Shown one piece after another: positions 1-64,000 of a stretch of 64,000 bases of DNA. The translations under genes and the position numbers were made by a program. The DNA comes from Halococcus saccharolyticus DSM 5350 (lineage in GTDB: Archaea; Halobacteriota; Halobacteria; Halobacteriales; Halococcaceae): positions 62,001 to 126,000 of the forward strand of contig NZ_AOMD01000021.1 in assembly GCF_000336915.1 (NCBI RefSeq), written 5' to 3'. Numbering within the stretch: the first letter of the stretch is position 1; each line of letters starts with the position of its first letter. Under the pieces are notes generated by a model. It saw only the letters and a program-made list of their open reading frames with translations. It did not search any database and was not told the DNA's origin.

Positions 1-1
1 C

Positions 2-397
2 TACGAGCGGATCGCGGGCGTCGCGGCCAACGAACGCGCCGCGGCGGGGGTTCGCGTCACGAACGCCGACGACGAGGTGCTGTTGGTGCGCGACCGACGC
101 GATGAATGGGCCGCCCCACGGGGGCGGGTCGAGCCCGACGAATCGCTCGAAACCGGAGCCATCCGGAACGTGCGCGAGGCAACTGGCGTCGAGTGTGCGA
201 TCGAGGACGTCGAACGGATCTCGATCGTCGGCGTCGGCGACGAGACCGACCGCGACCGCTCTTCGATCTACTGCCTCGTGGTGCTGTTCGCCGGCTCGTG
301 TGGCCCCGACGAACGCGTCGATCCCGCCGAGACGCCGGTCCGGTGGCGACGGAGCCGGCCGACCGACGGCCTCGATCCGGGCGTGCTCGCGATCTGA
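2..397 (+). CDS. NUDIX-fold hydrolase, 5'-truncated by window edge
   Basis: The gene runs in from outside the window, so only its C-terminal ~131 residues are visible. It carries a recognisable but degenerate NUDIX box: GRVEPDES, then seven residues to RNVREATGV. The canonical pattern is G-x5-E-x7-R-E-U-x-E-E-x-G-U. Here the Glu after the Arg is Asn and one of the paired Glu is Ala, so metal binding may be weakened. Family members hydrolyse nucleoside diphosphates linked to another group; the substrate cannot be told. Visible codons are strongly G/C-ending, like the neighbours. The stop is followed by a ~90 base gap before the CAP-domain gene. Confidence 0.75.
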   Translation, partial: YERIAGVAANERAAAGVRVTNADDEVLLVRDRRDEWAAPRGRVEPDESLETGAIRNVREATGVECAIEDVERISIVGVGDETDRDRSSIYCLVVLFAGSCGPDERVDPAETPVRWRRSRPTDGLDPGVLAI

Positions 398-487
398 CCA
401 CGAACAGTTCGTTTTTCTCCACAGCTGGACCAGCGGACGGCGGACCGACGGACAGATACATACTCACGGGGCGCGAACCTCAAGCCG

Positions 488-1246
488 ATGCTTCGATCGG
501 TCGCCGGGCTGCTCGCGTGGGTGGTCTCGGTCGTGCTGCGGCTCGCGTTCGTGGTCGCGATAATCGGGCTCGCCGCCGGGTTCGCGTTCGGTGGGGGCGA
601 TCTTCCGACCTCGGTCGCCGAGCTGGGCGACGACGTGGGCGGGGTCGCCGACGCTGCCGCCGACGGCGTCAGCGAACTCGGTGGCGTCGGCGGGGTGAGT
701 GGTGTCGACGGTGCGGACGCCGCCGACAACGTGAGCGTCCCCTCGATTCCGGAGTCCGACGCCAGCGAGCTCAACGGCACTCGGGTCGAGTATCTCGTCC
801 ACCAGGAGGTCAACGAGGAGCGCGTCGAGCACAACCGTTCGAAACTCGCGTTCGACACCGAACTCCGCCCGGTCGCCCGGTATCACAGCGCCGATATGGC
901 GAACCGAAGCTACTTCGCCCACGTCGGCCCGGACGGCGAGACGCTTGGCGATCGGTACGCGAAGTTCAACTACCAGTGTCGCGTCCCCACGAGCGGATTC
1001 AAGTACGCGACCGGCGGCGAGAACATCCTCTACACCTACTACGACGCACCGGTCAGGATGAACGACCGGTCGGTCAACTACGACACGCCCGAGGAGCTCG
1101 CCCAGGGGATCGTGAACGGCTGGATGAACTCCACGAGCCATCGGGAGAACCTTCTCAAACCCTACTGGCGACAGGAGGCGATCGGGGTGTACGTCCAACA
1201 GACCGACGGCCAGACCCGAGTGTACGCCACCCAGAACTTCTGTTGA
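488..1246 (+). CDS. CAP-domain (SCP/PR-1-like) membrane-anchored extracellular protein
   Basis: A 252-residue protein. A hydrophobic N-terminal segment (about residues 8-37) is probably an uncleaved anchor or signal, followed by a Ser/Gly/Asp-rich linker. Residues ~100-250 form a CAP domain: RYHSADMANRSYFAH matches the first conserved block, GGENI the central motif, and GWMNSTSHRENLL the block that ends in the conserved His-x-Asn-Leu. N-glycosylation sequons (NVS, NGT, NRS, NST) fit an outer-surface location. Microbial CAP proteins are extracellular and often of unknown function. A TATA-like TACATACT lies about 27 bases upstream of the ATG, which suggests a leaderless transcript. Confidence 0.85.
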   Translation: MLRSVAGLLAWVVSVVLRLAFVVAIIGLAAGFAFGGGDLPTSVAELGDDVGGVADAAADGVSELGGVGGVSGVDGADAADNVSVPSIPESDASELNGTRVEYLVHQEVNEERVEHNRSKLAFDTELRPVARYHSADMANRSYFAHVGPDGETLGDRYAKFNYQCRVPTSGFKYATGGENILYTYYDAPVRMNDRSVNYDTPEELAQGIVNGWMNSTSHRENLLKPYWRQEAIGVYVQQTDGQTRVYATQNFC

Positions 1247-1247
1247 G

Positions 1248-3800
1248 TCAGGCGTCGTCCGAACCGTCGGGTCGTGAATGCGACTCCCAAAAGTTCGCGA
1301 GCTGTGAGTCGAGGAACATCGGCGTCATCGTGGTCCATTCCTCGCGTTCCTCGGCCGGGAGGTACTCGTGGACCGATCGCGGCGCATCGGAGGTATAGCG
1401 CTCGTCGAGAAACGCCCGGACGCCGACCTCCTCGGGGCCCCGGATGACCCGGCCGATGGCCTGCCGCGCGCGCCGGACTGCGGGCACGGTGAGCGCGTAC
1501 TCGAAGGCCTTGTCCTCCCCGAACGCCGCGCCGTAGGCCCGCCGCACGGCGCGAATCCGCGGTGAGGCGACGTTCACGAGCGGGACGCCGACGACCGCGC
1601 ACGCGCTCAGTTTCGCGCCGTCGTAGTCTACACCTTCGGTCAGTGTCCCGCGCGTCGAGGTGACGAGCACCTTCCCGCCACCGGCGAAGAAGTCGCGCTT
1701 CAGTGCCTCGGTCGTCTCGGCGCTCGACGGCTCGTCGATCAGGACGGGTTTCTCGACCGACTCGCGAAGGCGATCCGCCGCCCACGCCGCCTCGCGGTAG
1801 CTCGGCAGACAGACCAGCACGTTGCCCGGGCTTCGTGCGATCTCCCGGAGCGCGTAGGCGTAGGTTTCGCGGACCTCGTTCCCCGAGTCGGGCGGACCGC
1901 GGTTCCGCGCGGTGAACGCCGGTACGTCGACGATCCAGCTCGCGCGGTTTTCCGCGGGGAAGGTCAGATCGTACGTCCGCTCGGCGATCGGGCGCTCGGT
2001 TCCTGTTCCTTCGTCCCTGGTCGTCCCGTTTTCGCCGTCAGCGTTCGCTCCCTCGTTTTCGTCGCCCGAACTCTCCTTCGGGCTCGGGAGGTCGACGCCG
2101 TCGGGAACCTCTGGAATGTCGGCGGCGTCCGCCGATTCGGTCACGAGTCGATCGAGTCCCACACACTCCCGGAAGACGTCCATCGGTTCGAGCGTCGCGC
2201 TCATCAACACCCCGCCGCCGAGGTCCGCGAACCGCTCGCGGAGGTCCGCAGCCGGCAGGCAGTCGTAGCATTCGAGCGCCGCGGTGTAGTGGCGTCGCCA
2301 CTCGTCGCTGTGTTCGCGGTCGGTGCGTTCGAGCGTGACTTCTCGGAAGTACGCGGCGTGGTCGCGAGTCCACCAGTTTCGCACCAACCGTCCGACGCTT
2401 CCGCAGACACAGCTTCGATCCGGGTCGACCGTTTCGAGCACGTCCTCGACCGCCGCGCCGACGGTGTGGAGCGATTCGCAGAAATCCTCGGTGTAGCCCG
2501 CCTCGATCGCCCACTCGGTGAACGCGTCGGGCTCGTCGACCGTGGGATCGCGAAGTGGGATCTCGACCCGATCGGGGAGGTCGCCGCGTTCGGCTGCACG
2601 GTCGAGATCGTCGAACTCCTCGTCGAGGTGGGTCTCGACCCGACGATCGAGCCAGTCGATGGCGTCGTCGTAGAACTCCCGTGTCTGTGTGAGCGCGTCG
2701 GTCGAGAGCTCCCAGCTCGCGAGCTGGGTAGCGATCGCCTCGCGGTTCTCGCGCGATTGGCGCGCGTACGAGGCGAGCTGGGCGATATCGTTTCGCGCTC
2801 GCCGGAGCGACACGCTACCGATCCGGTCGCTCAGCAGATCCCGAACCCGACCCTCCAGCCGGTGGGCCTCGTCGACGATCACGAACGTCCGCTCGTCGAC
2901 CACACCGTCGGTGAGAACCCGAGTTCGAGGATCGAACAGATGGTTGTAGTTGCCGACGACGACATCGCTCTCTTCGAGCAGCGCTCCCATCGCGCGGTGC
3001 GGGCAAGTCCCTGCTGGCACTGCCCCGGCGAGCAACTCCTCGGTCGTAATAACACTGTGCTCGCCGTCGGCGAACGACACTGGCGATCCCTTCTCGCGGG
3101 CGTACCAGTCGGCCTCGAACGGACAGAAAACTTGCTCACGGTCGCTCTCGGTCATTGATTCGGGAACGACTGGTCGGCCCGTCGAGTACGGTGCCTCGAC
3201 GCCCGCCGTCGAGAGACCCTCGTCGAGCGTGCGCCACGAGTCGGCGTCGATCCGGGCCGACTCGACGAGGTCGGCCGCACGGCCGGCGTCCCACCACGCC
3301 TCGCCACCGTCGTCGCCCGCAACGAGGCCCGCGGTAGTTTCTCGGAGGTCCTCGCAAGCGTCCTGGACCCCGCGGTCGAACGCATCCGCGCGCTCGTACG
3401 GGCAGAGCGCGGGCTTGCCGACCAGCGCGAGTCCCGAAAACGGCTCGTCGAGATCGGCGTTGATCGCTCGGAGGTCCTGGATGAACTGCCGGCGCTGCTG
3501 TTTGACCGGTGTCGCCACCACGACGTTGTCGTAGCGGTCGGTGTTCCGGAGGAGATGGCCGGCGGCCGCGAGCGCGGCCATCGTCTTGCCCGTCCCGCAG
3601 GCCCCCTCCATCACGAGATAGCCACCCTCCTCGCCGGCGTCGATCGCCGCCTCGATCGCGTCGGCCTGGTTCGCGTACGGCTCGTCGTAGCCGAAGAACT
3701 CGTGCCAGTCGTGTTCGTTCTCGTGATCGCTCTCGGCAGCGTGGCTGGCGGTCCTCTCGGCCGTGGCAACTGTCTCGTCTCGACGCTCGTCGCCGCTCAT
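1248..3800 (-). CDS. XPD/Rad3-like superfamily 2 DNA helicase with FeS cluster
   Basis: About 850 residues, the size of archaeal XPD-like or DinG-like 5'-3' helicases. Walker A is GACGTGKT (~residue 66-73), followed by four spaced cysteines (~133, 149, 226, 266) in the position of the 4Fe-4S cluster domain. Motif II is DEAH (~310) and motif VI is QAIGRVIRG near the C-terminus. Such enzymes unwind DNA in repair or transcription-associated processes. A stretch rich in Glu, Gly and Asn around residue 590 is an inserted acidic linker. An in-frame ATG lies 9 codons upstream (3827), but the TATA box at 3830-3837 would place the transcript start near 3805, so 3800 is preferred. Its neighbour is divergent. 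Confidence 0.9.
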   Translation of the reverse strand: MSGDERRDETVATAERTASHAAESDHENEHDWHEFFGYDEPYANQADAIEAAIDAGEEGGYLVMEGACGTGKTMAALAAAGHLLRNTDRYDNVVVATPVKQQRRQFIQDLRAINADLDEPFSGLALVGKPALCPYERADAFDRGVQDACEDLRETTAGLVAGDDGGEAWWDAGRAADLVESARIDADSWRTLDEGLSTAGVEAPYSTGRPVVPESMTESDREQVFCPFEADWYAREKGSPVSFADGEHSVITTEELLAGAVPAGTCPHRAMGALLEESDVVVGNYNHLFDPRTRVLTDGVVDERTFVIVDEAHRLEGRVRDLLSDRIGSVSLRRARNDIAQLASYARQSRENREAIATQLASWELSTDALTQTREFYDDAIDWLDRRVETHLDEEFDDLDRAAERGDLPDRVEIPLRDPTVDEPDAFTEWAIEAGYTEDFCESLHTVGAAVEDVLETVDPDRSCVCGSVGRLVRNWWTRDHAAYFREVTLERTDREHSDEWRRHYTAALECYDCLPAADLRERFADLGGGVLMSATLEPMDVFRECVGLDRLVTESADAADIPEVPDGVDLPSPKESSGDENEGANADGENGTTRDEGTGTERPIAERTYDLTFPAENRASWIVDVPAFTARNRGPPDSGNEVRETYAYALREIARSPGNVLVCLPSYREAAWAADRLRESVEKPVLIDEPSSAETTEALKRDFFAGGGKVLVTSTRGTLTEGVDYDGAKLSACAVVGVPLVNVASPRIRAVRRAYGAAFGEDKAFEYALTVPAVRRARQAIGRVIRGPEEVGVRAFLDERYTSDAPRSVHEYLPAEEREEWTTMTPMFLDSQLANFWESHSRPDGSDDA

Positions 3801-3829
3801 CGATCGTAGTCTGCGTTCCGGCGGCATCC

Positions 3830-3837
3830 GTTATAGA
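3830..3837 (-). promoter_or_regulatory. TATA box of the XPD-like helicase gene
   Basis: Read on the minus strand the sequence is TCTATAAC, centred ~33 bases upstream of the ATG at 3800. This spacing gives a nearly leaderless mRNA and decides the start codon, because an ATG at 3827 would fall inside or upstream of the initiation site. Confidence 0.6.
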
Positions 3838-3958
3838 CTGTCGGTCCGCGAAACGGCCACCGCTGTTCTGCGTGACGTTTCGTTGTCCATCCCGAACGGA
3901 GGCCCGGTGCTGACGCATCGATGGACACGGTTTTGTCGGTACTCGCCCCCGTTCTCGC

Positions 3959-4978
3959 ATGGCCGACTACGGAAAGGTGGACGCCGGGTTCTTCGACGAG
4001 CACATCTACCCGCGTCTCGGCGCAGACCGGGCTGACGTCGCACTCGGACCGCAGCACGGGGTCGATTTCGGGGTTGTCGAGATCGCGGATCAGGGCGTCG
4101 TGGTCGCGACCGATCCGATTTCGGTCCTGCCCGAACTCGGTTACGAACGGGCTGGTCGGTTCGCGCTCGACGTGGTGCTCGCCGATGTGGCCGTCAGCGG
4201 CCTTCCGCCATCCTTTCTCTCGATCAATTTCAGCCTCCCTCCAGAGATGACCGACGAGGAGTTCGCGACGCTCTGGGCGGCGATCGATCGCGAGGCCACC
4301 GCTCTCGGAACGAGCGTCATAGCGGGACATACGGCGCGGTACGAGGGATGTTCGTTCCCGTGGGTCGGTGGCGCGACCGCGCTCGCGGTCGGAGACAGCA
4401 AGGAGATCGTGCGACCCGACGGCGCACGACCGGGCGATCGGCTCGTGCTCACGACCGGCCCCGCCGTCGAGGCTGTCGGCCTCCTGACGACGCTGTTCGG
4501 CGATCGAATGGATCTCCCCGAAAGGACGCTCGAAATCGCCAGAGAGCGGCTCGACGACACCGACACCGTCCGCGACGCGCTCGTCGCCGCGGCCGCCGGC
4601 CCGGTCACCGCGATGCACGACGTCACCGAAGGCGGGCTCGCCAACGCGCTCTGTGAGGTCGCCACGAGTGCGGGTGTCCGCCTCGATATCGACCGCGAGG
4701 CGGTGCCAATGCGCCCCGGCGTCGAGCCGATCTGTGAGTACCTCGATATCGATCCGTGGACGGCGACCAGCTCCGGCTCCCTTTTGATCGCCGTGGCTCC
4801 CGAGGGACTCGATAACGTTCTCGCGGCGCTCGACGAACGGGAGACCACGGCGGCCGTCATCGGCACTGTCGCGGAGGGAGACGGCGCGTACGTCGAGGGC
4901 GAACGGATCGAAGGGCCGATCGTCGACTCCTCGTGGGGCGTGTACGCCGACTACGCCGCTGGTGAGAACGAATCGTGA
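3959..4978 (+). CDS. AIR synthase-related protein (PurM/HypE/ThiL fold)
   Basis: A 339-residue protein of the PurM/HypE/SelD/ThiL superfamily, which binds ATP and phosphorylates acyl or amide-like substrates. The N-terminal half carries the conserved Asp-rich entry (DPISVLPELG, then DVVLADVAVSGLPP) and the GHTARYEG segment. The second half has PGDRLVLTTG and the MHDVTEGGLANALCEVA block typical of the AIRS_C domain. HypE would make the Fe-cyanide ligand of NiFe hydrogenase, but no hyp genes are adjacent, so the specific substrate is open. The gene stands alone and is divergent from the helicase. Confidence 0.8.
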   Translation: MADYGKVDAGFFDEHIYPRLGADRADVALGPQHGVDFGVVEIADQGVVVATDPISVLPELGYERAGRFALDVVLADVAVSGLPPSFLSINFSLPPEMTDEEFATLWAAIDREATALGTSVIAGHTARYEGCSFPWVGGATALAVGDSKEIVRPDGARPGDRLVLTTGPAVEAVGLLTTLFGDRMDLPERTLEIARERLDDTDTVRDALVAAAAGPVTAMHDVTEGGLANALCEVATSAGVRLDIDREAVPMRPGVEPICEYLDIDPWTATSSGSLLIAVAPEGLDNVLAALDERETTAAVIGTVAEGDGAYVEGERIEGPIVDSSWGVYADYAAGENES

Positions 4979-5184
4979 ACCAGTCCGCTCTGCCCGACGA
5001 GTTCTAACTCCTCGTGGCTCGGGCGACAAACGCCCTCAGAGTGAATAGCGGATCTGTCGGCAGTATTCGTACCGAACAACGAAGACTGGTGGATTTGGGT
5101 CCATACCGACACCACCGAGACAGGTCATCAACCTTCGTAGACGGCCCGGCAGGGTGGCGCTACCTCTGGTGTCCCGGTGTCCGA

Positions 5185-5982
5185 TCACCCTGCTCGTCGC
5201 ATCACGACGCCGGCGGCTGCGATCGACACCAGCGTGAACCCACAGAGCGCCACGACCGCGACCCAGAAGTCAGCAGCCGCGACCTCGATCACGAGATCGG
5301 CGTCCGCGCCGTCACCGAGGATGCTCCAGCGCTCGGCCGCCTCGCCCTCGCCGAGTACGACGTAGTTCATCGCGTCCAGGATATACGTGATCGGCATTGC
5401 GCGGGCGAGAAGTTCGAGGGCGTCGGGGAGTTCCTCGATCGGGATGAACGTCCCACCGAGGATGACCTGTGGAGCGATGACGACCGGCAGGAACTGGAGT
5501 GCCTGGAACTCGTTCTCCGCGAACAGCGAGAGCAGGATGCCGAGACCCAGCGCGGAGAGCGCGCCGAGGAGTTCGACGGCGAAAAACAGGATCACGCCGT
5601 GTTCGAACTCGATGTCGAGGAAGTACACCGCCGAGCCGAGCAGGACGCCCGACTGCACGGTCGCGAGCACGCCGAAGCCGAGAACGTAGCCCGAAACCAC
5701 GCCGGTCCGCGAGGCGGGCGAGACCAGGATCCGTTCGAGGGTGCCCGCCGTCCGTTCGCGGAGGAAGCCGATGGCGGTCAGGATGTAGGTCAGAATGAAC
5801 ACGATGACGCCAAGCAGCACCGGAGCGACGCCCGTCGGATCCGGGAACACCTCGCTGAACAGGTAGATGAGCAGCGCGGGAACCACGAACACGAGTCCGA
5901 GAGTGCGCCGGTCGCCACGGAGCGAGAGCAATAGCCGACGAGCGATCGGCACTGCACCCCGTGTCGGAGCCGCCACACTCAT
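5185..5982 (-). CDS. ABC-2 type transporter permease
   Basis: A 265-residue integral membrane protein with about six hydrophobic segments. The PDPTGVAPVLLGVIVF and RERTAGTLERILVSP segments are typical of ABC-2 exporter permeases such as those of drug or Na+ exporters. Its ATG overlaps the stop codon of the upstream ATPase gene in an ATGA, so the two are translationally coupled and form one exporter. The substrate is unknown. The C-terminus ends in the usual basic stretch (VMRRAG). Confidence 0.88.
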   Translation of the reverse strand: MSVAAPTRGAVPIARRLLLSLRGDRRTLGLVFVVPALLIYLFSEVFPDPTGVAPVLLGVIVFILTYILTAIGFLRERTAGTLERILVSPASRTGVVSGYVLGFGVLATVQSGVLLGSAVYFLDIEFEHGVILFFAVELLGALSALGLGILLSLFAENEFQALQFLPVVIAPQVILGGTFIPIEELPDALELLARAMPITYILDAMNYVVLGEGEAAERWSILGDGADADLVIEVAAADFWVAVVALCGFTLVSIAAAGVVMRRAG

Positions 5983-6797
5983 CGAACCACTTCCACGGCG
6001 TCGTCAGCCCCCGGTGTGCCAGTACCGTCCCTGTTCGTGGCCGTCCGTCGATCCAGTAGCGCGAGGAAGGCGTCTTCGAGGTCCGTCGTGCCCGTCGCAT
6101 CGAGGAACGACTCCGGTGCATCGAACGCGAGCACCCGACCGTCGCGGAGGAACAACACGCGGTCACAGTTGGTTGCTTCGCCGAGGTAGTGCGTCGACAC
6201 CATCATCAGCGCCCCCGCGTCGCGGCGCTCGCGAAACGACGTCCACATGCTCGCCCGGAGCTCCGGATCGACACCCACAGTCGGCTCGTCGAGCAAGAGC
6301 ACGTCGGGATCGTGGACGAGCGCACACGCGAGGCTCGTTCGTCGGACCATTCCCCCGGAGAGTTCCGTCACCGCTGCGTCGGTTCGTTCCCCGAGATCGA
6401 CGAACTCGATCGCGCGCTCGACGGCGGCCTCGCGGTCGCGCACGCCGTAGAGCCTGGCGAAGAAGTCGACGTTCTCTCGAACGGTAAGGTCGTTGTAGAC
6501 GGCCTCGTGCTGGGGCATGTAGCCGATCCGGGCGCGCTCCGTACTCCGGAGGTCCGCCGGGTCCGTGTCGTTGACGCGTGCCGATCCGTTCGACGGGCGG
6601 AGCAGCCCGAGCAGACACCGGATGAGCGTCGTCTTCCCCGAGCCGTTCGGCCCGGCGACACCGACGATCTGTGGGCCGTCGATCGTGAGATCGACATCGT
6701 CGAGCGCCGTGATCGCCCCGAACGACCGGCTGAATCCATCGAGTGTGATCGAAACGTCGCTGGCTGTGGTCATACGTGTCTGTAGGTACGCACTCAT
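5979..6797 (-). CDS. ABC transporter ATP-binding protein
   Basis: A 272-residue ATPase with a complete motif set: Walker A GPNGSGKT, signature LSGGM, Walker B LLLDEPTVGVD and the switch His in VSTHY. It pairs with the permease that overlaps its stop codon. The start may be 6797 or the second ATG at 6773; the TATA-like ACATAAAC (6828-6835, minus strand) ~30 bases upstream fits 6797. The gene is divergent from an HTH-10 regulator across fewer than 70 bases, and the shared region holds a perfect inverted repeat, which suggests local control. Confidence 0.9.
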   Translation of the reverse strand: MSAYLQTRMTTASDVSITLDGFSRSFGAITALDDVDLTIDGPQIVGVAGPNGSGKTTLIRCLLGLLRPSNGSARVNDTDPADLRSTERARIGYMPQHEAVYNDLTVRENVDFFARLYGVRDREAAVERAIEFVDLGERTDAAVTELSGGMVRRTSLACALVHDPDVLLLDEPTVGVDPELRASMWTSFRERRDAGALMMVSTHYLGEATNCDRVLFLRDGRVLAFDAPESFLDATGTTDLEDAFLALLDRRTATNRDGTGTPGADDAVEVVR

Positions 6798-6824
6798 GCT
6801 GGACGTTTCGCCGAGTATGACGAG

Positions 6825-6861
6825 GAGGTTTATGTGTATTCAAGTACCATGGTTAAACCTC
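6825..6861. promoter_or_regulatory. Inverted repeat in divergent exporter/regulator promoter
   Basis: GAGGTTTA at 6825-6832 is repeated exactly inverted as TAAACCTC at 6854-6861, 21 bases apart. The left arm contains the TATA-like element for both directions (GGTTTATG rightward, ACATAAAC leftward). Placement over the promoter and spacing of about three helical turns centre to centre fit a dimer operator. Binding by the adjacent HTH-10 protein is inference. Confidence 0.5.
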
Positions 6862-6863
6862 AC

Positions 6864-7529
6864 ATGCGTCACGTCCGCTTCACGGCCACCCTCCCGCCTG
6901 ACGTGCGGCCGCCGCTGTTCGACCTGATCGCGGGGGTAGAGGCAGCGTGGATAGCGGAGACGCGATTGGTCAACTGGAACATCGCCAGCGAGTATCCGGC
7001 CGTGCTGTTCGTCGTGACAGCGGACCGCGAGCGCTTCGAGGCAGCACTCGAAGCGGTGCCCGAGGTGAAAACCGCCGACACGACCGCGCTCACCGCCGAT
7101 CAGTTCGCCCTTCACCTGCGGTTGGAGCCACCATCGGTTCTCGCACAGATGTTCGATGCGGTCGTCAGGAACGGGCTGATTCTCGTCCGCCCCATCGTCT
7201 ACCGTGACGGCACTGTCCACGGAAACGTGGTCGGCCAGCCCGCAGAGGTCCAGGCGCTCTTCGATGCGTTGCCCTCGGAGATCGCTCCGACGATCGAGGG
7301 GGTGAGTGAGTTCGATGTACGCCGGGAGGCCCCGGCGGCAGCCCTCAGCGACCGCCAGTTGGAAGCCGTCCGAGTCGCCGTGGAACTGGGATACTACGAG
7401 TCGCCGCACCAGGCCACCCATGCGGACATCGCGGCCGAGATCGGGTGTTCGCCGAGTACCGTCACCGAACACCTCCAGAAAGCGGAGCGGAAACTCGTGA
7501 CCGGAGCGCTGGCGTCCTACACGGATTGA
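6864..7529 (+). CDS. HTH-10 (Bat-type) transcriptional regulator
   Basis: A 221-residue protein if started at 6864. The N-terminal ~150 residues form the haloarchaeal sensory region of these regulators. The C-terminal HTH-10 domain begins at LSDRQLEAVRVAVELGYYE and has the helix-turn-helix ADIAAEIGCSPSTVTEHLQKAE. Alternative starts are ATG at 6849 and GTG at 6834; the GTG has a GAGGAGGT Shine-Dalgarno-like run just upstream, whereas the TATA box at 6829-6835 would put transcription start near 6858 and favours 6864. It is divergent from an ABC exporter, which it probably controls. Confidence 0.85.
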   Translation: MRHVRFTATLPPDVRPPLFDLIAGVEAAWIAETRLVNWNIASEYPAVLFVVTADRERFEAALEAVPEVKTADTTALTADQFALHLRLEPPSVLAQMFDAVVRNGLILVRPIVYRDGTVHGNVVGQPAEVQALFDALPSEIAPTIEGVSEFDVRREAPAAALSDRQLEAVRVAVELGYYESPHQATHADIAAEIGCSPSTVTEHLQKAERKLVTGALASYTD

Positions 7530-7668
7530 CCAGATACACGTTCTGAGAACCGTCGAATGAACACCGTGTGCCGACCGCGTTTCACGGCGTGACTACCATG
7601 CTCTCTATCCAGTGACGACGTATCGGGACGAGCGAACCACCCGCCGATCCGAGCATCGCCCGGAGGCG

Positions 7669-8727
7669 TCAGACGACGCCGGTCACCCTCGCGACCTCGC
7701 GTGCGGCCGCCTCGTTCATCCCGTTGCCGAGAATGGTGTAGCGGTCCCGGATCCCGTGGGCGGTCGTGAGTGCCTTGATCACGTCGTCCGGATCGACGCC
7801 GAGTCCGTTGGCAGTCGTTGGCGCACCGATCCTGGCAAGCGCGTCGCGGACGTTTCGCCACTGACCCTCGTCGCCGGTGTGGAGGTACTCGGTCAGGATC
7901 GATCCCACGCCGACCTGGTGGCCGTGGAGCGCCGCGCCGGGGGCGATCCGATCGAGTTGGTGGCTGAAGAGATGTTCCGCGCCGCTCGCCGGCCGCGAGG
8001 AGTCCGCGATACTCATCGCAACCCCCGAGGAGACCAGCGCCTTCACGACGACCCACGCCGACTCTTCGAGCCCCTGCTTGATCGAATCGGCGTTGTCGAC
8101 GAGCATCTCGGCGGTCATTCGGGAGAGTGCGCCCGCGTACTCCGAATATTCGACGTTCTGGAGTCGGTTGGCGAGCCGCCAGTCCCGGACCGCGGTGTAG
8201 TTCGAGATGATGTCGGCACACCCTGCTGTGGTCAGCTCCCACGGCGCGTCGGCGATGATTTCCGTATCGGCGACGACGGCAAGCGGCGGCTCGGCGGCGA
8301 CCGAGTGACGGGTGTCGCCCTCCGGGACCGAGCCGCGCCCGGAGACGATCCCGTCGTGGCTCGCGGCCGTCGGGACCGAGACGAACCCCATGCTCAGGGA
8401 ATCGCTCGCCATCTTCGCGATGTCGATCGGCTTGCCGCCGCCAACCCCGACGAGGAAGCCGGCCTCCTCCGCTTCGGCGGTCCCGATCACCCGCTCGACC
8501 GCCGCGAAGCTCGCCTCTTCGACCACGACCGTCACCGGTTCGGTCCCCGTGGCGGCGAACCCCTCGACGACGCGCTCGCCGGCTACCTCGCGGGCGGTCG
8601 GGCTAGTGACGACGAGGGGCCGTCCAGCGAGGTGGAGTTCGTCGACGGCGTCGGTAGTTTGGGAGAGGACGCCGTGACCAACCACGACGTTCCGTGGGAG
8701 ACGGATCCACGTCGATTTGTCGAACAT
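7669..8727 (-). CDS. egsA: sn-glycerol-1-phosphate dehydrogenase [NAD(P)+]
   Basis: A 352-residue enzyme that reduces dihydroxyacetone phosphate to sn-glycerol-1-phosphate, the stereospecific backbone of archaeal ether lipids. It acts in the cytoplasm and needs zinc. The nucleotide-binding GVGGGKPIDIAK motif, the ASHDGIVSGRGS segment and the His-containing SGAEHLFSHQLD and LHGHQVGVG blocks, which carry zinc ligands in this family, are all present. The open frame extends 21 codons upstream, but MFDKSTWIRLPRN matches the usual family start. Expressed divergently from the following sulfatase-like gene. Confidence 0.95.
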   Translation of the reverse strand: MFDKSTWIRLPRNVVVGHGVLSQTTDAVDELHLAGRPLVVTSPTAREVAGERVVEGFAATGTEPVTVVVEEASFAAVERVIGTAEAEEAGFLVGVGGGKPIDIAKMASDSLSMGFVSVPTAASHDGIVSGRGSVPEGDTRHSVAAEPPLAVVADTEIIADAPWELTTAGCADIISNYTAVRDWRLANRLQNVEYSEYAGALSRMTAEMLVDNADSIKQGLEESAWVVVKALVSSGVAMSIADSSRPASGAEHLFSHQLDRIAPGAALHGHQVGVGSILTEYLHTGDEGQWRNVRDALARIGAPTTANGLGVDPDDVIKALTTAHGIRDRYTILGNGMNEAAAREVARVTGVV

Positions 8728-8835
8728 GACGTTCCCTATCCGGCACGAACCAAACCGTTTGCCCTCCGCAGCGCTTCCGCACGGAAACACGACTGGGACG
8801 GCGGACCCGCTGACGTTGCACCAGCGTGCACAAAC

Positions 8836-8843
8836 AGTTTAGC
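8836..8843 (+). promoter_or_regulatory. TATA-like element of the sulfatase-like gene
   Basis: The AGTTTAGC element lies ~27 bases upstream of the ATG at 8866, the archaeal TATA spacing for a leaderless mRNA. It supports starting the protein at MNVALVVLD rather than further upstream in the long open frame. Confidence 0.45.
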
Positions 8844-8865
8844 ACGCCGTCGAGTACCGGCATCG

Positions 8866-10251
8866 ATGAACGTCGCGCTCGTCGTCCTCGATACGCTCCG
8901 CTACGACGCGTTCGAGGAACACTTCGACTGGTTGTCGGGGGTTCGCTTCACGAATGCGTGGGCACCGAGCCACTGGACCGTCCCCGTCCATGCGTCGCTG
9001 TTCGCCGGGAAGTACCCGAGCGAACTCGGGGTTCACGTCGACAACCAGGCGCTCGACTGTCCCGAGCCCGTGGTCGCCGAACGCCTCGCCGAGGCCGGCT
9101 ACACCACCCGCGCGTTCGCCAGCAACATCATCCTCGCCAAACCGTTCGCGTTCGACCGCGGATTTGCCGAGTACACCGGTACGTGGACGTTCCGGGCGCT
9201 CTCGGGCGACGTGTTCGACTGGGAGAGCTTCGCGGAGGACGACGACGGCCCCGAGACCTACCTCGGGGCAGTACGAGAGTGTATCGCCGGCGAGTACGAC
9301 ACGTGGCCGTCGCTGAAACGCGGTGCGCGAGTCGCGCTGCGTGACCTCGGTGGCGGTCGGTTCGGAGGCGCTCGCTTCGGCGGCGACCCGCTCGACGAGC
9401 AGGGGTCCCAACAGGCGCTCGACTACGTCCGCCGGACAGAGTTCGGCGACCACGAGTTCCTGTTCGTGAACCTGATGGACGCACACATGCCGCACACGCC
9501 GCCCGAGGCATACCGAACAGTCGACACCGACGAGCCGATCGGCGACGTGACCGAGTACAACGGCCTCGTGGCGACCGCCGGTGACGGCCCCGACGCCGAC
9601 GTCGAGGTGCTCAAGCAGGCCTACGACGACAGCGTCCGCTATCTCTCCGATGTCTACCGCGAGATCCACGCCAGGCTCCGCGAGGAGTTCGACGTCGTGA
9701 TCACGCTCTCGGATCACGGCGAACTGTTCGGCGAACACGGCGTCTGGCAGCATTCCTACGGCGTCTACCCCGAACTCACTCACGTCCCGTGCGTGATCTC
9801 CGGCGACCGCATCGAGGACGCGACGCGCGCGGAGACGGTGAGCCTCCTCGACGTCCACCGAACGATGCTCGACCTCGCCGGCGTCGACGGCGACTCGGCG
9901 GGGAACGCGCTGCTCGACGTGCCCGACGAGTCCACCGAACCCGTCACGGCCGCGCCGACCGACCGGACGTGCGCCGCGGAGTATCTGGGACCGAACCCGC
10001 GAAACCGGGCAAAGGTCGAACGCCTCGGCTACGATCCGACGCGGTTTGACAGGGAACTGTTCGGCGTCGCGGTCGAGGGGGCCTACGGCTACGAGACGAC
10101 CGACCGTTTCCGGGTCGTCGGCGAGACCGACGTCGCGCTCGACGAACTGCTCGCCGACCACCGCGACCGGATCGACCGGCGCGACACCCGGGATCGAACG
10201 GCGGTCTCGGACGCGACGCGGCGTCATCTCGAGGATCTCGGCTACGCGTAG
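8866..10251 (+). CDS. Sulfatase-like alkaline-phosphatase-superfamily hydrolase
   Basis: A 461-residue protein of the sulfatase/alkaline phosphatase superfamily. Metal-site features are VVLDTLRYD at the N-terminus, NLMDAHMPH in the middle and LSDHGELFGEHG at ~280. The nucleophile block reads SHWTVPVHASLFAG: Thr38 sits where true sulfatases have the Cys or Ser that becomes formylglycine. It is therefore more likely a phosphoryl- or phosphoglycerol-transferring enzyme, or a Thr-type hydrolase, than a classical sulfatase. No signal peptide or membrane segment is seen. The frame is open upstream to 7612, antisense to egsA; the start is set by family similarity and a TATA box. Confidence 0.85.
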   Translation: MNVALVVLDTLRYDAFEEHFDWLSGVRFTNAWAPSHWTVPVHASLFAGKYPSELGVHVDNQALDCPEPVVAERLAEAGYTTRAFASNIILAKPFAFDRGFAEYTGTWTFRALSGDVFDWESFAEDDDGPETYLGAVRECIAGEYDTWPSLKRGARVALRDLGGGRFGGARFGGDPLDEQGSQQALDYVRRTEFGDHEFLFVNLMDAHMPHTPPEAYRTVDTDEPIGDVTEYNGLVATAGDGPDADVEVLKQAYDDSVRYLSDVYREIHARLREEFDVVITLSDHGELFGEHGVWQHSYGVYPELTHVPCVISGDRIEDATRAETVSLLDVHRTMLDLAGVDGDSAGNALLDVPDESTEPVTAAPTDRTCAAEYLGPNPRNRAKVERLGYDPTRFDRELFGVAVEGAYGYETTDRFRVVGETDVALDELLADHRDRIDRRDTRDRTAVSDATRRHLEDLGYA

Positions 10252-10331
10252 GTGGGGCCAATGCTTCTCCCGACGTACTCCGACGACAGCACCGTAGATT
10301 CACAGCCGTCGCGTTCCGGCTGCTGCTTTGC

Positions 10332-11027
10332 TCAGTTGCCGGCGACCGATCGAGTCGGCGACAGCTCGAATTCGGCCTGGTGCTCGGTGACGGTTTCGAG
10401 TGCGGCCCGCTGGTCGTCGGGCATGACTTCGAGGACCACCGTGCCGTCGAAGTGTCGGTCGACTAGACGACAGACCGCCCCGATGTCGATGTCGCCAGCG
10501 CCGAACGCCAGGCCGTCCTGGACCGGCGTCGAGTCACAGAGATGCAGGAGACCGATCCGATCGCCGTACTCGGTCAGCAGGTACTCGATCGCCGTCAGGT
10601 AGTCCGCCTCAGCCATGAACAGGTGTGCGACATCGAGCGCGAGGCCGTGGCCAGGCTTCAGCACCATGTGTCGGAGGTGGCGAACACTCACCCCGGTCTT
10701 GTTCTCGTAGCCGTACGCCGCGGTCAGATCGAGTGTCTCCAACTCCGGCGTGTCGACGTGGTTGAGGTGTCCCGAGTGAAAGACGACGAATGCGTCGAGC
10801 GCCACCGCGAGCTGATCTGTTCGGTGGAGGTACTCCTTCTCCGCCAGCGAGACGTGGGGCGTGTGAACCGAGACGGCCGCGACGTCCGACGCCTCGACGT
10901 GCGCGACGCACTCGGCGACCGATTCGAGGTGGTCCTTCTCCAGATACAGTTCCACCACCTCGAACCCCCGGTCGGCTGCGGCGGCGAGCGCGTCCGGTTC
11001 CGGGGGGCACTTGCCAGCGATGAGCAT
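10332..11027 (-). CDS. Sugar phosphate isomerase/epimerase (xylose isomerase-like TIM barrel)
   Basis: A 231-residue single-domain TIM barrel of the AP endonuclease 2/xylose isomerase-like family. The segments VVELYLEKDHLE, VSVHTPHVSLAEKEYL, FHSGHLNHV, ALDVAHLFMAEADYL and LLHLCDSTPVQDG hold the expected spaced metal-binding His, Asp and Glu. The substrate is unknown. The start is set at MLIAGKCPPEP; an ATG 17 codons upstream (11078) would add a segment unlike the family. It is the last of three same-strand genes (epimerase, SDR, isomerase) separated by ~80-100 bases. Confidence 0.75.
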   Translation of the reverse strand: MLIAGKCPPEPDALAAAADRGFEVVELYLEKDHLESVAECVAHVEASDVAAVSVHTPHVSLAEKEYLHRTDQLAVALDAFVVFHSGHLNHVDTPELETLDLTAAYGYENKTGVSVRHLRHMVLKPGHGLALDVAHLFMAEADYLTAIEYLLTEYGDRIGLLHLCDSTPVQDGLAFGAGDIDIGAVCRLVDRHFDGTVVLEVMPDDQRAALETVTEHQAEFELSPTRSVAGN

Positions 11028-11123
11028 TGTCCGTACAGTCGGGCCCCATCGTCCTATCGATGAGACCTGCAATTGCAAGGGTCGTTTACCGACGGTGGGT
11101 CGACTGACGGTCGTCCACGCCGC

Positions 11124-11882
11124 TCATCCGGCGTCCGTCGGCCGGACGAGGAGTTCGTCGACGTTGACGCGTGGCGGCTGCGTGACCGCGTACCGAACCG
11201 CCGCTGCGACATCGGCGGGTTCGAGCGTGTGCATCGACTCGATCGCCGCCTCGACTTCGTCTTTCGCCGCCGCGTCGGTGATGTGATCGGGGAGTTCGGT
11301 GTCGGTCGCGCCCGGTTCGACGGTCGTCACGCGAACCCCATCGTCGGCGACTTCCTCGCGGAGCGATTCCGCGAACGTGCTCACACCGGCTTTCGTGGCG
11401 GCGTACGCACCGAATCCGGTGCCCGGACCGCGCCGCGCATCCGAGGAGATGTTGACGACGTGGCCGGCCTCGTCCTCTCGAAGCGCCGGCAGCGCGGCGC
11501 GGGTGGCGTTCATGAGCCCCGTCAGATTGATCGACACCATCCGTCGCCAGTCGTCGGCGTCGGCCCGATCGACCGGCGCGAGCAGCATGATGCCGGCGTT
11601 GTTGACGAGAACGTCGAGCCCGCCGAACGCGTCGGTCGTCGTCTCGATCATCGTCTCGATGTCCGACTCCTCGGTGACGTCCGTAGTGATCGCCAGCGCC
11701 TCCCCACCCGACGCCTCGATCCGCCCGGCGAGTTCGTCGAGCCGGTTGGTGCGGCGCGCAGCGAGACTCACACTGGCCCCTTCGGCCGCGAGCGCCTCCG
11801 CAGTCGCCGCGCCGATCCCTGACGACGCACCGGTGACGAGCGCCGTCTTTCCGTCGAGTTCGCCGGCCGTGATGTGGTTCAC
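11124..11882 (-). CDS. Short-chain dehydrogenase/reductase (classical SDR)
   Basis: A 252-residue Rossmann-fold oxidoreductase. Motifs are TGASSGIG (cofactor), NNAG, a Ser in VNISSDARRG and the catalytic YAATK. The Arg-rich ARRTNRLD after the second strand suggests NADP(H) preference. The start is a GTG (valine codon before NHITAGELDGK); no in-frame ATG precedes the cofactor motif. Typical haloarchaeal copies are of this length. The substrate cannot be assigned. Confidence 0.88.
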   Translation of the reverse strand: MNHITAGELDGKTALVTGASSGIGAATAEALAAEGASVSLAARRTNRLDELAGRIEASGGEALAITTDVTEESDIETMIETTTDAFGGLDVLVNNAGIMLLAPVDRADADDWRRMVSINLTGLMNATRAALPALREDEAGHVVNISSDARRGPGTGFGAYAATKAGVSTFAESLREEVADDGVRVTTVEPGATDTELPDHITDAAAKDEVEAAIESMHTLEPADVAAAVRYAVTQPPRVNVDELLVRPTDAG

Positions 11883-11965
11883 GCCGCGGCTACGACCGTT
11901 GGTCGAAAGAAGCTGTCCTTCGGGCTGGGTAACCTGACGAGGACACGACGACGCGGTCCGCCTGT

Positions 11966-12955
11966 TCAGAGCGTATCCAACACTGAGAGCACGCGCTCCT
12001 CGGCCTCCCGGTCGGGGCCGTTCTCGCGGCCGGTACGATCGCTCGCTTGGTGATTTTCGACTGTCCGTTCGAGCGCCGTCTCGATGGGTGTTGCTTCCCA
12101 GCCAAGCTCCGCGATCTTTGCGGTCGAGAGTACGTGGGGGTACGAACGGTAGAGCGGGAAGTCGCCGGGTGCGAGCTCCGCCGCAGCGAGCTCGCGCTCG
12201 TTCGCCGTCACGATCTCGACGTCGGTGTCGAGGGTGTCGGCGATCAGCTCGACCCACTCGGCAAGAACGGGCAGCCGGCGATCGCCGACGTTGTACGTCT
12301 CACCGGGTTCACCCGCTTCGGCCACCGTTCGGAGGCCGCTCGCCACGTCGGGCGCGAACACGAGATGCCAGAGGCAGTCACCGTCGCCGGGGACGATCAC
12401 ACGGTCGTGATTGAGGACTCGATTGATCCAGTAGTCGAACCGCTCGGTGTAGTCGTGGGGCCCGTAGACCACGGGCGGCCGGACACTCATCGCGTTCACG
12501 CCCTCGTCGGCGGCCGCAGCGACCGCACGATCGATCTCGGCCTTTCGGGGGCCGTAGCTGTCCATCGAGTCGTCGGTCGCCTGCTCGTCGGTGCAGTCGT
12601 GAAGCGTGGTCGTGTCCTCGCGTTTCGGGATCTCCTCATCGCCGTAGGCCGACCCGCTCGAAATCGCGACGTAGGCCTCACAGTCGGCGAACACCGCGGT
12701 CGCGTGGCGCACCTCGCTGGGATGGTAGGCCACGCAGTCGATCACGATGTCCGGATCGACCTCGCGGGCGGCGCGTTCGACTGCGTTCTCGTTCGTCCGG
12801 TCGCCCGCGACGTGCGCGACGGCCTCGTCGTCGGCGAACGGGTTCTCGTGGTTCCCGCGGTTGAACACGGTGACGTCGTACTCGTTGTCGAGTAGCTCCC
12901 GGACCGTGTGGCGGCCGATGAAGCGCGTACCGCCGATGATCATGGCGTGAGGCAT
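11966..12955 (-). CDS. NAD-dependent epimerase/dehydratase (extended SDR)
   Basis: A 329-residue extended short-chain dehydrogenase. The N-terminal IIGGTRFIGR is a variant glycine-rich NAD site, followed by FNRGNH after the second strand. The catalytic Tyr-Lys pair is present as SYGPRK, with a preceding Ser in ISSGSAYG. The C-terminal VYGPHDYTERFDYW and YNVGDRR blocks match sugar nucleotide or isoflavone reductase-like epimerases. Likely acts on a nucleotide sugar; the actual reaction is unknown. A stretch of acidic residues near the C-terminus fits a haloarchaeal protein. Confidence 0.85.
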   Translation of the reverse strand: MPHAMIIGGTRFIGRHTVRELLDNEYDVTVFNRGNHENPFADDEAVAHVAGDRTNENAVERAAREVDPDIVIDCVAYHPSEVRHATAVFADCEAYVAISSGSAYGDEEIPKREDTTTLHDCTDEQATDDSMDSYGPRKAEIDRAVAAAADEGVNAMSVRPPVVYGPHDYTERFDYWINRVLNHDRVIVPGDGDCLWHLVFAPDVASGLRTVAEAGEPGETYNVGDRRLPVLAEWVELIADTLDTDVEIVTANERELAAAELAPGDFPLYRSYPHVLSTAKIAELGWEATPIETALERTVENHQASDRTGRENGPDREAEERVLSVLDTL

Positions 12956-13127
12956 CGACGACCCTGCGGGCGGCCGCGAGATAACAGTTGTCGGTCGCGA
13001 CGACTGGTTTCACTCGGTGTGAACGACTCGTCGTGCTCGCGTTTTCGGTGGCCGGCGGCCGCCCTCGATCTACTGGTCACCGTGTGCGAAACTCACTATG
13101 TGAACCAGTATTTTGGCAATGGCCAAC

Positions 13128-13133
13128 TTTATC
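13128..13133 (+). promoter_or_regulatory. TATA box of the 53-aa basic protein gene
   Basis: TTTATC in an AT-rich stretch (13,110-13,140) that stands out from the surrounding GC-rich DNA, ~40 bases upstream of the ATG at 13171. A GGAG at 13155-13158 could serve as a short ribosome-binding site. Confidence 0.45.
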
Positions 13134-13170
13134 TAACAGAAGTTAAATCCCTCCGGAGCTAACCACGTGT

Positions 13171-13332
13171 ATGGACAAGCGATCCACGCAGAAGAACGAC
13201 CGAAACGAGTTCAGACCATATCTTCCGGCAATGCCACAGGCCTCCGCCGAACCGACCCGAATCGAGCGGTTCCTGACGCGGCTGTTCCGCCGGCGTGGCG
13301 GTCTCCGGCGCGTCATCCGATCGAAGCGCTAA
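13171..13332 (+). CDS. Small Arg-rich basic protein, 53 aa, unknown function
   Basis: A 53-codon gene from ATG to TAA. The N-terminus is polar (MDKRSTQKNDRNEFRPY), followed by LPAMPQASAEPTRIERFL. The C-terminal third is strongly basic, containing LTRLFRRRGGLRRVIRSKR. A net positive charge is unusual in a haloarchaeon, where most proteins are acidic, and suggests RNA, DNA or membrane binding. A TATA box and a GGAG element lie upstream. Not recognised as a known family. The gene sits between a divergent epimerase gene and a SHOCT-domain membrane protein gene. Confidence 0.6.
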   Translation: MDKRSTQKNDRNEFRPYLPAMPQASAEPTRIERFLTRLFRRRGGLRRVIRSKR

Positions 13333-13398
13333 CGTCGACGCCGCCATCGAGCGGCGACGAGCGTGAGATATAGATAGCTGGCCGACGCCGATCACGAT

Positions 13399-13926
13399 AT
13401 GGGCTGGCTTCGGGACAACGCGCTCGCCGTCTGGCTGGGGGTGTTGCTCGTCTCCGGAATCCTCCTGACCGTCGTGCTCGGGTACGTGGGGCTCGTGGTC
13501 ACTACCGCACTCGGTGGCGGGGCGGGAGCCGTCGGTGTTCTGTCCGGACTCGCGCTCCCCTATCTCCCCATCGTGGCCGTGCTGGTGGTGGCTACCGTAA
13601 TCTCGGGTCTCGGGTTCAGTTGGTCGTTGCTGCGCCGACTGTCGATCCCCCGGAGCGAGCGGCTCCAGTCGGCGGCCGAGCGGGTGGAGCGCGAGTACCC
13701 GGCGATCGACGGACTCGGCCTCTCTGAGACCGTGGCTCCGCCAGAGCCATCGACCGAGGACGCCCTCGACGATCTGAAACGCCGGTACGTCGCGGGTGAG
13801 ATAGACGAGCCAACGTTCGAGCGGAAACTCGATCGGCTGGTGGCGAACGAATCGGTCGACGACGTGCGTGCCGCCCGCGAGCGCGAGGCCGTCCTCGACG
13901 AGCGCTCCAGCGAACGCTCGTCGTGA
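13399..13926 (+). CDS. SHOCT-domain membrane protein
   Basis: A 175-residue protein with two to three hydrophobic segments in the first ~80 residues, then a soluble part ending in a SHOCT motif: ALDDLKRRYVAGEIDEPTFE, followed by RKLDRLV. SHOCT domains are short helical modules found at the ends of many prokaryotic membrane proteins and are thought to aid oligomerisation. The C-terminus is acidic and basic mixed (RAAREREAVLDERSSERSS). The ATG at 13399 directly follows a GATATAGATAG run that may act as promoter. Confidence 0.8.
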   Translation: MGWLRDNALAVWLGVLLVSGILLTVVLGYVGLVVTTALGGGAGAVGVLSGLALPYLPIVAVLVVATVISGLGFSWSLLRRLSIPRSERLQSAAERVEREYPAIDGLGLSETVAPPEPSTEDALDDLKRRYVAGEIDEPTFERKLDRLVANESVDDVRAAREREAVLDERSSERSS

Positions 13927-14120
13927 GAAATACGCTGCTTTGTGACGATCGAGTGACTGATCGACGCTGGGTGAAATCGATTACACGAATTCGTCCGATC
14001 ATGAATCACGGTGCAACTGAAAAACGCAGTCCACACCCTCCCCAACCGATTCGCTCACTCCGTTCGCTCATCTCTCGCGCGCGGGAGCACCCGGCAGCGG
14101 CCGTATTCCCGATCCGTGTG

Positions 14121-17100
14121 TCAGTCCGCCCCGCTCTCGACGACCGGCCGTTCGCTCCCCGCGGTCGTCGCGTGGGCGGGCGGCTGTGTGCGCACGTCGG
14201 CACTCTCGCGCTCGGCGATGACCTCGGCGTAGGCGTCGGGCATTACCTTCACGATGTGCTCTAACTCCGCCTTCCAGTTGTCGAGGACGTACTCGCCGCG
14301 GTCGGAACCGGTGTACGCGACGTGGTTCTCGACCAGGCGGCGGAGCATCTCTCGGTCCTTGTCCTCTAGGTCCCGAGTGGTGCTCACCATGCCGTGGTTG
14401 ACAGAGGACTCGAAGTCGCCCTCGCGGTCGAGGACGTACGCGACCCCGCCGCTCATCCCGGCAGCGAAGTTCTTGCCTGTCTCGCCGAGCACCGCGATCG
14501 CCCCGCCGGTCATGTACTCACAGCCGTGGTCGCCGACCGACTCGACGACGCCCTTCACGCCGGAGTTCCGGACCGCGAAGCGCTCGCCGGCCTTCCCGTT
14601 GACGTACACTTCGCCCTGGGTCGCGCCGTAGAGCGCGACGTTGCCGATGAGGACGTTCTTTTCGGGTTCGTAGGGGGCGCGTTCGGGCGTGTTGACGACG
14701 AGTTTCCCGCCCGAGAGACCCTTGCCGACGTAGTCGTTCGCGGTCCCGGTCAGGTTCATCGTGACGCCTGCGGCGAGGAAGGCCCCGAAGCTCTGGCCCG
14801 CGACGCCATCGAAGTCCACAGTGATAGAGTCCTCGTCGAGCCCGTCGCCGCCGTGAGCGTTCGATATCCGGTTCGAGAGGGTCGCGCCGACCGCACGATC
14901 GACGTTCGAGATCTCCCGGTCGAGGTGGACGGGTTCACCGCGCTCGATGGCCGGCTCGGCGTCGGCGATCAGATCATGATCGAGCTGGTCATCGATCTCG
15001 TGGTTCTGTTCTCTGGTCTTGGTCCGCTGCTCGTCACCACTCCTGTCTCCGTCCTCGCTCGCGTCGCCGTCGGCCCACGGCTCGGCGAGCACCGAGGAGA
15101 GGTCCAGTTTCTTGGCTTTCTCCTGGGTGACGTCGTCGCGCTGGCGGAGGTGGCTGGGCCGACCGACCATCTCCTCCACAGTACGAAAGCCGAGTTCGGC
15201 CATGATCTCGCGGAGCTCTTGGGCGATAAACGTCATGTAGTTCACGACGTGTTCGGGCTCGCCGGGGAACCGATCGCGAAGCTCCTCGCGCTGGGTCGCT
15301 ACCCCGACGGGGCAGGTGTTCTCGTGGCACTGGCGGGCCATCACACAGCCCGAGGTCACGAGCGATGCGGTGCCAAAGATGTACTCCTCGGCTCCCAGCA
15401 GCGCCGCAACTGCGACGTCGCGCCCGGTCTTCATCCCGCCGTCGGCCGACACCCGGATGCGCGAGCGGAGCCTGGTCTCCCGAAGCAGCTGGTTCGCCTC
15501 GGCGAGCCCGAGTTCCCACGGCAGTCCCGCGTTCTTGATCGACGTCCGGGGGCTCGCGCCCGTCCCGCCGGAGTGGCCCGAGATGTGGACGACATCGGCG
15601 TTGGCCTTCGCCACGCCCGCCGCAATCGTGCCGATCCCCGCCTCGCTCACGAGTTTGACGTTGATGTCGGCCTCCGGATTCGCGGCCTTCAGGTCGTGGA
15701 TCAGCTGCTTCAGGTCCTCGATCGAGTAGATGTCGTGCAGCGGCGGCGGCGAGATCAGTCCGACTCCAGGAGTAGCGTACCGGACGTGCGCGATCATCTC
15801 GTTGACCTTTTTGCCCGGGAGGTGGCCGCCCTCGCCCGGCTTCGATCCCTGGGCCATCTTGATCTGGAGTTCGTCGGCCGAGGAGAGATATTCGCTGGTG
15901 ACGCCGAACCGGCCCGACGCTACCTGCTTGACGTTGCACTCCTTCTCGGTGCCGAACCGTTCGGGTGGCTCTCCACCCTCGCCGGTGTTCGACTTCGCTC
16001 CTAACCGATTCATCGCGATCGAGTTGGTCTCGTGCATCTCGGGCGAGAGGCTCCCGAGACTCATCGCCGCCGTCGAGAAGCGTTTCACGATCTCGTGGAC
16101 CGGTTCGACTTCCTCGATCGGGATCGGTTCCCGTGAACTGTCGAATTCGAGGAGACCCCGGAGCGTCTGGAGTTCCTCGTTCTGGTCGTTCATCAGCCGG
16201 GCGAACTCCTGGTACTGCTCGTAGTCGCCCCGCCGGACGGCCTGCTGGAGCGCGCCGACGGATTGGGGATTCCATTCGTGGAAGATCCCGTCCGAGCGGT
16301 GTTCATACTCGCCCTGGCGCTCGATGTCGGGGTCGTCACCGAACGCGACCGCGTGGCGATCGTGGAGGTCCGTTTCGATCTCGTCGATCCCGATCCCCTC
16401 GGTCCGGGCGGTGGTGCCCTCGAAGTACTCCGCGACGAAATCCGAGTCCAGTCCGATGGCCTCGAAGATCTGCGCGCCCTGGTAGCTCTGCACCGTGGAA
16501 ATCCCCATCTTCGACATCGTCTTCAGCAGGCCGTCTTCGAGCGCACCGACGTACGACGCGACCGCCTCCTCGCGCGCCGCGCCGTCCGCACCTGCGGTGA
16601 GGTCCGCGATGGTCCGATAGGCGAGATACGGGTTGACCGCACCAGCGCCGTAGCCCACGAGCGTGGCGAGATGATGAACCGCCCGCGGATCGCCGGACTC
16701 GACCACGAGACCGACGTGGTTGCGGAGCCCGTTGCGTACGAGATGGTGATGGACCCCGCCAGTCGCGAGCAGGCTCGGGATCGGGACTCGGTCCGCGCTC
16801 GCCGTCCGATCGGAGAGCACGAGCACGTCGTGGCCCGCCTCGGCCGCGGCGGTGGCTTCCTCACGGACGTGTTCGACCGCGGTTTCGAGGTCAGTTTCCG
16901 AATCGTAGGTGATGTCGACCGTCGCCGTGGTCAGCCCGTTCGCGCTGTCGCCGTCCATCCCCTTGATCGCCGCCGTTTCGGCGTCCGAGAGCACCGGCGA
17001 GTCACAGACGAGCTGGCGGGCGTGGGCGGGCGACTCGTCGAGGAGGTTGCGCTGGTGACCGAGTCGAGTTTCGAGCGAGGTCACGAGCTCCTCGCGGATG

Positions 17101-18722
17101 TAATCCAGCGGCGGGTTGGTGACCTGGGCGAACAGCTGTTTGAAGTAGGTGAACAGCGGCCGGTTGAACTGCGAGAGAACTGATAGAGGAGTGTCGTCAC
17201 CCATCGACCCCACGGGATCTCTCCCTTTGGTCGCCATCGGTTCGAGCAGGTTGTCGAGCTCGTCGTGGGTGTAGCCGTAGAGTGCCTGGTGCGAACGCAG
17301 ATCGCCGACCGTCTCGCGTTGTTCGCGCTTGGCGTGCTCGTGTGCCGCGTCGCCGGCGATGTCGTCGAGCTGGACCTGTTCCTCCTCGATCCATTCGGCG
17401 TACTTCGGGTCAGTGAGGTCGTCGAACACTTCCGCATCGGGCACGATCCGACCTTCCTCGGGGTCGGCCAGAAAGAGTTGACCCGGTTCGAGCCGTCCGC
17501 GCTCCTCGACCTCCGCGGGATCGAGATCGAGCGCACCAGTTTCGGACGCCATCACCAGACGGTCGTCGGTCGTGACCTCGTACCGACACGGCCGGAACCC
17601 GTTGCGATCGAGCACCGCCCCGACCCGTGTCCCGTCGGTCGCCGCTACGAGGGCGGGGCCGTCCCACGGCTCCGAGAGCGAAGCGTGGAAGTCGTAGAAC
17701 GCCTCACGGTCGTCGCTCATGTCGTGCTCCTCGCCACGGAACGCCTCTGGGATCAGGAGTCGCAGCGCGTGGGGCAGGTCTCGGCCCGACTGCATGAGGA
17801 GTTCGAGTGCGTTGTCGACGCTTGCGGTGTCGGATTGGTTCTCGTCGGCGATCACGGGCTTCACGGCATCGACGTCGAATACCTCTGTACTGATATCGGT
17901 CTCACGCGCGCGCATCCAGTTGATGTTGCCCCGGATCGTGTTGATCTCGCCGTTGTGGATGATTCCCCGGTAGGGATGGGAGAGATGCCACGCGCCGAGC
18001 GTGTTGGTCGAAAAGCGTGCGTGGACGAGGACGAACGTCGACCGGAGTCGGGAATCGGTGAGATCGGGGTAGTAGCTCGCGAGCTGGTCGCCCTTCAGCA
18101 GGCCCTTGTAGACCAACGTCTGGCGATCGAGCGAACAGACGTAGAAGCGCTCGCTTCTATCGGGGTCATGCTCTGTGACGCGCTTTTCGATCGCACGCCG
18201 ACCGACGTAAAGTCGATGATCGAAGGCTTTGTGGTCGATCGGTTCGTCCGTCGCTGGGACGACGAACGCCTGATAGACCGCGGGTTCGGAATCGAGCGCG
18301 GTCTGTCCGAGGTCGCCGTTGTCGGTCGGAACTTCACGCCAGTGGACTACTGAAAGGTCGTGCTCGGCGAGCGTGTCGGCGACGAGGGTTTGGAGTTCCT
18401 CGCGGGCTTGCTCGTCCTGCGGGAAGAACAGCGAGCCGACCGCATACGTCTCGGGAAGCGAGACGTCGAGTTCGTCGGCGAAGAAGTCGTGGGGAGTCTG
18501 GACCATGATCCCCGCGCCGTCACCGGTCGATTCCTCGGCCCCGGTCGTGCCGCGGTGTTCGAGGTTCGCGAGGAGTTCGAGCCCATCGGCGACGACCGAA
18601 CGATCGGCCCCACCATCGAGATCCATCACTACGCCAACGCCGCAGTTCGCCCGTGCGTCCGTGGGATCGGCGAGGCCCGCGGTGGCCGCCGAACGCTCTC
18701 CGGAGGGCGGTTGATCAGTCAT
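14121..18722 (-). CDS. gltB: Glutamate synthase, large subunit
   Basis: A 1533-residue enzyme that converts glutamine and 2-oxoglutarate to two glutamates. The N-terminal Ntn glutaminase domain starts at Cys27 in ANCGVGVVMDLDGG, so a ~26-residue propeptide must be removed. The central and FMN-binding synthase domains include GEGGEPPERFG, KPGEGGHLPGKK and SGHSGGTGASPRTS. The 3Fe-4S cysteines appear as CVMARQCHENTCPVG. A GXGXG beta-helix domain follows (GGAIAVLGETGKNFAAGMSG). A ~50-residue acidic insertion (EDGDRSGDEQRTKTREQN) precedes it. No gltD is adjacent, so the electron donor may be ferredoxin or encoded elsewhere. Confidence 0.96.
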   Translation of the reverse strand: MTDQPPSGERSAATAGLADPTDARANCGVGVVMDLDGGADRSVVADGLELLANLEHRGTTGAEESTGDGAGIMVQTPHDFFADELDVSLPETYAVGSLFFPQDEQAREELQTLVADTLAEHDLSVVHWREVPTDNGDLGQTALDSEPAVYQAFVVPATDEPIDHKAFDHRLYVGRRAIEKRVTEHDPDRSERFYVCSLDRQTLVYKGLLKGDQLASYYPDLTDSRLRSTFVLVHARFSTNTLGAWHLSHPYRGIIHNGEINTIRGNINWMRARETDISTEVFDVDAVKPVIADENQSDTASVDNALELLMQSGRDLPHALRLLIPEAFRGEEHDMSDDREAFYDFHASLSEPWDGPALVAATDGTRVGAVLDRNGFRPCRYEVTTDDRLVMASETGALDLDPAEVEERGRLEPGQLFLADPEEGRIVPDAEVFDDLTDPKYAEWIEEEQVQLDDIAGDAAHEHAKREQRETVGDLRSHQALYGYTHDELDNLLEPMATKGRDPVGSMGDDTPLSVLSQFNRPLFTYFKQLFAQVTNPPLDYIREELVTSLETRLGHQRNLLDESPAHARQLVCDSPVLSDAETAAIKGMDGDSANGLTTATVDITYDSETDLETAVEHVREEATAAAEAGHDVLVLSDRTASADRVPIPSLLATGGVHHHLVRNGLRNHVGLVVESGDPRAVHHLATLVGYGAGAVNPYLAYRTIADLTAGADGAAREEAVASYVGALEDGLLKTMSKMGISTVQSYQGAQIFEAIGLDSDFVAEYFEGTTARTEGIGIDEIETDLHDRHAVAFGDDPDIERQGEYEHRSDGIFHEWNPQSVGALQQAVRRGDYEQYQEFARLMNDQNEELQTLRGLLEFDSSREPIPIEEVEPVHEIVKRFSTAAMSLGSLSPEMHETNSIAMNRLGAKSNTGEGGEPPERFGTEKECNVKQVASGRFGVTSEYLSSADELQIKMAQGSKPGEGGHLPGKKVNEMIAHVRYATPGVGLISPPPLHDIYSIEDLKQLIHDLKAANPEADINVKLVSEAGIGTIAAGVAKANADVVHISGHSGGTGASPRTSIKNAGLPWELGLAEANQLLRETRLRSRIRVSADGGMKTGRDVAVAALLGAEEYIFGTASLVTSGCVMARQCHENTCPVGVATQREELRDRFPGEPEHVVNYMTFIAQELREIMAELGFRTVEEMVGRPSHLRQRDDVTQEKAKKLDLSSVLAEPWADGDASEDGDRSGDEQRTKTREQNHEIDDQLDHDLIADAEPAIERGEPVHLDREISNVDRAVGATLSNRISNAHGGDGLDEDSITVDFDGVAGQSFGAFLAAGVTMNLTGTANDYVGKGLSGGKLVVNTPERAPYEPEKNVLIGNVALYGATQGEVYVNGKAGERFAVRNSGVKGVVESVGDHGCEYMTGGAIAVLGETGKNFAAGMSGGVAYVLDREGDFESSVNHGMVSTTRDLEDKDREMLRRLVENHVAYTGSDRGEYVLDNWKAELEHIVKVMPDAYAEVIAERESADVRTQPPAHATTAGSERPVVESGAD

Positions 18723-18743
18723 ATGGGCCCGCTACCTCGGTGG

Positions 18744-18751
18744 CCAATAAG
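18744..18751 (-). promoter_or_regulatory. TATA box of gltB
   Basis: On the minus strand CTTATTGG lies ~26 bases upstream of the ATG at 18722, giving a leaderless gltB transcript. A second AT-rich element (CACATATAG) lies ~25 bases further upstream and could be a regulator site. Confidence 0.55.
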
Positions 18752-18867
18752 AGGTTGTCCCTGAAAGACTATATGTGTGCTTGTACCAAATAAGGTGGTT
18801 CGTATTTCACACAGAATCATAGAGATGTGTCTCAGTGGAGGGTAAACGCAGAGAAAAATTGGTAGCG

Positions 18868-20328
18868 TCAGTACGATTTGGCGAAATACGCCGTCTCGAC
18901 TGCCGCATCGTCACAGACGACACACTCATCGTGAACGGGGTCGGTATCGCGCTCCAGCGGCACCATCACGATCTCGGCGGCGATCTCGTCTTTGATCGCG
19001 GCCTCGCAGTCCTCGTCACCACACCACCCGGTCTTCACGATCCCGCCGTGGCGACCGATGGTCCCCAACAGCTCGTCGCGGCTCTCTGCCTCGCGGACGT
19101 TCTCTTCTAAGTCCTGCTCGGCGGCGGCGTAGAGTTTGGCGTGAATCGTGTCGAGGTGGTCGCCGATTGCGTCGGCGATCCCGTCGCGGGTCTCGACCGC
19201 CGACGCGCCGTCGGGACGGTGAACGACGGTCGCTTCGTCGTTCTCGACCTCGTTCGGCCCGATCTCGATCCGGAGCGGGACACCCTTGAGCTCCCACTCG
19301 TTGAACTTGAAGCCGGGATTGCGCTCGTCGCGGTCGTCGAGCTCCACTCGAACGTCCGCCTCGTCGAGTTCGGCGGCGAGGTCGGCGGCGTACTCGAGCA
19401 CTTCGTCGCGGGTATCCTCCTGCCAGATCGGCACGACGACCACCTGCTCTGGTGCGAGCGTTGGGGGGAGGCTGAGTCCCTGATCGTCGGCGTGGGTCAT
19501 GATCATCCCGCCGAGCGCGCGCCATGACAGCCCCCACGAGGCGGTGTGGGCGACGTGTTCGTTCTCGTCCTCGTCGACGTAGGTCACGTCGAACGCTTCG
19601 GCGAACCCATCACCCAGGTAGTGACTGGTCGCGGACTGAAGCGCCTTGCCGTCGGGCATCAGCGACTCGATCGCCGCAGTAGTGTGCGCACCGGGGAACT
19701 TGTCGTGTTCGGGTTTTCGACCTTCGAGGACGGGGACCGCGAGCACCTCCTCGTGGACCCGGCGGTACTGGTCGAGTCGGAGCATCGTCTCCTCCCACGC
19801 GCTTGCCTCGTCGCGGTGGGCGGTGTGACCCTCTTGCCAGAGGAACTCTTTGGTTCGGAAGAACGGCTTTGTGTCGGTGGCTTCCCAGCGGACCACCGAA
19901 CACCACTGGTTCAGGCGCATCGGGAGGTCGCGGTGGCTCCGGATCCACTGGCTCATGAACGGCGTGATGATCGACTCGCTCGTGGGCCGGACCGCGAGGC
20001 GCTCGTCGAGTTCGTCGTTGCCCGCCTGGGTCACCCACGCCACCTCGGGATCGAACCCTTCGACGATGTCCTTCTCGCGTTCGAGGTAGCTCTCCGGGAT
20101 GAACATTGGGAAGTAGGCGTTCTGGACGCCTGTTTCCTTGAACCACCCGTCGAGATGGTCCTGAATCCGTTCCCAGAGGGCGTACCCGCGGGGGCGCGTG
20201 ACGATGAACCCGCCCATCGGGGCGTAATCCGCGAGACCCGCCTTCTGGACGACTTCGGCGTACCACTCGCCGGGGCTGTGCTCCTTCGACTCGGTGATCC
20301 CGAGTTCCTGTGTCTCTGGCTCGCTCAT
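18868..20328 (-). CDS. proS: Prolyl-tRNA synthetase, archaeal/eukaryal type
   Basis: A 486-residue class II aminoacyl-tRNA synthetase that charges tRNA-Pro. Class II motif 1 lies around GYALWERIQDHLDGW, motif 2 around LNQWCSVVRWE and FFRTKEFLWQEGHT, and motif 3 around SWGLSWRALGG. After the anticodon-binding domain comes a zinc-binding C-terminal domain (GWCGDEDC and HDECVVC), and the chain ends in YFAKSY with the terminal Tyr characteristic of the archaeal/eukaryal form. It shares a ~145 base gap with the start of gltB on the same strand. Confidence 0.96.
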   Translation of the reverse strand: MSEPETQELGITESKEHSPGEWYAEVVQKAGLADYAPMGGFIVTRPRGYALWERIQDHLDGWFKETGVQNAYFPMFIPESYLEREKDIVEGFDPEVAWVTQAGNDELDERLAVRPTSESIITPFMSQWIRSHRDLPMRLNQWCSVVRWEATDTKPFFRTKEFLWQEGHTAHRDEASAWEETMLRLDQYRRVHEEVLAVPVLEGRKPEHDKFPGAHTTAAIESLMPDGKALQSATSHYLGDGFAEAFDVTYVDEDENEHVAHTASWGLSWRALGGMIMTHADDQGLSLPPTLAPEQVVVVPIWQEDTRDEVLEYAADLAAELDEADVRVELDDRDERNPGFKFNEWELKGVPLRIEIGPNEVENDEATVVHRPDGASAVETRDGIADAIGDHLDTIHAKLYAAAEQDLEENVREAESRDELLGTIGRHGGIVKTGWCGDEDCEAAIKDEIAAEIVMVPLERDTDPVHDECVVCDDAAVETAYFAKSY

Positions 20329-20350
20329 ACGTACTGCTGTTTCCGGGGTG

Positions 20351-20359
20351 GCTTAAACG
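20351..20359 (-). promoter_or_regulatory. TATA box of proS
   Basis: Minus strand GTTTAAGC, ~27 bases upstream of the ATG at 20328, consistent with a leaderless proS mRNA. Confidence 0.55.
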
Positions 20360-20542
20360 CGGTGCGATTCGATCGAGCCGAAGAGTCTCGAGTCGGTACA
20401 GGCGACGACCGGAAGATCGCCTGACGGCCGATTGAACGTTCGACGATCTTGTGGTGTGTACGCAATCCGTTTATCGTCGTTCTCACACGTTTCGGACGAT
20501 TTATCCGGTAGGTTGATCTGTGCTGGGACAAATCTATCAAGA

Positions 20543-21844
20543 ATGGCAGAGAAAGACGCCAACGATCGACGGGAAACGACCGATCAACACCAAAACACTT
20601 CACGCCGGCGATTCCTGCAAACGGCCGGTGCGGTCGGTGTCGTGGGTGCGACCGGTCTCGCGGGCTGTAGCGGCGGCGGTGGCGGTGAGAACGGCTCGGG
20701 TGACAACGGTTCCGGTGGCGGTGAGACCGCCTCCGGCGGAGAAGACACCGAATCCGGAAGCGGCACCGAAAGCGGCGCGGGCAACGAAAGCGGAAACGAG
20801 TCCGGCGGTGGCGGGGGCGGCAGCAGCAACCTCGTCTGGGACGCTGGCGGCACCGGCGGGACGTACTTCCCGCTGTCGAACGAGGTCAAGCAAGTCGTCG
20901 AAGACAACACCGACTTCAGCCTCCAGGTTCGCTCGACAGGTGCATCGGTCGAGAACGTCGGCAGCCTCTCGGACGGCTCCGCCGACTTCGCGCTGATCCA
21001 GAACGACATCGCCTCGTTCGCGAAGAACGGCGAGGGGATCGAAGCCTTCGAGGGGAACGCCGTCGAGAGCCTGCGTGGCGTGGGCACGCTGTACCCCGAA
21101 ACCATCACCGTCGTCACGCCGGGCGATAGCGACATCGCGTCGATCTCGGACCTCAGCGGCGCGACGATCAACACCGGCGACCTCGGCAGCGGGACACAGG
21201 TCGACGCACTCACGATCCTCGAAGCGGTCGGTGTCTCGGATTTCACCGAGCAGAACACCGACTTCTCGCAGGCGGCCGAGCAGATCCAGAACGGCGACAT
21301 CGACGCCGCGTTCATCGTCGGCGGCTGGCCGGTCGGCGCGATCGCCGAACTCGCCGAGACGAGCTCGATCGGGATCATTCCCATCGAGGGCGAGGAACGC
21401 CAGCAAGTCAAGGAAGCCGCGAGCTTCTTCGCCGACGACGAGATCCCCGGCGGCACCTACGCGGGCGTCGACGAGGCGAAGCCGACGGTCGCAGTCCAGG
21501 CGATGATCGCCACGACCACTGAGGTCCCCGAGGCCACCGTCGAGACCGTGACCGCAGCGATCTTCGACAACGTCTCCGATCTCACGATCAAGACGGAATT
21601 CATCAGCGCCGGCTCCGCTCAGGAGGGGATGTCGATCGAACTCCACCCCGGCGCGGCAGCGTACTTCGAATCGACGGGCGGCGCTGGCAACGCTACCAAC
21701 GCCTCCGGCGGCAACATGACCGAGGGCGGGATGACCACGACGGACGGAAACATGACCGGCGGCAATATGACGGACGGCAACATGACGATGGCCGAAACGA
21801 CCGAATCTGACGCCGGAAACACGACCGACACCAACGCCTCGTAA
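20543..21844 (+). CDS. TAXI-family TRAP transporter solute-binding lipoprotein
   Basis: A 433-residue periplasmic-type binding protein exported by the Tat pathway: SRRRFLQTAG is the twin-arginine motif and GLAGC the lipobox, so it is probably a lipid-anchored surface protein. A ~60-residue Gly/Ser/Glu/Asn linker follows. The binding domain runs from WDAGGTGGTYFPLSNEV to ~residue 365 and matches the TAXI branch. The last ~55 residues are a low-complexity tail with eight N-glycosylation sequons. It is first in an operon with DUF1850 and a fused TRAP permease. TTTATCC at 20500-20506 is a likely TATA box. The frame is open 37 codons upstream; the ATG at 20543 is chosen because the Tat signal follows it. 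Confidence 0.92.
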   Translation: MAEKDANDRRETTDQHQNTSRRRFLQTAGAVGVVGATGLAGCSGGGGGENGSGDNGSGGGETASGGEDTESGSGTESGAGNESGNESGGGGGGSSNLVWDAGGTGGTYFPLSNEVKQVVEDNTDFSLQVRSTGASVENVGSLSDGSADFALIQNDIASFAKNGEGIEAFEGNAVESLRGVGTLYPETITVVTPGDSDIASISDLSGATINTGDLGSGTQVDALTILEAVGVSDFTEQNTDFSQAAEQIQNGDIDAAFIVGGWPVGAIAELAETSSIGIIPIEGEERQQVKEAASFFADDEIPGGTYAGVDEAKPTVAVQAMIATTTEVPEATVETVTAAIFDNVSDLTIKTEFISAGSAQEGMSIELHPGAAAYFESTGGAGNATNASGGNMTEGGMTTTDGNMTGGNMTDGNMTMAETTESDAGNTTDTNAS

Positions 21845-21964
21845 TCCGGTGGCGCGGCCACCGGACGAGCCGTGAAATTCACCGGCTCATCCGGCTTCGA
21901 ATCGATGCGATGACCAGCATCCGAACACGATCGCTCCGAGAATGACGACCGAACGTCTTCATCG

Positions 21965-22474
21965 ATGACACGACGGCGACGGCTCCAGCGTGGCGTCCGC
22001 GCTCTCGTCGTGTTGCTGGCGCTTATCGTCGTGATCACTGCCGTCGCCGCGGCGACGCCTGCCGGCAGCGCGCTCGTCGTCGAGGACGCGAGCAGCGGTG
22101 AACAACTGCTCGCCACCCCGGTCGACGAGGGAACGACGGTCGCGCTCAACTACACACACAGCGTCGAGAAGACGCCGGTTCACGACATCTACACCGTTCA
22201 CAACGGCAGCCTCGAAATGACGAGAATGGAGTTCCAGTCGTACGGTTGGGGACTGCCCGCCCGCGAGAACGTGACACGCGAGAACGGCTGGTTCGTCTTC
22301 GACCCACCGGGCGACTACGAGGAGCTGTACGTCGAACCGGGGCGGGTCGCGGGCCACCGACTTCGGGTCGGCGACCGGACGTACGATCTCGTAGCGCTCT
22401 CGAACGCGGAGGGCGTTCGCCTTCACGTCACCGAACGCTCCGTTCTGCGGACTGCACTCGATAGAATCAACTGA
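21965..22474 (+). CDS. DUF1850 protein of the TAXI-TRAP operon
   Basis: A 169-residue protein with one N-terminal membrane anchor (VVLLALIVVITAVAAATPAG) and a beta-rich outer domain (NYTHSVEKTPVHDIYTV, DRTYDLVALSNAEG) typical of DUF1850. DUF1850 genes regularly sit between TAXI binding proteins and fused TRAP permeases; the role is unknown, perhaps assembly or a partner of the permease. The stop TGA overlaps the permease ATG by one base (TGATG), so the two are translationally coupled. Confidence 0.85.
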   Translation: MTRRRRLQRGVRALVVLLALIVVITAVAAATPAGSALVVEDASSGEQLLATPVDEGTTVALNYTHSVEKTPVHDIYTVHNGSLEMTRMEFQSYGWGLPARENVTRENGWFVFDPPGDYEELYVEPGRVAGHRLRVGDRTYDLVALSNAEGVRLHVTERSVLRTALDRIN

Positions 22475-25311
22475 TGACCTCCGATCCACCGCCGACCGAC
22501 GATTCCGACGTATCGACCCCCGACACGGCGACCGCCACGCCATCCACCGCTCCGGCGACCGCCGACGTACTGACTGATGGCGGCACCGCAGACGGCACGG
22601 CGACCACGGACTCCTCGCCGGAGCAGGACGCGGACGAACTCGTCGAGGAGCTCGAACGCCGGCGCTCGCTCCGCGGACCCGCCGCCATCGCCGTGCTCCT
22701 CATCGGGGTCACGTTCTCGGCGTTCCAGATGTGGCTCGCCGCGCACGGGTTCATCTTCCAGCTCTCGCTCCCGCTCGTCGGCGAGGTCAGCCTCGGCTCG
22801 CTCCAGTCGCTCCAGGTCAACAGCCTCCACGTCACGTTCGCCCTCCTGCTGACCTTCCTGCTCTTTCCGGCGACACAGGGCGACGGCGCGCTCTCACGAC
22901 GGCTGTCGCGGGTCGTGCCCGCACTCGAAACCCGTCTCGGGGGGACGAACCCCGTGACGCGCGGCGCACGCGGCGTCCGCGGCGGCATTCGCTGGCTGCT
23001 ACTCGACCCCGACCGCAACCGCGTGACGCCGATCGATGTCGTGTTGATGATCGTTGCAGCACTCACGTCGCTCTACATGCTCACCGAGTTCGACGAGATC
23101 AACAGCCTCCGTGCGCTCGGCCTCGACGGCGGGCGCACGACCACGGAGGTCTTCGGATTCCTCGAACTCCCCGTTCAAGTGATCTCTAGCCTCGGGATCC
23201 CGCTCGACGAAGTGTCCTATGCGTTCGTCCTCGGCGCGCTCGGCATTCTGCTCGTCCTCGAAGCCACCCGGCGAACGCTGGGTGCGTATCTCATGGGGAT
23301 CGTCGGGATGTTCATCGTCTACGCCCGGTACGGCTTCCTGATCCCGCGCGACGCGCCGCTGGTCGGCGTGCTCGGCCAGATTCAACAGACCGCGTGGAGC
23401 GATGTCATTCAGAACCTTTGGTACAATACCGCGAACGGCGTCTTCGGCGTTCCGGTCCGCGTGAGCGTCCAGTTCATCTACATCTTCATCCTCTTCGGCG
23501 CGTTCCTCGAGATGAGCGGTGCGGGTCGGTGGTTCATCGACCTCGCCTACAGCGCGACCGGCCGGCGGAAGGGCGGTCCGGCGAAGGCGTCGATCCTCGC
23601 CTCCGGGTTCATGGGCACTATCTCGGGCTCCTCGATCGCGAACACCGTCACTACGGGGGCGTTCACCATCCCGCTGATGAAGCGGACGGGCTATCGCCCC
23701 GAGTTCGCCGGCGGCGTCGAGGCGTCTGCCTCCTCGGGCGGACAGATCCTCCCGCCAGTGATGGGTGCGGCGGCGTTCCTGATCGTGGAGTTCATCGGGG
23801 TTCCATTCGCCGACGTCATCGTGGCGGCGACCGTCCCTGCGCTCGTCTTCTTCTTCGGGGTCTGGGTGATGGTGCACCTCGAAGCCTCGCGAGCGGGGAT
23901 CGGCGGCGTCGATGCCTCCGAACTCGTCACGCTCCGTTCGCATCTCAAGCGAGGGTGGTTCTACCTGCTTCCGATCGGGCTCTTGCTGTACTACTTGATC
24001 GGTGCACGGCTGACGGTCGCGCGCTCGGCGTGGTTCACGCTGGTCGCGATCGCCGCGCTGATCGCCCTCGTGGCGGCGTACAACGACCGGACCCGATGGC
24101 CGCTGCTCGGCACGATCGCCGGCCTCGCGGCCGTCGAGTTCGTCGCCTACCTCGTCGCCGGGACGACCGTGGTCGGTGCGCTCACCGGCTCGGGTGGGAC
24201 CGGGATGGCCCCATCGGCAGCCGCCGCGGCCGTCGTAGGCGAACTCGGCTGGATCGTGCTCGCGGTGAGCTTCTTCACACTGCTCGCGCGTCCACACGCC
24301 GACGCACCGTTGCTCGACTACGACGATCAGGTCGACGAAGCGACGGAGACCGCAACCGGAGCTCTCGGCCGCCCGCAGCTCGCCGACAATCGGGCTGTCG
24401 GCTACTTCTCGTTCGTCGTGCGGTCGATGGAGGCAGGTGCACGCACCGCGACCCCGGTCGTGATCGCGGTCGCCGCCGCCGGCGTCATTCCCGGCGTGAT
24501 TAGTACTACAGGACTCGGGCCGAACCTCACCACGCTAATCCTCAACGTCGCAGGCGGTTCGCTCGTCCTCCTGCTCGTGATCACTGCGATCGCCTCGATC
24601 ATCCTCGGAATGGGAATGCCGACTACCGTGACGTACATCATTCTCGTCTCGCTGCTCGGAAGCGCGATCGCTTCGTTCGATATCCCGCTGCTGGCCGCCC
24701 ACCTGTTCATCCTCTACTTCGGCGTGATCGCCGACATCACGCCGCCGGTGGCGGTCGCGGCGTACGCGGCCTCCGGAGTCGCGAAGTCCGACCCGTTCCA
24801 GACCGGTATCGAGGCGTTCTCGCTCTCGCTCAACAAGGTCATCGTGCCGTTCGCGTTCGTCTTGGTGCCGGGGATCGTGCTGCTCCGACGGATCCCGGGT
24901 GCAGATCCGGACGCCGATCAGGTATACCGAGTCATCGGCTTCAGCGACGTGCTCGATCTCGGGTACTTCGTTCCCGAGGTCCTCATTCCGATCGTGGGGG
25001 TGTTCCTCGGGGTTGTCGCGCTCGGGGCGACGGTCATTGGCTTCCTCTACACCGACGTGTCCTGGTTCGAGCGTGCGCTGTTTGCGCTCGCCGCGCTTCT
25101 CCTGATGGCCCCCGGACTGCTGTTCAACAGCGTCGAAAGCCTGCTCGGGCTGGTCGGGATGAACGTCGGGTTCGGGACGGTCGTGCTCGACCTCGCGCTG
25201 CGCGCCGTCGGTGGGGTGCTGTTCGCCGCGCTCGCGCTCGCCAACCGTCGTCGATCGGGGTCGGGTGCCGAGCCGTCAGAACAGACGGAGCCAGGCGCGT
25301 CGGAGGCCTGA
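22474..25311 (+). CDS. TRAP transporter fused DctQ-DctM permease (TAXI type)
   Basis: A 945-residue polytopic membrane protein in which the small (4TM) and large (12TM) TRAP subunits are fused, as usual for TAXI systems. An acidic Thr/Ser-rich cytoplasmic N-terminus of ~70 residues precedes the first membrane segment. Conserved large-subunit features include ASGFMGTISGSSIANTVTTG, SASSGGQILPPVMGAAAFL and LGMGMPTTVTYI. It imports an organic acid or similar solute driven by an ion gradient, with the upstream binding protein. It overlaps the DUF1850 gene by one base and closes the operon. Confidence 0.94.
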   Translation: MTSDPPPTDDSDVSTPDTATATPSTAPATADVLTDGGTADGTATTDSSPEQDADELVEELERRRSLRGPAAIAVLLIGVTFSAFQMWLAAHGFIFQLSLPLVGEVSLGSLQSLQVNSLHVTFALLLTFLLFPATQGDGALSRRLSRVVPALETRLGGTNPVTRGARGVRGGIRWLLLDPDRNRVTPIDVVLMIVAALTSLYMLTEFDEINSLRALGLDGGRTTTEVFGFLELPVQVISSLGIPLDEVSYAFVLGALGILLVLEATRRTLGAYLMGIVGMFIVYARYGFLIPRDAPLVGVLGQIQQTAWSDVIQNLWYNTANGVFGVPVRVSVQFIYIFILFGAFLEMSGAGRWFIDLAYSATGRRKGGPAKASILASGFMGTISGSSIANTVTTGAFTIPLMKRTGYRPEFAGGVEASASSGGQILPPVMGAAAFLIVEFIGVPFADVIVAATVPALVFFFGVWVMVHLEASRAGIGGVDASELVTLRSHLKRGWFYLLPIGLLLYYLIGARLTVARSAWFTLVAIAALIALVAAYNDRTRWPLLGTIAGLAAVEFVAYLVAGTTVVGALTGSGGTGMAPSAAAAAVVGELGWIVLAVSFFTLLARPHADAPLLDYDDQVDEATETATGALGRPQLADNRAVGYFSFVVRSMEAGARTATPVVIAVAAAGVIPGVISTTGLGPNLTTLILNVAGGSLVLLLVITAIASIILGMGMPTTVTYIILVSLLGSAIASFDIPLLAAHLFILYFGVIADITPPVAVAAYAASGVAKSDPFQTGIEAFSLSLNKVIVPFAFVLVPGIVLLRRIPGADPDADQVYRVIGFSDVLDLGYFVPEVLIPIVGVFLGVVALGATVIGFLYTDVSWFERALFALAALLLMAPGLLFNSVESLLGLVGMNVGFGTVVLDLALRAVGGVLFAALALANRRRSGSGAEPSEQTEPGASEA

Positions 25312-25348
25312 ATCGCCTCACTGACGTAACGTTCGAGCTCTTTTCGGC

Positions 25349-27304
25349 TCAGTCGGTTCCTGCACTGTCGGGGGTCTGCTGGGCGACCCGCTCGCTTGCG
25401 CGCGCGACGAACTCCTCAGGGAGGTCGCCGATCTCGCCGGCTTGGACCCGCCAGAGGTTGGCGTACAGCCCGTCTTCCCCGATGAGCTCCTCGTGGGTGC
25501 CGCGCTCGGCGATTCGGCCGTCGTCGAGAACGAGGACCCGATCGGCGTCGCGCACCGTCGAGAGCCGGTGGGCGATGGCGAACGTCGTCCGGTCGGCGGC
25601 GAGGTCGTCGATCGAGCGCTGGATCAGGAGTTCGGTCTCGGTGTCGACCGCCGAGGTCGCCTCGTCGAAGATCAGGATGGCGGGATCCTGGAGGATGGTC
25701 CGCGCGATCGCGACGCGCTGGCGCTGGCCGCCGGAGAGTTTGACGCCGCGCTCGCCGATGTCGGTGTCGTACCCCTCGGGGAGATTGGCGATGAACTCGT
25801 GGGCCTCAGCGCGCTTTGCGGCCTCGATCACCGCCGCGTCGTCGGCGTCGAACTTCCCATACCGAATGTTCTCCCGCACTGTGCCGTCGAACAGGAAGTT
25901 CTCCTGGCCGACGTAGCCGATCGCTCCGCGGAGGCTTTCGAGCGTGAGGTCCCGGACGTCGTGGCCGTCGACGCGAATCGCGCCCTCGTCAACGTCGTAC
26001 AGCCGGAGGAGTAGTTTGAGAACCGTTGTCTTGCCCGCGCCGGTCGGACCGACGAGGCCGACGGTGTCGCCAGGCTCGGCGGTGAAATCGATGTCGTGGA
26101 GGACGCGCTCCTCGCCGTAGCCGAAGGAGACATCGTCGTACTCCACCCGTCCCGCGACGGTATCGAGCGCAGTCGCGTCGGGTGCGTTCTCGATCGAAAC
26201 GGGAATGGACATCAGTCCGAGGATACGCTTGGTGGAGGCTTTGGCGTCCTCGTAGCGGTCGACGATGGTCCCCATCTGTGAGAGGGGTTCGACGAGGCGC
26301 TGGGTCAGGAGGAGAAAGATGACGAGATCGCCCGTAGAGAGGGTCCCTGTGAGAGGACCGGGAGCCGTACCGGTGATGACCCAGAGACCGCCGACGACGA
26401 AGGTGAGAACGAACGAGATCGAGATCAGCGCCTCCAGTCCGGGCCGGTAGACGAAGTTGAGCCGGAGCGCGAGCCAGTCGAGCCGGAAGTAGTTGTACGA
26501 ATGCTCGCGCACGCGCTCGTCCTCGTAACCCTCGGTGTTCGAGGATTTGATGACTTCGATCCCGCCGAGGTTGTTTTCGAGGCGGCTATTGAGGTCGCCG
26601 ACCGACGAGCGGACGTCGGCGTAGCGTTCCTCCGCGACCCGCATGAACCAGTAGGTGAACGCCCCGGCCACCGGGATCACGGCGAGCGTGACCGCCGCGA
26701 GCTGGGGGTTGATCGCGGTCAGGATCGCGGCCGTTCCCAGAATGAGCACCCCGAGCTGGATCGCCTCGCCCATCATCGAATCGAGGAACTGCTCCAATCG
26801 ATTGGTGTCGTTCGAGAGAATGCTCATGAGCTCGCCGGTCTGCATCTCGTTGAAAAACTCCATGTCGAGGCGCTGCATCCGCTGGTAGCTCGCGGTCCGG
26901 ACCTCGTGTTTGACTCGGTGGGAGAAGAGGTTGAGCGTGGACTGGCGGACGAAGTTCAGTACGGCGGCCCCGACCATCGCGACCGCCATCACGACGACTG
27001 CGAACCAGAACTGCGCCGCCGTGGTTTCGGGCAGCCACGCCGTCGGAACGTACGGCAGCGTGAACGCTTTGGTGTTCTCGAAGAGCGAATCGATCGCGAC
27101 CCCGAGTAGCACTGGTGGGATCAGCGAGAGAAAGCGTGCGAGGGTGCTCGACAGCACTCCAATGGCGAACCACCGGCGGCTCCCCTGTCCGAACTCGACG
27201 AACAGTCGGAGCAGCGGGTGCTCGATCGATTCGCGTCGCTGCTCGATGTACTCGGCGTCGAGGGCGCGATCCGAACTCACGGGTGGTTCTCTGCGGTTGG
27301 CCAC
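25349..27304 (-). CDS. ABC transporter, fused membrane and ATPase domains (MsbA-like exporter)
   Basis: A 651-residue half-transporter. Residues ~50-350 form a six-helix exporter domain (FFNEMQTGELMSILSND is the coupling region), and the ATPase follows with Walker A GPTGAGKTT, signature LSGGQRQRVAIAR, Walker B ILIFDEATSAVD and switch His in AIAHRLS. It would act as a homodimer; no partner is adjacent. Substrates of this family range from lipids to drugs and peptides; none can be named here. The 3' end converges with the TRAP permease gene, with a 37 base gap. Confidence 0.92.
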   Translation of the reverse strand: MANRREPPVSSDRALDAEYIEQRRESIEHPLLRLFVEFGQGSRRWFAIGVLSSTLARFLSLIPPVLLGVAIDSLFENTKAFTLPYVPTAWLPETTAAQFWFAVVVMAVAMVGAAVLNFVRQSTLNLFSHRVKHEVRTASYQRMQRLDMEFFNEMQTGELMSILSNDTNRLEQFLDSMMGEAIQLGVLILGTAAILTAINPQLAAVTLAVIPVAGAFTYWFMRVAEERYADVRSSVGDLNSRLENNLGGIEVIKSSNTEGYEDERVREHSYNYFRLDWLALRLNFVYRPGLEALISISFVLTFVVGGLWVITGTAPGPLTGTLSTGDLVIFLLLTQRLVEPLSQMGTIVDRYEDAKASTKRILGLMSIPVSIENAPDATALDTVAGRVEYDDVSFGYGEERVLHDIDFTAEPGDTVGLVGPTGAGKTTVLKLLLRLYDVDEGAIRVDGHDVRDLTLESLRGAIGYVGQENFLFDGTVRENIRYGKFDADDAAVIEAAKRAEAHEFIANLPEGYDTDIGERGVKLSGGQRQRVAIARTILQDPAILIFDEATSAVDTETELLIQRSIDDLAADRTTFAIAHRLSTVRDADRVLVLDDGRIAERGTHEELIGEDGLYANLWRVQAGEIGDLPEEFVARASERVAQQTPDSAGTD

Positions 27305-27415
27305 TGCCGGTAAAACCGATTGGGGAAACCCGCATGTCTAGCCGATACTTTCGGCTTGTCTCACTACCTCACACCACTCGCGCGACGCGAACCTGGACAC
27401 GAGTAGGGGTCGTCG

Positions 27416-27910
27416 TCAAGAGCGGGATTCGTCGGTGTCGACCGCGAACGGGCTCTCGCTTGCAGTCCACTTCCACCCTGGAAGGCGGGTCTGGAACCCC
27501 GCCGCGAGCGCAGCATCGAGATCGTCGAGCCCTGCTGTACCCTCGGTATGCGTCGTGACGTCGGCATAGTGGAAGGTTGCCTCACCGAGCAGCCGGAGCG
27601 GTTGGTTGCCGGCGATGGTCCCTGCGAGTTCGCGGCCCAACAGCTCGTCGACGACGAAGCCCGGATAGTCGCCCTCGACGTCGAGATCGCGGAGCAGCCG
27701 GGAGAGCGCCGCCACGTTCACCGCGAGATCACCGTCGGCGAACACTGCGTCGACCTCCGCACGGTACGTCTCCGGCGAGACACTGCCGACCTCGGTATCG
27801 AAGGCGGCAGCGAGGTCGGTCCGGACGTCGTTGAGCAGCGGAACCACGGTCGGGACGCGCTCTTTGATCCACTCGCGTTCGTCGGCGACGGCAGCCGGGG
27901 TGAGTCGCAT
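27416..27910 (-). CDS. Conserved haloarchaeal protein of unknown function, 164 aa
   Basis: A soluble, acidic 164-residue protein (from MRLTPAAVADEREWI). The sequence is helical in character with no membrane segment or cysteine pair. GFQTRLPGWKW near the C-terminus is the most distinctive stretch. The open frame extends 25 codons further up (27985), but an AATAAAA stretch at ~27950 would then lie inside the gene, so 27910 is preferred. Not assigned to a family. It is divergent from aCPSF1. Confidence 0.65.
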   Translation of the reverse strand: MRLTPAAVADEREWIKERVPTVVPLLNDVRTDLAAAFDTEVGSVSPETYRAEVDAVFADGDLAVNVAALSRLLRDLDVEGDYPGFVVDELLGRELAGTIAGNQPLRLLGEATFHYADVTTHTEGTAGLDDLDAALAAGFQTRLPGWKWTASESPFAVDTDESRS

Positions 27911-28224
27911 ACGGTCGAACGGACTGGCGGCGGGGTACGCTTTGCGAAAGGTTTTATTACCGTCAACGGATAGGAGCAGATACACGCGGGTTCTCCGGGC
28001 TCTCAGCAGTCCATCGTCACGAGTCCGGACCCCACGGGCCCGTCGTGCGGGCCGAACGACCTCCAGAGAGTATTGTATGCCACAGTCCGTGCCTCTCGCG
28101 AACGGTTCCCGTCCACCGAACGGACCGACCCACGCCGCCGCTCAGGAGCAGGTCCGATCGAGAGCCGGGCGCGACGACGGACCGGCATACGCGTGGTCTC
28201 TCAGCACATGACCCGAATCTTACT

Positions 28225-30132
28225 ATGAGTACGGTTGACAAGCAGCTCGACGAGCTACAGGCAACGATAGTCGACGAACTCCCGAACGACATCTCGGTGT
28301 CGGACGTGACCTACGAAGGGCCGGAGCTCGTGATCTACACGCGCGACCCGAAGAAGTTCGCGCGCAACGGCGACCTGATCCGGAATCTCGCTGGCCAACT
28401 TCGCAAGCGGATCACCGTGCGTCCGGTCCCCGACGCGCTCACCGATCCGGCGACCGCGCGCGAGAAAGTCCTGAACGTGATTCCCGAGAAGGCCGACGTC
28501 TCGGATCTCGACTTCCACGCCGACACCGGCGAGGTCGTGATCGAGGCCGCCAAACCGGGGATGGTGATCGGTCGCCACGGCTCCACACTCCGAGAAATCA
28601 CCCAGGAAGTCGGCTGGACGCCCGAAGTCGTCAGGACGCCGCCGATCGAGTCCTCCACGGTGTCGAACGTCCGGAGCTTCCTCAAGCAGGAACGCGAGGA
28701 GCGCCGGGACATTCTGGAACGCGTCGGTCGGCAGATCCACCGCGAGGAGATGGCCGACGACGAGTGGGTCCGGATCTCCACCCTCGGCTGCTGTCGGGAG
28801 GTCGGCCGCGCGAGCTTCATCCTCTCGACGCCCGAGACGAGGATCCTGATCGACTGCGGCGACAAACCGGGTTCCGACGACGCACCGTACCTCCAGGTTC
28901 CCGAAGCGAACCCGCTGAACTCGCTCGACGCCGTCGTCCTGACCCACGCTCACCTCGATCACTCCGCACTGATCCCGCTCCTGTTCAAGTACGGCTACGA
29001 CGGGCCGATCTACACCACCGAGCCGACCCGCGATCTGATGGGGCTCCTCCAGCTCGACTACCTCGACGTCGCGGCGAAGGAGGGCCGCAGCCCCCCCTAC
29101 GACAGCGCGATGGTCCGGGAGGCGGTCAAACACGCCATCCCGATCGAGTACGGCGACGTCACCGATATCGCACCCGACGTAAAACTCACGCTCCACAACG
29201 CCGGCCACATTCTCGGCTCGTCGGTCGCGCACTTCCACATCGGCGACGGGTTCTACAACGTCGCGTTCTCGGGCGACATCCACTACGACGACACGCGCCT
29301 CTTCAACGGCGCGGTCAACGACTTCCCGCGGGTCGAGACGCTCGTAATGGAGTCCACATATGGAGGACGGAACGACTACCAGACCGATCAGGCCGACTCC
29401 GAGGAGAAGCTGATCGAGGTCATCAACGAGACCGCTGACCGCGGCGGGAAGGTCCTGATCCCGGCATTTGCGGTGGGTCGGTCCCAGGAGATCATGCTCG
29501 TCCTCGAAGAGGCGATGCGCTCGGGGAAGATCCCCGAAATGCCCGTCCACCTCGACGGGATGATCTGGGAGGCGACCGCGATCCACACCACCTATCCCGA
29601 GTACCTCCGGGACGATCTCCGAGATCGCATCTTCCACGACGACGAGAACCCCTTCCTCGCGCCGCAGTTCAACCACATCGACGAGGGCGACGACGAGCGC
29701 GAGGAGGTCGCCGCGGGCGACCCCGCGATCATCCTCTCGACCTCGGGGATGGTCACCGGCGGCCCGATCATGTCGTGGCTCGATCATCTCGGGGCCGACA
29801 CCGACACCACGATGGTCTTCGTCGGCTACCAGGCCCAGGGCACCCTCGGCCGGCGGATTCAGAACGGCTGGGACGAGATCCCGCGCAACGGCCGCGGCCG
29901 CTCGAACACCCTCAATCTCGAGTTCGACGTCGAGACCGTCGACGGGTTCTCGGGCCACGCCGATCGCCAGGGCTTAGAGAACTTCGTGAAGACGATGAAT
30001 CCCAGACCTGAAAAAGTGCTCTGCGTCCACGGCGACGAATCGAGCGTCCAGGATCTCTCCTCTGCGCTGTATCACAACTACAACATGCGGACGTTCGCGC
30101 CGAAGAACCTGGAGACGTTCCGATTCAAATGA
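28225..30132 (+). CDS. aCPSF1/FttA: beta-CASP ribonuclease and transcription termination factor
   Basis: A 635-residue archaeal CPSF homologue. Two N-terminal KH-like RNA-binding domains (residues ~1-145, with PGMVIGRHGSTLREI) precede a metallo-beta-lactamase domain containing the HAHLDH zinc motif. The beta-CASP domain lies in between, and the C-terminus has SGHADR and CVHGDE. This protein cleaves RNA 3' of U-rich sites and terminates archaeal transcription. The ATG at 28225 matches the family N-terminus MSTVDKQLDELQ. The gene is followed by four tandem hairpins. Confidence 0.95.
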   Translation: MSTVDKQLDELQATIVDELPNDISVSDVTYEGPELVIYTRDPKKFARNGDLIRNLAGQLRKRITVRPVPDALTDPATAREKVLNVIPEKADVSDLDFHADTGEVVIEAAKPGMVIGRHGSTLREITQEVGWTPEVVRTPPIESSTVSNVRSFLKQEREERRDILERVGRQIHREEMADDEWVRISTLGCCREVGRASFILSTPETRILIDCGDKPGSDDAPYLQVPEANPLNSLDAVVLTHAHLDHSALIPLLFKYGYDGPIYTTEPTRDLMGLLQLDYLDVAAKEGRSPPYDSAMVREAVKHAIPIEYGDVTDIAPDVKLTLHNAGHILGSSVAHFHIGDGFYNVAFSGDIHYDDTRLFNGAVNDFPRVETLVMESTYGGRNDYQTDQADSEEKLIEVINETADRGGKVLIPAFAVGRSQEIMLVLEEAMRSGKIPEMPVHLDGMIWEATAIHTTYPEYLRDDLRDRIFHDDENPFLAPQFNHIDEGDDEREEVAAGDPAIILSTSGMVTGGPIMSWLDHLGADTDTTMVFVGYQAQGTLGRRIQNGWDEIPRNGRGRSNTLNLEFDVETVDGFSGHADRQGLENFVKTMNPRPEKVLCVHGDESSVQDLSSALYHNYNMRTFAPKNLETFRFK

Positions 30133-30140
30133 AAGCCCTC

Positions 30141-30171
30141 GGCGCGCCTTGGTGGCGCGCCTCGCCCTTTT
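30141..30171 (+). terminator. GC-rich hairpin with T-run downstream of aCPSF1
   Basis: The palindrome GGCGCGCC occurs at 30141-30148 and 30154-30161, so the two copies pair into an 8-bp stem with a TTGGT loop. CCTTTTC follows within ten bases. It starts nine bases after the stop codon. Archaeal termination depends mainly on the T-rich tract, so the hairpin could also protect or block the 3' end. Confidence 0.5.
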
Positions 30172-30180
30172 CATGTCCAC

Positions 30181-30284
30181 CGGGAGAGCAAAGCTCTCCC
30201 GAGCCCTGCCTCACTTCGTTCGGCAGGACACCAGGCAGCCTCCGCAACGCATTGCGCGCGCCGGGCGCGTAGCCCGGCACGCGC
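30181..30284 (+). repeat. Three further tandem hairpins, aCPSF1 3' region
   Basis: Hairpin 2: CGGGAGAGC (30181-30189), AAA loop, GCTCTCCCG (30193-30201), a perfect 9-bp stem. Hairpin 3: CCTGCC (30205-30210) pairs with GGCAGG (30222-30227). Hairpin 4: a 12-bp stem with one C/A mismatch between 30254-30266 and 30272-30284. The rest of the gap up to 30469 is GC-rich and holds no convincing gene. The short phrase CTCGCCCTT recurs after hairpins 1 and 4. Confidence 0.65.
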
Positions 30285-30469
30285 TGAGGCCTCGCCCTTC
30301 CCCATGTTCGCGCGCCCGGCGCTGTCGCGCTCGGACGCGCTCACGGCCACCGCTCCGCACCGCTACCGTAACCACTCCGGAACCACTCCGCAACCCCCTT
30401 CGCAGACCGCCCCGGCAGCCGGATCGAGCAGGGAGGAAACCTTTACCCCACCCCGCGTGAGGTGAGGAC

Positions 30470-31138
30470 ATGTCCGAACTCGTTGCCGACGACATCACCG
30501 ACTTTGCATGCGCGGTCGGTCCTCAGCCCGACGAAGTTCTGACCGAGATGGACGAATACGGCGAGGAGATCGGCTTTCCGACTGTCGGCCCCGCGGTCGG
30601 CGGCTGGCTCGCCACGCTCGCGCGCCTCGTCGATGCGGAACGCGTCTTCGAGTTCGGCTCCGGGTTCGGCTATTCTGCGTACTGGTTCGCCCGGGCGCTT
30701 CCGCCAACGGGTGAAGTCGTCCTCACGGAGATCGACGCCGACGAACTCGATCGGGCGCGCGAGTACTTCGATCGCGGCGACCTCACGGACCGGGCGTCCT
30801 TCGAACACGGCGACGCGATCGATTTCGCGCGGGACTACGAGGGGCCGTTCGATGTCGTCTTGATCGACAACGAGAAAGATCGGTACGAAGAGGCGTTCGA
30901 CGCCATCCGCGAAAAGGTCGCGCCGGGCGGCGTCGTGATCGCCGACAACGCGATGACGAGCACCTCCGTCGACTTCGAGACAGTGCTCGAACTCGTCGAG
31001 GGCGAGACGGTCGCGGACGCGAACGAATCGACCCGTGGCGTCGCGGCGTATCTCGCACGGGTCCGCGCCGATCCCGACTTCGAGACCGCCGCGATCCCGC
31101 TCGGCGAGGGGATCACCGTGAGTCACCGCACCGAGTGA
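30470..31138 (+). CDS. SAM-dependent O-methyltransferase (CCoAOMT-like)
   Basis: A 222-residue class I methyltransferase of the caffeoyl-CoA/catechol O-methyltransferase group. The SAM site is VFEFGSGFGYSAYWFA, followed by an acidic EIDADELDRA and DVVLIDNEKDRYEEAFDAI, and GGVVIADNAM, where Asp and Asn serve as metal ligands in the family. The substrate is not known; in archaea these enzymes occur in many contexts. The start ATG follows a GTGAGGTGAGGAC purine-rich run ~5-15 bases upstream that may act as a ribosome-binding site. Confidence 0.85.
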   Translation: MSELVADDITDFACAVGPQPDEVLTEMDEYGEEIGFPTVGPAVGGWLATLARLVDAERVFEFGSGFGYSAYWFARALPPTGEVVLTEIDADELDRAREYFDRGDLTDRASFEHGDAIDFARDYEGPFDVVLIDNEKDRYEEAFDAIREKVAPGGVVIADNAMTSTSVDFETVLELVEGETVADANESTRGVAAYLARVRADPDFETAAIPLGEGITVSHRTE

Positions 31139-31241
31139 CACCGGAACCACCGCGACGAGACACCGGACTGCCGACGAGACGAGAGTGAGCGATCGGCACT
31201 CGGTGGGAAGAATCATTACGGACCGGCCATTGTGAGGTTGT

Positions 31242-32897
31242 ATGCCACGAGGCACTCCCCAGACCCTGCGCCCGTTCCGCTGGCGTGCGGAGCGGATGTA
31301 CCCCGATACCGAGATCGTCTCGCGCACCGCCGACGGGATCGAACGGTACGATTATTCGGAATACGGTGATCGCGTTGCTCGCCTCGCAAACGCACTTGAC
31401 ACCGCCGGCATCGGCGACGAGGCTCGCGTCGGCACGTTCTGCTGGAACCACCACCGCCACTTCGAGACGTATTTCGGCGTTCCCGACTCGGGCCGCCAGC
31501 TCCACACCATCAACCCCCTTCTACCCGACGAGCACATCCAGTACATCGTCGAGAACGCGACCGACGAACTCCTGTTCGTCGACCCTTCGCTCGCCGAGAA
31601 GCTCGCCGGCGCGTACGACGCCGACGCGTTCGGCAGCGTCGAGCAGTTCGTCGTGATGGCCGACAGCGTACCGGAGATCGACCTCGATCCCGTCACGGAT
31701 TACGAGTCGTTCATCGCGGAGCAGGAGCCCGAGTACGACTGGCCCGCACTCCCCGAGGACCGCGAGGCCGGGATGTGCTACACTTCCGGCACCACCGGGC
31801 GGCCGAAGGGCGTCGAGTACTCCCAACGGATGCTCTGGTCGCACACGATGGCGACGGTAACGCCACAGGGCCTCGGCATCGAGGACACGGACGTCGTGAT
31901 GCCGGTCGTGCCGATGTTCCACGTCAACGCGTGGGGGATGCCCTTCTCGACGACGGCCGCTGGCGCGAAACACGTCTACCCTGGACCCTCGCCCGATCCG
32001 GCCGACATCGCGCACCTCATCGAGGAAGAGGGCGTCACCATCACCGCGGGCGTTCCGACTGTCTGGCTCGGGCTACTCGAATACCTCGAGGAGAACGACG
32101 TCGACCTCTCCTCCCTCGAAGAGATCGTCATCGGCGGGAGCGCCGCTCCAGAGGCGGTCATCCGGCAGTTCGACGAACTGGGCGTGGATGTCCTCCACGC
32201 ATGGGGGATGACTGAGATGAGCCCGATCGGCTCGGTCGCGCGGCTCAAACCGGGGATGGACGAGTGGGACGCTGCCGATCGGCACGCGAAACGCGGCAAA
32301 CAGGGGTTGATGGTGCCAGGCCTCGAGTTCAAGATCATCGACGAGGACGGCAAGGAGGTCGAGTGGGACGGCGAGGAGTTCGGCGAGCTCTGGGTCCGCG
32401 GCCCGTGGGTCACCACCGAGTACTTCGAGCGCCCCGAGGCCAACGAGGAGGACTTCGAGGACGGCTGGCTCAAGACCGGCGACGTGGTCTCGGTCGACGC
32501 CGATGGGTACATCCAGATCGTCGACCGCGCGAAGGACGTCATCAAGTCGGGCGGCGAGTGGATTTCGAGCGTCGAACTCGAAAACGCGCTGATGGCCCAC
32601 GACGACGTCGCCGAAGCCACCGTCGTAGGTGTGCCCCACGAGCGCTGGCAGGAGCGCCCGGTCGCGTTCGTCGTGCCTGGCGGTGATGTCGATCAGGATG
32701 TCCTGTCCGACGAACTCCTCGAAATGATCGCCGAGGACTACCCGAAGTGGTGGGTTCCCGACGACGTCGAGTACATCGACGAGGTGCCCAAAACCGCCAC
32801 CGGGAAGTTCTCGAAGAAGGACCTCCGCGAGGAGTACGCCGACGCCTCGCTGGTCGAGGGTGAGGCACCCGCCGAGGCCGCTCCCGAGGACGAGTAG
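31242..32897 (+). CDS. Long-chain acyl-CoA synthetase (AMP-forming)
   Basis: A 551-residue member of the ANL (acyl/aryl-CoA ligase, NRPS adenylation, luciferase) superfamily. The ATP-binding motif is YTSGTTGRPKGVEYSQ (~residue 178), with HAWGMTEMSPIG as the A5 motif and GWLKTGDVVSVDADGYIQIV the A7 hinge region. The catalytic Lys is in TATGKFSKKDLRE near the C-terminus. It activates fatty acids as CoA thioesters for oxidation or modification. The acyl-CoA dehydrogenase gene follows ~100 bases downstream on the same strand, which suggests joint fatty acid catabolism. Confidence 0.92.
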   Translation: MPRGTPQTLRPFRWRAERMYPDTEIVSRTADGIERYDYSEYGDRVARLANALDTAGIGDEARVGTFCWNHHRHFETYFGVPDSGRQLHTINPLLPDEHIQYIVENATDELLFVDPSLAEKLAGAYDADAFGSVEQFVVMADSVPEIDLDPVTDYESFIAEQEPEYDWPALPEDREAGMCYTSGTTGRPKGVEYSQRMLWSHTMATVTPQGLGIEDTDVVMPVVPMFHVNAWGMPFSTTAAGAKHVYPGPSPDPADIAHLIEEEGVTITAGVPTVWLGLLEYLEENDVDLSSLEEIVIGGSAAPEAVIRQFDELGVDVLHAWGMTEMSPIGSVARLKPGMDEWDAADRHAKRGKQGLMVPGLEFKIIDEDGKEVEWDGEEFGELWVRGPWVTTEYFERPEANEEDFEDGWLKTGDVVSVDADGYIQIVDRAKDVIKSGGEWISSVELENALMAHDDVAEATVVGVPHERWQERPVAFVVPGGDVDQDVLSDELLEMIAEDYPKWWVPDDVEYIDEVPKTATGKFSKKDLREEYADASLVEGEAPAEAAPEDE

Positions 32898-32995
32898 TCG
32901 ACGCCGTAGCGGCGGAGCGACAGCCGCCGAACAACCCTCGACACACGGTTTCCGGTTTACGCGACCTATTTGGGCGTCGCGCTCCCATCGAGGAT

Positions 32996-34141
32996 ATGGA
33001 GCTACTCGACGAGTCGATCGTCCCCGAGCACGCCCGCGAGGTCAAAGCCGAAGCCCGCGCGTTCGCCGACGAGCATATCGCGCCCAACGCCGAGGAGTAC
33101 TTCCGAACCGGCGAGTACCCGTGGGAGATCCTCGAAGCCGGCCAGGACGCCGGTCTCGTTGCCCAAGACATCGATGAGGAGCTCGGCGGACGCGGTCTCG
33201 GATTGGAGGCAATGCTCGCGATCGCCGAGGAGTTCTACCGCGCGGATGCCGGGATCGCACTCACCCTCCAGCTCGCGAGTTTCGGAGCCGAGATCGTCGA
33301 GAAGTACGGCAACGACGACCAGCACGAGGAGTACCTCCGGCCCGTGGCGGAGTGCGATCAGATTACTGGCCTCGCGGTTTCGGAACCCCAGACCGGCAGC
33401 GACCTCGCCGGGATGACCACGAGTGCCGAGAAGGACGGCGACGAATGGGTGCTGAACGGCGAGAAGTACTGGGTCGGTAACGCGGTCGAGGCCGAGTGGC
33501 TCACCGTCTACGTCAAAACAGGGGATGCCGACGATCGCTACTCGAACTACTCGATGTTCATCGTGCCGACCGACGCGCCCGGCTACGACGCCGAACACAT
33601 CCCCGAGAAGATGGGCTTTCGCGCCTCCAAGCAGGGCCACATCGAGTTCGACGATTGCCGGATCCCCGAGGCAAACCTCGTCGGCAACGAAGGCACCGGC
33701 TTCTACATGCTCGCGGACTTCTTCAACCACGGCCGGGTCGTCGTCGGCGGCCACGGGCTGGGTCTCGCTGCGGCGGCCATCGAGGAGGCGTGGGACTTCG
33801 TCCACGACCGCGCGGCGTTCGGCCGGGACGTGAGCGAGTTCCAGGCCGTCCAGCATGACCTCTCGGACATGCTCATCGAGTTCGAGCGCGCCCGCGCGCT
33901 CAACTGGCGCGCCGCCGGGAAGGTCGCCGACCAGGACAACGCGGGCTACTGGGCCGCACTCGCCAAGGCGAACTCCACCGAGGCCGCCGTCGAGTGCGCA
34001 GAACGCGGGATGCAGCTCCACGGCGGTCGGTCGGTGCTGTCCGAAAACCGGATCGCCCGTGTCTATCGCGATTGCCGGATTCCGGTGATCTACGAGGGCG
34101 CGAACGCGATCCAGCGCAACCTGATCTACCGCCAGCGCTGA
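32996..34141 (+). CDS. Acyl-CoA dehydrogenase
   Basis: A 381-residue FAD-dependent dehydrogenase that introduces the alpha-beta double bond into acyl-CoA. Signature 1 region is ITGLAVSEPQTGSDLAGM (~residue 122), signature 2 is MQLHGGRSVLSENRIARVYR, and YEGANAIQRNLI is the C-terminal block that carries the catalytic Glu in many family members. Electrons normally pass to electron transfer flavoprotein, whose genes are not in this window. It follows the acyl-CoA synthetase gene. Confidence 0.93.
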   Translation: MELLDESIVPEHAREVKAEARAFADEHIAPNAEEYFRTGEYPWEILEAGQDAGLVAQDIDEELGGRGLGLEAMLAIAEEFYRADAGIALTLQLASFGAEIVEKYGNDDQHEEYLRPVAECDQITGLAVSEPQTGSDLAGMTTSAEKDGDEWVLNGEKYWVGNAVEAEWLTVYVKTGDADDRYSNYSMFIVPTDAPGYDAEHIPEKMGFRASKQGHIEFDDCRIPEANLVGNEGTGFYMLADFFNHGRVVVGGHGLGLAAAAIEEAWDFVHDRAAFGRDVSEFQAVQHDLSDMLIEFERARALNWRAAGKVADQDNAGYWAALAKANSTEAAVECAERGMQLHGGRSVLSENRIARVYRDCRIPVIYEGANAIQRNLIYRQR

Positions 34142-34255
34142 CTGCTGCCCCGCCGAGCCGCTGCTCCGCCGTCCCGCGAGCTGGTGTCAGCTATCGAGAA
34201 CTCGGTTCGTCGTTCGGTAGATTTGTCCGTGTGTGACGCCTCTTGCCGTATATCG

Positions 34256-34900
34256 ATGCAACAGCAAAGCGATAGCGACAGCGAACACGCTGGTTCGACC
34301 GTCGACGGCCTCCGCGAACCGGTCGACGAACACCGCGATCCCGCATACGACATCGATCCGCTGTTCGTCAATCGGTGGTCGCCGCGGTCGATGACCGGTG
34401 ACACGCTGCCCGAGGACGATCTCCTCGCGCTGTTCGAGGCCGCCCGCTGGGCTCCGTCGTCGTACAACAACCAGCACTGGCGGTTCGTCTACGCGACGCC
34501 GGACGACGATGCATGGGACGACTTCGTCGATCTGCTCGCCGAAGGCAACCGCGAGTGGGCGACCGACGCCGCGGCGCTCGTCGTAATTCTCTCGAAGACC
34601 ACCTTCGATCACAACGACGAGCCTGCGCCCACCCACTCCTTCGACACCGGCGCAGCGACGGAGAACCTCGCGCTGGAGGGGGCACGCCGTGGCCTCGTCG
34701 TCCACGGGATGCAGGGATTCGACTACGACGCAGCCGCCGAGCTGTTCGATCTCACCGACGAGTACGCGGTCGAGGCGATGACCGCTATCGGCGAACGCGA
34801 CGAGGACGCGATCGCTCCTGGCGACGACGACGGTGAACACCCGAACCAGCGAAAGAACTTGGACGAAATCGTCTTCGCCGGCGAGTTCACGCCGAGCTGA
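34256..34900 (+). CDS. Nitroreductase-family flavoprotein
   Basis: A 214-residue FMN-dependent oxidoreductase. NRWSPRSMTGD is the FMN-phosphate site, LFEAARWAPSSYNNQHWRF is the hallmark ring-binding stretch, and GAATENLALEGARRGLVVHGMQGFD is the dimer/FMN part of the fold. The open frame extends upstream to 34184, but MQQQSDSDSEHAG gives a normal haloarchaeal acidic N-terminus. Physiological substrates of this family vary (quinones, nitro compounds, enones). Confidence 0.85.
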   Translation: MQQQSDSDSEHAGSTVDGLREPVDEHRDPAYDIDPLFVNRWSPRSMTGDTLPEDDLLALFEAARWAPSSYNNQHWRFVYATPDDDAWDDFVDLLAEGNREWATDAAALVVILSKTTFDHNDEPAPTHSFDTGAATENLALEGARRGLVVHGMQGFDYDAAAELFDLTDEYAVEAMTAIGERDEDAIAPGDDDGEHPNQRKNLDEIVFAGEFTPS

Positions 34901-35318
34901 ACCTTCGGCGCAGTGTACCGTCCTCCGAAATCTTGTTTTGACGGGACGAAAGGATCGATACCGACGAGAACGGAAGTCGTCGGTTGAACCGGCCGTCCGA
35001 ACAACTCTCACTGACCAATAGCAGGCCGTTTCCGAACTCCCGACCCCATTACTGTCCATCGCTGCCCACTGCCAGAACGTTCAAATACCAGTACTCAGTA
35101 CGCAGCGGACGTCGACCAAGAGAATGATTGGAGCCGATCACCACGACGGAACATCCGCTGACGCCACCCTCGATGGCGATACCGACACCGACGCCACCGA
35201 ATCGAGGACACAGCACGTTCTCCAGCGGGTGCTCGCCCGTATCGACGCGCCGATGATCGATTCCGCGTACCAGCTCTCACGGACCGGGACACGCCCACGC
35301 CCCGGGCGCGAGCGGTGG
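34901..35318. other. Intergenic stretch with a possible small acidic ORF
   Basis: About 420 bases. An ORF on the plus strand begins at ATG 35124 (MIGADHHDGTSADATLDGD), is rich in Asp/Thr and continues through QHVLQRVLARIDAPMIDSAY with G/C-ending codons, but to reach its stop at 35387 it must run into the Nramp-like gene on the other strand. TTCAAATACC ~35-40 bases upstream could be its TATA box. It may be a real short protein, a truncated gene or chance. Nothing else is recognisable. Confidence 0.3.
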
Positions 35319-36593
35319 TTAGAGCCCCCCGGAGAGGAGTGCGTCGACGACGCCCGGCAGCGAGGTCGCCGCGGACACGACCGCTAACACGACGAGTGCG
35401 GCGTTGATAACCGAGAGCGAGCGTGTGTTTCGGTGCTCACCCATCGTTTTCTCGTCGTTGACCGCCCAAAACAGTAGGACGGCCGTGATCGGGAGCCCGA
35501 CGATGGCGTTGTACGCCGGGAAGAGAATGATCATGTCGATCACGCCGAGGCCCAAAAACATCGTGATCAGCGGCGAGAATCCGCTGATACCGACGAGAAC
35601 TGCGTAGATGGCTTTGAAACTCCGGCTGGCCGAATCGGCCTCGTTCCCACGAGCGTGCTGGAAGAGATACGACGGCGTCCACATGATCGGGATGATGCTG
35701 TTGAACGCCGCAGCGACCGCGCCGACCAGGAACACCGTCCGCGCCCACTCGCCGATGACGTTCCCGAGCGCGCGTCCCGGGGTGAGAAACGTTTCGAGTT
35801 CGGTGTAGCCCGCCGGCCGGAGGACGGCGGCCGCGAGGACCAAGATCGCGATCGTGGTGATCCCGCCGACCGCGTAGCCGATCCCGAGATCTCGTCGCAT
35901 CGGGGCGATATCCGACCGCCCGGTCCAGCCTTTCTCCGCGACGAGGTTCGATTCGAGGAAGAAGTTCGGCCAGAGCGCGGTCGTGCCGAGAATCGACGCC
36001 ACGAGCGTGAGCGCGCCGACGCCGGGAACGCTCGGGACGAACCCGGTGGCGATCGCCGACAGTGGCGGGGCTGTCGTGCCGGTGACGACGAGATAGACGA
36101 TCAGCAGTCCGATCATCATCGCGGTCATCAACTGCTCGATGCCCTCGTAGTTCAACACGCCGACGGCGACGGCAGCAAATCCCGTGAGGACGGCGAGCGG
36201 CATCCAGCCGACCGCGCCACCGACTAGCAAGGAGAGTCCTTTCCCAACCGCGGCGGTCAGCTCGAACGCCCAGAGCAGACAGCCGCTCGACAGAACGACG
36301 GCGAGTACGGTCGCGAGCCGCCCGCCGAGTTTCCGCCGGACGAACACCATCAGCGGCTCGCCGAAGATGCCGAGCCGGGCGCTCATGTCCTGTGCCATGA
36401 AACCGAGCAACGCTGCGCCGACGACCGCCCACAGCAGCGCGTACCCGAATCGAACGCCGGCCGAACTGGCGATGAATATCGATCCGGAGCCGAAGTAGCT
36501 AGCAACCATCACGAACGCCAGCCCGTACTGCTGGAAGAAGCCGGACGTCGTGTCGCGAACCCGCTCTCGATACGATGAGGTAGTACCTGACAT
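35319..36593 (-). CDS. Nramp-family metal transporter, non-canonical metal site
   Basis: About 424 residues with eleven hydrophobic segments. The FGYALLWAVV stretch after TM1 and the overall layout fit the Nramp family. The metal site is unusual: the TM1 DPGN quartet aligns with GSGS (ASYFGSGSIFIASSAG), and the TM6 MPH motif aligns with LWP (TTALWPNFFLESNLV), so the coordinating Asp, Asn and Met are lost. The protein may carry Mg2+, another ion or a non-metal solute. An ATG two codons upstream (36599) is equally possible. It has no clear operon partner. Confidence 0.85.
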   Translation of the reverse strand: MSGTTSSYRERVRDTTSGFFQQYGLAFVMVASYFGSGSIFIASSAGVRFGYALLWAVVGAALLGFMAQDMSARLGIFGEPLMVFVRRKLGGRLATVLAVVLSSGCLLWAFELTAAVGKGLSLLVGGAVGWMPLAVLTGFAAVAVGVLNYEGIEQLMTAMMIGLLIVYLVVTGTTAPPLSAIATGFVPSVPGVGALTLVASILGTTALWPNFFLESNLVAEKGWTGRSDIAPMRRDLGIGYAVGGITTIAILVLAAAVLRPAGYTELETFLTPGRALGNVIGEWARTVFLVGAVAAAFNSIIPIMWTPSYLFQHARGNEADSASRSFKAIYAVLVGISGFSPLITMFLGLGVIDMIILFPAYNAIVGLPITAVLLFWAVNDEKTMGEHRNTRSLSVINAALVVLAVVSAATSLPGVVDALLSGGL

Positions 36594-36599
36594 GTTCAT

Positions 36600-36978
36600 T
36601 TCGAAAACTTCGATCGCCCGAACTGCAGTCCGCGCCGCAACCGGAATTTTCCGTCATCTATCGCCGCAGTGACCGTGACAGTTCGATAGTAGATCGCGTG
36701 CCACCTAAGAGCGTTGCTTGCGAACGACTCGTTCCACGGCTGTGCGGTGGTTCAGTGCTCGTCGGTCGACGACGAAAACTACCGTTGACGAGGTGTTTCT
36801 GTGGAGTGGAGAGCGAACGGTGTCGGAGAATCGCCAGCACCGCCGGAGGGAGGCGTTCGTCCCGAGACTCCTCTGTGGATTCGATCCTCGTCATCGCCGA
36901 TACTGAATAGGGCTCGTCACCGACCACTGGTGGATCGGTCGCGGATGGCAACCGACGGCGGGGACGATCGAGGGTGCG
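36600..36978. other. Intergenic stretch between Nramp-like gene and fumarase, no convincing gene
   Basis: About 380 bases. A minus-strand frame starting near 36897 (MTRIESTEESRDERLPPAVL) reads for 78 codons, but its third positions are only about half G/C, unlike real genes nearby, so it is not called. The left part presumably carries the promoter of the Nramp-like gene. No repeats or RNA genes noted. Confidence 0.4.
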
Positions 36979-38391
36979 CTATTCCTCGCGGCCCGGGATT
37001 CCGCGCTCGGTCATCGCGCGCGCATCGAGCACGTCGTCGGCTTCCTCGGCGTCGAGATACTCCTTCTCGACGACGACCTCGCGCACGGTCTTGTCTTCTT
37101 TGAGTGCTTCCTTCGCCACCTCGCTCGCCTTGTCGTAGCCGAGGTGGGCGTTCAGCGCGGTCGCGAGCGCCATGCTCCGTTCGACCTGCTCCTCGCACCG
37201 TTCGCGGTTGGCTTCGAGCTTGTCGACGAACTTCTCGGCGAAGGTCTCGCTGGCGTTCGCGAGCAGCGCGACCGACTGGAGGGTGTTGTGGGCGATGACG
37301 GGTTTGTATAGATTGAGGTCGATCTGGCCGTTCGCCGCGCCGGTCGAGACCGCGGCGTCGTTGCCGACGACTTGGACGTGAACTTGATTCACGGCCTCGG
37401 CGACGACGGGGTTGATCTTCCCGGGCATGATCGACGAGCCGGGCTGGTTTTCGGGCTGGTCGATCTCGCCGATGCCGTTTCTGGGTCCCGATGCGAGAAG
37501 TCGGAGATCGTTGGCGATCTTGTGCAGCGATCCCGACACCGTACGAAGCGCGCCGTGGGCTTCCGCCATCGCGTCGTGGGCGGCCTGGGCCTCGAAGTGA
37601 TCGGTGGCCTCCTTGAACGGTAATCCTGTTTCCCCGGAGATGTACTCGGCCGCGCGTTCGGGGAACTCCGGATGGGTGTTGAGTCCCGTGCCGACCGCGG
37701 TCCCGCCAAGCGCGAGCTCCGAGAGATTGCGAGTGGTCTTGTTCACGCGGGTGATCCCCTTGTCGATTTGAGCGCGGTAGCCGCCGAACTCCTGGCCCAG
37801 TCTGACGGGGGTTGCGTCCTGGAGGTGCGTCCGACCCGTTTTCACCACCGTGTCGAACTCCGCTTCCTTCTCGCCGAGCGCCGTCCGGAGGCGTTCGAGC
37901 GCGGGAACGAGGTCGCGCTCGATCGATTCGAGCGTGGCGACGTGCATCGCCGTCGGGATCACGTCGTTCGAGGACTGGCCGAAGTTGACGTCGTCGTTCG
38001 GGTGGACAGCTCTGGAACCGACGTCCTCACCGCGGATCTCGCTCGCACGGTTCGCGATCACTTCGTTGGCGTTCATGTTCGTCGAAGTGCCCGATCCTGT
38101 TTGGAAGACATCGACCGGGAACTGGCCGTCGTGTTCGCCGGAGATGACCTCTTCCGCCGCCGCGATGATCGCCTCCGCCGTCTCCTCGTCGATCAGATCG
38201 AGGTCGCGGTTGGCCTGCGCGGCAGCCTTCTTCACGATTCCGAGCGCGCGAACGAATCGCCGGTCGAAGCCGATCCCGCTGATCGGGAAGTTCTCGACCG
38301 CACGCTGAGTTTGTGCTCCCCAGTAGGCGTCCGCGGGGACTTCCATCTCGCCCAGACTGTCGGCCTCGGTGCGGGTGTCCTGATCGCTCAT
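36979..38391 (-). CDS. fumC: Fumarate hydratase, class II
   Basis: A 470-residue enzyme of the citric acid cycle that interconverts fumarate and malate. The superfamily signature GSSIMPGKINP is intact, and the other active-site blocks are TGSGTSTNMNANEVIANRA, NDDVNFGQSSNDVIPTA and TGRTHLQDATPV, where the His is a substrate-site residue. The start is placed at MSDQDTRTEADS; an ATG 12 codons upstream (38427) would add an atypical basic leader. It is a homotetrameric cytoplasmic enzyme. Confidence 0.95.
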   Translation of the reverse strand: MSDQDTRTEADSLGEMEVPADAYWGAQTQRAVENFPISGIGFDRRFVRALGIVKKAAAQANRDLDLIDEETAEAIIAAAEEVISGEHDGQFPVDVFQTGSGTSTNMNANEVIANRASEIRGEDVGSRAVHPNDDVNFGQSSNDVIPTAMHVATLESIERDLVPALERLRTALGEKEAEFDTVVKTGRTHLQDATPVRLGQEFGGYRAQIDKGITRVNKTTRNLSELALGGTAVGTGLNTHPEFPERAAEYISGETGLPFKEATDHFEAQAAHDAMAEAHGALRTVSGSLHKIANDLRLLASGPRNGIGEIDQPENQPGSSIMPGKINPVVAEAVNQVHVQVVGNDAAVSTGAANGQIDLNLYKPVIAHNTLQSVALLANASETFAEKFVDKLEANRERCEEQVERSMALATALNAHLGYDKASEVAKEALKEDKTVREVVVEKEYLDAEEADDVLDARAMTERGIPGREE

Positions 38392-38507
38392 ACACGCCCG
38401 CTTTGCGCCGGGGTTGGTAAAACTCACGGGAACCGGTCACGCGCTCGCTACGACCCGCCCGGCAGCCATCTCGTCCAGCACTGATCCGTCTCGGCAGTCC
38501 GTCTCGA

Positions 38508-38759
38508 TCAGGCGCTACGCTCTTCGTACTCCTCGGGAGTGTACGTCTTGAGTTCGAGTGCGTGGATGTCGGTCGTCATGTGCTCGCCGAGCGCGTCGTA
38601 AACCTGCTCGTGTTGGGCGACGAGCGTCTCGTCCTCGAAGGCCGGCGCGACGACGACGGCGGCGAGATGGTCGTCGTCCTCGCCGCGCGGCTGGGTGACG
38701 GTCGCGTCCGCATCCTCGATGCCGGATTCGATGAGTCGCTCGACCTCGGTGGTGTCCAT
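38508..38759 (-). CDS. BolA-like protein
   Basis: An 83-residue protein with the BolA fold: LIESGIEDADATVTQP, HLAAVVVAPAFEDET and the C-terminal block DIHALELKTYTPEEYEE. BolA proteins partner monothiol glutaredoxins and take part in FeS cluster handling or iron sensing in bacteria and eukaryotes. MDTTEVERLIESG is a normal BolA start; an ATG nine codons further up (38786) is less likely. It lies upstream of fumC on the same strand with ~115 bases between them, possibly sharing regulation, since class II fumarase itself has no cluster. Confidence 0.85.
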   Translation of the reverse strand: MDTTEVERLIESGIEDADATVTQPRGEDDDHLAAVVVAPAFEDETLVAQHEQVYDALGEHMTTDIHALELKTYTPEEYEERSA

Positions 38760-38925
38760 GTCCGAACGGGCGTGAGCCAGCGGCAAAACGCTTCAGGTCG
38801 CTCGTGGTGAGACCACTACCGGCGACCGACGTTCCGTGACGAGTTCGAAGCGGGGCTGTCGATCGTTTGCGGCACTAATCCGGCGATCCACGACGTATAT
38901 ACGGCGGCGATCGCTCGACGAAGAC

Positions 38926-39462
38926 ATGAAACTCCGCCGGCTTCCAGCCGACGAACCCGCCGTCCGTCGCTACGTCGAGGAGCTATGGCTCCCCTTCCAC
39001 CACGATCTCGAAGCGAATGTCGACCGCCACGCGCTCGCCGAGGACATCGATCTCGTCGCCGAGGAGACGGCGTTCCGACTCGACCAGCTCGACGAAGCGG
39101 GCTATCGAGCGTGGATCGCCGTCGACGGCTCGTCGACCGATGATTCGGGAGCCGACACCGACCTCGCCACCACCGACGGCGACTTCGTCGGTTTCGTCAC
39201 GACCGAGATCGACGAGGCATCTTCAGTTTTCGATCGGCCGGACCGGCTGGTCGTCGGAGATATCTACGTTCGCGAGCCGTACCGTGGTACGGGTCTCAGC
39301 CACCGGCTGATCGAGCGCGCTGTGGAGCGAGCACGCGAGGCAGGTTGTGCGGAGCTCGCGCTCGACGTCGATGTCGACAACGAGCGCGCCATCGGTTTCT
39401 ACGAGAAGCTCGGCTTCGAGACGCACCGTCATCGAATGACGGTTTCCGTTGATGATGTCTGA
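38926..39462 (+). CDS. GNAT-family N-acetyltransferase
   Basis: A 178-residue acetyltransferase. The acetyl-CoA site lies around IYVREPYRGTGLSHRLIERA (~residue 114; motif A with R-x-x-G-x-G/S variant), and motif B is ALDVDVDNERAIGFYEKLGF. An acidic spacer (STDDSGADTDLATTDG) interrupts the central sheet. The substrate could be a protein N-terminus, an amine or an antibiotic. ACGTATATACGG ~30 bases upstream contains a TATA box and supports the ATG at 38926 over one at 38836. Confidence 0.85.
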   Translation: MKLRRLPADEPAVRRYVEELWLPFHHDLEANVDRHALAEDIDLVAEETAFRLDQLDEAGYRAWIAVDGSSTDDSGADTDLATTDGDFVGFVTTEIDEASSVFDRPDRLVVGDIYVREPYRGTGLSHRLIERAVERAREAGCAELALDVDVDNERAIGFYEKLGFETHRHRMTVSVDDV

Positions 39463-39559
39463 GCTGTTCCTTATGGCAAAATTTCTACCCAACCTCCGAT
39501 ATGCGCATTCGTCAGTGATATCGTCAGCGTTGCTGATCAGCCGTTGGCACAGGTAGTCT

Positions 39560-40537
39560 TCAGGTCCAGCGATCGAGTCCCGACTGGACGACGCTCTCCT
39601 CGATCCGCTCGAAGCCGCGCTCGATCTCGCTCTCGGGGATCTCCCACTCGTCGGTCACGTACTCGCGCGCCGCGTCGAGGTCGGGGTCAATGTCGGTATC
39701 GAACTTGGCGTCGGTCACATCGGGGTTCAAAAACAGCTCTCGGATCAGATCGCCGTTCTCGATGTACGCATCCTCGGCCTCCAGCGCGGCCCAGAGGTCG
39801 CCGTGCTCGCGGACGAGTTTTACTGCGGTCTTCGGCCCGACGCCTGATACGCCCTCGTTGAAGTCCGTGCCACAGAGGATACCCACGTCGACGAGCTGCT
39901 CCCACGTGAGATCGTGCTCGGTGAGTGTGGCCTCGAACTCCATACACTCGGGGTCGCCTTTGCTCGTGAGGCCGCGGAGCGTGCGGGGCGCGCCGAACAG
40001 CAGGGTGTCGTAGTCCTCGCTGCCGGCGTAGTCGACAGTTCCAGAGCGGGCCATGTGGGCGGCCTGGGCCTCACCCTCCGCAGGGGCTTCGACCACCGGC
40101 ACGTCGAGCAGCCCGAGGAGTTCGCGCGTGGTCTCGTGGATCGTGTCGGTGAGGCGCTGGGTGCGTGCCTCCAGTCTGGCGGCCTCGATCGCGTCGCCCG
40201 CCTCGCGCGCTTCGACGGCGCGCTCTTCGGCCTGTTCGCGCTGTTCGCGCCGACGTTCGACCTCGTTGGTTTTGAGGTCGGTGACGCCGCCATCGAAGAC
40301 GAACACCGGCGTGACGTCGTGTTCGAAGAACTTGGGAAGGCCCTGGACGATTCCGACGAGGTTCGCGACCTCTTCGCCGGCCGTCGTGGTGTAAACCGCG
40401 TCGCTCGTCCACTTGACTGTCGTGGTGAGATATCGGTAGAGCCAGTTGTGGGCGTCGATCGCCACCGTTGCGCCCGCCAGCTCCGAGAACGCGATCGGCT
40501 CGATCGCGGCGAGTTGGCGGAGGTCTGCGTTACCCAT
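39560..40537 (-). CDS. fen: Flap endonuclease 1
   Basis: A 325-residue structure-specific nuclease that removes 5' flaps during Okazaki fragment maturation and repair. The XPG N-domain ([20 protein letters not shown]) and I-domain ([29 protein letters not shown]) carry the acidic metal ligands; the helix-hairpin-helix is [16 protein letters not shown]. The C-terminus QSGLDRWT is a PCNA-interacting (PIP) box of the archaeal type. A highly charged helical region ([20 protein letters not shown]) forms the arch over the active site. Confidence 0.95.
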
Positions 40538-40711
40538 TGGCCGTCGTACGCGCGTCGCTTGCTTGACTCTACTGCAATCGAATCAACAGCGAGAAGCGGT
40601 CGTTCGCAAGCACTCAGCGCGGCGGGAAGCGGTGGCGGTCCGGGACGGCAGCGCACTCCCGTGACCCCAATCGTTAACCAACGTGCTGCGCAACTGCTGT
40701 GGGAGCCGACG

Positions 40712-41545
40712 ATGAATGGATTAGACGGGAGGACGGTTGTCATAACGGGAGCTGGATCCGGGATCGGGCGTGCGTCCGCGCTCCGTTTCGCTGACGAGGG
40801 GGCAAACGTCGTCGTTGCCGATATTGCGGAAGAGACCGGCCGTGAAACGGCCGATCGTATCGAGGATGCCGGTGGCAACGCGATCTTCGTCGAAGTCGAC
40901 GTTTCCGATCCCACGTCGGTCGAACGAATGGTCGATGTCGCTGTCGAGACTTACGGGAGCCTCGATTTCGCTCACAACAACGCGGGGATCCTCACCGGCT
41001 TCACGGAGGTGACCGACATCGAAGAGGCCGACTGGGACCGACTCCTCGACATCAATCTGAAAGGAATCTGGACGTGCCTGAAGGCCGAACTCCCCGTGAT
41101 GGAGGAGCAGGGACACGGAGCGATCGTCAACACCGCCTCTGAGGCCGGTCTGGTCGGGATGGGCGGCCTCTCTAGCTATTCGGCCAGCAAGCACGGCGTC
41201 GTCGGCCTGACGAAATCGGTCGCACTCGAATACGCCGGGCGGGGCGTCCGCATCAACGCGATCGCGCCTGGCCCAACGAACACGAACATCCAGTCCGGCA
41301 TGATCGGCGGTGATTTCTCCTCGATGTCGCTTACCCAGCGAGTCGTGGCAGTCGTTCGGCTGATTCGGACGGCGGTTCGGACCATCCGTGCGGATTTCGA
41401 TACATCGGCGATGCGGGACGTCCCGATGGACCGCATCGCAGATCCGGAAGAGATGGCTGGTGCGGTGGCGTTCCTGTGTTCGTCCGATGCCTCCTACATC
41501 ACTGGACACACGTTGCCGATCGATGGTGGCCAGGCAGCCGACTAA
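40712..41545 (+). CDS. Short-chain dehydrogenase/reductase, glucose dehydrogenase/FabG-like
   Basis: A 277-residue classical SDR. The cofactor motif is TGAGSGIGR, NNAG follows at ~residue 88, the active site is Ser in NTASEAG and YSASK, and the C-terminus is CSSDASYITGHTLPIDGG. VADIAEETG carries an Asp at the end of the second strand, indicating NAD+ preference. A ~40-residue insertion between the PGPTNTNI segment and the C-terminus is rich in Arg and hydrophobics. The start is clear: ATG at 40712 directly before NGLDGRTVV. Confidence 0.88.
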   Translation: MNGLDGRTVVITGAGSGIGRASALRFADEGANVVVADIAEETGRETADRIEDAGGNAIFVEVDVSDPTSVERMVDVAVETYGSLDFAHNNAGILTGFTEVTDIEEADWDRLLDINLKGIWTCLKAELPVMEEQGHGAIVNTASEAGLVGMGGLSSYSASKHGVVGLTKSVALEYAGRGVRINAIAPGPTNTNIQSGMIGGDFSSMSLTQRVVAVVRLIRTAVRTIRADFDTSAMRDVPMDRIADPEEMAGAVAFLCSSDASYITGHTLPIDGGQAAD

Positions 41546-41554
41546 GTGTTTACC

Positions 41555-42130
41555 TCACGTAGGCGGATCGATCACCGCCGGCGGGTCCGCCTCGCTTCTC
41601 GTGGCCAGAAAGTTCTCCTCGCCGTCGGAGAGATCGCGCTCGCGGTAGACATCGAGTCCTGCTTGGTAGGCCGTGCGTGAGCGCTCGGCTGGCCGGCCTG
41701 CGGGACGTTCGAGCACGAGCTCCGCGAGCCCGGTCTCCCGACCGGTGTAGCCGAACCCAGCCTTGTGGAGGGCTTCGTAGGCGAAGGGGTTGTTGACCGC
41801 GATCCGGAGGCGCTCGTAACCTCGATTCGCGGCCCGTTCGGCGGCGAACGCCGCGAGCCGCGCACCGATCCCGTCGCCGCGACGGTCGTCCCGAACCGTG
41901 ATATATCGGAACCAGAGCGTGTCCGGGTCGGTGCGGTCCTCGTTGAACGCGACCGCCGCAACGACCCACTCGTCGAACTCGCTTTCGTCCGCACTCGCGG
42001 CCGCGTCCGTCTCGCGGGCGACGGCCTTCCCGGTCTGTGACATCACGAACTTGCCGGCGTAACTGAACCGCCGGTAGTCGAGCCGGAGGGTCGGGCCGTC
42101 CTCGGGCCAGCCGCACACGACGAACTCCAC
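41555..42130 (-). CDS. GNAT-family N-acetyltransferase
   Basis: A 191-residue protein. The acetyl-CoA site is RYITVRDDRRGDGIGARLAAF (Arg-x-x-Gly-x-Gly), followed by RIAVNNPFAYEALHKAGFGYTG. The first 60 residues are beta-rich (CGWPEDGPTLRLDYRRFSYA) and the C-terminus carries ENFLATRSEADPP. It converges with the SDR gene (9 base gap) and diverges from the methyltransferase gene. Substrate unknown. Confidence 0.82.
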   Translation of the reverse strand: MEFVVCGWPEDGPTLRLDYRRFSYAGKFVMSQTGKAVARETDAAASADESEFDEWVVAAVAFNEDRTDPDTLWFRYITVRDDRRGDGIGARLAAFAAERAANRGYERLRIAVNNPFAYEALHKAGFGYTGRETGLAELVLERPAGRPAERSRTAYQAGLDVYRERDLSDGEENFLATRSEADPPAVIDPPT

Positions 42131-42203
42131 GGTGTCCCGTGGCGTGCGTGTGGGATATGTCCTCCGGGGAGGTTTTTAACCGGTGGCCGGTCTACGAGGA
42201 ACC

Positions 42204-42776
42204 ATGCACACGCCCGGCGACGTTGCGTACTTCGAGCGTTTCGCGCGCCACTACGAGCGGTTCATGCCCTCGACCGACGAGCGCGCGCTCCGGGCGGGAC
42301 TCGCACTCGCCGAGCGCGACATCGAGCGCGTCGTCGACGTCGGCGGTGGCACCGGCCGAGCGGTGCGCACGATCGACGTTCCCGAGCGGATCGTGGTCGA
42401 CGCCGCCCACGGGATGCTCGGCGAGGCGCGACGGCTGGGACTCGACGGCGTCCGTGCGGACGGCGCGTCGCTCCCGTTCGCCGACGAATCGATGGATTCG
42501 GTACTCATCGTCGACGCGCTCCACCACGTCGCCGACAGGGCAGGGGCGCTCGCCGAGGCGACCCGCGTCCTTCGACCGGGTGGCGTGCTGGTCTGTCGGG
42601 AGTTCGACCGTGCGACGCTACGCGGGCGCGCGCTGGTCGCGGCCGAACATCTCGTGGGGTTCGACTCGGAGTTTTTCACCCCCGAAGAACTCGCCGCAGG
42701 GGTCGAGAACGCGGGTCTCGACGCCGCAGTCCCCTCTCGCGGGTTCGGCTACACGGTCGCGGGCGTCAAACGCTGA
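42204..42776 (+). CDS. Class I SAM-dependent methyltransferase
   Basis: A 190-residue methyltransferase_11-type enzyme: motif I VVDVGGGTGRAVRTI, acidic residue in IVVDAAHGML, motif around GASLPFADESMDSVLIVDAL, and VLRPGGVLVCREF. It resembles menaquinone or small-molecule methyltransferases, but the substrate is undefined. The ATG at 42204 follows a GGTTTTTAACC inverted-repeat-like AT-rich element at ~42,170-42,180 that is a plausible promoter. It is followed 37 bases later by the DUF3054 gene, likely in one transcript. Confidence 0.85.
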   Translation: MHTPGDVAYFERFARHYERFMPSTDERALRAGLALAERDIERVVDVGGGTGRAVRTIDVPERIVVDAAHGMLGEARRLGLDGVRADGASLPFADESMDSVLIVDALHHVADRAGALAEATRVLRPGGVLVCREFDRATLRGRALVAAEHLVGFDSEFFTPEELAAGVENAGLDAAVPSRGFGYTVAGVKR

Positions 42777-42813
42777 TCGACGGATACATTCTGCCGCGCT
42801 TCGAACCGGATAC

Positions 42814-43239
42814 ATGAGCAGTGCCGTCGCGTCGCTCCGCGCGCGCACCGACCGCTCACCGCGAACGTTCGCGCTCGCCGTCGGTGACCTCCTCCTGATC
42901 TCGCTGTTCGTCGTCCTCGGCGAACTCCAGCACGGCTACGATCTCGTGGCCGATGCGCCGCGGGTCGTCGGCACCGCGCTCCCGTTTTTCGTCGGCTGGG
43001 CGCTCGCATCGATCCTCGCCGGTGTGTACGCACCATCGACCTCCCGATCGGTCGGCTCCGCGATCCGACGGACCGCGCTCGCGTGGATCGCGGCGGCGCT
43101 GATCGGTCAGGCGCTCCGCGCGACACCGGTTTTCCCCGGCGGGTTCGCGATCGCGTTCGTCCTCGTCTCGCTCGGCGTCGGGCTCGTCCTGCTGGTACCG
43201 TGGCGCGCAGCAGTCGCGTACGTCAGCAGTCGGAGCTAA
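42814..43239 (+). CDS. DUF3054 membrane protein
   Basis: A 141-residue protein with four hydrophobic segments: LAVGDLLLISLFVVLG, ALPFFVGWALASILAGVY, a third starting at ALAWIAAALIGQAL, and FAIAFVLVSLGVGLVLLVPW. This matches the actinobacterial and haloarchaeal DUF3054 family, of unknown function. The start ATG lies 37 bases after the methyltransferase stop. Confidence 0.8.
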   Translation: MSSAVASLRARTDRSPRTFALAVGDLLLISLFVVLGELQHGYDLVADAPRVVGTALPFFVGWALASILAGVYAPSTSRSVGSAIRRTALAWIAAALIGQALRATPVFPGGFAIAFVLVSLGVGLVLLVPWRAAVAYVSSRS

Positions 43240-43257
43240 GCCGAACGACCGAACGAT

Positions 43258-43590
43258 TCACCGCCACGGGTTCGACACCAGCTCGGCCTGGACGGAACTC
43301 CCGACCGCGATCCGACAATCAGACCGCGGTTCTGCGATACACAGCAGGACGTAACCCGACTCGTGGTGGCGCTCCTTCAGCGCCCGCGGCGGACGGGCGT
43401 GTTCGATCCGGCCGTCGAGGAGCTTCCCGGTGCAGGTCGCACACGCACCGGTCCGACAGCCGAAGGGGAGCGCGACGCCCGCGTGTTCGGCCGCCGCCAA
43501 AATCGGCTCGCCCTCGACGACCGACACCCGTTCTTCGCGACCGTCGGACCATTCGAGAGCGACGTCGTGCGCGCTACTGCCAGACGTCAC
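43258..43590 (-). CDS. 2Fe-2S plant-type ferredoxin
   Basis: A 110-residue ferredoxin. The cluster cysteines are in GCRTGACATCTGK (C-x4-C-x2-C), with the fourth Cys downstream in YVLLCIAEPRSD. It lacks the long N-terminal extension of the main haloarchaeal ferredoxin and has an unusual basic insertion (HARPPRALKERHHES). Its ATG lies 17 bases inside the 3' end of the SELENBP1-like gene, so the two are co-expressed and may share a redox path. Confidence 0.88.
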   Translation of the reverse strand: MTSGSSAHDVALEWSDGREERVSVVEGEPILAAAEHAGVALPFGCRTGACATCTGKLLDGRIEHARPPRALKERHHESGYVLLCIAEPRSDCRIAVGSSVQAELVSNPWR

Positions 43591-45022
43591 TCGTGCAGTC
43601 GCCGTCTGGCCACCGGATCTCGTGGGCGCGCGCCGGGCCGTCCGGGAGGTCGCCGAAGTCCACGAGGAACTCCTCGTCGAGGCTCATGGAGCCGTTTCGC
43701 GGATCGACATCGGCTTTGAGCATCACCGATCCCTGCTCGGCTTCCTCGGGGTAGAACTGGTTGTCCCAGCTCGAAAACAGCGAGGTGGTCCAGTAGAGAC
43801 GCTCGCCGTCGAGGCTGAGCTGGAGCATCTGTGGTCCGCCCGCGAGCTCGCGATCCTGTACTGGGGCTGGGTCGCCGAAGTGGCCGCCCGCCCAGATCCG
43901 ATCTGCGAGCCGGGGGTTCGCCGGGTCCGAGATGTCGTACATCCGGACGTCGCCGTGGAGCCAGTTCGAGAAGAACAGGTAGCGGTCGTCCATCGACACG
44001 AGGAGGTCGGTGACGAGACCAGGTACGGGCATGTCCCAGCCGTCGTGCTCGCGGGCCTCGACGTCGATGACCGGCTCCGTGCGCCACTCGTCGCCGTCTC
44101 GCGGCTTATCGCCGCTCGACCGTTCCGAGGCGCTTCGCGCCTCGCTGGCCTCGTGGAAGTGGAACACGTTCGAGGACAGCGCCGCACCGACGTAGCCGTG
44201 GGTCGCCTCGGGGCTGTGGAGGAAGCGGACTTCGAGCGGGATCAGCCCCTCCTCCCCGAGATCGATCGTCTGCTCGACAGTTTTGTTCTCCCAGTCCCAG
44301 ACGTGGAGTTTCCGGCCGTAGTTGCCCGCCTCGACATCGTCCATATCGAACCCCGGATAGTAGGTCTTCGGGGCGGCCCACTCCGAGGAGACCATCACGT
44401 TGTGTCTGGGTTGATACCAGTAGTCGTAGTTCATCTCGATCTCGCCTGGCGGCTCCCACCGACCGTCGACCTCGAAGTTCTCATCGAGCGCGAGGAATCC
44501 CCCGGGGAGATCGCCGTCGGCATCCCCCAGCATCGAAATCAGGATCTGCCCGTCGGGGATACAGTGAACGGTGTGCGGTGCGGAGAGGTCGTGCTCGAAC
44601 ACCTCCTCGGGCTCGATCACCGATTCGAGTTCGGGGTTGCGCCGATCCTTCGTGTCGACGACGTGGATGCGCGAGGAGCGCTGGCCGGGGATCACGAGGT
44701 GACGGCGGGAGAGACCGTCCATGTGACACGACGACGAGCAGGCGTTCCAACCGAAGTGGTGGAGCTCGTCGCCCCGGTTCGGCATCTCGACCCGATCGAT
44801 AATCTCGGTGTAGGTGTCCGAATCGGGATCGACGTCGACCACCCCGAGGAAGTCGGGCGCGTCGACATCGGTGCCGACGTATAGTCCCATGACGTAGGCG
44901 ATCTCCTCTGGCTCGGACTCCTCGATCGCGGCCTGTGGCGTCGCGTAGCCCGGTCCCTCGGTGTCGTGCGATTCGTGGTCCACCTGACCCGTCGTATCGT
45001 CCGGCTGTTGTGCGTCACTCAT
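43574..45022 (-). CDS. Selenium-binding protein 56 / methanethiol oxidase-like (SELENBP1 family)
   Basis: A 482-residue beta-propeller protein of the SBP56 family. The hallmark CSSSCH (residues 95-100) lies in GWNACSSSCHMDGLS and corresponds to the metal/selenium-binding site. Other conserved segments are SAPHTVHCIPDG, the NYDYWYQPRHNVMVSSEWAAP block, and MLQLSLDGERLYWTTSLFSSWD. In bacteria and humans this family oxidises methanethiol to sulfide, formaldehyde and peroxide with copper; the archaeal role is not established. Two start codons exist (45022, and 45028 adding two residues). A 17-base overlap links it to the ferredoxin. Confidence 0.93.
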   Translation of the reverse strand: MSDAQQPDDTTGQVDHESHDTEGPGYATPQAAIEESEPEEIAYVMGLYVGTDVDAPDFLGVVDVDPDSDTYTEIIDRVEMPNRGDELHHFGWNACSSSCHMDGLSRRHLVIPGQRSSRIHVVDTKDRRNPELESVIEPEEVFEHDLSAPHTVHCIPDGQILISMLGDADGDLPGGFLALDENFEVDGRWEPPGEIEMNYDYWYQPRHNVMVSSEWAAPKTYYPGFDMDDVEAGNYGRKLHVWDWENKTVEQTIDLGEEGLIPLEVRFLHSPEATHGYVGAALSSNVFHFHEASEARSASERSSGDKPRDGDEWRTEPVIDVEAREHDGWDMPVPGLVTDLLVSMDDRYLFFSNWLHGDVRMYDISDPANPRLADRIWAGGHFGDPAPVQDRELAGGPQMLQLSLDGERLYWTTSLFSSWDNQFYPEEAEQGSVMLKADVDPRNGSMSLDEEFLVDFGDLPDGPARAHEIRWPDGDCTSDVWQ

Positions 45023-45215
45023 GCCCATACAACACTCGTGGGCAGCGGTATCACCCGCCCGAAACCAGCAACATGATCCTGTTGTTGCGGGCGACGGTCG
45101 GATGGTATCGACAGGAACACCCACGAAAGTTGTCGGTTGCCCTCGAATATCAGTAACGACACGTCCGTTGGATCAGGTGGTATTGTACACTGGCCGCCTT
45201 CCCGCCGGCTCCATC

Positions 45216-46094
45216 TCACCTGGACGAGCGCGGCGTATCGGCCGCGCGGGCGTCGATGAGCCCGACGAGTTCGCTTCTGGTCACTGGGTGTGAACCGGTG
45301 GGAAGGTGTGCCTCCCGAGCGACGCGGACGGCCGTCGGCGGGTGGAGGTTCGAACGCGCGAGGAGTTCCTCGTCGTAGAACACCTCACGCGGCGGCCCAC
45401 GTCCGACGACGTTCCCGTCACACATCACGCAGACTCGGTCGGCGATCTCCGCCGCGAAATCGAGGTCGTGCGTCGAGAGCACGACACTGACCCCCGCCTC
45501 GTGGATGCGCTCGATTCGATCGGCGACCAGGCGGGATCGCTGGGGATCGAGCCCGGCCAGTGGCTCGTCAAGCACGATCACACTCGGTTCGAGCACCAGC
45601 ACGCCCGCGAGGCCGACGAGGCGCTTTTCTCCCCCGCTCAGATAGTGTGGAATGCGATCCTGCAAGTGAAGTGCGTCGACGGTTTCGAGCGCGGCTTTGG
45701 CGCGTTCGCGGGCTTGTTCGGCCGGCACACCATAGTTCCGGAGTCCGAACATCACGTCGTCCACGACCGTGGGCGCGACCAGTTGCGTGTCGGCGTCTTG
45801 GAAGACGAACCCGACCTCCCGGCGAGCGTGAGCCGGGTCCTCGTCGGTAACCCGTCGGCCGGTCACATGGAGTTCGCCCTCGTCGGGTGTGAGTGTCGCG
45901 TTGAGGTGTTCGAGCAGCGTGGACTTCCCCGCACCGTTCCCACCGACCAGCGCGACGACCTCGTCGGCGTGAACGCTGAACTCGACGTCGCACATTCCGA
46001 CGGTGCCGTCGGGATAGGTATGCGATTCACATCGGAGGTCGACGAGCGGATCGGTCACGTCGTCGCTCCCTCCAGAGTCATCTCCGTCGATCAT
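45216..46094 (-). CDS. cbiO: Cobalt/nickel ECF transporter ATPase (CbiO-like)
   Basis: A 292-residue ABC ATPase of the energy-coupling factor class: Walker A GGNGAGKST, Q-loop VGFVFQDADTQL (typical CbiO/EcfA), signature LSGGEKRL, Walker B VIVLDEPLAGLD and switch His LSTHD. It powers the CbiQ membrane coupling protein encoded upstream; the two genes overlap by four bases (ATGA). A C-terminal extension of ~40 residues follows the ATPase core. Likely cargo is Co2+ or Ni2+ for cobalamin or urease-type enzymes. Confidence 0.93.
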   Translation of the reverse strand: MIDGDDSGGSDDVTDPLVDLRCESHTYPDGTVGMCDVEFSVHADEVVALVGGNGAGKSTLLEHLNATLTPDEGELHVTGRRVTDEDPAHARREVGFVFQDADTQLVAPTVVDDVMFGLRNYGVPAEQARERAKAALETVDALHLQDRIPHYLSGGEKRLVGLAGVLVLEPSVIVLDEPLAGLDPQRSRLVADRIERIHEAGVSVVLSTHDLDFAAEIADRVCVMCDGNVVGRGPPREVFYDEELLARSNLHPPTAVRVAREAHLPTGSHPVTRSELVGLIDARAADTPRSSR

Positions 46095-46906
46095 ATCGGC
46101 GTCACCTCGTAGGTAATCACGAGCGCGTACCCAACGACCATGCCGAACATGAGGACGACCACCGCCGTCTCGTGTGCTGGCGGCCGGTGGACATCGCCGT
46201 AGACGGTGATGTCGCCGTCGTACCCGCGCGCCTCCATCGATGTGACGAGTCGCTCGGACCGCTCGATCGCAGTCAGCATCGTCATGCCGAGAATCCGTGC
46301 GTAGAGTTGCCTGTTAAGCCAGAATTCGCTCAAATTCGCTCCGCGCGCGAGCGAGCTTTTCACGAGGTCTTCGAGGGTTTCGAGCATGACGAACGTGAAC
46401 CGGTAGGTCAACAGCGCGACCTGGTCGATCGGTGCGGGGAAGACTCGCCCGAGCAGGTACGCGATATCGTTGTACTTCGTGGTCATCGAGGCCGTGAGCG
46501 CGAACGTGACCACCGTGAGCGACCGGCAGGTCAGCTCGACGAACAGCGCCGCACCTTGCCACGTGATCGATACCTCCCCCACCGGCGTCGCGAGCGCGCC
46601 GAGGACCGGTGTACCGGGTTCGAGGAAGGCGAGCGGCCCGGCCACCGAGACGATGAACAACATTGGCAGCGAGTACCAGAGGATCAACCGACGATACGGA
46701 AGTCCGGCGATACCGTAGACGGCGAGTGTCGCGGCGTACAATCCCGCGAGAACCGCGAGCGCGTCGACGACGGTAACCGCGAGGACGAGGGTGCCGACGA
46801 CGCCGAGCTTCGTCCAGGGGTTCACGCGGTGGAGCGGCCCGTCGCGGCGCTCGGCGTAGGCGGTGATGAGCCGCGGGTCCGGAACGTGATTCGAGAGGGT
46901 CGTCAT
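46091..46906 (-). CDS. cbiQ: Cobalt ECF transporter transmembrane coupling protein (CbiQ-like)
   Basis: A 271-residue membrane protein with about six hydrophobic segments. The C-terminal part has the coupling features of ECF T-components: SLARGANLSEFWL and SMEARGYDGDI, the alanine-arginine-glycine motifs that contact the ATPase. The open frame continues ~100 codons upstream through the neighbouring gene; MTTLSNHVPDPRLITAY is the sensible start, four bases after the CbiN-like stop. Confidence 0.92.
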   Translation of the reverse strand: MTTLSNHVPDPRLITAYAERRDGPLHRVNPWTKLGVVGTLVLAVTVVDALAVLAGLYAATLAVYGIAGLPYRRLILWYSLPMLFIVSVAGPLAFLEPGTPVLGALATPVGEVSITWQGAALFVELTCRSLTVVTFALTASMTTKYNDIAYLLGRVFPAPIDQVALLTYRFTFVMLETLEDLVKSSLARGANLSEFWLNRQLYARILGMTMLTAIERSERLVTSMEARGYDGDITVYGDVHRPPAHETAVVVLMFGMVVGYALVITYEVTPI

Positions 46907-46910
46907 CAAC

Positions 46911-47252
46911 TCAGACCGCGTCTCGCTCGCTGTCTCGGTCGCGCTCTCCACCACTCTCGTCCCGGTACCGGGCGGCGTAAACGTACAGTCCGATACCGAC
47001 GCCGGCAAGTAGAACGACGAGCGCGACGTACTCCATGACGAGCCCACCCTTGCGAATGGGGCCGGCGATGATGATGCCCCGTCCAAGGTCGACGAGCGGG
47101 CCGCTGCCCTCGCGTGCGCCCTGCTGGAGCGCGGTTGCGAACCGCTTGGCGTAGGGGAGTGCGCCGCCGGTGGAGGTGAATCCGTAGAGACCGGCGGCGA
47201 GACAGACCGCGAGCAGTCCCGCGAGACCGCCATACTGCTTCCAGCGCTGCAT
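46911..47252 (-). CDS. cbiN: CbiN/PDGLE-like small membrane subunit
   Basis: A 113-residue protein with two hydrophobic segments (GGLAGLLAVCLAAGLYGF and YVALVVLLAGVGIGLYVY) joined by an outer loop containing GALPYAKRFATALQQG, and ending in a short charged tail. This topology, size and its place between CbiM and CbiQ match CbiN or the PDGLE-domain proteins that replace it; the exact PDGLE motif is not seen. Its ATG overlaps the CbiM stop by one base (TGATG). Confidence 0.8.
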   Translation of the reverse strand: MQRWKQYGGLAGLLAVCLAAGLYGFTSTGGALPYAKRFATALQQGAREGSGPLVDLGRGIIIAGPIRKGGLVMEYVALVVLLAGVGIGLYVYAARYRDESGGERDRDSERDAV

Positions 47253-47932
47253 CACGCACCCACCCCCGCGGGGGCTTCGCGTTCCTCGCGGGTCGCGCCC
47301 GGAACGAGATCTGGGCGAACCGACGCGAGGAACTGGACGATGAACCCAGTCAGGAGACCTTCGACGACGGCGACGCCGAGGTTGATCCCGACCATGCCGG
47401 CGACGGCGATGGTGAGATCGGAGCGGGGCAGTGCGCTGCCGTTGACGCCGCTGATCACGATGATCGCGCCCATGAGGATCGCACCCGTCGAGAGCCCGAT
47501 GGTGGCCGCGCTCGCGCTCGCGGGGAAGACGTCCCAGTCCATGCGCATCAGGGTACGGAAGGCGTAGTAGGCGACGATCGCCTCGCTGGCATTGATAAGA
47601 ACGTTCGCGCCGAGCAGACCGACTGCCCCGTGACCGAGCGCCGCCGAGAAGACATTGACCACGAATGCGATGAGTGTTCCCAATAACGGTCCGGCGAGGA
47701 TCCCGACGAGTCCAGTGAGATTCATGTGGACGCCACCCCACACCGGGATATTGAGTTGAAAGACCGCGAAACTCGCCGCCGCGCCGATGCCGGCGAGTGC
47801 GATCTGATTGGTCTTGATGCCACCCTTGCGGACGCGATACGTGACGGCCCCGAGCAAGGCGATCCCGAGGACGGTCCAGAGGACGAGCGCCCATAGCGGG
47901 AACGAGCCTTCGCCGAGATGGATGTGTGCCAT
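47252..47932 (-). CDS. cbiM: Cobalt/nickel ECF transporter substrate-binding membrane protein (CbiM-like)
   Basis: A 226-residue S-component. The N-terminal MAHIHLGEG supplies the metal-binding His residues that coordinate Co2+ or Ni2+ in CbiM/NikM, and GGVHMNLTGLVGILAGP and NVFSAALGHGAVG are family blocks. Seven hydrophobic segments follow. It is first in the operon cbiM-N-Q-O, all overlapped or within four bases. The upstream 40 bases contain a TATTATT TATA-like element ~33 bases before the ATG (minus strand, ~47,965). No riboswitch is seen. Confidence 0.93.
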   Translation of the reverse strand: MAHIHLGEGSFPLWALVLWTVLGIALLGAVTYRVRKGGIKTNQIALAGIGAAASFAVFQLNIPVWGGVHMNLTGLVGILAGPLLGTLIAFVVNVFSAALGHGAVGLLGANVLINASEAIVAYYAFRTLMRMDWDVFPASASAATIGLSTGAILMGAIIVISGVNGSALPRSDLTIAVAGMVGINLGVAVVEGLLTGFIVQFLASVRPDLVPGATREEREAPAGVGA

Positions 47933-48143
47933 ACAGAATGTTAATCTGGAAGGTTAGAATAATAATCTTGCGTATTTTGGCCATCCGAGTTAGCAACGTC
48001 AGTCGGTGATCATCGATCGGGCGAGCGATTGCAGAGCTCGTTGTGTGGTACCGAAGCAATATCCGAGCCTGTTCCTACTCACACCCGTACATCCTGTTGT
48101 GGCGGGCCGCAATCGACTTGAACCGACGGTCGATGGGTGTCCT

Positions 48144-48977
48144 ATGGACGAGTACGCCGCAACAAATCGTCGGAACTGGGACGAGCGCGCGGCCCGCCAT
48201 CCCGACACCGACTTCTACGATATCGAGGGATTTCTGGCGGGGGAGTCGAGCCTCTATCCTCTCGAACGTAAAGAGTTCGTCCCGTTCGTCGAACGCGAGT
48301 CCCCCAGCCTGCTCCATCTCCAGTGTCATTTCGGATTGGACACGCTCTCGCTGGCCCGTGCGGGCGCGAGCGACGTGGTTGGCGTGGATTTCTCGTCGGT
48401 GGCGATCGACCAGGCCCGCGACCTCGCGATGGAGGCGGGGCTCGCCGACACGACGGCGTTCGTCGAGGCCGACGTGCTCGATCTAGAGCTCGATCAGAGG
48501 TTCGACGCCGTTTACACCTCTTACGGTGTGCTCGCCTGGCTTTCGGATCTCGACGCATGGGCGTCCACCGTGGCCCGTCACCTCCGCCCAGGCGGGACGT
48601 TCTATCTCGCCGAGAACCATCCCGTTGCTGACGTTTTCGAACATGTCGGCGGCGACACCGCCGAACTCGCCTATCCGTACTTCGCCGACGAGCCGGTGAT
48701 GTTCGACGCTCAGGGAAGCTACGCCGATCTCGACGCCGAGTTCGAACACACCGAGCAGTACCAGTTCACACACTCGCTTGGTGAGATCGTGACCGCGCTC
48801 ACGGAGCGCGGCCTCCGGATCGAGTTCCTCCACGAGTTCCCGTGGGCGACGTGGCGGATGTACGAGGGAATGATCGAGGACGACGATGGTCGGTGGTGGC
48901 TCTCAGACGACGTGCCCATCGAACTGCCGCTGACGTTCTCACTGAAGGCGACGAAGCCGGGAACGAGCGCGACGTAG
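48144..48977 (+). CDS. Class I SAM-dependent methyltransferase, ~31 kDa
   Basis: A 277-residue enzyme. Motif I is LHLQCHFGLDTLSLARAGA and the acidic site VVGVDFSSVAID; DAVYTSYGVLAWLSDLDAW and LRPGGTFYLAENHP follow. The C-terminal ~100 residues (FEHTEQYQFTHSLGEIV, LHEFPWATWRMYEGM) are the specific substrate part seen in a conserved group of haloarchaeal and bacterial enzymes of unknown substrate. The start is at 48144, since the open frame above it reads through the divergent cbi promoter. Confidence 0.88.
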   Translation: MDEYAATNRRNWDERAARHPDTDFYDIEGFLAGESSLYPLERKEFVPFVERESPSLLHLQCHFGLDTLSLARAGASDVVGVDFSSVAIDQARDLAMEAGLADTTAFVEADVLDLELDQRFDAVYTSYGVLAWLSDLDAWASTVARHLRPGGTFYLAENHPVADVFEHVGGDTAELAYPYFADEPVMFDAQGSYADLDAEFEHTEQYQFTHSLGEIVTALTERGLRIEFLHEFPWATWRMYEGMIEDDDGRWWLSDDVPIELPLTFSLKATKPGTSAT

Positions 48978-49032
48978 CACTCAGTCGTCCACGCTTGTGA
49001 TCCAACCGACGCTTTTCGAACGCCGTCGGAAG

Positions 49033-50982
49033 TCAGTCCGCAGTGCTCTCGACTTTCGCGCCGCCGAGCCGCCGGTCGAGGAAGTCGTCGAGCAGCTGGT
49101 ACGTCCGGATCTTTTGATCGATGTCGGAGGAGCCGTGACCCTCCTCGCCGAGCTCCTCGTACTCGTAATCGCCACCCTCACCCTCGTCGAAGCCGAGGTC
49201 GTCGAGCGCCTCCCGAAAGATGCGAGCCTGGGAAACCGGCACGCGGCGGTCGTTCACGCCGTGGACCATCAAGATCGGGGCCGAGAGGTTTGCGGCGTGG
49301 TTGACGGGGCTGCGCTCGTCGTAAATTTCAGGACTCTCCTCGGGCGTGCCGAGGTTTTTCTCCATCAGTTCGGTCCGGAAGTGCGGCATCGTGTTCTCGT
49401 ACATGTCCTCCAGATCTGTGAGTCCGACCGACGCGATGCCGGCGTCGTACAGCTCGGGATACATCGTCATCTGACAGTAGGCGCTGTAACCGCCGTAGGA
49501 GCCGCCGTAGACCGCCACACGGTCGTCGTCGATCCAGTCGTACTCCGAGACGAGTCGGGTCGCCGCCGCGATATCGGCCTGCTCGCCACCACCCCAATCG
49601 TCGTACAGGAGTCGGACGAACTCGCGGCCATAGTGGGCCGAGCCGCGGTAGTTGACCTGGAGCACGCTGTAGCCGCGCTTGAGCAGAAACTGGGTTCGGG
49701 GATCGAAGCGTTTCAAATCCGCCCCGCGCGGGCCGCCGTGGGGATTGACGATCAACGGTGAGGGGCGCTCGCCCGAATCGTAGAGCAGTGCGCCGATCTC
49801 CAGGGTCTCGTTGTCGCCGGTCCACGCGGCGGCCGGCCCGGATTCGGTGTCGCCAGTGCTCTCGAAGGTGAAATACTCCGCATCGGCGAATCCATCGGGG
49901 TCGAACCCGCCGTACTCCGCTGCGAGGAGAGTCTCGTGCTCGTCCGTGGCGAGATCGTACGCCAGCAGTTCGGGCCGCCGGTCGGACGTGGTGTGCATCA
50001 CGAGCACCCGATCATCGTCGAGCACTGCCTCGCCAGGGAACGTCGCAACACCCTCCGGGAGGTCGAGTTCGTGCGCATCGCCGGTTTCGCGGTCGTACAC
50101 CAGCGGCATCACCGCCGCCTCGCGGACTCGAAGCGCGAGAAAGCGCTCGCCGTCGGGCAGAAAGCAGACCGGCATCTCGTCGGCTGTGAGGTCTCCGTAC
50201 CACGTCACGTCGTCGCTCGCCTCACGGGCCGTTTCACTCCCCGTTCGGCCGCCCGAGGCGCGCAGGGCCTCGCTCCCCAGATCGTACACCCCACATCGGC
50301 CGAAGTTCTCGGTGTTGTCGGTGACGAGCAGCGACTCGCCGTCGGGGCTCCAGTCGCTGGGGGCACATTCCGCACCCGTCTCGCCGAGAGCGAGGTTCCG
50401 GGCGTTCGACCCGTCGGCCTCGGCGACGTAGACGTCCATGTTCTCGAAGTCGTCGGACTCGTTGGTGGCGTAGGCGATCCGCTCGCAGTCGGGCGAGAGC
50501 AGGCCGGCGGCGGCCGCACGGTCGTAGTCGGTGAGCTTCGTGGTCTCGCCGGCCGAGAGGTCGTGGCGATAGAGGTTCATCTGGCCGTCGCGGGTCGCAC
50601 CTAGTAAAAGCGTCTCGCCGTCCTCGCCCACGTCGGCGAGGGATATCTGGCCGTCCATCTCGACGACAGGTTCGGTCTCGCCTGCTGTGGGTCCACTCAC
50701 ATCGATGGCGTGGATGTCGTTTTGCTCGTTACCGTCCTCGTCGAGGTGGAAGAACACCCGTTCGCCGTCGGCGCTCCACTCGACGCCCCACCGGGCGTTG
50801 CGTGGCACCTCGCCGTGGCTGACTTGATGGCGGTCGCCGGTTTCGACATCGAGAACGTGGAGTTCGTTGCGGCCCGATTCGTCGTAGTAGAACGCGACAC
50901 GATCGCCGTCCTCCGAGGCGGTCGGATGGTGGAAGCTCGGGAGACTGGCGAGAGCTTCGAGCACGTCGTCGGGGTTGGACAT
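49033..50982 (-). CDS. S9-family prolyl oligopeptidase/acylaminoacyl peptidase
   Basis: A 649-residue serine peptidase with an N-terminal beta-propeller (residues ~30-360, with repeated WSADGERVFF, WSPDGESLLVTD and similar motifs) and a C-terminal alpha/beta hydrolase. The nucleophile is in VYGGSYGGYSAY, the Asp in VHGVNDRRVP and the His in ELGEEGHGSSDI. It cleaves oligopeptides or removes acylated residues in the cytoplasm. No signal peptide is present. Divergent from nothing: the next gene on this strand (metE) begins after a ~100 base gap on the other side. Confidence 0.93.
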   Translation of the reverse strand: MSNPDDVLEALASLPSFHHPTASEDGDRVAFYYDESGRNELHVLDVETGDRHQVSHGEVPRNARWGVEWSADGERVFFHLDEDGNEQNDIHAIDVSGPTAGETEPVVEMDGQISLADVGEDGETLLLGATRDGQMNLYRHDLSAGETTKLTDYDRAAAAGLLSPDCERIAYATNESDDFENMDVYVAEADGSNARNLALGETGAECAPSDWSPDGESLLVTDNTENFGRCGVYDLGSEALRASGGRTGSETAREASDDVTWYGDLTADEMPVCFLPDGERFLALRVREAAVMPLVYDRETGDAHELDLPEGVATFPGEAVLDDDRVLVMHTTSDRRPELLAYDLATDEHETLLAAEYGGFDPDGFADAEYFTFESTGDTESGPAAAWTGDNETLEIGALLYDSGERPSPLIVNPHGGPRGADLKRFDPRTQFLLKRGYSVLQVNYRGSAHYGREFVRLLYDDWGGGEQADIAAATRLVSEYDWIDDDRVAVYGGSYGGYSAYCQMTMYPELYDAGIASVGLTDLEDMYENTMPHFRTELMEKNLGTPEESPEIYDERSPVNHAANLSAPILMVHGVNDRRVPVSQARIFREALDDLGFDEGEGGDYEYEELGEEGHGSSDIDQKIRTYQLLDDFLDRRLGGAKVESTAD

Positions 50983-51081
50983 CGTCCGTTCGTGACTCTG
51001 TGCCGTGGTAAAAGCTTCCAGAATGTTTCTTCGGTTGCAGAGCTAACAAAAATGCAGCCCTGAACGCGACTCGATCCCTGA

Positions 51082-52152
51082 TCAGTCGTCGGCGCTTGCG
51101 GTCGCGCCCTCGCGGAGTGCTCGTGCGTCGATCTCGCCGTCGTCGAGTTTGCGCTCGACCTTCCGGGTGGCCTCGACCATGTTCGCCATCTTACCGTAGG
51201 CTACCTCGCGTGGGAGGAGTTTCACGCCGCAGTCGGGGCTCACGGTCAAGCGCTCCGGTGGCACGATCTCGAGGCCTTTCTCGATGTTCGCCTCGATTGC
51301 CTCGACGGATTCGACCTCGGCGACGTGGACGTCGGTCACGCCGAGCGCGAGATCGAGGTCGAACTCCGGCTCTTTGAACACGTCGAGCTGTTCGTAGTCG
51401 CCGTTGGCGAGTTCGACGTCGAACTCGTCGATCGGGAACTCGAGGATTTCGGGGTAGATCCGGGAGTAATCGCCGTAACAGACGTGGAGGCCGATCCGGA
51501 CGTCTTCGGGCAGCCCGGCGACGATCCGATCGAGACAGTCGCCCACGATCGCGTGGTCGTCGGGCGTCGTAGCGAGCGCGGGCTCGTCGATCTGGATGTA
51601 GCGCGCGCCCGCTTCGACCAGCTTGCCGATCTCCTCGTTCACGAGGTCCGCGAGGTCGAGCGCGAGCGCGCGGTCGTCGTCGTAGACCTCGTTGAAACAC
51701 CAGCTCGCAAGGGTATACGGTCCGGTTATCGGGACTTTGACGGGTTTGGTCGCGACGTCGTTGGTGAACTCGAACTCCTCGACAAGCCACGAGTCGTCGT
51801 ACGCGACCTCCTCGACGACCGAGGGCTTGTCGAAGTAGTTGTGACCCCAGACTTTGACGGGTCCGTTGAACTCGTAGCCCTCGATCCGCTCGGCGAAGAA
51901 CTCCACCATCTCGTTTCTGCGCATCTCGCCGTCGACCACGGCGTCGAGGCCGGCGCGCTCGTGCTCGTGGGTGATGAGCCGCGAAGCGTCGTCGGTCGCC
52001 TCTTCCCAGTTCGCGTCGTCGAAGTCGTCGGACTCCTCGTAGCGCTCGCGCACGCGGTCGAGCCACTTCGGTTTGGGATAGCTCCCGACCACGGTCGAGA
52101 GGATGAACTGTTCGTTCGGGTGGTCGTCCGGCCGGAACTGCTCACGAGTCAT
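51082..52152 (-). CDS. Methionine synthase, catalytic (MetE C-terminal-like) subunit
   Basis: A 356-residue protein corresponding to the catalytic half of cobalamin-independent methionine synthase. It has the zinc ligands His-x-Cys in GLHVCYGDYS and the distal Cys in TVSPDCGVKLLPRE, and the ARYIQIDEPALATTPDD segment that precedes them in the family. It transfers a methyl group to homocysteine. Its ATG overlaps the stop of the upstream homologue by four bases (ATGA). Methyl donor and need for the partner are not known from sequence. Confidence 0.9.
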   Translation of the reverse strand: MTREQFRPDDHPNEQFILSTVVGSYPKPKWLDRVRERYEESDDFDDANWEEATDDASRLITHEHERAGLDAVVDGEMRRNEMVEFFAERIEGYEFNGPVKVWGHNYFDKPSVVEEVAYDDSWLVEEFEFTNDVATKPVKVPITGPYTLASWCFNEVYDDDRALALDLADLVNEEIGKLVEAGARYIQIDEPALATTPDDHAIVGDCLDRIVAGLPEDVRIGLHVCYGDYSRIYPEILEFPIDEFDVELANGDYEQLDVFKEPEFDLDLALGVTDVHVAEVESVEAIEANIEKGLEIVPPERLTVSPDCGVKLLPREVAYGKMANMVEATRKVERKLDDGEIDARALREGATASADD

Positions 52153-53171
52153 GCGTTCACCTCCTCGTCGGCGTCAGCACCAGCGAGTGCGACGCCCTCC
52201 GCGAGCGATGCGAGCTTCGCCTTCGCCTTGTTCACCGGCAGGTAGAACAGCTCGGTGTTCGTGGTGGCGTAGACCGTCTCGAACTCCGCCGCGGGGACGT
52301 TTTCGGTGACCCACTCGATCCGCTCGGCGATCGTCTCGCCGTCCTCGACGTTGGTGTTCTGGCCGTCGGCGAGGCCCAGTGCGATCCCCGCTTTCGTGCC
52401 GTACTCGTTGATGTTGTAGAGGTTCTCCTCGTGGTTCGTCACGAAGTCGTACCCCACGGCGTCGATGTCGGCGTCGAGCAGGTGGGCGTGGACCTTCTCC
52501 TCCAGCGCGCCCCAGTAGGTCTGGACCACGACGTCGGCATCGGTCGCGCCCGCCACCCGATCGATCGCGTCGCTCGCACGCTCGTCGAGACCGTCTTCGG
52601 GCGGGTTCGTGACCAGCGACGGTTCGAGCACGAACAGCGTCTCGCAGTCGGGGAACGCTCGGATCTCGCCCGTGAGGAACTCCGCGATCGCGTCGAGGAA
52701 TGCCGACCGATCGCCGTAGAACTCGTCCGTCGCAAGATCCGAGAGAGAGTACGGACCCGGAACGACCGCCTGGCGCGCCTCGGCCACACCGTCGAGCGCC
52801 GCGAGCGCGTCGAGGTCGTCCGCGAGGTCGCCGTCGAAGGTCAACTCGCCGGTGACCGCCGGCTCGCGGTAGAAGTTGTTGTTGTCGTAATACCGGACGA
52901 TCCCACGCGTTTCGACTGCGTCGTGGACGCAGAGCGGGTGAGCGAGCATGTCGTCCCACCGGAGCTGGCCCTCTACCACGCGATCGAGGCCGGCAGTCGC
53001 CTGCCAGTCGGTGACTTCCGCACGTGCCTCGTCGTAAGCGCCGGCGATGTCGCCAGTCTCTTCGCCATCGATCAGATCCTCCTTCTGGTGGCCTTTCAGG
53101 CTTCCGAGGCGATCCTTCGCCCAGTCGGGCAGCGGAAACACACCCGGCGTCGTTGCCACAAATTCGCTCAT
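52149..53171 (-). CDS. MetE-like protein lacking zinc ligands (N-terminal-type partner)
   Basis: A 340-residue UROD/MetE-fold protein. Where the catalytic partner has His-x-Cys, this one reads VVQTYWGALEEKV, and near the end FYLPVNKAKAKLA replaces the distal Cys block, so it cannot bind the catalytic zinc. It is transcribed first and overlaps the catalytic gene by four bases, the order of the two halves of bacterial MetE. It probably forms a split MetE, supplying the methyl-donor-binding half. Its start is at MSEFVATTPGVFPLP. Confidence 0.85.
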   Translation of the reverse strand: MSEFVATTPGVFPLPDWAKDRLGSLKGHQKEDLIDGEETGDIAGAYDEARAEVTDWQATAGLDRVVEGQLRWDDMLAHPLCVHDAVETRGIVRYYDNNNFYREPAVTGELTFDGDLADDLDALAALDGVAEARQAVVPGPYSLSDLATDEFYGDRSAFLDAIAEFLTGEIRAFPDCETLFVLEPSLVTNPPEDGLDERASDAIDRVAGATDADVVVQTYWGALEEKVHAHLLDADIDAVGYDFVTNHEENLYNINEYGTKAGIALGLADGQNTNVEDGETIAERIEWVTENVPAAEFETVYATTNTELFYLPVNKAKAKLASLAEGVALAGADADEEVNA

Positions 53172-53728
53172 ACCCGCTCCACGGAATGACGACGCTTAAT
53201 ATTTGCTACTCCGTTTGATGCACCACAGTAATCGTTGCTTTGGCCGATGGTCGAAAGGGGCACCGACTCGTCACAGCGTCTCGGAAGATAATCAACGTAA
53301 CAAACAGGATCGATGACCAGTGACGGTTCTCGTTGGTAAGGGTGGGGTTCGGCCGGATCGGACCCGTTGTTCGTATGAGTCTAGCTCTAAGCTGTCGAGA
53401 GGTCCGAAAATTGAGGTCTACAGGCGCTTCCAACCGTTTCAGAATCTGATCAGTTACCGACATCGATGGTTCATCTGACAACTGTTGGCATGCGCAGAAC
53501 GATGGGATCGTCTGCCGAGGCACCACTCTTGCTTTAGCAGCCATGTTTTCCTTCTTTTATTCTCCCGCCGGATCCTACGTCGTAGGGAGGAGGGGAGAGA
53601 ATTCGGGAGGGTTCACAGATGAGTTCCTGCAGCACTCCATCTGTTGTGAGCCTCTGGCATCACTTGTGACGCTCTCCCCTTGCTCCTCGTATCGTACTCG
53701 AAACCCACAAGCGAGGAGAGACTCAAAC
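53172..53728. other. Gene-poor stretch at the start of the accessory island
   Basis: About 560 bases with lower GC than the preceding operons. A minus-strand frame of 112 codons begins at 53544 (MAAKARVVPRQTIPSFCACQ) behind a GAATAAAAGAAGGAAAAC sequence, but its codons are not biased and it matches nothing familiar. TTTTATTC at ~53,553 could serve promoters both ways. No RNA gene, tRNA or insertion sequence end was recognised. Confidence 0.4.
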
Positions 53729-53905
53729 ATGGTTGAAGACAGGGTAGATGTCGTTGAGAGTCGCTTAGTCCAGTGCACCGACTGTGGGAGTGTCCATCCG
53801 GCCACGCTCTCCAGCGACGGCGACGAACTGGTTCCAGATGCGGGGCGAGCGTGCAGCACCTGTCGGAACGACGAGTTCGTTCAGGTGGTGATCGATGTCG
53901 AGTAG
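53729..53905 (+). CDS. Two-CxxC zinc-finger micro-protein (58 aa), copy 1
   Basis: A 58-residue protein with cysteine pairs CTDC (16-19) and CSTC (42-45), spaced 23 residues apart: a zinc-ribbon-like site. The C-terminus RNDEFVQVVIDVE is nearly the same as GNDDFVQVMV of the copy at 61483, and the preceding SRLVQCTDCG matches SRLLRCGKCG, so the two genes are paralogous. GAGGAGAG ~9 bases upstream is a ribosome-binding site that decides the ATG at 53729. Such proteins are common in haloarchaea and usually affect regulation or stress; function here unknown. Confidence 0.7.
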   Translation: MVEDRVDVVESRLVQCTDCGSVHPATLSSDGDELVPDAGRACSTCRNDEFVQVVIDVE

Positions 53906-54043
53906 GACACCACCTGAGAAGGCTGCGTATCCTGCTGGATCCGTTTCTGTATGATAGAGGCCGCTGCGAACGAGTGGCCGACAACTACAATCCTGTTGAC
54001 ATCCCACAACGAGTCGTACGCAAGGGGAATGAGGTGATTCACG

Positions 54044-54583
54044 ATGGGGACCACTCAGAAGATGGCGGCTGAACCAACCGAAACCATGCGCAAGTACGAG
54101 CGAAACTGCACAGCCGAGCTGTTCGTCCGATCGTTGGCACCGACAGGGGCACATCCACAGCAAGAACGAGTCCTCGACCGAATCGAAGCGCTCCAGCAGG
54201 AAGGACAGATCGCGTCGGCGAGCGTTACCGTGTGGGGCAACGGGATCGCGCCGGAGTCGGCAACCGCCCGGACCGAGACCGGCCAGGTGATCCTCGAGAC
54301 GGTCGCCGAGTTCACCCGGTGGGCGTCCCGGAACGACCGCTCGTTTCCGTCGGCGTTCGACGAACGCGAGCGCACCTCGATGATCGACGGCGATCATCGG
54401 ACGATGATCCCGTTTCCGACGATGTGTCTCGCTATTCGTGACGGCGACGAACTCCAGTGTGTCGCGCCGTGTTCGGGTGACGGATTGACACATTCGGTTC
54501 ACGACTGCCTCAACGAACTCGGTGTGGATGAGCAGGAATCTTCCGTCCACGATTGGGAATCGGGGCGAAATGGGCGCGGATAG
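54044..54583 (+). CDS. Haloarchaeal HTH-domain regulatory protein (HTH_63-like)
   Basis: A 179-residue protein of a haloarchaea-specific group. The block AELFVRSLAPTGAHPQQERV (~residue 24) and DRIEALQQEGQIASASVTVW are typical, followed by ARTETGQVILETVAEFTRWA and a C-terminal CVAPCSGDGLTHSVHDCL. Cys-containing ends suggest a redox or metal effect. GAGGTGA six bases upstream of the ATG is a good ribosome-binding site. A second ATG at 54062 is possible. It follows a zinc micro-protein gene by ~140 bases. The family name is from memory; DNA binding is inferred. Confidence 0.7.
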   Translation: MGTTQKMAAEPTETMRKYERNCTAELFVRSLAPTGAHPQQERVLDRIEALQQEGQIASASVTVWGNGIAPESATARTETGQVILETVAEFTRWASRNDRSFPSAFDERERTSMIDGDHRTMIPFPTMCLAIRDGDELQCVAPCSGDGLTHSVHDCLNELGVDEQESSVHDWESGRNGRG

Positions 54584-55320
54584 AGGTGATCCTGGACCTG
54601 GTTCGGTACTCAACGGGTATATCCCTGCACAAGGGCGGGGTTGGCTGCCAGTCAGTCCTCGCTTCGCGATGAGAACGAACGGACGACGAGCGAACTGAGT
54701 CGATCTCGCGAAACGACAGCTCTCGGTGGTGAATCACCTGCTGGCGTCGAACACGATATTCATCCCCGATCAGGACGTCCTCACGTGAGGGGCCTGGGAA
54801 CTCATGTGACTCCTCTTTCCTCTCTGTACTTTTTGGATGAGGGGATGGATGAGTCCGAACCCCATGATCTCAGCGACGAGCCGAACTTCGTGAAGACGGC
54901 GGTCGGTGGGGTCTTTCCCGGTCCGTGATCGGTCTTGCTGTTCTCCGCTATCAGTAGAATTGTCTATATTCTTGCTACAGGAACCTCTCAGAGACGTTTG
55001 TGTGGTTTCAAGGGAGAGGATCGGATCAAGGAGCGGTGGGGTGAGGAAGTTGATGCCACGCAACGACCGCTTCCCTGATCCTACATGCGTGTTTGCACCG
55101 TCTGCCGATAATCATTTGTCATGAGCTCCCATGCATGTGATATAGAGGAGCGAGCCAATACAGTTCGCTATCAGTCGGGGTTCCCTGCACTGGCGTGACG
55201 AAGCAGTGGTGAAGATATTTCTCGGCACTCAACCGCGACGAAGGGAGCACCGACTCGCAGAGTACTGCCAGGCGAAGATTTGGGACAATGGTTATCGTTT
55301 CGACGACTCTCCACATGGTG
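54584..55320. other. Gene-poor stretch, no supported gene
   Basis: About 740 bases between the HTH protein and the SDR remnant. Several frames of 70-97 codons exist on both strands, but none shows codon bias, a recognised motif or a consistent start. The base composition is noticeably more AT-rich than the core genome and suggests decayed DNA. No hairpin as strong as the one at 55911 was found. Confidence 0.4.
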
Positions 55321-55740
55321 TCATGGGTCCCACACACGTTCTCGGATATCGTCGAAGAAGGCGTTCGTGCAGTTGAACACGCCGCCGAGATTCACGTCGA
55401 TCATGCGCTGCCAGTCCTCGCGGGTCATGTTCGAGAACGTCTTGTCGACCGTGATCCCGGCGTTGTTCACGAGGACGTCGACCGGGCTAGCCAGCTCGTG
55501 AACACGATCACGCATGGTCTCGACCTCGGCCGGATCGGAAACGTCGGCCTGGAGCGGGATGGCGGTCCCACCGTCATCCTCGATCGCCTTCGCCGTATCG
55601 TAGGCGGCCTCCGACGAGCGATAGTTCGCGATCACGGTCGCTCCCTGCCGTCCAAGTTCTTCCGCGATTCCCCGCCCGATTCCCCTCGATACACCCGTGA
55701 CGACGCACGTTTGGTTCGAATTCAGCTGTTGGGTTGTGGC
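55321..55740 (-). pseudogene. Remnant of a SDR (acetoacetyl-CoA reductase/FabG-like)
   Basis: The N-terminal part reads TCVVTGVSRGIGRGIAEELG, then TVIANYRSSEAAYDTAKAIE, VLVNNAG and NVNLGG-type NLGGVFNCTNAFFDD: a good NADPH-binding half similar to PhaB or FabG. It then ends in RERVWDP and a stop, before the catalytic Ser and Tyr-x3-Lys. On the 5' side no ATG, GTG or TTG precedes the glycine-rich motif before an in-frame TAG. The gene thus lacks both a start and its active site, and is a decayed remnant. An enzyme of this kind would make hydroxybutyryl-CoA for polyhydroxyalkanoate. Confidence 0.75.
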
Positions 55741-56160
55741 TAGAGCGTCGGAAGCGACTATCCGATCTGCCCTTCCCTATCGGTCTCGTCGTGACCGGGC
55801 TGGTACGTAGCTTCGTGCTACCCTCAGCGTTCCTTCCCCGCTGCGCTCTGTCACAAGCGACAAACCCGCACTGGAAAATCACAAACCCTGACATCCGAGG
55901 GAGTTATTTGTACCAGCAGCACCACAGTGTCACTGGCTCGGTCGCCGAGTCAGTCACAGACACACTCTGTGCTGGTAGTTGGTGACTGAGAACGCGAGTT
56001 CGTGACGACACCTGCCAGAATCGGACGGGTTCGGTATCAAAGGCAGCAAGATCGGTCAACAACCGACGCTATAGCACCAGTCCACGAGAGCCCTGGCGAG
56101 TGCTCTGGGCCGCGGATTTCGTTCGCAAACCGCTGCGCGGTAATGACTGAATCGGATGGC
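55741..56160. other. Non-coding stretch with a 67-base hairpin
   Basis: About 420 bases. It holds no supported gene. TTATTTG at 55903-55909 is a possible TATA box and is directly followed by a long imperfect inverted repeat at 55911-55977 (see separate entry). The rest (55,978-56,160) shows short frames only. Confidence 0.4.
55911..55977. repeat. Long imperfect inverted repeat (hairpin), 67 bases
   Basis: TACCAGCA (55911-55918) pairs perfectly with TGCTGGTA at the other end, the middle CACAGTGT pairs with most of ACACTCTGTG, and the apex is CTCGG-TCG-CCGAG. It could be a folded RNA, an end of a non-autonomous mobile element or a strong attenuator. Confidence 0.55.
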
Positions 56161-56337
56161 CTACTCGTTCCACAGTCCCTCCGGGTGTCGGTTTCGAATC
56201 TCGCTGATTTCGACGGTGTAGTCCTGGACGGCCGCTTGTGGTGAGCGAACGTCGTAGGCTCCGACGAGTTGGACGCCGTCGTCGTTCGCTTCGGTGACGA
56301 GTTCTGCGAGTCTGGTTTCGAACTCGTCTCTATCCAT
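56161..56337 (-). CDS. Small acidic conserved haloarchaeal protein, 58 aa
   Basis: A 58-residue protein beginning MDRDEFETRLAELVTEAN, with the central QLVGAYDVRSPQAAVQDYTV and ending ISEIRNRHPEGLWNE. It resembles short haloarchaeal proteins seen in many genomes, of unknown function. An alternative ATG lies 11 codons upstream (56370). Codons are moderately G/C-ending. It sits alone between the SDR remnant and the HTH-10 array, on the same strand as both. Confidence 0.55.
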   Translation of the reverse strand: MDRDEFETRLAELVTEANDDGVQLVGAYDVRSPQAAVQDYTVEISEIRNRHPEGLWNE

Positions 56338-56696
56338 CGGATCGCTTCGCTGCCTGCGTGGTGGTACCATGAGTGGCTGCCTCCGGTACGAAGGTGTGCC
56401 CGAACAGGGAGGCGATTTCACGATGCAAAGGGGGTCGGTGGATACCCACCTCGACAGCGTGAAAGAACGCATGTCGCTGTTGGGAACGTACTCCGCACTC
56501 GTATGAATGAGGGACACAGGCATACGTCTTTGTGGTTTATCTGTGATGGGCTTCGTGTGGAGAGATGGTTACAGAAGAAACAAATATCCGATTCGCCAAA
56601 ATACATCGATCAACAGCGCTCTCGTGCCCGTATTGGTGGGACAGCGACTACATGATCAAATACAAACCAGGTTCTTGTGCACCCTGTTATACGTGA

Positions 56697-57350
56697 CTAT
56701 TCGTCCAACTGGAAGGTTTCGGCGAGAATCCCGCGCAATCCGCGCTGGAGTCGACGCGAATACGCTTGTCTGCTGATCCCGACCTCTTCGGCGAGTTCAG
56801 TCAGCGAACTCTCGCGTGGCACCGTGAAGTACCCCTGTTCGAACGCCAGCGCGAGCGCTTCGTATTGTTTTGGGGTGAGTCCATACGAATCGATCTCGGT
56901 CTCCGTAGGGTTGTGATACACCTGGGTGATTTCGATCGGAATGTCGCGGTCGAGACACTCGCGCTGGAAGGCTTCGAGCACCCCCGTATTGTGCGCGCGG
57001 ATCTGGAACCGCCACTCGGTCGCGGTCCCCTCGGCTTCCTCGACGAGGATGTCGTTGTCCCTGAAGACACCCAAGAGACCGTCGAGTTCGGCGTCATCGG
57101 TCCACTCGATATGATATAACGTCTTGGTCACTGAGCCATCGAGATCGGTGAGCGACGCCACGTGTGGGTCGGATCGAACCTGTCGTTCGAACGCTGCGGC
57201 GTCGTAGCCCGCCCCCACCCAGAAGTACGGCAGGAGATGGTTGCCGATCGGGACGAATTGTGTCAGTTCGATGCGCGCGCTCGGGTGACTGAGAACCTCA
57301 CCGAGGGAGAATTCATCGCTCGGGATCGCGAGGCCAGCGATTGTCGTCAT
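56697..57350 (-). CDS. HTH-10 regulator, array member A (217 aa)
   Basis: Full-length Bat-type regulator. The N-terminal ~150 residues (VLSHPSARIELTQFVPIG, LLPYFWVGAGYDAAAFE, TLYHIEWTDDAELDGLLGVF) are a bacterio-opsin-activator-type sensory region with an inserted NTGVLEAFQREC. The C-terminal HTH is SLTELAEEVGISRQAYSRRL. Members A, C and D are paralogues, all ending in the same HTH with Tyr-Ser-Arg-Arg-Leu. A CAATAACG TATA-like element ~100 bases upstream (minus strand, ~57,448) implies a ~70-base leader. Confidence 0.88.
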   Translation of the reverse strand: MTTIAGLAIPSDEFSLGEVLSHPSARIELTQFVPIGNHLLPYFWVGAGYDAAAFERQVRSDPHVASLTDLDGSVTKTLYHIEWTDDAELDGLLGVFRDNDILVEEAEGTATEWRFQIRAHNTGVLEAFQRECLDRDIPIEITQVYHNPTETEIDSYGLTPKQYEALALAFEQGYFTVPRESSLTELAEEVGISRQAYSRRLQRGLRGILAETFQLDE

Positions 57351-57564
57351 GGCTCGTGTGTGGACACCTCGGTGTGAGAGACGGCGAAACGGCTACGGTG
57401 GGTAGCTCTCAGTTGTGACTCCTCGTGGGTGCTGGCTATTAGGCGTTATTGGTGCGAAATTGACGTCACCGAAGTAAAAGCGGCTGCCTCAAACTGTGGA
57501 GTGACTCTCGCTGGAAAGTTGAGCGTTTCTCGGCAAATGATGGTGATACCCCCCAACTGATTAC

Positions 57565-58287
57565 TCAATCGGTGGTGTCGAGACTGTTGTCGAGATGGTT
57601 GGCGAGGCCGCGGCGCAACCGCTCGGAAGCGGCCTGATCCGAAATGTCGAACTCCGCGGCGAGTTCCGCGAGACTCACTTCGCGCGGGATGGCGAAGTAA
57701 CCGCGATTGACCGCAGCGGTGAGGAGATCGCGTTGTTTGCTGGTCGCCCCGTATCGATCCCGGGCTCGTTCACCCGAGGTTGAGGCCTTCTTCAGCTGGG
57801 TGAGGCTGAACCCCCATCCACGATCGCGACAGCACTCACGGAGCTCGGCGAGAGCCGCACGGTCGGGCAGACACATTCGCACCTCCCAGTCGTTCGGCCG
57901 TCGTGTCGCGGCGAGCAACACTGCACTCTCGGTGGCCCACTCCCAGTACAGCGAGTGCTCCCGGGGAATTTCCAGTTGATAGCGGCGCTCGTCCGCGGCT
58001 TCGACACCGAGTCGCTCGACACTCCTGACTGTTTCGTCGGCAGCGAGCGCGTCTTCGAACTCGTCGAGTGCCGTGCCCCTGGCCCTGATCGTCAGCAGCG
58101 TTCCCGTGTCGTCGACCGCGAGTTCCTGTTCGACTTCGACGGTCGTGTCGCGGACACGCTGGACCGTCTGACGGAGTAACGGTGCGTCGAGGCGGAACGT
58201 CACGAGCAGGCTCGCCTCCTTGGTCGATATTGACGGCTTCTCTCCCTCCCCCTCAACTCCCCCTTCTCTATGAGCCTTTCTGCTCAT
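57565..58287 (-). CDS. HTH-10 regulator, array member B (240 aa)
   Basis: A 240-residue regulator with a different N-terminal half from A, C and D: LLVTFRLDAPLLRQTVQRVR, VEAADERRYQLEIPREHSLY, WEVRMCLPDRAALAELRECC. The HTH is VSLAELAAEFDISDQAASER, then LRRGLANHL, so it is a more distant relative. The start is ATG at 58287 (MSRKAHREGGVEGEGEK); an ATG at 58443 would add a Cys-rich segment unlike the family. The TATA is not obvious; an AT-rich stretch spans 58,300-58,480. Confidence 0.85.
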   Translation of the reverse strand: MSRKAHREGGVEGEGEKPSISTKEASLLVTFRLDAPLLRQTVQRVRDTTVEVEQELAVDDTGTLLTIRARGTALDEFEDALAADETVRSVERLGVEAADERRYQLEIPREHSLYWEWATESAVLLAATRRPNDWEVRMCLPDRAALAELRECCRDRGWGFSLTQLKKASTSGERARDRYGATSKQRDLLTAAVNRGYFAIPREVSLAELAAEFDISDQAASERLRRGLANHLDNSLDTTD

Positions 58288-58503
58288 GGCGTCTGTTATA
58301 CTGTACCGAGGACAGTATTCGTGGTCGGTGCACATGCACCCCCGTAAAGCCAGAATCGAACCAGTGCTGGAGAGTTTATCCCTCGTTCCATTATTTCTCT
58401 TAGATTTGTCCAGAATGAGTGGAATAGAGGGAAAATGAAGCAAACAACGGTGGAAAATGAATAATAACTGAGGCCGCGATGATCAGTTACCGTCTTCGTC
58501 GCT

Positions 58504-59156
58504 CTACTCGCCGTCTGACGGTAGCACTTCACTGAGCACGTTGCGTAGCCCTCGCTGGAGTCGGCGCGAATACGCCTGGCGACTGATCCCGATCTCTTCG
58601 GCGAGTTCGGTCAGCGTGATCTCGCGCGGCACCGCGAAGTACCCTCGCTCGAACGCCAGCGTAACCGCCTCGCGCTGCTTTCTCGTCAAACGGTGTGACG
58701 GTCCGTCAGCCTCTTCGGGATTGTGATGGACGCGCGTAATGTCGATCGGGACCTCTTTATCGTGACATGCTTCTTGGAAGGTCGACAACGCCGCTTGATC
58801 GTGCGCGCGGAGGTGGAACTCCCACTCCTCGGCCGTCCCAGAAGCCTCCTCGACGATCAGATCACGGTTCATGAGCACACCGAGCAGGCCGTCGATCTCC
58901 TCGGCCCATTCGAGGTGGTAAAGCGTCCTGCCGACCCCCCCCCGTCCAGCGGCGTGAGGCTCGCAACGCGCGAGTCGTCGCGCACCGCCCGTTCGAACAA
59001 CTCTCGATTGACGCCGTCGTCGACCCAGAAGTACGGGAGCAACGCTTCACCCATCGTCACGAACTGTGTCACCTCGACGCGGGCACCGCCGTAGCCGAGC
59101 ACCTCACCCAGCACGAAGGCATCTCCCGGGACGGTGAACTGTGCGATGAGGGTCAT
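58504..59156 (-). pseudogene. HTH-10 regulator, array member C, frameshifted in a nine-G run
   Basis: Two adjoining frames together encode a close paralogue of member A: the 5' part starts MTLIAQFTVPGDAFVLGEVL and runs through LLPYFWVDDG to LDGGG, and the 3' part continues TLYHLEWAEEIDGLLGVLMN to the HTH SLTELAEE-type LTELAEEIGISRQAYSRRL. The break is at plus-strand C9 (58935-58943). A run of 10 or 7 instead of 9 restores one frame (217 or 216 aa). It is either off by phase variation, a young pseudogene, or a sequencing error. It is treated as off here. Confidence 0.8.
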
Positions 59157-59380
59157 TGGAGCGTCGAGGTCGTGTTGCGGTCTCGCCGTTGCGGAGCCAG
59201 GCTGGTTCGTATCAGGCGGTCGTGCCAGCGACTATGACATCGTCTCCATCTGGTACAACGTTTCCAGCACATACGTGCTATAGCACACAGCTTGTACGCC
59301 ACTCCTGTAATAACTACCAGTTCACATGCACCCATACTAATATAGATGATCTGGGTGTACGACACGTATCTAACCGGCCA

Positions 59381-59394
59381 GTATTTATCAATAC
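59381..59394. promoter_or_regulatory. Palindrome GTATT-TATC-AATAC in AT-rich intergene
   Basis: A perfect 5-bp inverted repeat with a four-base centre in a markedly AT-rich gap (59,260-59,420) between members C and D. It lies just 3' of member D and far upstream of member C's start, so an operator for C or an effect on D's transcript end are both possible. Confidence 0.35.
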
Positions 59395-59438
59395 AAACAC
59401 CGTTAGGAGAGTCAGCGAGGTGTACGCGGGTGCGGAGT

Positions 59439-60116
59439 CTACTCCTCGGGACCGCGGAGCATGCTACTCAGTCCGTCACCACCGAGCGTGTTCAGAAGGA
59501 GCCCCCGCAGGCCACGGTTCAACCGGCGGGAGTAGGCTTGTCGGCTGATTCCGACCTTCTCGGCGAGCTCTGTCAGCGATGCCTCACGAGGAACGTCGAA
59601 ATACCCGCTTTCGAGCGCCACTGTCACCGCCTCATGCTGTTTGGGAGTGAGTTCGAAGCGGTTGCCGTCGGGATCGTCGGGGTTGTCGATGACCCGCCGA
59701 ATTTCGATTGTAATGCCCTTCTCGATGCAGTCGTTTTGAAACTTCGAGAGTGCGTCGCGACTCGCGCCTCGCAGTCGGAACAACCAGGTACTGTTGGTGC
59801 CGACGCCGCGCTCGACCATGATTTCGTGATCGGCGAGCGCAGCGAGCAGTCCATCGATGCCTTGCGTCCACTCGATCCGGTAGAGGGTGTGTCCGACGAC
59901 GCCGTCGAGCGCAGTGAGCTCCTCGACCCGCGGATCGTTTCGGACGTCCGCTTCCAAGGCGTCGGTCCCGTCGTCCTCGACCCAAAAATACGGGGCGAGC
60001 GTCCTGTCGATCGGGACGAACTGGGTGAGGTCGACGCGCAGGTCGTGATCGGTGTGGAGGACCTCACCGAGTTCGAACTGATCGGCCTCGACCGCGACGG
60101 TCGCGATCACGCTCAT
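59439..60116 (-). CDS. HTH-10 regulator, array member D (225 aa)
   Basis: A 225-residue paralogue of A and C: VIATVAVEADQFELGEVLHT, LAPYFWVEDDGTDALEADVR, ALDGVVGHTLYRIEWTQGID, ending in HTH SLTELAEKVGISRQAYSRRL and a C-terminal GGDGLSSMLRGPEE. Its ATG at 60116 overlaps the stop of a 22-codon upstream ORF by four bases (ATGA), so its translation is coupled to it. The frame itself is open further upstream to 60200, but that part encodes no family sequence. Confidence 0.88.
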   Translation of the reverse strand: MSVIATVAVEADQFELGEVLHTDHDLRVDLTQFVPIDRTLAPYFWVEDDGTDALEADVRNDPRVEELTALDGVVGHTLYRIEWTQGIDGLLAALADHEIMVERGVGTNSTWLFRLRGASRDALSKFQNDCIEKGITIEIRRVIDNPDDPDGNRFELTPKQHEAVTVALESGYFDVPREASLTELAEKVGISRQAYSRRLNRGLRGLLLNTLGGDGLSSMLRGPEE

Positions 60117-60181
60117 GCTGACACCTTCCCCGGCTCGTCGAGAGCGATTCGCTCGTGTTCGCCGAGTTCGTTCACGGTCAT
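60113..60181 (-). CDS. 22-codon leaderless upstream ORF of HTH-10 member D
   Basis: Encodes MTVNELGEHERIALDEPGKV followed by Ser-Ala and a stop. Its ATG lies ~28-34 bases after a TATA box (CAATAAG, 60209-60215 minus strand), i.e. at the predicted 5' end of the transcript. Its TGA overlaps the regulator ATG, so ribosomes finishing the short ORF can restart on the regulator. It may be an independent micro-protein or a translational control element. Codon choice is normal for the genome. Confidence 0.55.
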   Translation of the reverse strand: MTVNELGEHERIALDEPGKVSA

Positions 60182-60208
60182 GGTGAAACTCCGTCGCCAA
60201 GCCTTTTT

Positions 60209-60215
60209 CTTATTG
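60209..60215 (-). promoter_or_regulatory. TATA box of the upstream ORF / HTH-10 member D operon
   Basis: CAATAAG on the minus strand, ~30 bases upstream of the ATG at 60181, followed by a purine-rich AGAAAAAGG. It makes 60181, not 60116, the 5'-proximal start codon of the mRNA. Confidence 0.55.
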
Positions 60216-60699
60216 TGAGGAGCCGGCAACGGAGACCACCCAGTTGATGGAGAGAGCCACGTACCGGTCATCACGATAGTTGATATCGGAGTGTTGCCCA
60301 CCATTGGATCTGGTCGTCGGATATAAAAACGATTTGAACAGTTTCCCGACATATATCAATACACCAGGTGCATCTGGCGGGGTATTTATGATCGCTGGCA
60401 GGTTGGGGGTTGACCGGGATGCTGAGACTGCTGGACGGCAGCCGACCTACCAGTTGAGCGGTCTGTGAGAGCTACCGATCCAAATGAGTGCACGAGTAGC
60501 CGTATCCTCGAATGAGATGCTATTAGCACTGCTCAGGGCATCACCGATTCTCAGTGTTGCAGCCGAGTACACTGCTTGTCCGCGGGTCGTCGTGCGCCAG
60601 TCAGCCGATCTCTCCGATCGAAAACGTTCTTGACGGGCATTGCCAGTCATGTTCTCCAACTATCCACTACTCCGGGCAACCATATCGGTGAGAAACCCG
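60216..60699. other. Gene-free stretch between HTH-10 array and zinc-finger cluster
   Basis: About 480 bases between the leftward HTH-10 genes and the rightward micro-protein genes. It holds AT-rich patches (GGATATAAAAACG at ~60,320; GGGGTATTTATGATCGC at ~60,380) that look like promoter elements, but no frame with coding character. Their targets are unclear, as the next plus-strand gene is 300 bases away. Confidence 0.4.
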
Positions 60700-60864
60700 A
60701 TGTACTACTGCCAGGGCTGCGGAGCGGTCGTGACTGATATGTATGCACGAGTATGCGCACCGCCGGATATTCACCGTGTCCGGGTATGTCCGGAGTGCGA
60801 CGACAAAGCCCGTGATGGGGCCGACGTCCGGGAAACCTACTGTCCCCGGTATTACAATGATTAA
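60700..60864 (+). CDS. Two-CxxC zinc-finger micro-protein (54 aa), copy 2
   Basis: A 54-residue protein from MYYCQGCGAVVTDMYARVC. Cysteine pairs are C4-x2-C7 and C30-x2-C33, with an extra Cys19 and a His25 between them, so a zinc knuckle is likely. The C-terminus is acidic then aromatic (RETYCPRYYND). Not closely similar to the other copies apart from the cysteine pattern. The frame is open 20 codons further upstream, but starting at the ATG 60700 gives the usual short N-terminus before the first pair. First of five consecutive small zinc genes. Confidence 0.6.
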   Translation: MYYCQGCGAVVTDMYARVCAPPDIHRVRVCPECDDKARDGADVRETYCPRYYND

Positions 60865-60972
60865 CCCGATCACTCACTCACCAACAGTATCTCGTCGCTC
60901 GTCGGGCGTCGCCGAGATGAGTAGCGCGCGCTTCGCGCTGCCAGCCATGGTGATTCTTCCACGAGCGTGCGG

Positions 60973-61122
60973 ATGACGGGAGGTAGCAAGACGGTCTGTG
61001 AGCATTGCGGCCGACAAATCGATTGGGACGGGACAGCAGCAACGAGTATTCCGTCAGCAGTGCTCTATCGCTGCCCACACTGCTCGCGATGGACCGAATC
61101 CCTACCAGAGACGGATCAATGA
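60973..61122 (+). CDS. Two-CxxC zinc-finger micro-protein (49 aa), copy 3
   Basis: A 49-codon gene, ATG at 60973 to TGA at 61122. The protein starts MTGGSKTVCEHCGRQIDWDG and contains YRCPHCSRWTESLPETDQ. Cysteine pairs are C9-x2-C12 and C34-x2-C37, 22 residues apart, the standard zinc-ribbon spacing. At this length it is easily missed by gene callers. It lies ~110 bases after copy 2 and ~75 bases before copy 4. Confidence 0.65.
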   Translation: MTGGSKTVCEHCGRQIDWDGTAATSIPSAVLYRCPHCSRWTESLPETDQ

Positions 61123-61197
61123 CATCTTTTCCGGCAATAATTGGGGGAAAGGTTCATGCGACAGCACTGAGTATTCACCTATTCAAGTAGAGATATG

Positions 61198-61377
61198 ATG
61201 AACTCACAGTGTCCCCTGTGCAGCGAAGCGGTGAGCGAATCGTCACATCCGCGCCACCGAATCATCCTCGAAGACGAGAGCTCTTCCGCCCCGAACCGCA
61301 GATCTGAGCTCAGACTCTGTGCGGAGTGCTGGGAGACACTCTACTCAGCACCCTCTTCTGTTCACATTCCCGCCTAG
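61198..61377 (+). CDS. Two-CxxC zinc-finger micro-protein (59 aa), copy 4
   Basis: Starts MNSQCPLCSEAVSESSHPRH and ends LRLCAECWETLYSAPSSVHI plus two residues. Cysteine pairs are C5-x2-C8 and C41-x2-C44. The ending CAECWETLYSA resembles CSSCWKNLHKI of copy 6, so these two are paralogous. Two ATGs in tandem (61195 and 61198) are both possible. The upstream ATTCAAGTAGAGATATG is AT-rich and may hold the promoter. Confidence 0.65.
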   Translation: MNSQCPLCSEAVSESSHPRHRIILEDESSSAPNRRSELRLCAECWETLYSAPSSVHIPA

Positions 61378-61482
61378 GATTGCATCGGGAACGGATCTGT
61401 CTCGCTGTCAACTTCTCTTGAGACCACCTTGATTTATGAGCCACCACACTGACCGGCTCCGCACAACTTCGTTTGGACGCCG

Positions 61483-61671
61483 ATGAAAGGGAAAGAGATG
61501 CCACATGGGGGAGAACCGAGTATCGACAAGAGCCGTCTACTCCGGTGCGGAAAGTGCGGTGTGCTCCGTCCGGCACGGCCATCCGAGAACGGACTTATTC
61601 CACATGGACCGGAGAAAGGAGGCCGTTGTGATCTCTGTGGAAACGATGACTTCGTTCAGGTAATGGTCTAA
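61483..61671 (+). CDS. Two-CxxC zinc-finger micro-protein (62 aa), copy 5
   Basis: A 62-residue protein. Cysteine pairs are C22-x2-C25 and C49-x2-C52. From SRLLRCGKCGVLRPARP and CDLCGNDDFVQVMV it is a clear paralogue of copy 1 at 53729, ~7.7 kb away. An internal ATG (61498, MPHGGEPSIDKSR) preceded by AAAGGGAAAGAG is an alternative start that gives 57 residues, closer to copy 1. Confidence 0.7.
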   Translation: MKGKEMPHGGEPSIDKSRLLRCGKCGVLRPARPSENGLIPHGPEKGGRCDLCGNDDFVQVMV

Positions 61672-61855
61672 CTAAGCATTTGTTTCGGAAAGTGTCGGTT
61701 CTCTTTGTTTTCATATCGTATGGTGATAAATCCCACAGTAAATCCGAGTTGTGGCAGCACTGGTTCGAAATAGCACTGATTGCCGCGAGTGCAGGTATGT
61801 CGTTACGAAACCCCTGATTGACCACCTGATCGAACTATTACCATCCGGTCTGTGT

Positions 61856-61871
61856 CATGGCTTTAGCCATG
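61856..61871. repeat. Short hairpin CATGGC-TTTA-GCCATG
   Basis: A perfect 6-bp inverted repeat with a four-base loop. Hairpins of the type ATGGCTTTAGCCAT occur at the ends of IS200/IS605-family elements in haloarchaea, so this may be a relic end. It overlaps the 5' end of the frame of zinc-finger copy 6. Confidence 0.4.
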
Positions 61872-62060
61872 GCTGTCGTAGAAGAGACACGAGGAACTGG
61901 TAGTTGCTCGATGTGTGAGAAGACTCTTGATGTGAACGGGACCCAACAGATCATCCTGAGAAGCATGAGTCGGTGGGGTGTACAGGATCGGGTGACCCAC
62001 CAGGTGTGTTCGAGCTGTTGGAAGAATCTGCACAAAATCTTCGAGCCGCCGGACCAATGA
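61869..62060 (+). CDS. Two-CxxC zinc-finger micro-protein (63 aa), copy 6
   Basis: Starts MAVVEETRGTGSCSMCEKTL from ATG 61869 (a further ATG at 61857 lies inside a hairpin). Cysteine pairs are C13-x2-C16 and C47-x2-C50; the second is followed by WKNLHKIFEPP, as in copy 4. Last of the five consecutive plus-strand zinc-finger genes. It is followed directly by an overlapping ATGA and a short frame that is not called as a gene. Confidence 0.65.
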   Translation: MAVVEETRGTGSCSMCEKTLDVNGTQQIILRSMSRWGVQDRVTHQVCSSCWKNLHKIFEPPDQ

Positions 62061-62120
62061 CCAAAGGATCGACCTCACTGTCGATGCGTTCCGGAGCTAT
62101 TCTCGTCCGTGTGGATTCGA

Positions 62121-62594
62121 TCAGTCGAACGTTCGTTCCCGACTCGCTCGAGTGTCCGTACGCGTTCGGGTTGGTGGTCGGAGCGCTATTGGCCGTGATC
62201 TTCGGAAGGTGTACGTGGTGTCCGAAGTATCCTCGACGGTCCACCCTGTGAGATCGAGTGGTGCGTCGCCGGTGTTCTCGTAGGTGAGGTACTGGTCGTT
62301 CATGTTGTCGTTGTCGTTGCCGTCCGCGTCGGTCTGCAGACCGGCAAGCGAGAGGTCGCCCTCACCGACTTCCGATTCCTCACCCACCTCGCCGTCGGTT
62401 CCCTCGCTCTCATTGACTCCGTCAGTCTCCCCGCTCCCATCGCTCTCGTTGACCTCATCGTTCCCGTCGTCACAATTAGACCTGATTTGACGGCTGATGA
62501 GCCGGAGAGACGATCTCTTGATTGATCTGGAGAATTCGGTTGACCTCGAAGTAATTCTCCAGAGAGCTACACTCATTCGCCCGAAATCCCTCAT
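62121..62594 (-). pseudogene. Remnant of a lamin-tail-domain (LTD) protein
   Basis: The middle reads LSLAGLQTDADGNDNDNMND, then QYLTYENTGDAPLDLTGWTV and EDTSDTTYTF, a good match to the first half of haloarchaeal surface LTD domains. It is preceded by an acidic low-complexity linker (NESDGSGETDGVNESEGTDG). After YTF the frame turns into a basic, unrelated sequence (RRSRPIALRPPTRTRTD) and stops, so the second half of the domain is lost, and the N-terminus has no export signal. This looks like a decayed or truncated gene. Full-length relatives are extracellular or fused to nucleases. Confidence 0.6.
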
Positions 62595-62697
62595 CTAGAC
62601 AGTGCCGCTATGAGAGATATTCCATCCAACCGTTCGATTGTTTTCCAGCGGTGATCCATTTCGTCGAGTCGAACTATAACTGGCTGCCGACGAATGG

Positions 62698-63963
62698 ATG
62701 CGTATGCCCAGCAGAACCGAAACCGCGGATGTCGTTGTCGTCGGTTGTGGTCCTGGTGGAGCTGTACTCGCGTACCTCCTCGCGCGGAGCGGTGTCGATG
62801 TCGCCCTTCTCGAACGGGCTAGTACCTTCGAACGGGAGTATCGAGGGTTCGGCTGGAACCCGGGCGTCATTCGATTGTTCGACGAGATGGACGTTCTCGA
62901 CGACGTGCTCGATCTCGCTCACGAGACCGTCACTGAGGGGTCGTTCTCGCTCTACGGCGAGGAGGTCTCGGTTCTCGATTTCGACCTCCTCGATACCGAC
63001 TACTCGTATGCGCTCATGATGGAGCAGCCGGCGCTCCTCGAGTGTCTCGTCGACCACGCCAGTGGGTACGATCGGTTCTCGTTCCATCCTGCGACGACGG
63101 CGACCGACCTTCGAGCAGACGAATCGGGTGGATGTGGTGGCGTACACGCTCACGACCGGCAGGCCAACGAGGACGTCGAGTTCGAGGCGCGCGTCGTGGT
63201 TGGTGCGGACGGCCGATACTCGACGGTCCGGTCGAGGGCCGGCATCGATCCGGGACTGTTCGATTCGCCCATCGATCTCGTGTGGTTCAAACTCCCGAGC
63301 GGGACGGTCGACGCCAGCTCACAGGGTCGTATCGACCGCGACGGCGTTCTCGTCTATTTCGGGTTGGGCGGCGGCGATATTCAGGTGGGATATCTCGTCG
63401 AAGACGGTGAATGGCCCTCCATCCGGAATGCAGGGTTCGATGCGTTCCGAACCCGAGTCGCTGCGATCGATCCACACCTCGGATCCGTGATCGACACGCA
63501 TCTCGATGGGTTTCGTGACACGACCCTCCTGGATGTCGCACCAGGCCTCGCGGAGACGTGGACTCGGGAGGGTCTCCTGCTGCTGGGCGACGCTGCTCAC
63601 GTCGCCAGTCCGATCGGTGCACAAGGCAATCCCCTTGCCGTGGAAGATGCCGTCGTCGCTCACGACCTCCTCGTCGACGAACTCGCGAAAACCGGAGGGG
63701 TGCTATCCGCTGAGGCACTTCGTGCTTTCGAGACTCGACGGCGACCGAGTGTTGAACGCGTCACTTCGCTCCAGCGTCGTGCCGCAGCGAACCTCGCGTT
63801 CTGGCTCAACTACGGACGGTACGTCCCACCGTGGCTGGTTCGTGCGTCGACAGCGGCGTTCGGCTGGACGGTTCCACGATCGAAGCGGATTCGAGGACTG
63901 GTCGAGTCGTTCGCACTCGGTGACCGGTCGATTTCGGTCGCTCGCACGCATTTCACCGATTGA
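62698..63963 (+). CDS. FAD-dependent monooxygenase (PHBH-like)
   Basis: A 421-residue flavoprotein of the aromatic hydroxylase/geranylgeranyl reductase fold. The FAD-binding GxGxxG is VVVGCGPGGAVLAYLLARSG, the second motif is RVVVGADGRYSTVRSRAGI (DG), and GLLLLGDAAHVASPIGAQG is the GD motif. It uses NAD(P)H and O2 to hydroxylate or a reducing partner to saturate an unknown substrate. GAACTATAAC at 62671-62680 is ~20-27 bases upstream, the normal distance for a leaderless start at 62698 or 62704. It is intact and appears to end the accessory island. Confidence 0.9.
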   Translation: MRMPSRTETADVVVVGCGPGGAVLAYLLARSGVDVALLERASTFEREYRGFGWNPGVIRLFDEMDVLDDVLDLAHETVTEGSFSLYGEEVSVLDFDLLDTDYSYALMMEQPALLECLVDHASGYDRFSFHPATTATDLRADESGGCGGVHAHDRQANEDVEFEARVVVGADGRYSTVRSRAGIDPGLFDSPIDLVWFKLPSGTVDASSQGRIDRDGVLVYFGLGGGDIQVGYLVEDGEWPSIRNAGFDAFRTRVAAIDPHLGSVIDTHLDGFRDTTLLDVAPGLAETWTREGLLLLGDAAHVASPIGAQGNPLAVEDAVVAHDLLVDELAKTGGVLSAEALRAFETRRRPSVERVTSLQRRAAANLAFWLNYGRYVPPWLVRASTAAFGWTVPRSKRIRGLVESFALGDRSISVARTHFTD

Positions 63964-64000
63964 CAGAGCCAAAACCATTCTCTCAGGTATCGAGAGATGA

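Follow-up and report, generated by a model that had tools for sequence, protein, structure and literature searches.

Few haloarchaeal HTH_10 regulators have a known target or binding site. Bat, described in Halobacterium salinarum together with Brz and Brb, carries REC/PAS/GAF sensor domains (PMC5847659, PMC11218638). Genes of the bat type are adjoined by small zinc-finger and small overlapping-ORF partners (PMC3184054), and the array described here likewise has small partners. DmsR and NarO, activators of DMSO and nitrate respiration, are short HTH_10 proteins that contain neither PAS nor GAF (PMC11218638).

We analyzed a 64,000-nucleotide stretch of the Halococcus saccharolyticus DSM 5350 genome (contig NZ_AOMD01000021.1, positions 62,001 to 126,000; hereafter, the window). 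ORF calls and profile matches identified four HTH-10 regulator genes on the minus strand, which confirmed the tandem, leftward-pointing array proposed by a sequence-only reading of this DNA.

56697..57350, minus strand: A, BAT-HTH_10 regulator of clade X by tree (217 aa; SRQAYSRRL and PYFWV; HTH_10, 57.1 bits)
57565..58287, minus strand: B, BAT-HTH_10 regulator from a different lineage (SDQAASERL; HTH_10, 53.1 bits; BAT, 35.0 bits)
58504..59156, minus strand: C, X-clade regulator in two frames (ORFs 58869-59156 and 58504-58878; HTH_10, 62.6 bits)
59439..60116, minus strand: D, X-clade BAT-HTH_10 regulator (HTH_10, 59.7 bits; BAT, 35.3 bits; grouped with L180_7199 of genome G282, support 91/91)

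The natural start of B is ATG 58287 and not the mechanically called TTG 58443. In all four proteins, a C-terminal HTH_10 match (PF04967) exceeded the gathering cut-off of 23.1 bits, the score for C coming from its 3' part. The BAT domain (PF15915; cut-off, 25.8 bits) lay N-terminal to HTH_10 and scored above the cut-off in B and D; the scores of A (22.4 bits), a close paralogue of D, and of the C fragment (21.5 bits) were below it. No Pfam match to REC, PAS, or GAF sensor domains was found in the array proteins (217-240 aa), and they therefore differ from Bat proper and have the form of DmsR and NarO, without PAS or GAF. NarO has a cysteine-rich sensing segment. A and D contain one cysteine each and B contains three, and thus no cysteine-rich segment of the NarO kind is present. 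A search by sequence found no solved structure of a relative, and Rfam returned no match. AlphaFold models of four window proteins (pLDDT 57, pTM 0.39) were too poor for fold searches.

A, C, and D share one layout, as had been proposed, with pairwise identities of 57-60% (A/C), 52-54% (A/D), and 50-54% (C/D), the PYFWV block (located in C within its first half), and an identical SRQAYSRRL recognition region. B, taken to be more distant, was only 31-40% identical to the other three and has SDQAASERL at the equivalent position. The three gaps between the genes measure 214, 216, and 282 bp, and their GC contents (0.54, 0.47, and 0.53) are lower than those of the genes (0.60-0.64), in agreement with the AT-rich upstream regions already described. 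The host genome has 38 HTH_10 matches (15-48 per genome in its family), and the array is the sole tight cluster among them, and therefore exceeds chance. The array has no intact metabolic gene next to it; the closest, at 55321-55635, is only a truncated SDR/FabG fragment, so the earlier statement that no metabolic target lies beside it stands.

The frameshift reported for C was also found, with two ORFs in different frames and a 1-nt shift inside a run of G residues.

58935..58943, minus strand: G9 tract at the frame break of C, one of three loci with at least nine consecutive G in the 3.45-Mb genome

On the two sides of the break, C is 57.5% and 59.8% identical to A. Because both sides are equally A-like, the frameshift is recent, phase-variable, or a sequencing error, and C may be a pseudogene.

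Phylogenetic analysis across haloarchaea, the check proposed in the sequence-only reading, placed A, C, and D in a rare BAT-HTH_10 clade, "X", with the signature SRQA[Y/F][S/T]RRL. This clade was supported and spans genera. B fell outside it in a different lineage; its sister is a gene of its own genome, G000:C12:46473 (SH-aLRT 99), located beside two TrmB genes. A single species-specific expansion of A, C, and D was not rejected (p-AU 0.135), and the best tree pairs them with different genes of G282. In that tree, D pairs with one gene of the G282 tandem pair and A/C with the other, with weak support. From this split, D is probably the older paralogue. A scan of named genomes with a single protein query gave one distant archaeal locus only. 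Among viral contigs and phages, no relative of the array proteins was found, and a viral origin is thus unsupported.

Genes of X and of its sister clade, X', recur in regulator-only clusters in several genera, together with a second HTH-10 gene ("Y") and with TrmB, HalOD1, or DUF7344 genes, and some of these clusters are plasmid-borne. A raw comparison of X/X' with all other HTH-10 genes for HTH-10 neighbors gave no significant difference (P 0.27), as neighbors of X were themselves part of the "other" set. When the comparison was redone with independently found HTH-10 genes as the control, an HTH-10 neighbor within 1.5 kb was present for 10 of the 24 X/X' genes versus none of 20.

The array lies inside a low-GC block absent from four congeners. 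Synteny with these congeners ends at ~53.26 kb, GC falls from about 0.65 to 0.55-0.60, and the block also holds SDR and lamin-tail-domain fragments. With the frameshifted C and the often plasmid-borne relatives of X, these features would fit an array left behind by tandem duplication and lateral transfer as an island decays, with distant, unrelated targets for each regulator and no regulatory meaning in their proximity. We consider this rather unlikely, since pure decay predicts neither regulator-only X clusters in several genera, nor partners at fixed positions, nor the conserved 3' site described below.

Micro-protein genes flank the array on both sides, and a short ORF precedes D.

56161..56337, minus strand: S, 58-aa micro-protein gene downstream of A; in other species, relatives lie next to X' HTH-10 genes
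60113..60181, minus strand: 22-codon upstream ORF, the stop of which overlaps the start codon of D (ATGA); frame open from ATG 60352
60694..60864, plus strand: Z, DUF7563 zinc micro-protein gene, divergent from D (PF24444, 40.4 bits; cut-off, 27)
61195..61377, plus strand: second zinc micro-protein gene; relatives beside HTH-10/TrmB genes at loci L148, L122, and L094

S had no Pfam or NCBIfam match. DUF7563 relatives lie beside HTH-10 genes at about 14 loci as a recurrent partner of X, X', and Y genes, and at most loci the DUF7563 gene overlaps Y by 4 or 8 nt. The zinc micro-proteins noted earlier near the array are therefore present, and the DUF7563 protein beside D is a recurrent partner and not a bystander. 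The right end of the array had been set at 60181, but this position is the start of the upstream ORF and lies outside the frame of D, which starts at 60116. An upstream ORF of this kind precedes 20 of 28 X/X' genes versus 38 of 197 background genes.

We then considered the intergenic DNA. An inverted repeat, GRGTKC-ATNN-GMACYC, often located behind a TATA-like stretch, was first spotted in the D/C and C/B gaps.

59320..59333, minus strand: candidate operator GGGTGCATGTGAAC in the D/C gap, directly behind a TATA-like stretch
58328..58341, minus strand: candidate operator GGGTGCATGTGCAC in the C/B gap
56671..56684, minus strand: weaker candidate operator GGGTGCACAAGAAC, one mismatch, 13 nt past A
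59383..59395 (upstream of C) and 60351..60363 (upstream of D), minus strand: 13-mer TGTATTGATAWAT, the only two exact copies in the genome

In the window, a candidate site thus follows D, C, and A (the last with its mismatch in the core), and none follows B, the B/A gap having no candidate site. The k-mers shared by the four intergenic regions beat dinucleotide shuffles but did no better than actual low-GC intergenic sequence from this genome (P 0.1-0.3), and were therefore rejected as stand-alone evidence; the sharing of TGTATTGATAWAT alone was likewise not significant against real intergenic DNA. Recurrence elsewhere rescued one motif. The pattern GGGTGCATGTGMAC, fixed from B and C before locus L180 was examined, recurs upstream of each of the two tandem X genes in G282, which belongs to another family (1 and 7 of 2,000 shuffles did as well). 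Across 293 genomes of haloarchaea, GGTGCATRTGAACT has exactly two copies, one upstream of C and the other upstream of the A/C-like gene in G282, a count that indicates rarity only, as the pattern was picked from these two copies. With up to one mismatch, GGGTGCATRTGMAC gave four matches among 15 loci searched, all beside X genes on the 3' side. In other genera and families too, the candidate site adjoins X genes, nearly always on this side. We counted 16 sites in the 46 kb within 1 kb of X genes versus 15 in 596 kb elsewhere, a comparison that ignores relatedness between loci, as do the other significance figures, and that uses a pattern partly derived from the same loci. X' loci showed no enrichment (3 sites in 132 kb). 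The sites precede a DUF7344 gene in Haloarcula pelagica, a HalOD1 gene in G019, and a DUF7563 zinc gene with Y in G007. About half of the X loci have no site (e.g., L092-L095, L097, L099, L100, L132, and L182), and three loci (L102, L091, and L181) have a site that faces the X gene without a clear gene behind it.

The exact palindrome occurred at about 31 sites in 392 genomes versus 2 for the reversed pattern. Most of these matches lie away from HTH-10 genes, and those linked to X were already known, so this count leaves X-specificity unproven. Such matches away from X genes, and the TrmB, DUF7344, HalOD1, and DUF7563 genes sharing these clusters, would be expected if the repeat were real but bound by another factor (TrmB, DUF7344, a zinc protein, or an unlinked HTH-10 protein). 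However, the enrichment tracks the X clade and is absent from X' loci with the same TrmB and zinc partners, and in both the window and G282, X genes with sites occur without TrmB, HalOD1, or DUF7344 neighbors; we regard this alternative as improbable. Still less probable is that the element serves not as a promoter operator but as a terminator, an mRNA processing site, or another 3' feature, such as a recombination end left by X duplication. This reading would account for the location of nearly all sites 13-370 nt past an X stop codon, but a TATA-like stretch stands beside most sites, open genes lie behind many, one G282 site comes before and not after an X gene, and the flanks are not conserved as would be expected for a duplicated element.

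The cross-regulating network or hub suggested earlier was thus only partly borne out: the inverted repeat in the D/C and C/B gaps, after A, and at related X genes elsewhere speaks indirectly for it, whereas the within-array motif test was not significant and B is a separate lineage. Comparison with other species suggests that the regulators could control one another or whichever gene comes next. Our preferred reading, to which we assign slightly less than an even chance, is that an X-type regulator acts on the promoter located immediately 3' of the gene encoding it, so that in this array the regulators act largely on each other, with the zinc micro-proteins as likely co-regulators. On this reading, the locus holds a handful of haloarchaeal one-component transcription factors with an N-terminal BAT and a C-terminal HTH_10 domain and no REC/PAS/GAF sensor. 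X-type proteins, probably as dimers, would bind the inverted repeat GRGTKC-ATNN-GMACYC where it closely follows a TATA-like element in the intergenic region on the 3' side of an X gene, and the bound protein would repress or activate the promoter of the next gene in response to a presumed signal. The next genes here are mostly regulators (C after D, B after C), with a micro-protein after A (S). A, C, and D carry one recognition helix and would hence compete for the same sites, which would make the array a local cross-regulated chain. More tentatively, tandem copies or other regulators at the 3' promoter (C, B, and S here; HalOD1, DUF7344, and DUF7563-Y elsewhere) could make such neighbor control, acting through this repeat, a self-contained and partly mobile chain with zinc micro-protein cofactors. 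A conserved candidate operator with fixed partners (DUF7563, S, TrmB, HalOD1, and DUF7344) would make what is now "function unknown" directly testable.

Compared with the known systems, the array shares the short HTH_10 form with DmsR and NarO but has no adjoining respiratory gene. Haloarchaea also have small stand-alone HalOD1 and DUF7344 proteins, which cluster with X genes in G019 and on plasmids of Haladaptatus and Haloarcula; none was found in the window, where DUF7563 and S stand in their place. In several relatives, HTH-10 genes flank divergent pairs of TrmB genes, and the own-genome sister of B adjoins two TrmB genes, whereas the window array has no TrmB gene. Bat has a defined target, bop, whereas A, B, and D have neither a sensor domain nor an adjoining metabolic target. 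With Bat, Brz, and Brb, the array shares BAT with a C-terminal HTH_10 domain and a zinc-finger micro-protein gene beside an HTH_10 gene, the likeness of DUF7563 to Brz being one of gene position. By this likeness, the DUF7563 protein is probably a co-regulator, as Brz and Brb are with Bat, and its link to HTH-10 genes suggests what one group of zinc micro-proteins in haloarchaea may do, consistent with the Bat/Brz/Brb precedent.

The window was assigned as haloarchaeal (G000:C21:62001-126000), and the four-gene array proposed in the sequence-only reading was confirmed with small corrections, as follows.

56697-60116, leftward: four HTH_10 genes, A, B, C and D
58935-58943: G9 tract, at which the frame of C is broken
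59153-59365, minus strand: short upstream ORF ending on the C start codon
60113-60181, minus strand: short upstream ORF ending on the D start codon

Identity among A, C and D is 50-60%, and they have in common SRQAYSRRL and PYFWV, both named in that reading; B is more distant (31-40% identity) and carries SDQAASERL. C lies in two frames. Since G9 tracts are rare (three loci in the 3.45-Mb genome) and both halves of C are equally conserved relative to A, the frame break is either recent, switchable or a sequencing error. The gaps between the genes are 214-282 bp (GC 0.47-0.54). Among the 38 HTH_10 matches in the genome, no second tight cluster was seen.

The paralogue phylogeny suggested earlier, built on 78 HTH-10 proteins, grouped A, C and D in one 17-row clade, X, at an SH-aLRT of 100, X' being its sister set. 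Within X, A and C were sisters (94); B fell outside, pairing with a gene of its own genome (G000:C12:46473; 99). A profile search of 293 genomes recovered full-length X members (at least 246 bits) from nine genomes belonging to the window's family and from five others, below which scores fell to ~205. The named X members of Haladaptatus halobius, H. caseinilyticus and Haloarcula pelagica are plasmid-borne. A genome of another family, G282, holds a tandem X pair in the same orientation; D groups with the first gene (91/91) and A/C with the second (81/73), so the D-type plus A/C-type pair may be old.

Regulator-only clusters are a recurrent setting of X and X' genes, and also of S, a 58-aa micro-protein downstream of A (56161-56337, minus strand). 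The other partners of X and X' genes were as follows (Y, a second HTH-10 clade).

L090, L091, L100, L102, L118, L119, L122: divergent TrmB pairs with HTH-10 genes on the flanks
L131-L133, L182, L183: HalOD1 and DUF7344 with X/X'
L094-L099, L107, L119: clade Y HTH-10 with X/X'

Of the X/X' genes, 24 had enough flank for comparison. A second HTH-10 gene lay within 1.5 kb of 10 of these, against 0 of 20 independently found HTH-10 genes (Fisher 8e-4, relatedness ignored); with TrmB counted too, the figures were 16/24 and 1/20 (Fisher 2e-5, relatedness ignored). An extreme regulator-only array is that of the H. pelagica plasmid NZ_CP126164.1 (L133, 1859-10318), where six HTH-10 genes share 8.5 kb with a transposase and two genes each of HalOD1 and DUF7344.

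Next to some X genes lies a candidate operator. GGTGCATSTG has three copies inside the array and none elsewhere in the window, and GGGTGCATGTGMAC occurs, within the array, upstream of B and C only; motif sharing inside the array was not remarkable against real intergenic DNA. The B/C motif, fixed beforehand, was then found upstream of both G282 X genes, where 1 and 7 of 2000 shuffles were equally good. A scan of 15 loci for GGGTGCATRTGMAC (at most one mismatch) gave four matches (L102, L133, L183 and L180), all intergenic, beside an X gene and on its 3' side. With added variants, the element was defined as GRGTKC-ATNN-GMACYC, an inverted repeat that is perfectly palindromic in H. halobius (GAGTTCATATGAACTC). 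The 46 kb lying no more than 1 kb from X genes held 16 sites, against 15 in 596 kb elsewhere, a ratio that is optimistic because the pattern was partly derived from the same loci; the shuffle test and the 15-locus scan are the cleaner tests. X' loci showed no excess. Most sites are preceded by a TATA-like stretch. In the window, sites lie 3' of D, of C and of A (one mismatch), with none after B; in other genomes, they lie upstream of DUF7344 (H. pelagica), HalOD1 (G019) and a DUF7563-Y pair (G007).

Beyond the domains, clade, clusters, partner genes and element conservation, which were established computationally, X proteins would bind this element. Its position adjoining a TATA box suggests control of initiation, and our guess is that repression is more likely than activation. 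The target would be the next gene (C for D, B for C, S for A), and the identical helices of A, C and D would allow cross-talk. No sensor domain beyond BAT was found in the array proteins. About half of the X loci have no site, and in some others the site points towards the X gene itself; both call for caution on mechanism. The cross-regulating hub proposed earlier is partly supported; as a prediction it is plausible and now testable.

Upstream ORFs ending in ATGA/GTGA on the start codon were observed for D, C and most X/X' genes, including L094, L095 and L099 (20/28 X/X' genes, versus 13/47 other HTH-10 and 38/197 background genes). This overlap could reflect translational coupling, and a conserved N terminus may explain part of the effect; position-2 serines use an AGY codon in 21/21. 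In L094, L095 and L099 (three genomes), the upstream ORF is itself preceded by a leader, ~150-250 nt ahead of the X gene; this leader is strongly conserved, contains several hairpin-like repeats rich in GC, and had no match in Rfam. The 13-mer TGTATTGATAWAT has exactly two copies in the 3.45-Mb genome (59383-59395 and 60351-60363), both ~240 nt upstream of X genes, and was present in 0/20 relatives.

From 53 kb onward, GC drops from ~0.65 to 0.55-0.60, and similarity to four congeners stops upstream of the methionine-synthase-like genes, ~260 bp beyond the 53.0-kb position. The low-GC block, which looks like a lineage-specific island, contains several zinc micro-proteins and the following.

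54044-54583: intact HTH_63 protein (PF20575, 177.7 bits)
55321-55635: truncated SDR/FabG-like gene
62121-62594: lamin-tail-domain fragment

The last two are signs of decay. No relatives were found in phage or viral contigs.

Relatives of the DUF7563 zinc micro-protein beside D (60694-60864, plus strand) adjoin X, X' or Y genes in ~14 loci, among them a Y gene of the same genome on C4, and in most of these loci the DUF7563 stop and the Y start overlap, by 4 or 8 nt. The C4 pair (L150, 1178-2339) has an 8-nt overlap and no adjoining X gene, and its next upstream gene is unrelated. Relatives of the zinc micro-protein at 61195 are likewise beside HTH-10 or TrmB genes. Further zinc-ribbon-like small ORFs lie at 61483-61671, 61857-62060 and 53543-53905, the first and last being mutually related.

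As members of a known family, the array proteins are unexceptional. In the literature, covered incompletely, no description of regulator-only HTH-10 arrays or of the element was found. Bat proper is defined by REC, PAS and GAF domains, whereas the array proteins lack all three, as do the short DmsR/NarO-type proteins. The NarO cysteines are absent from the array proteins. The zinc micro-protein/HTH-10 neighbourhood parallels that of Bat with Brz and Brb, and zinc-protein and small-ORF neighbours have been described for bat-like genes (PMC3184054).
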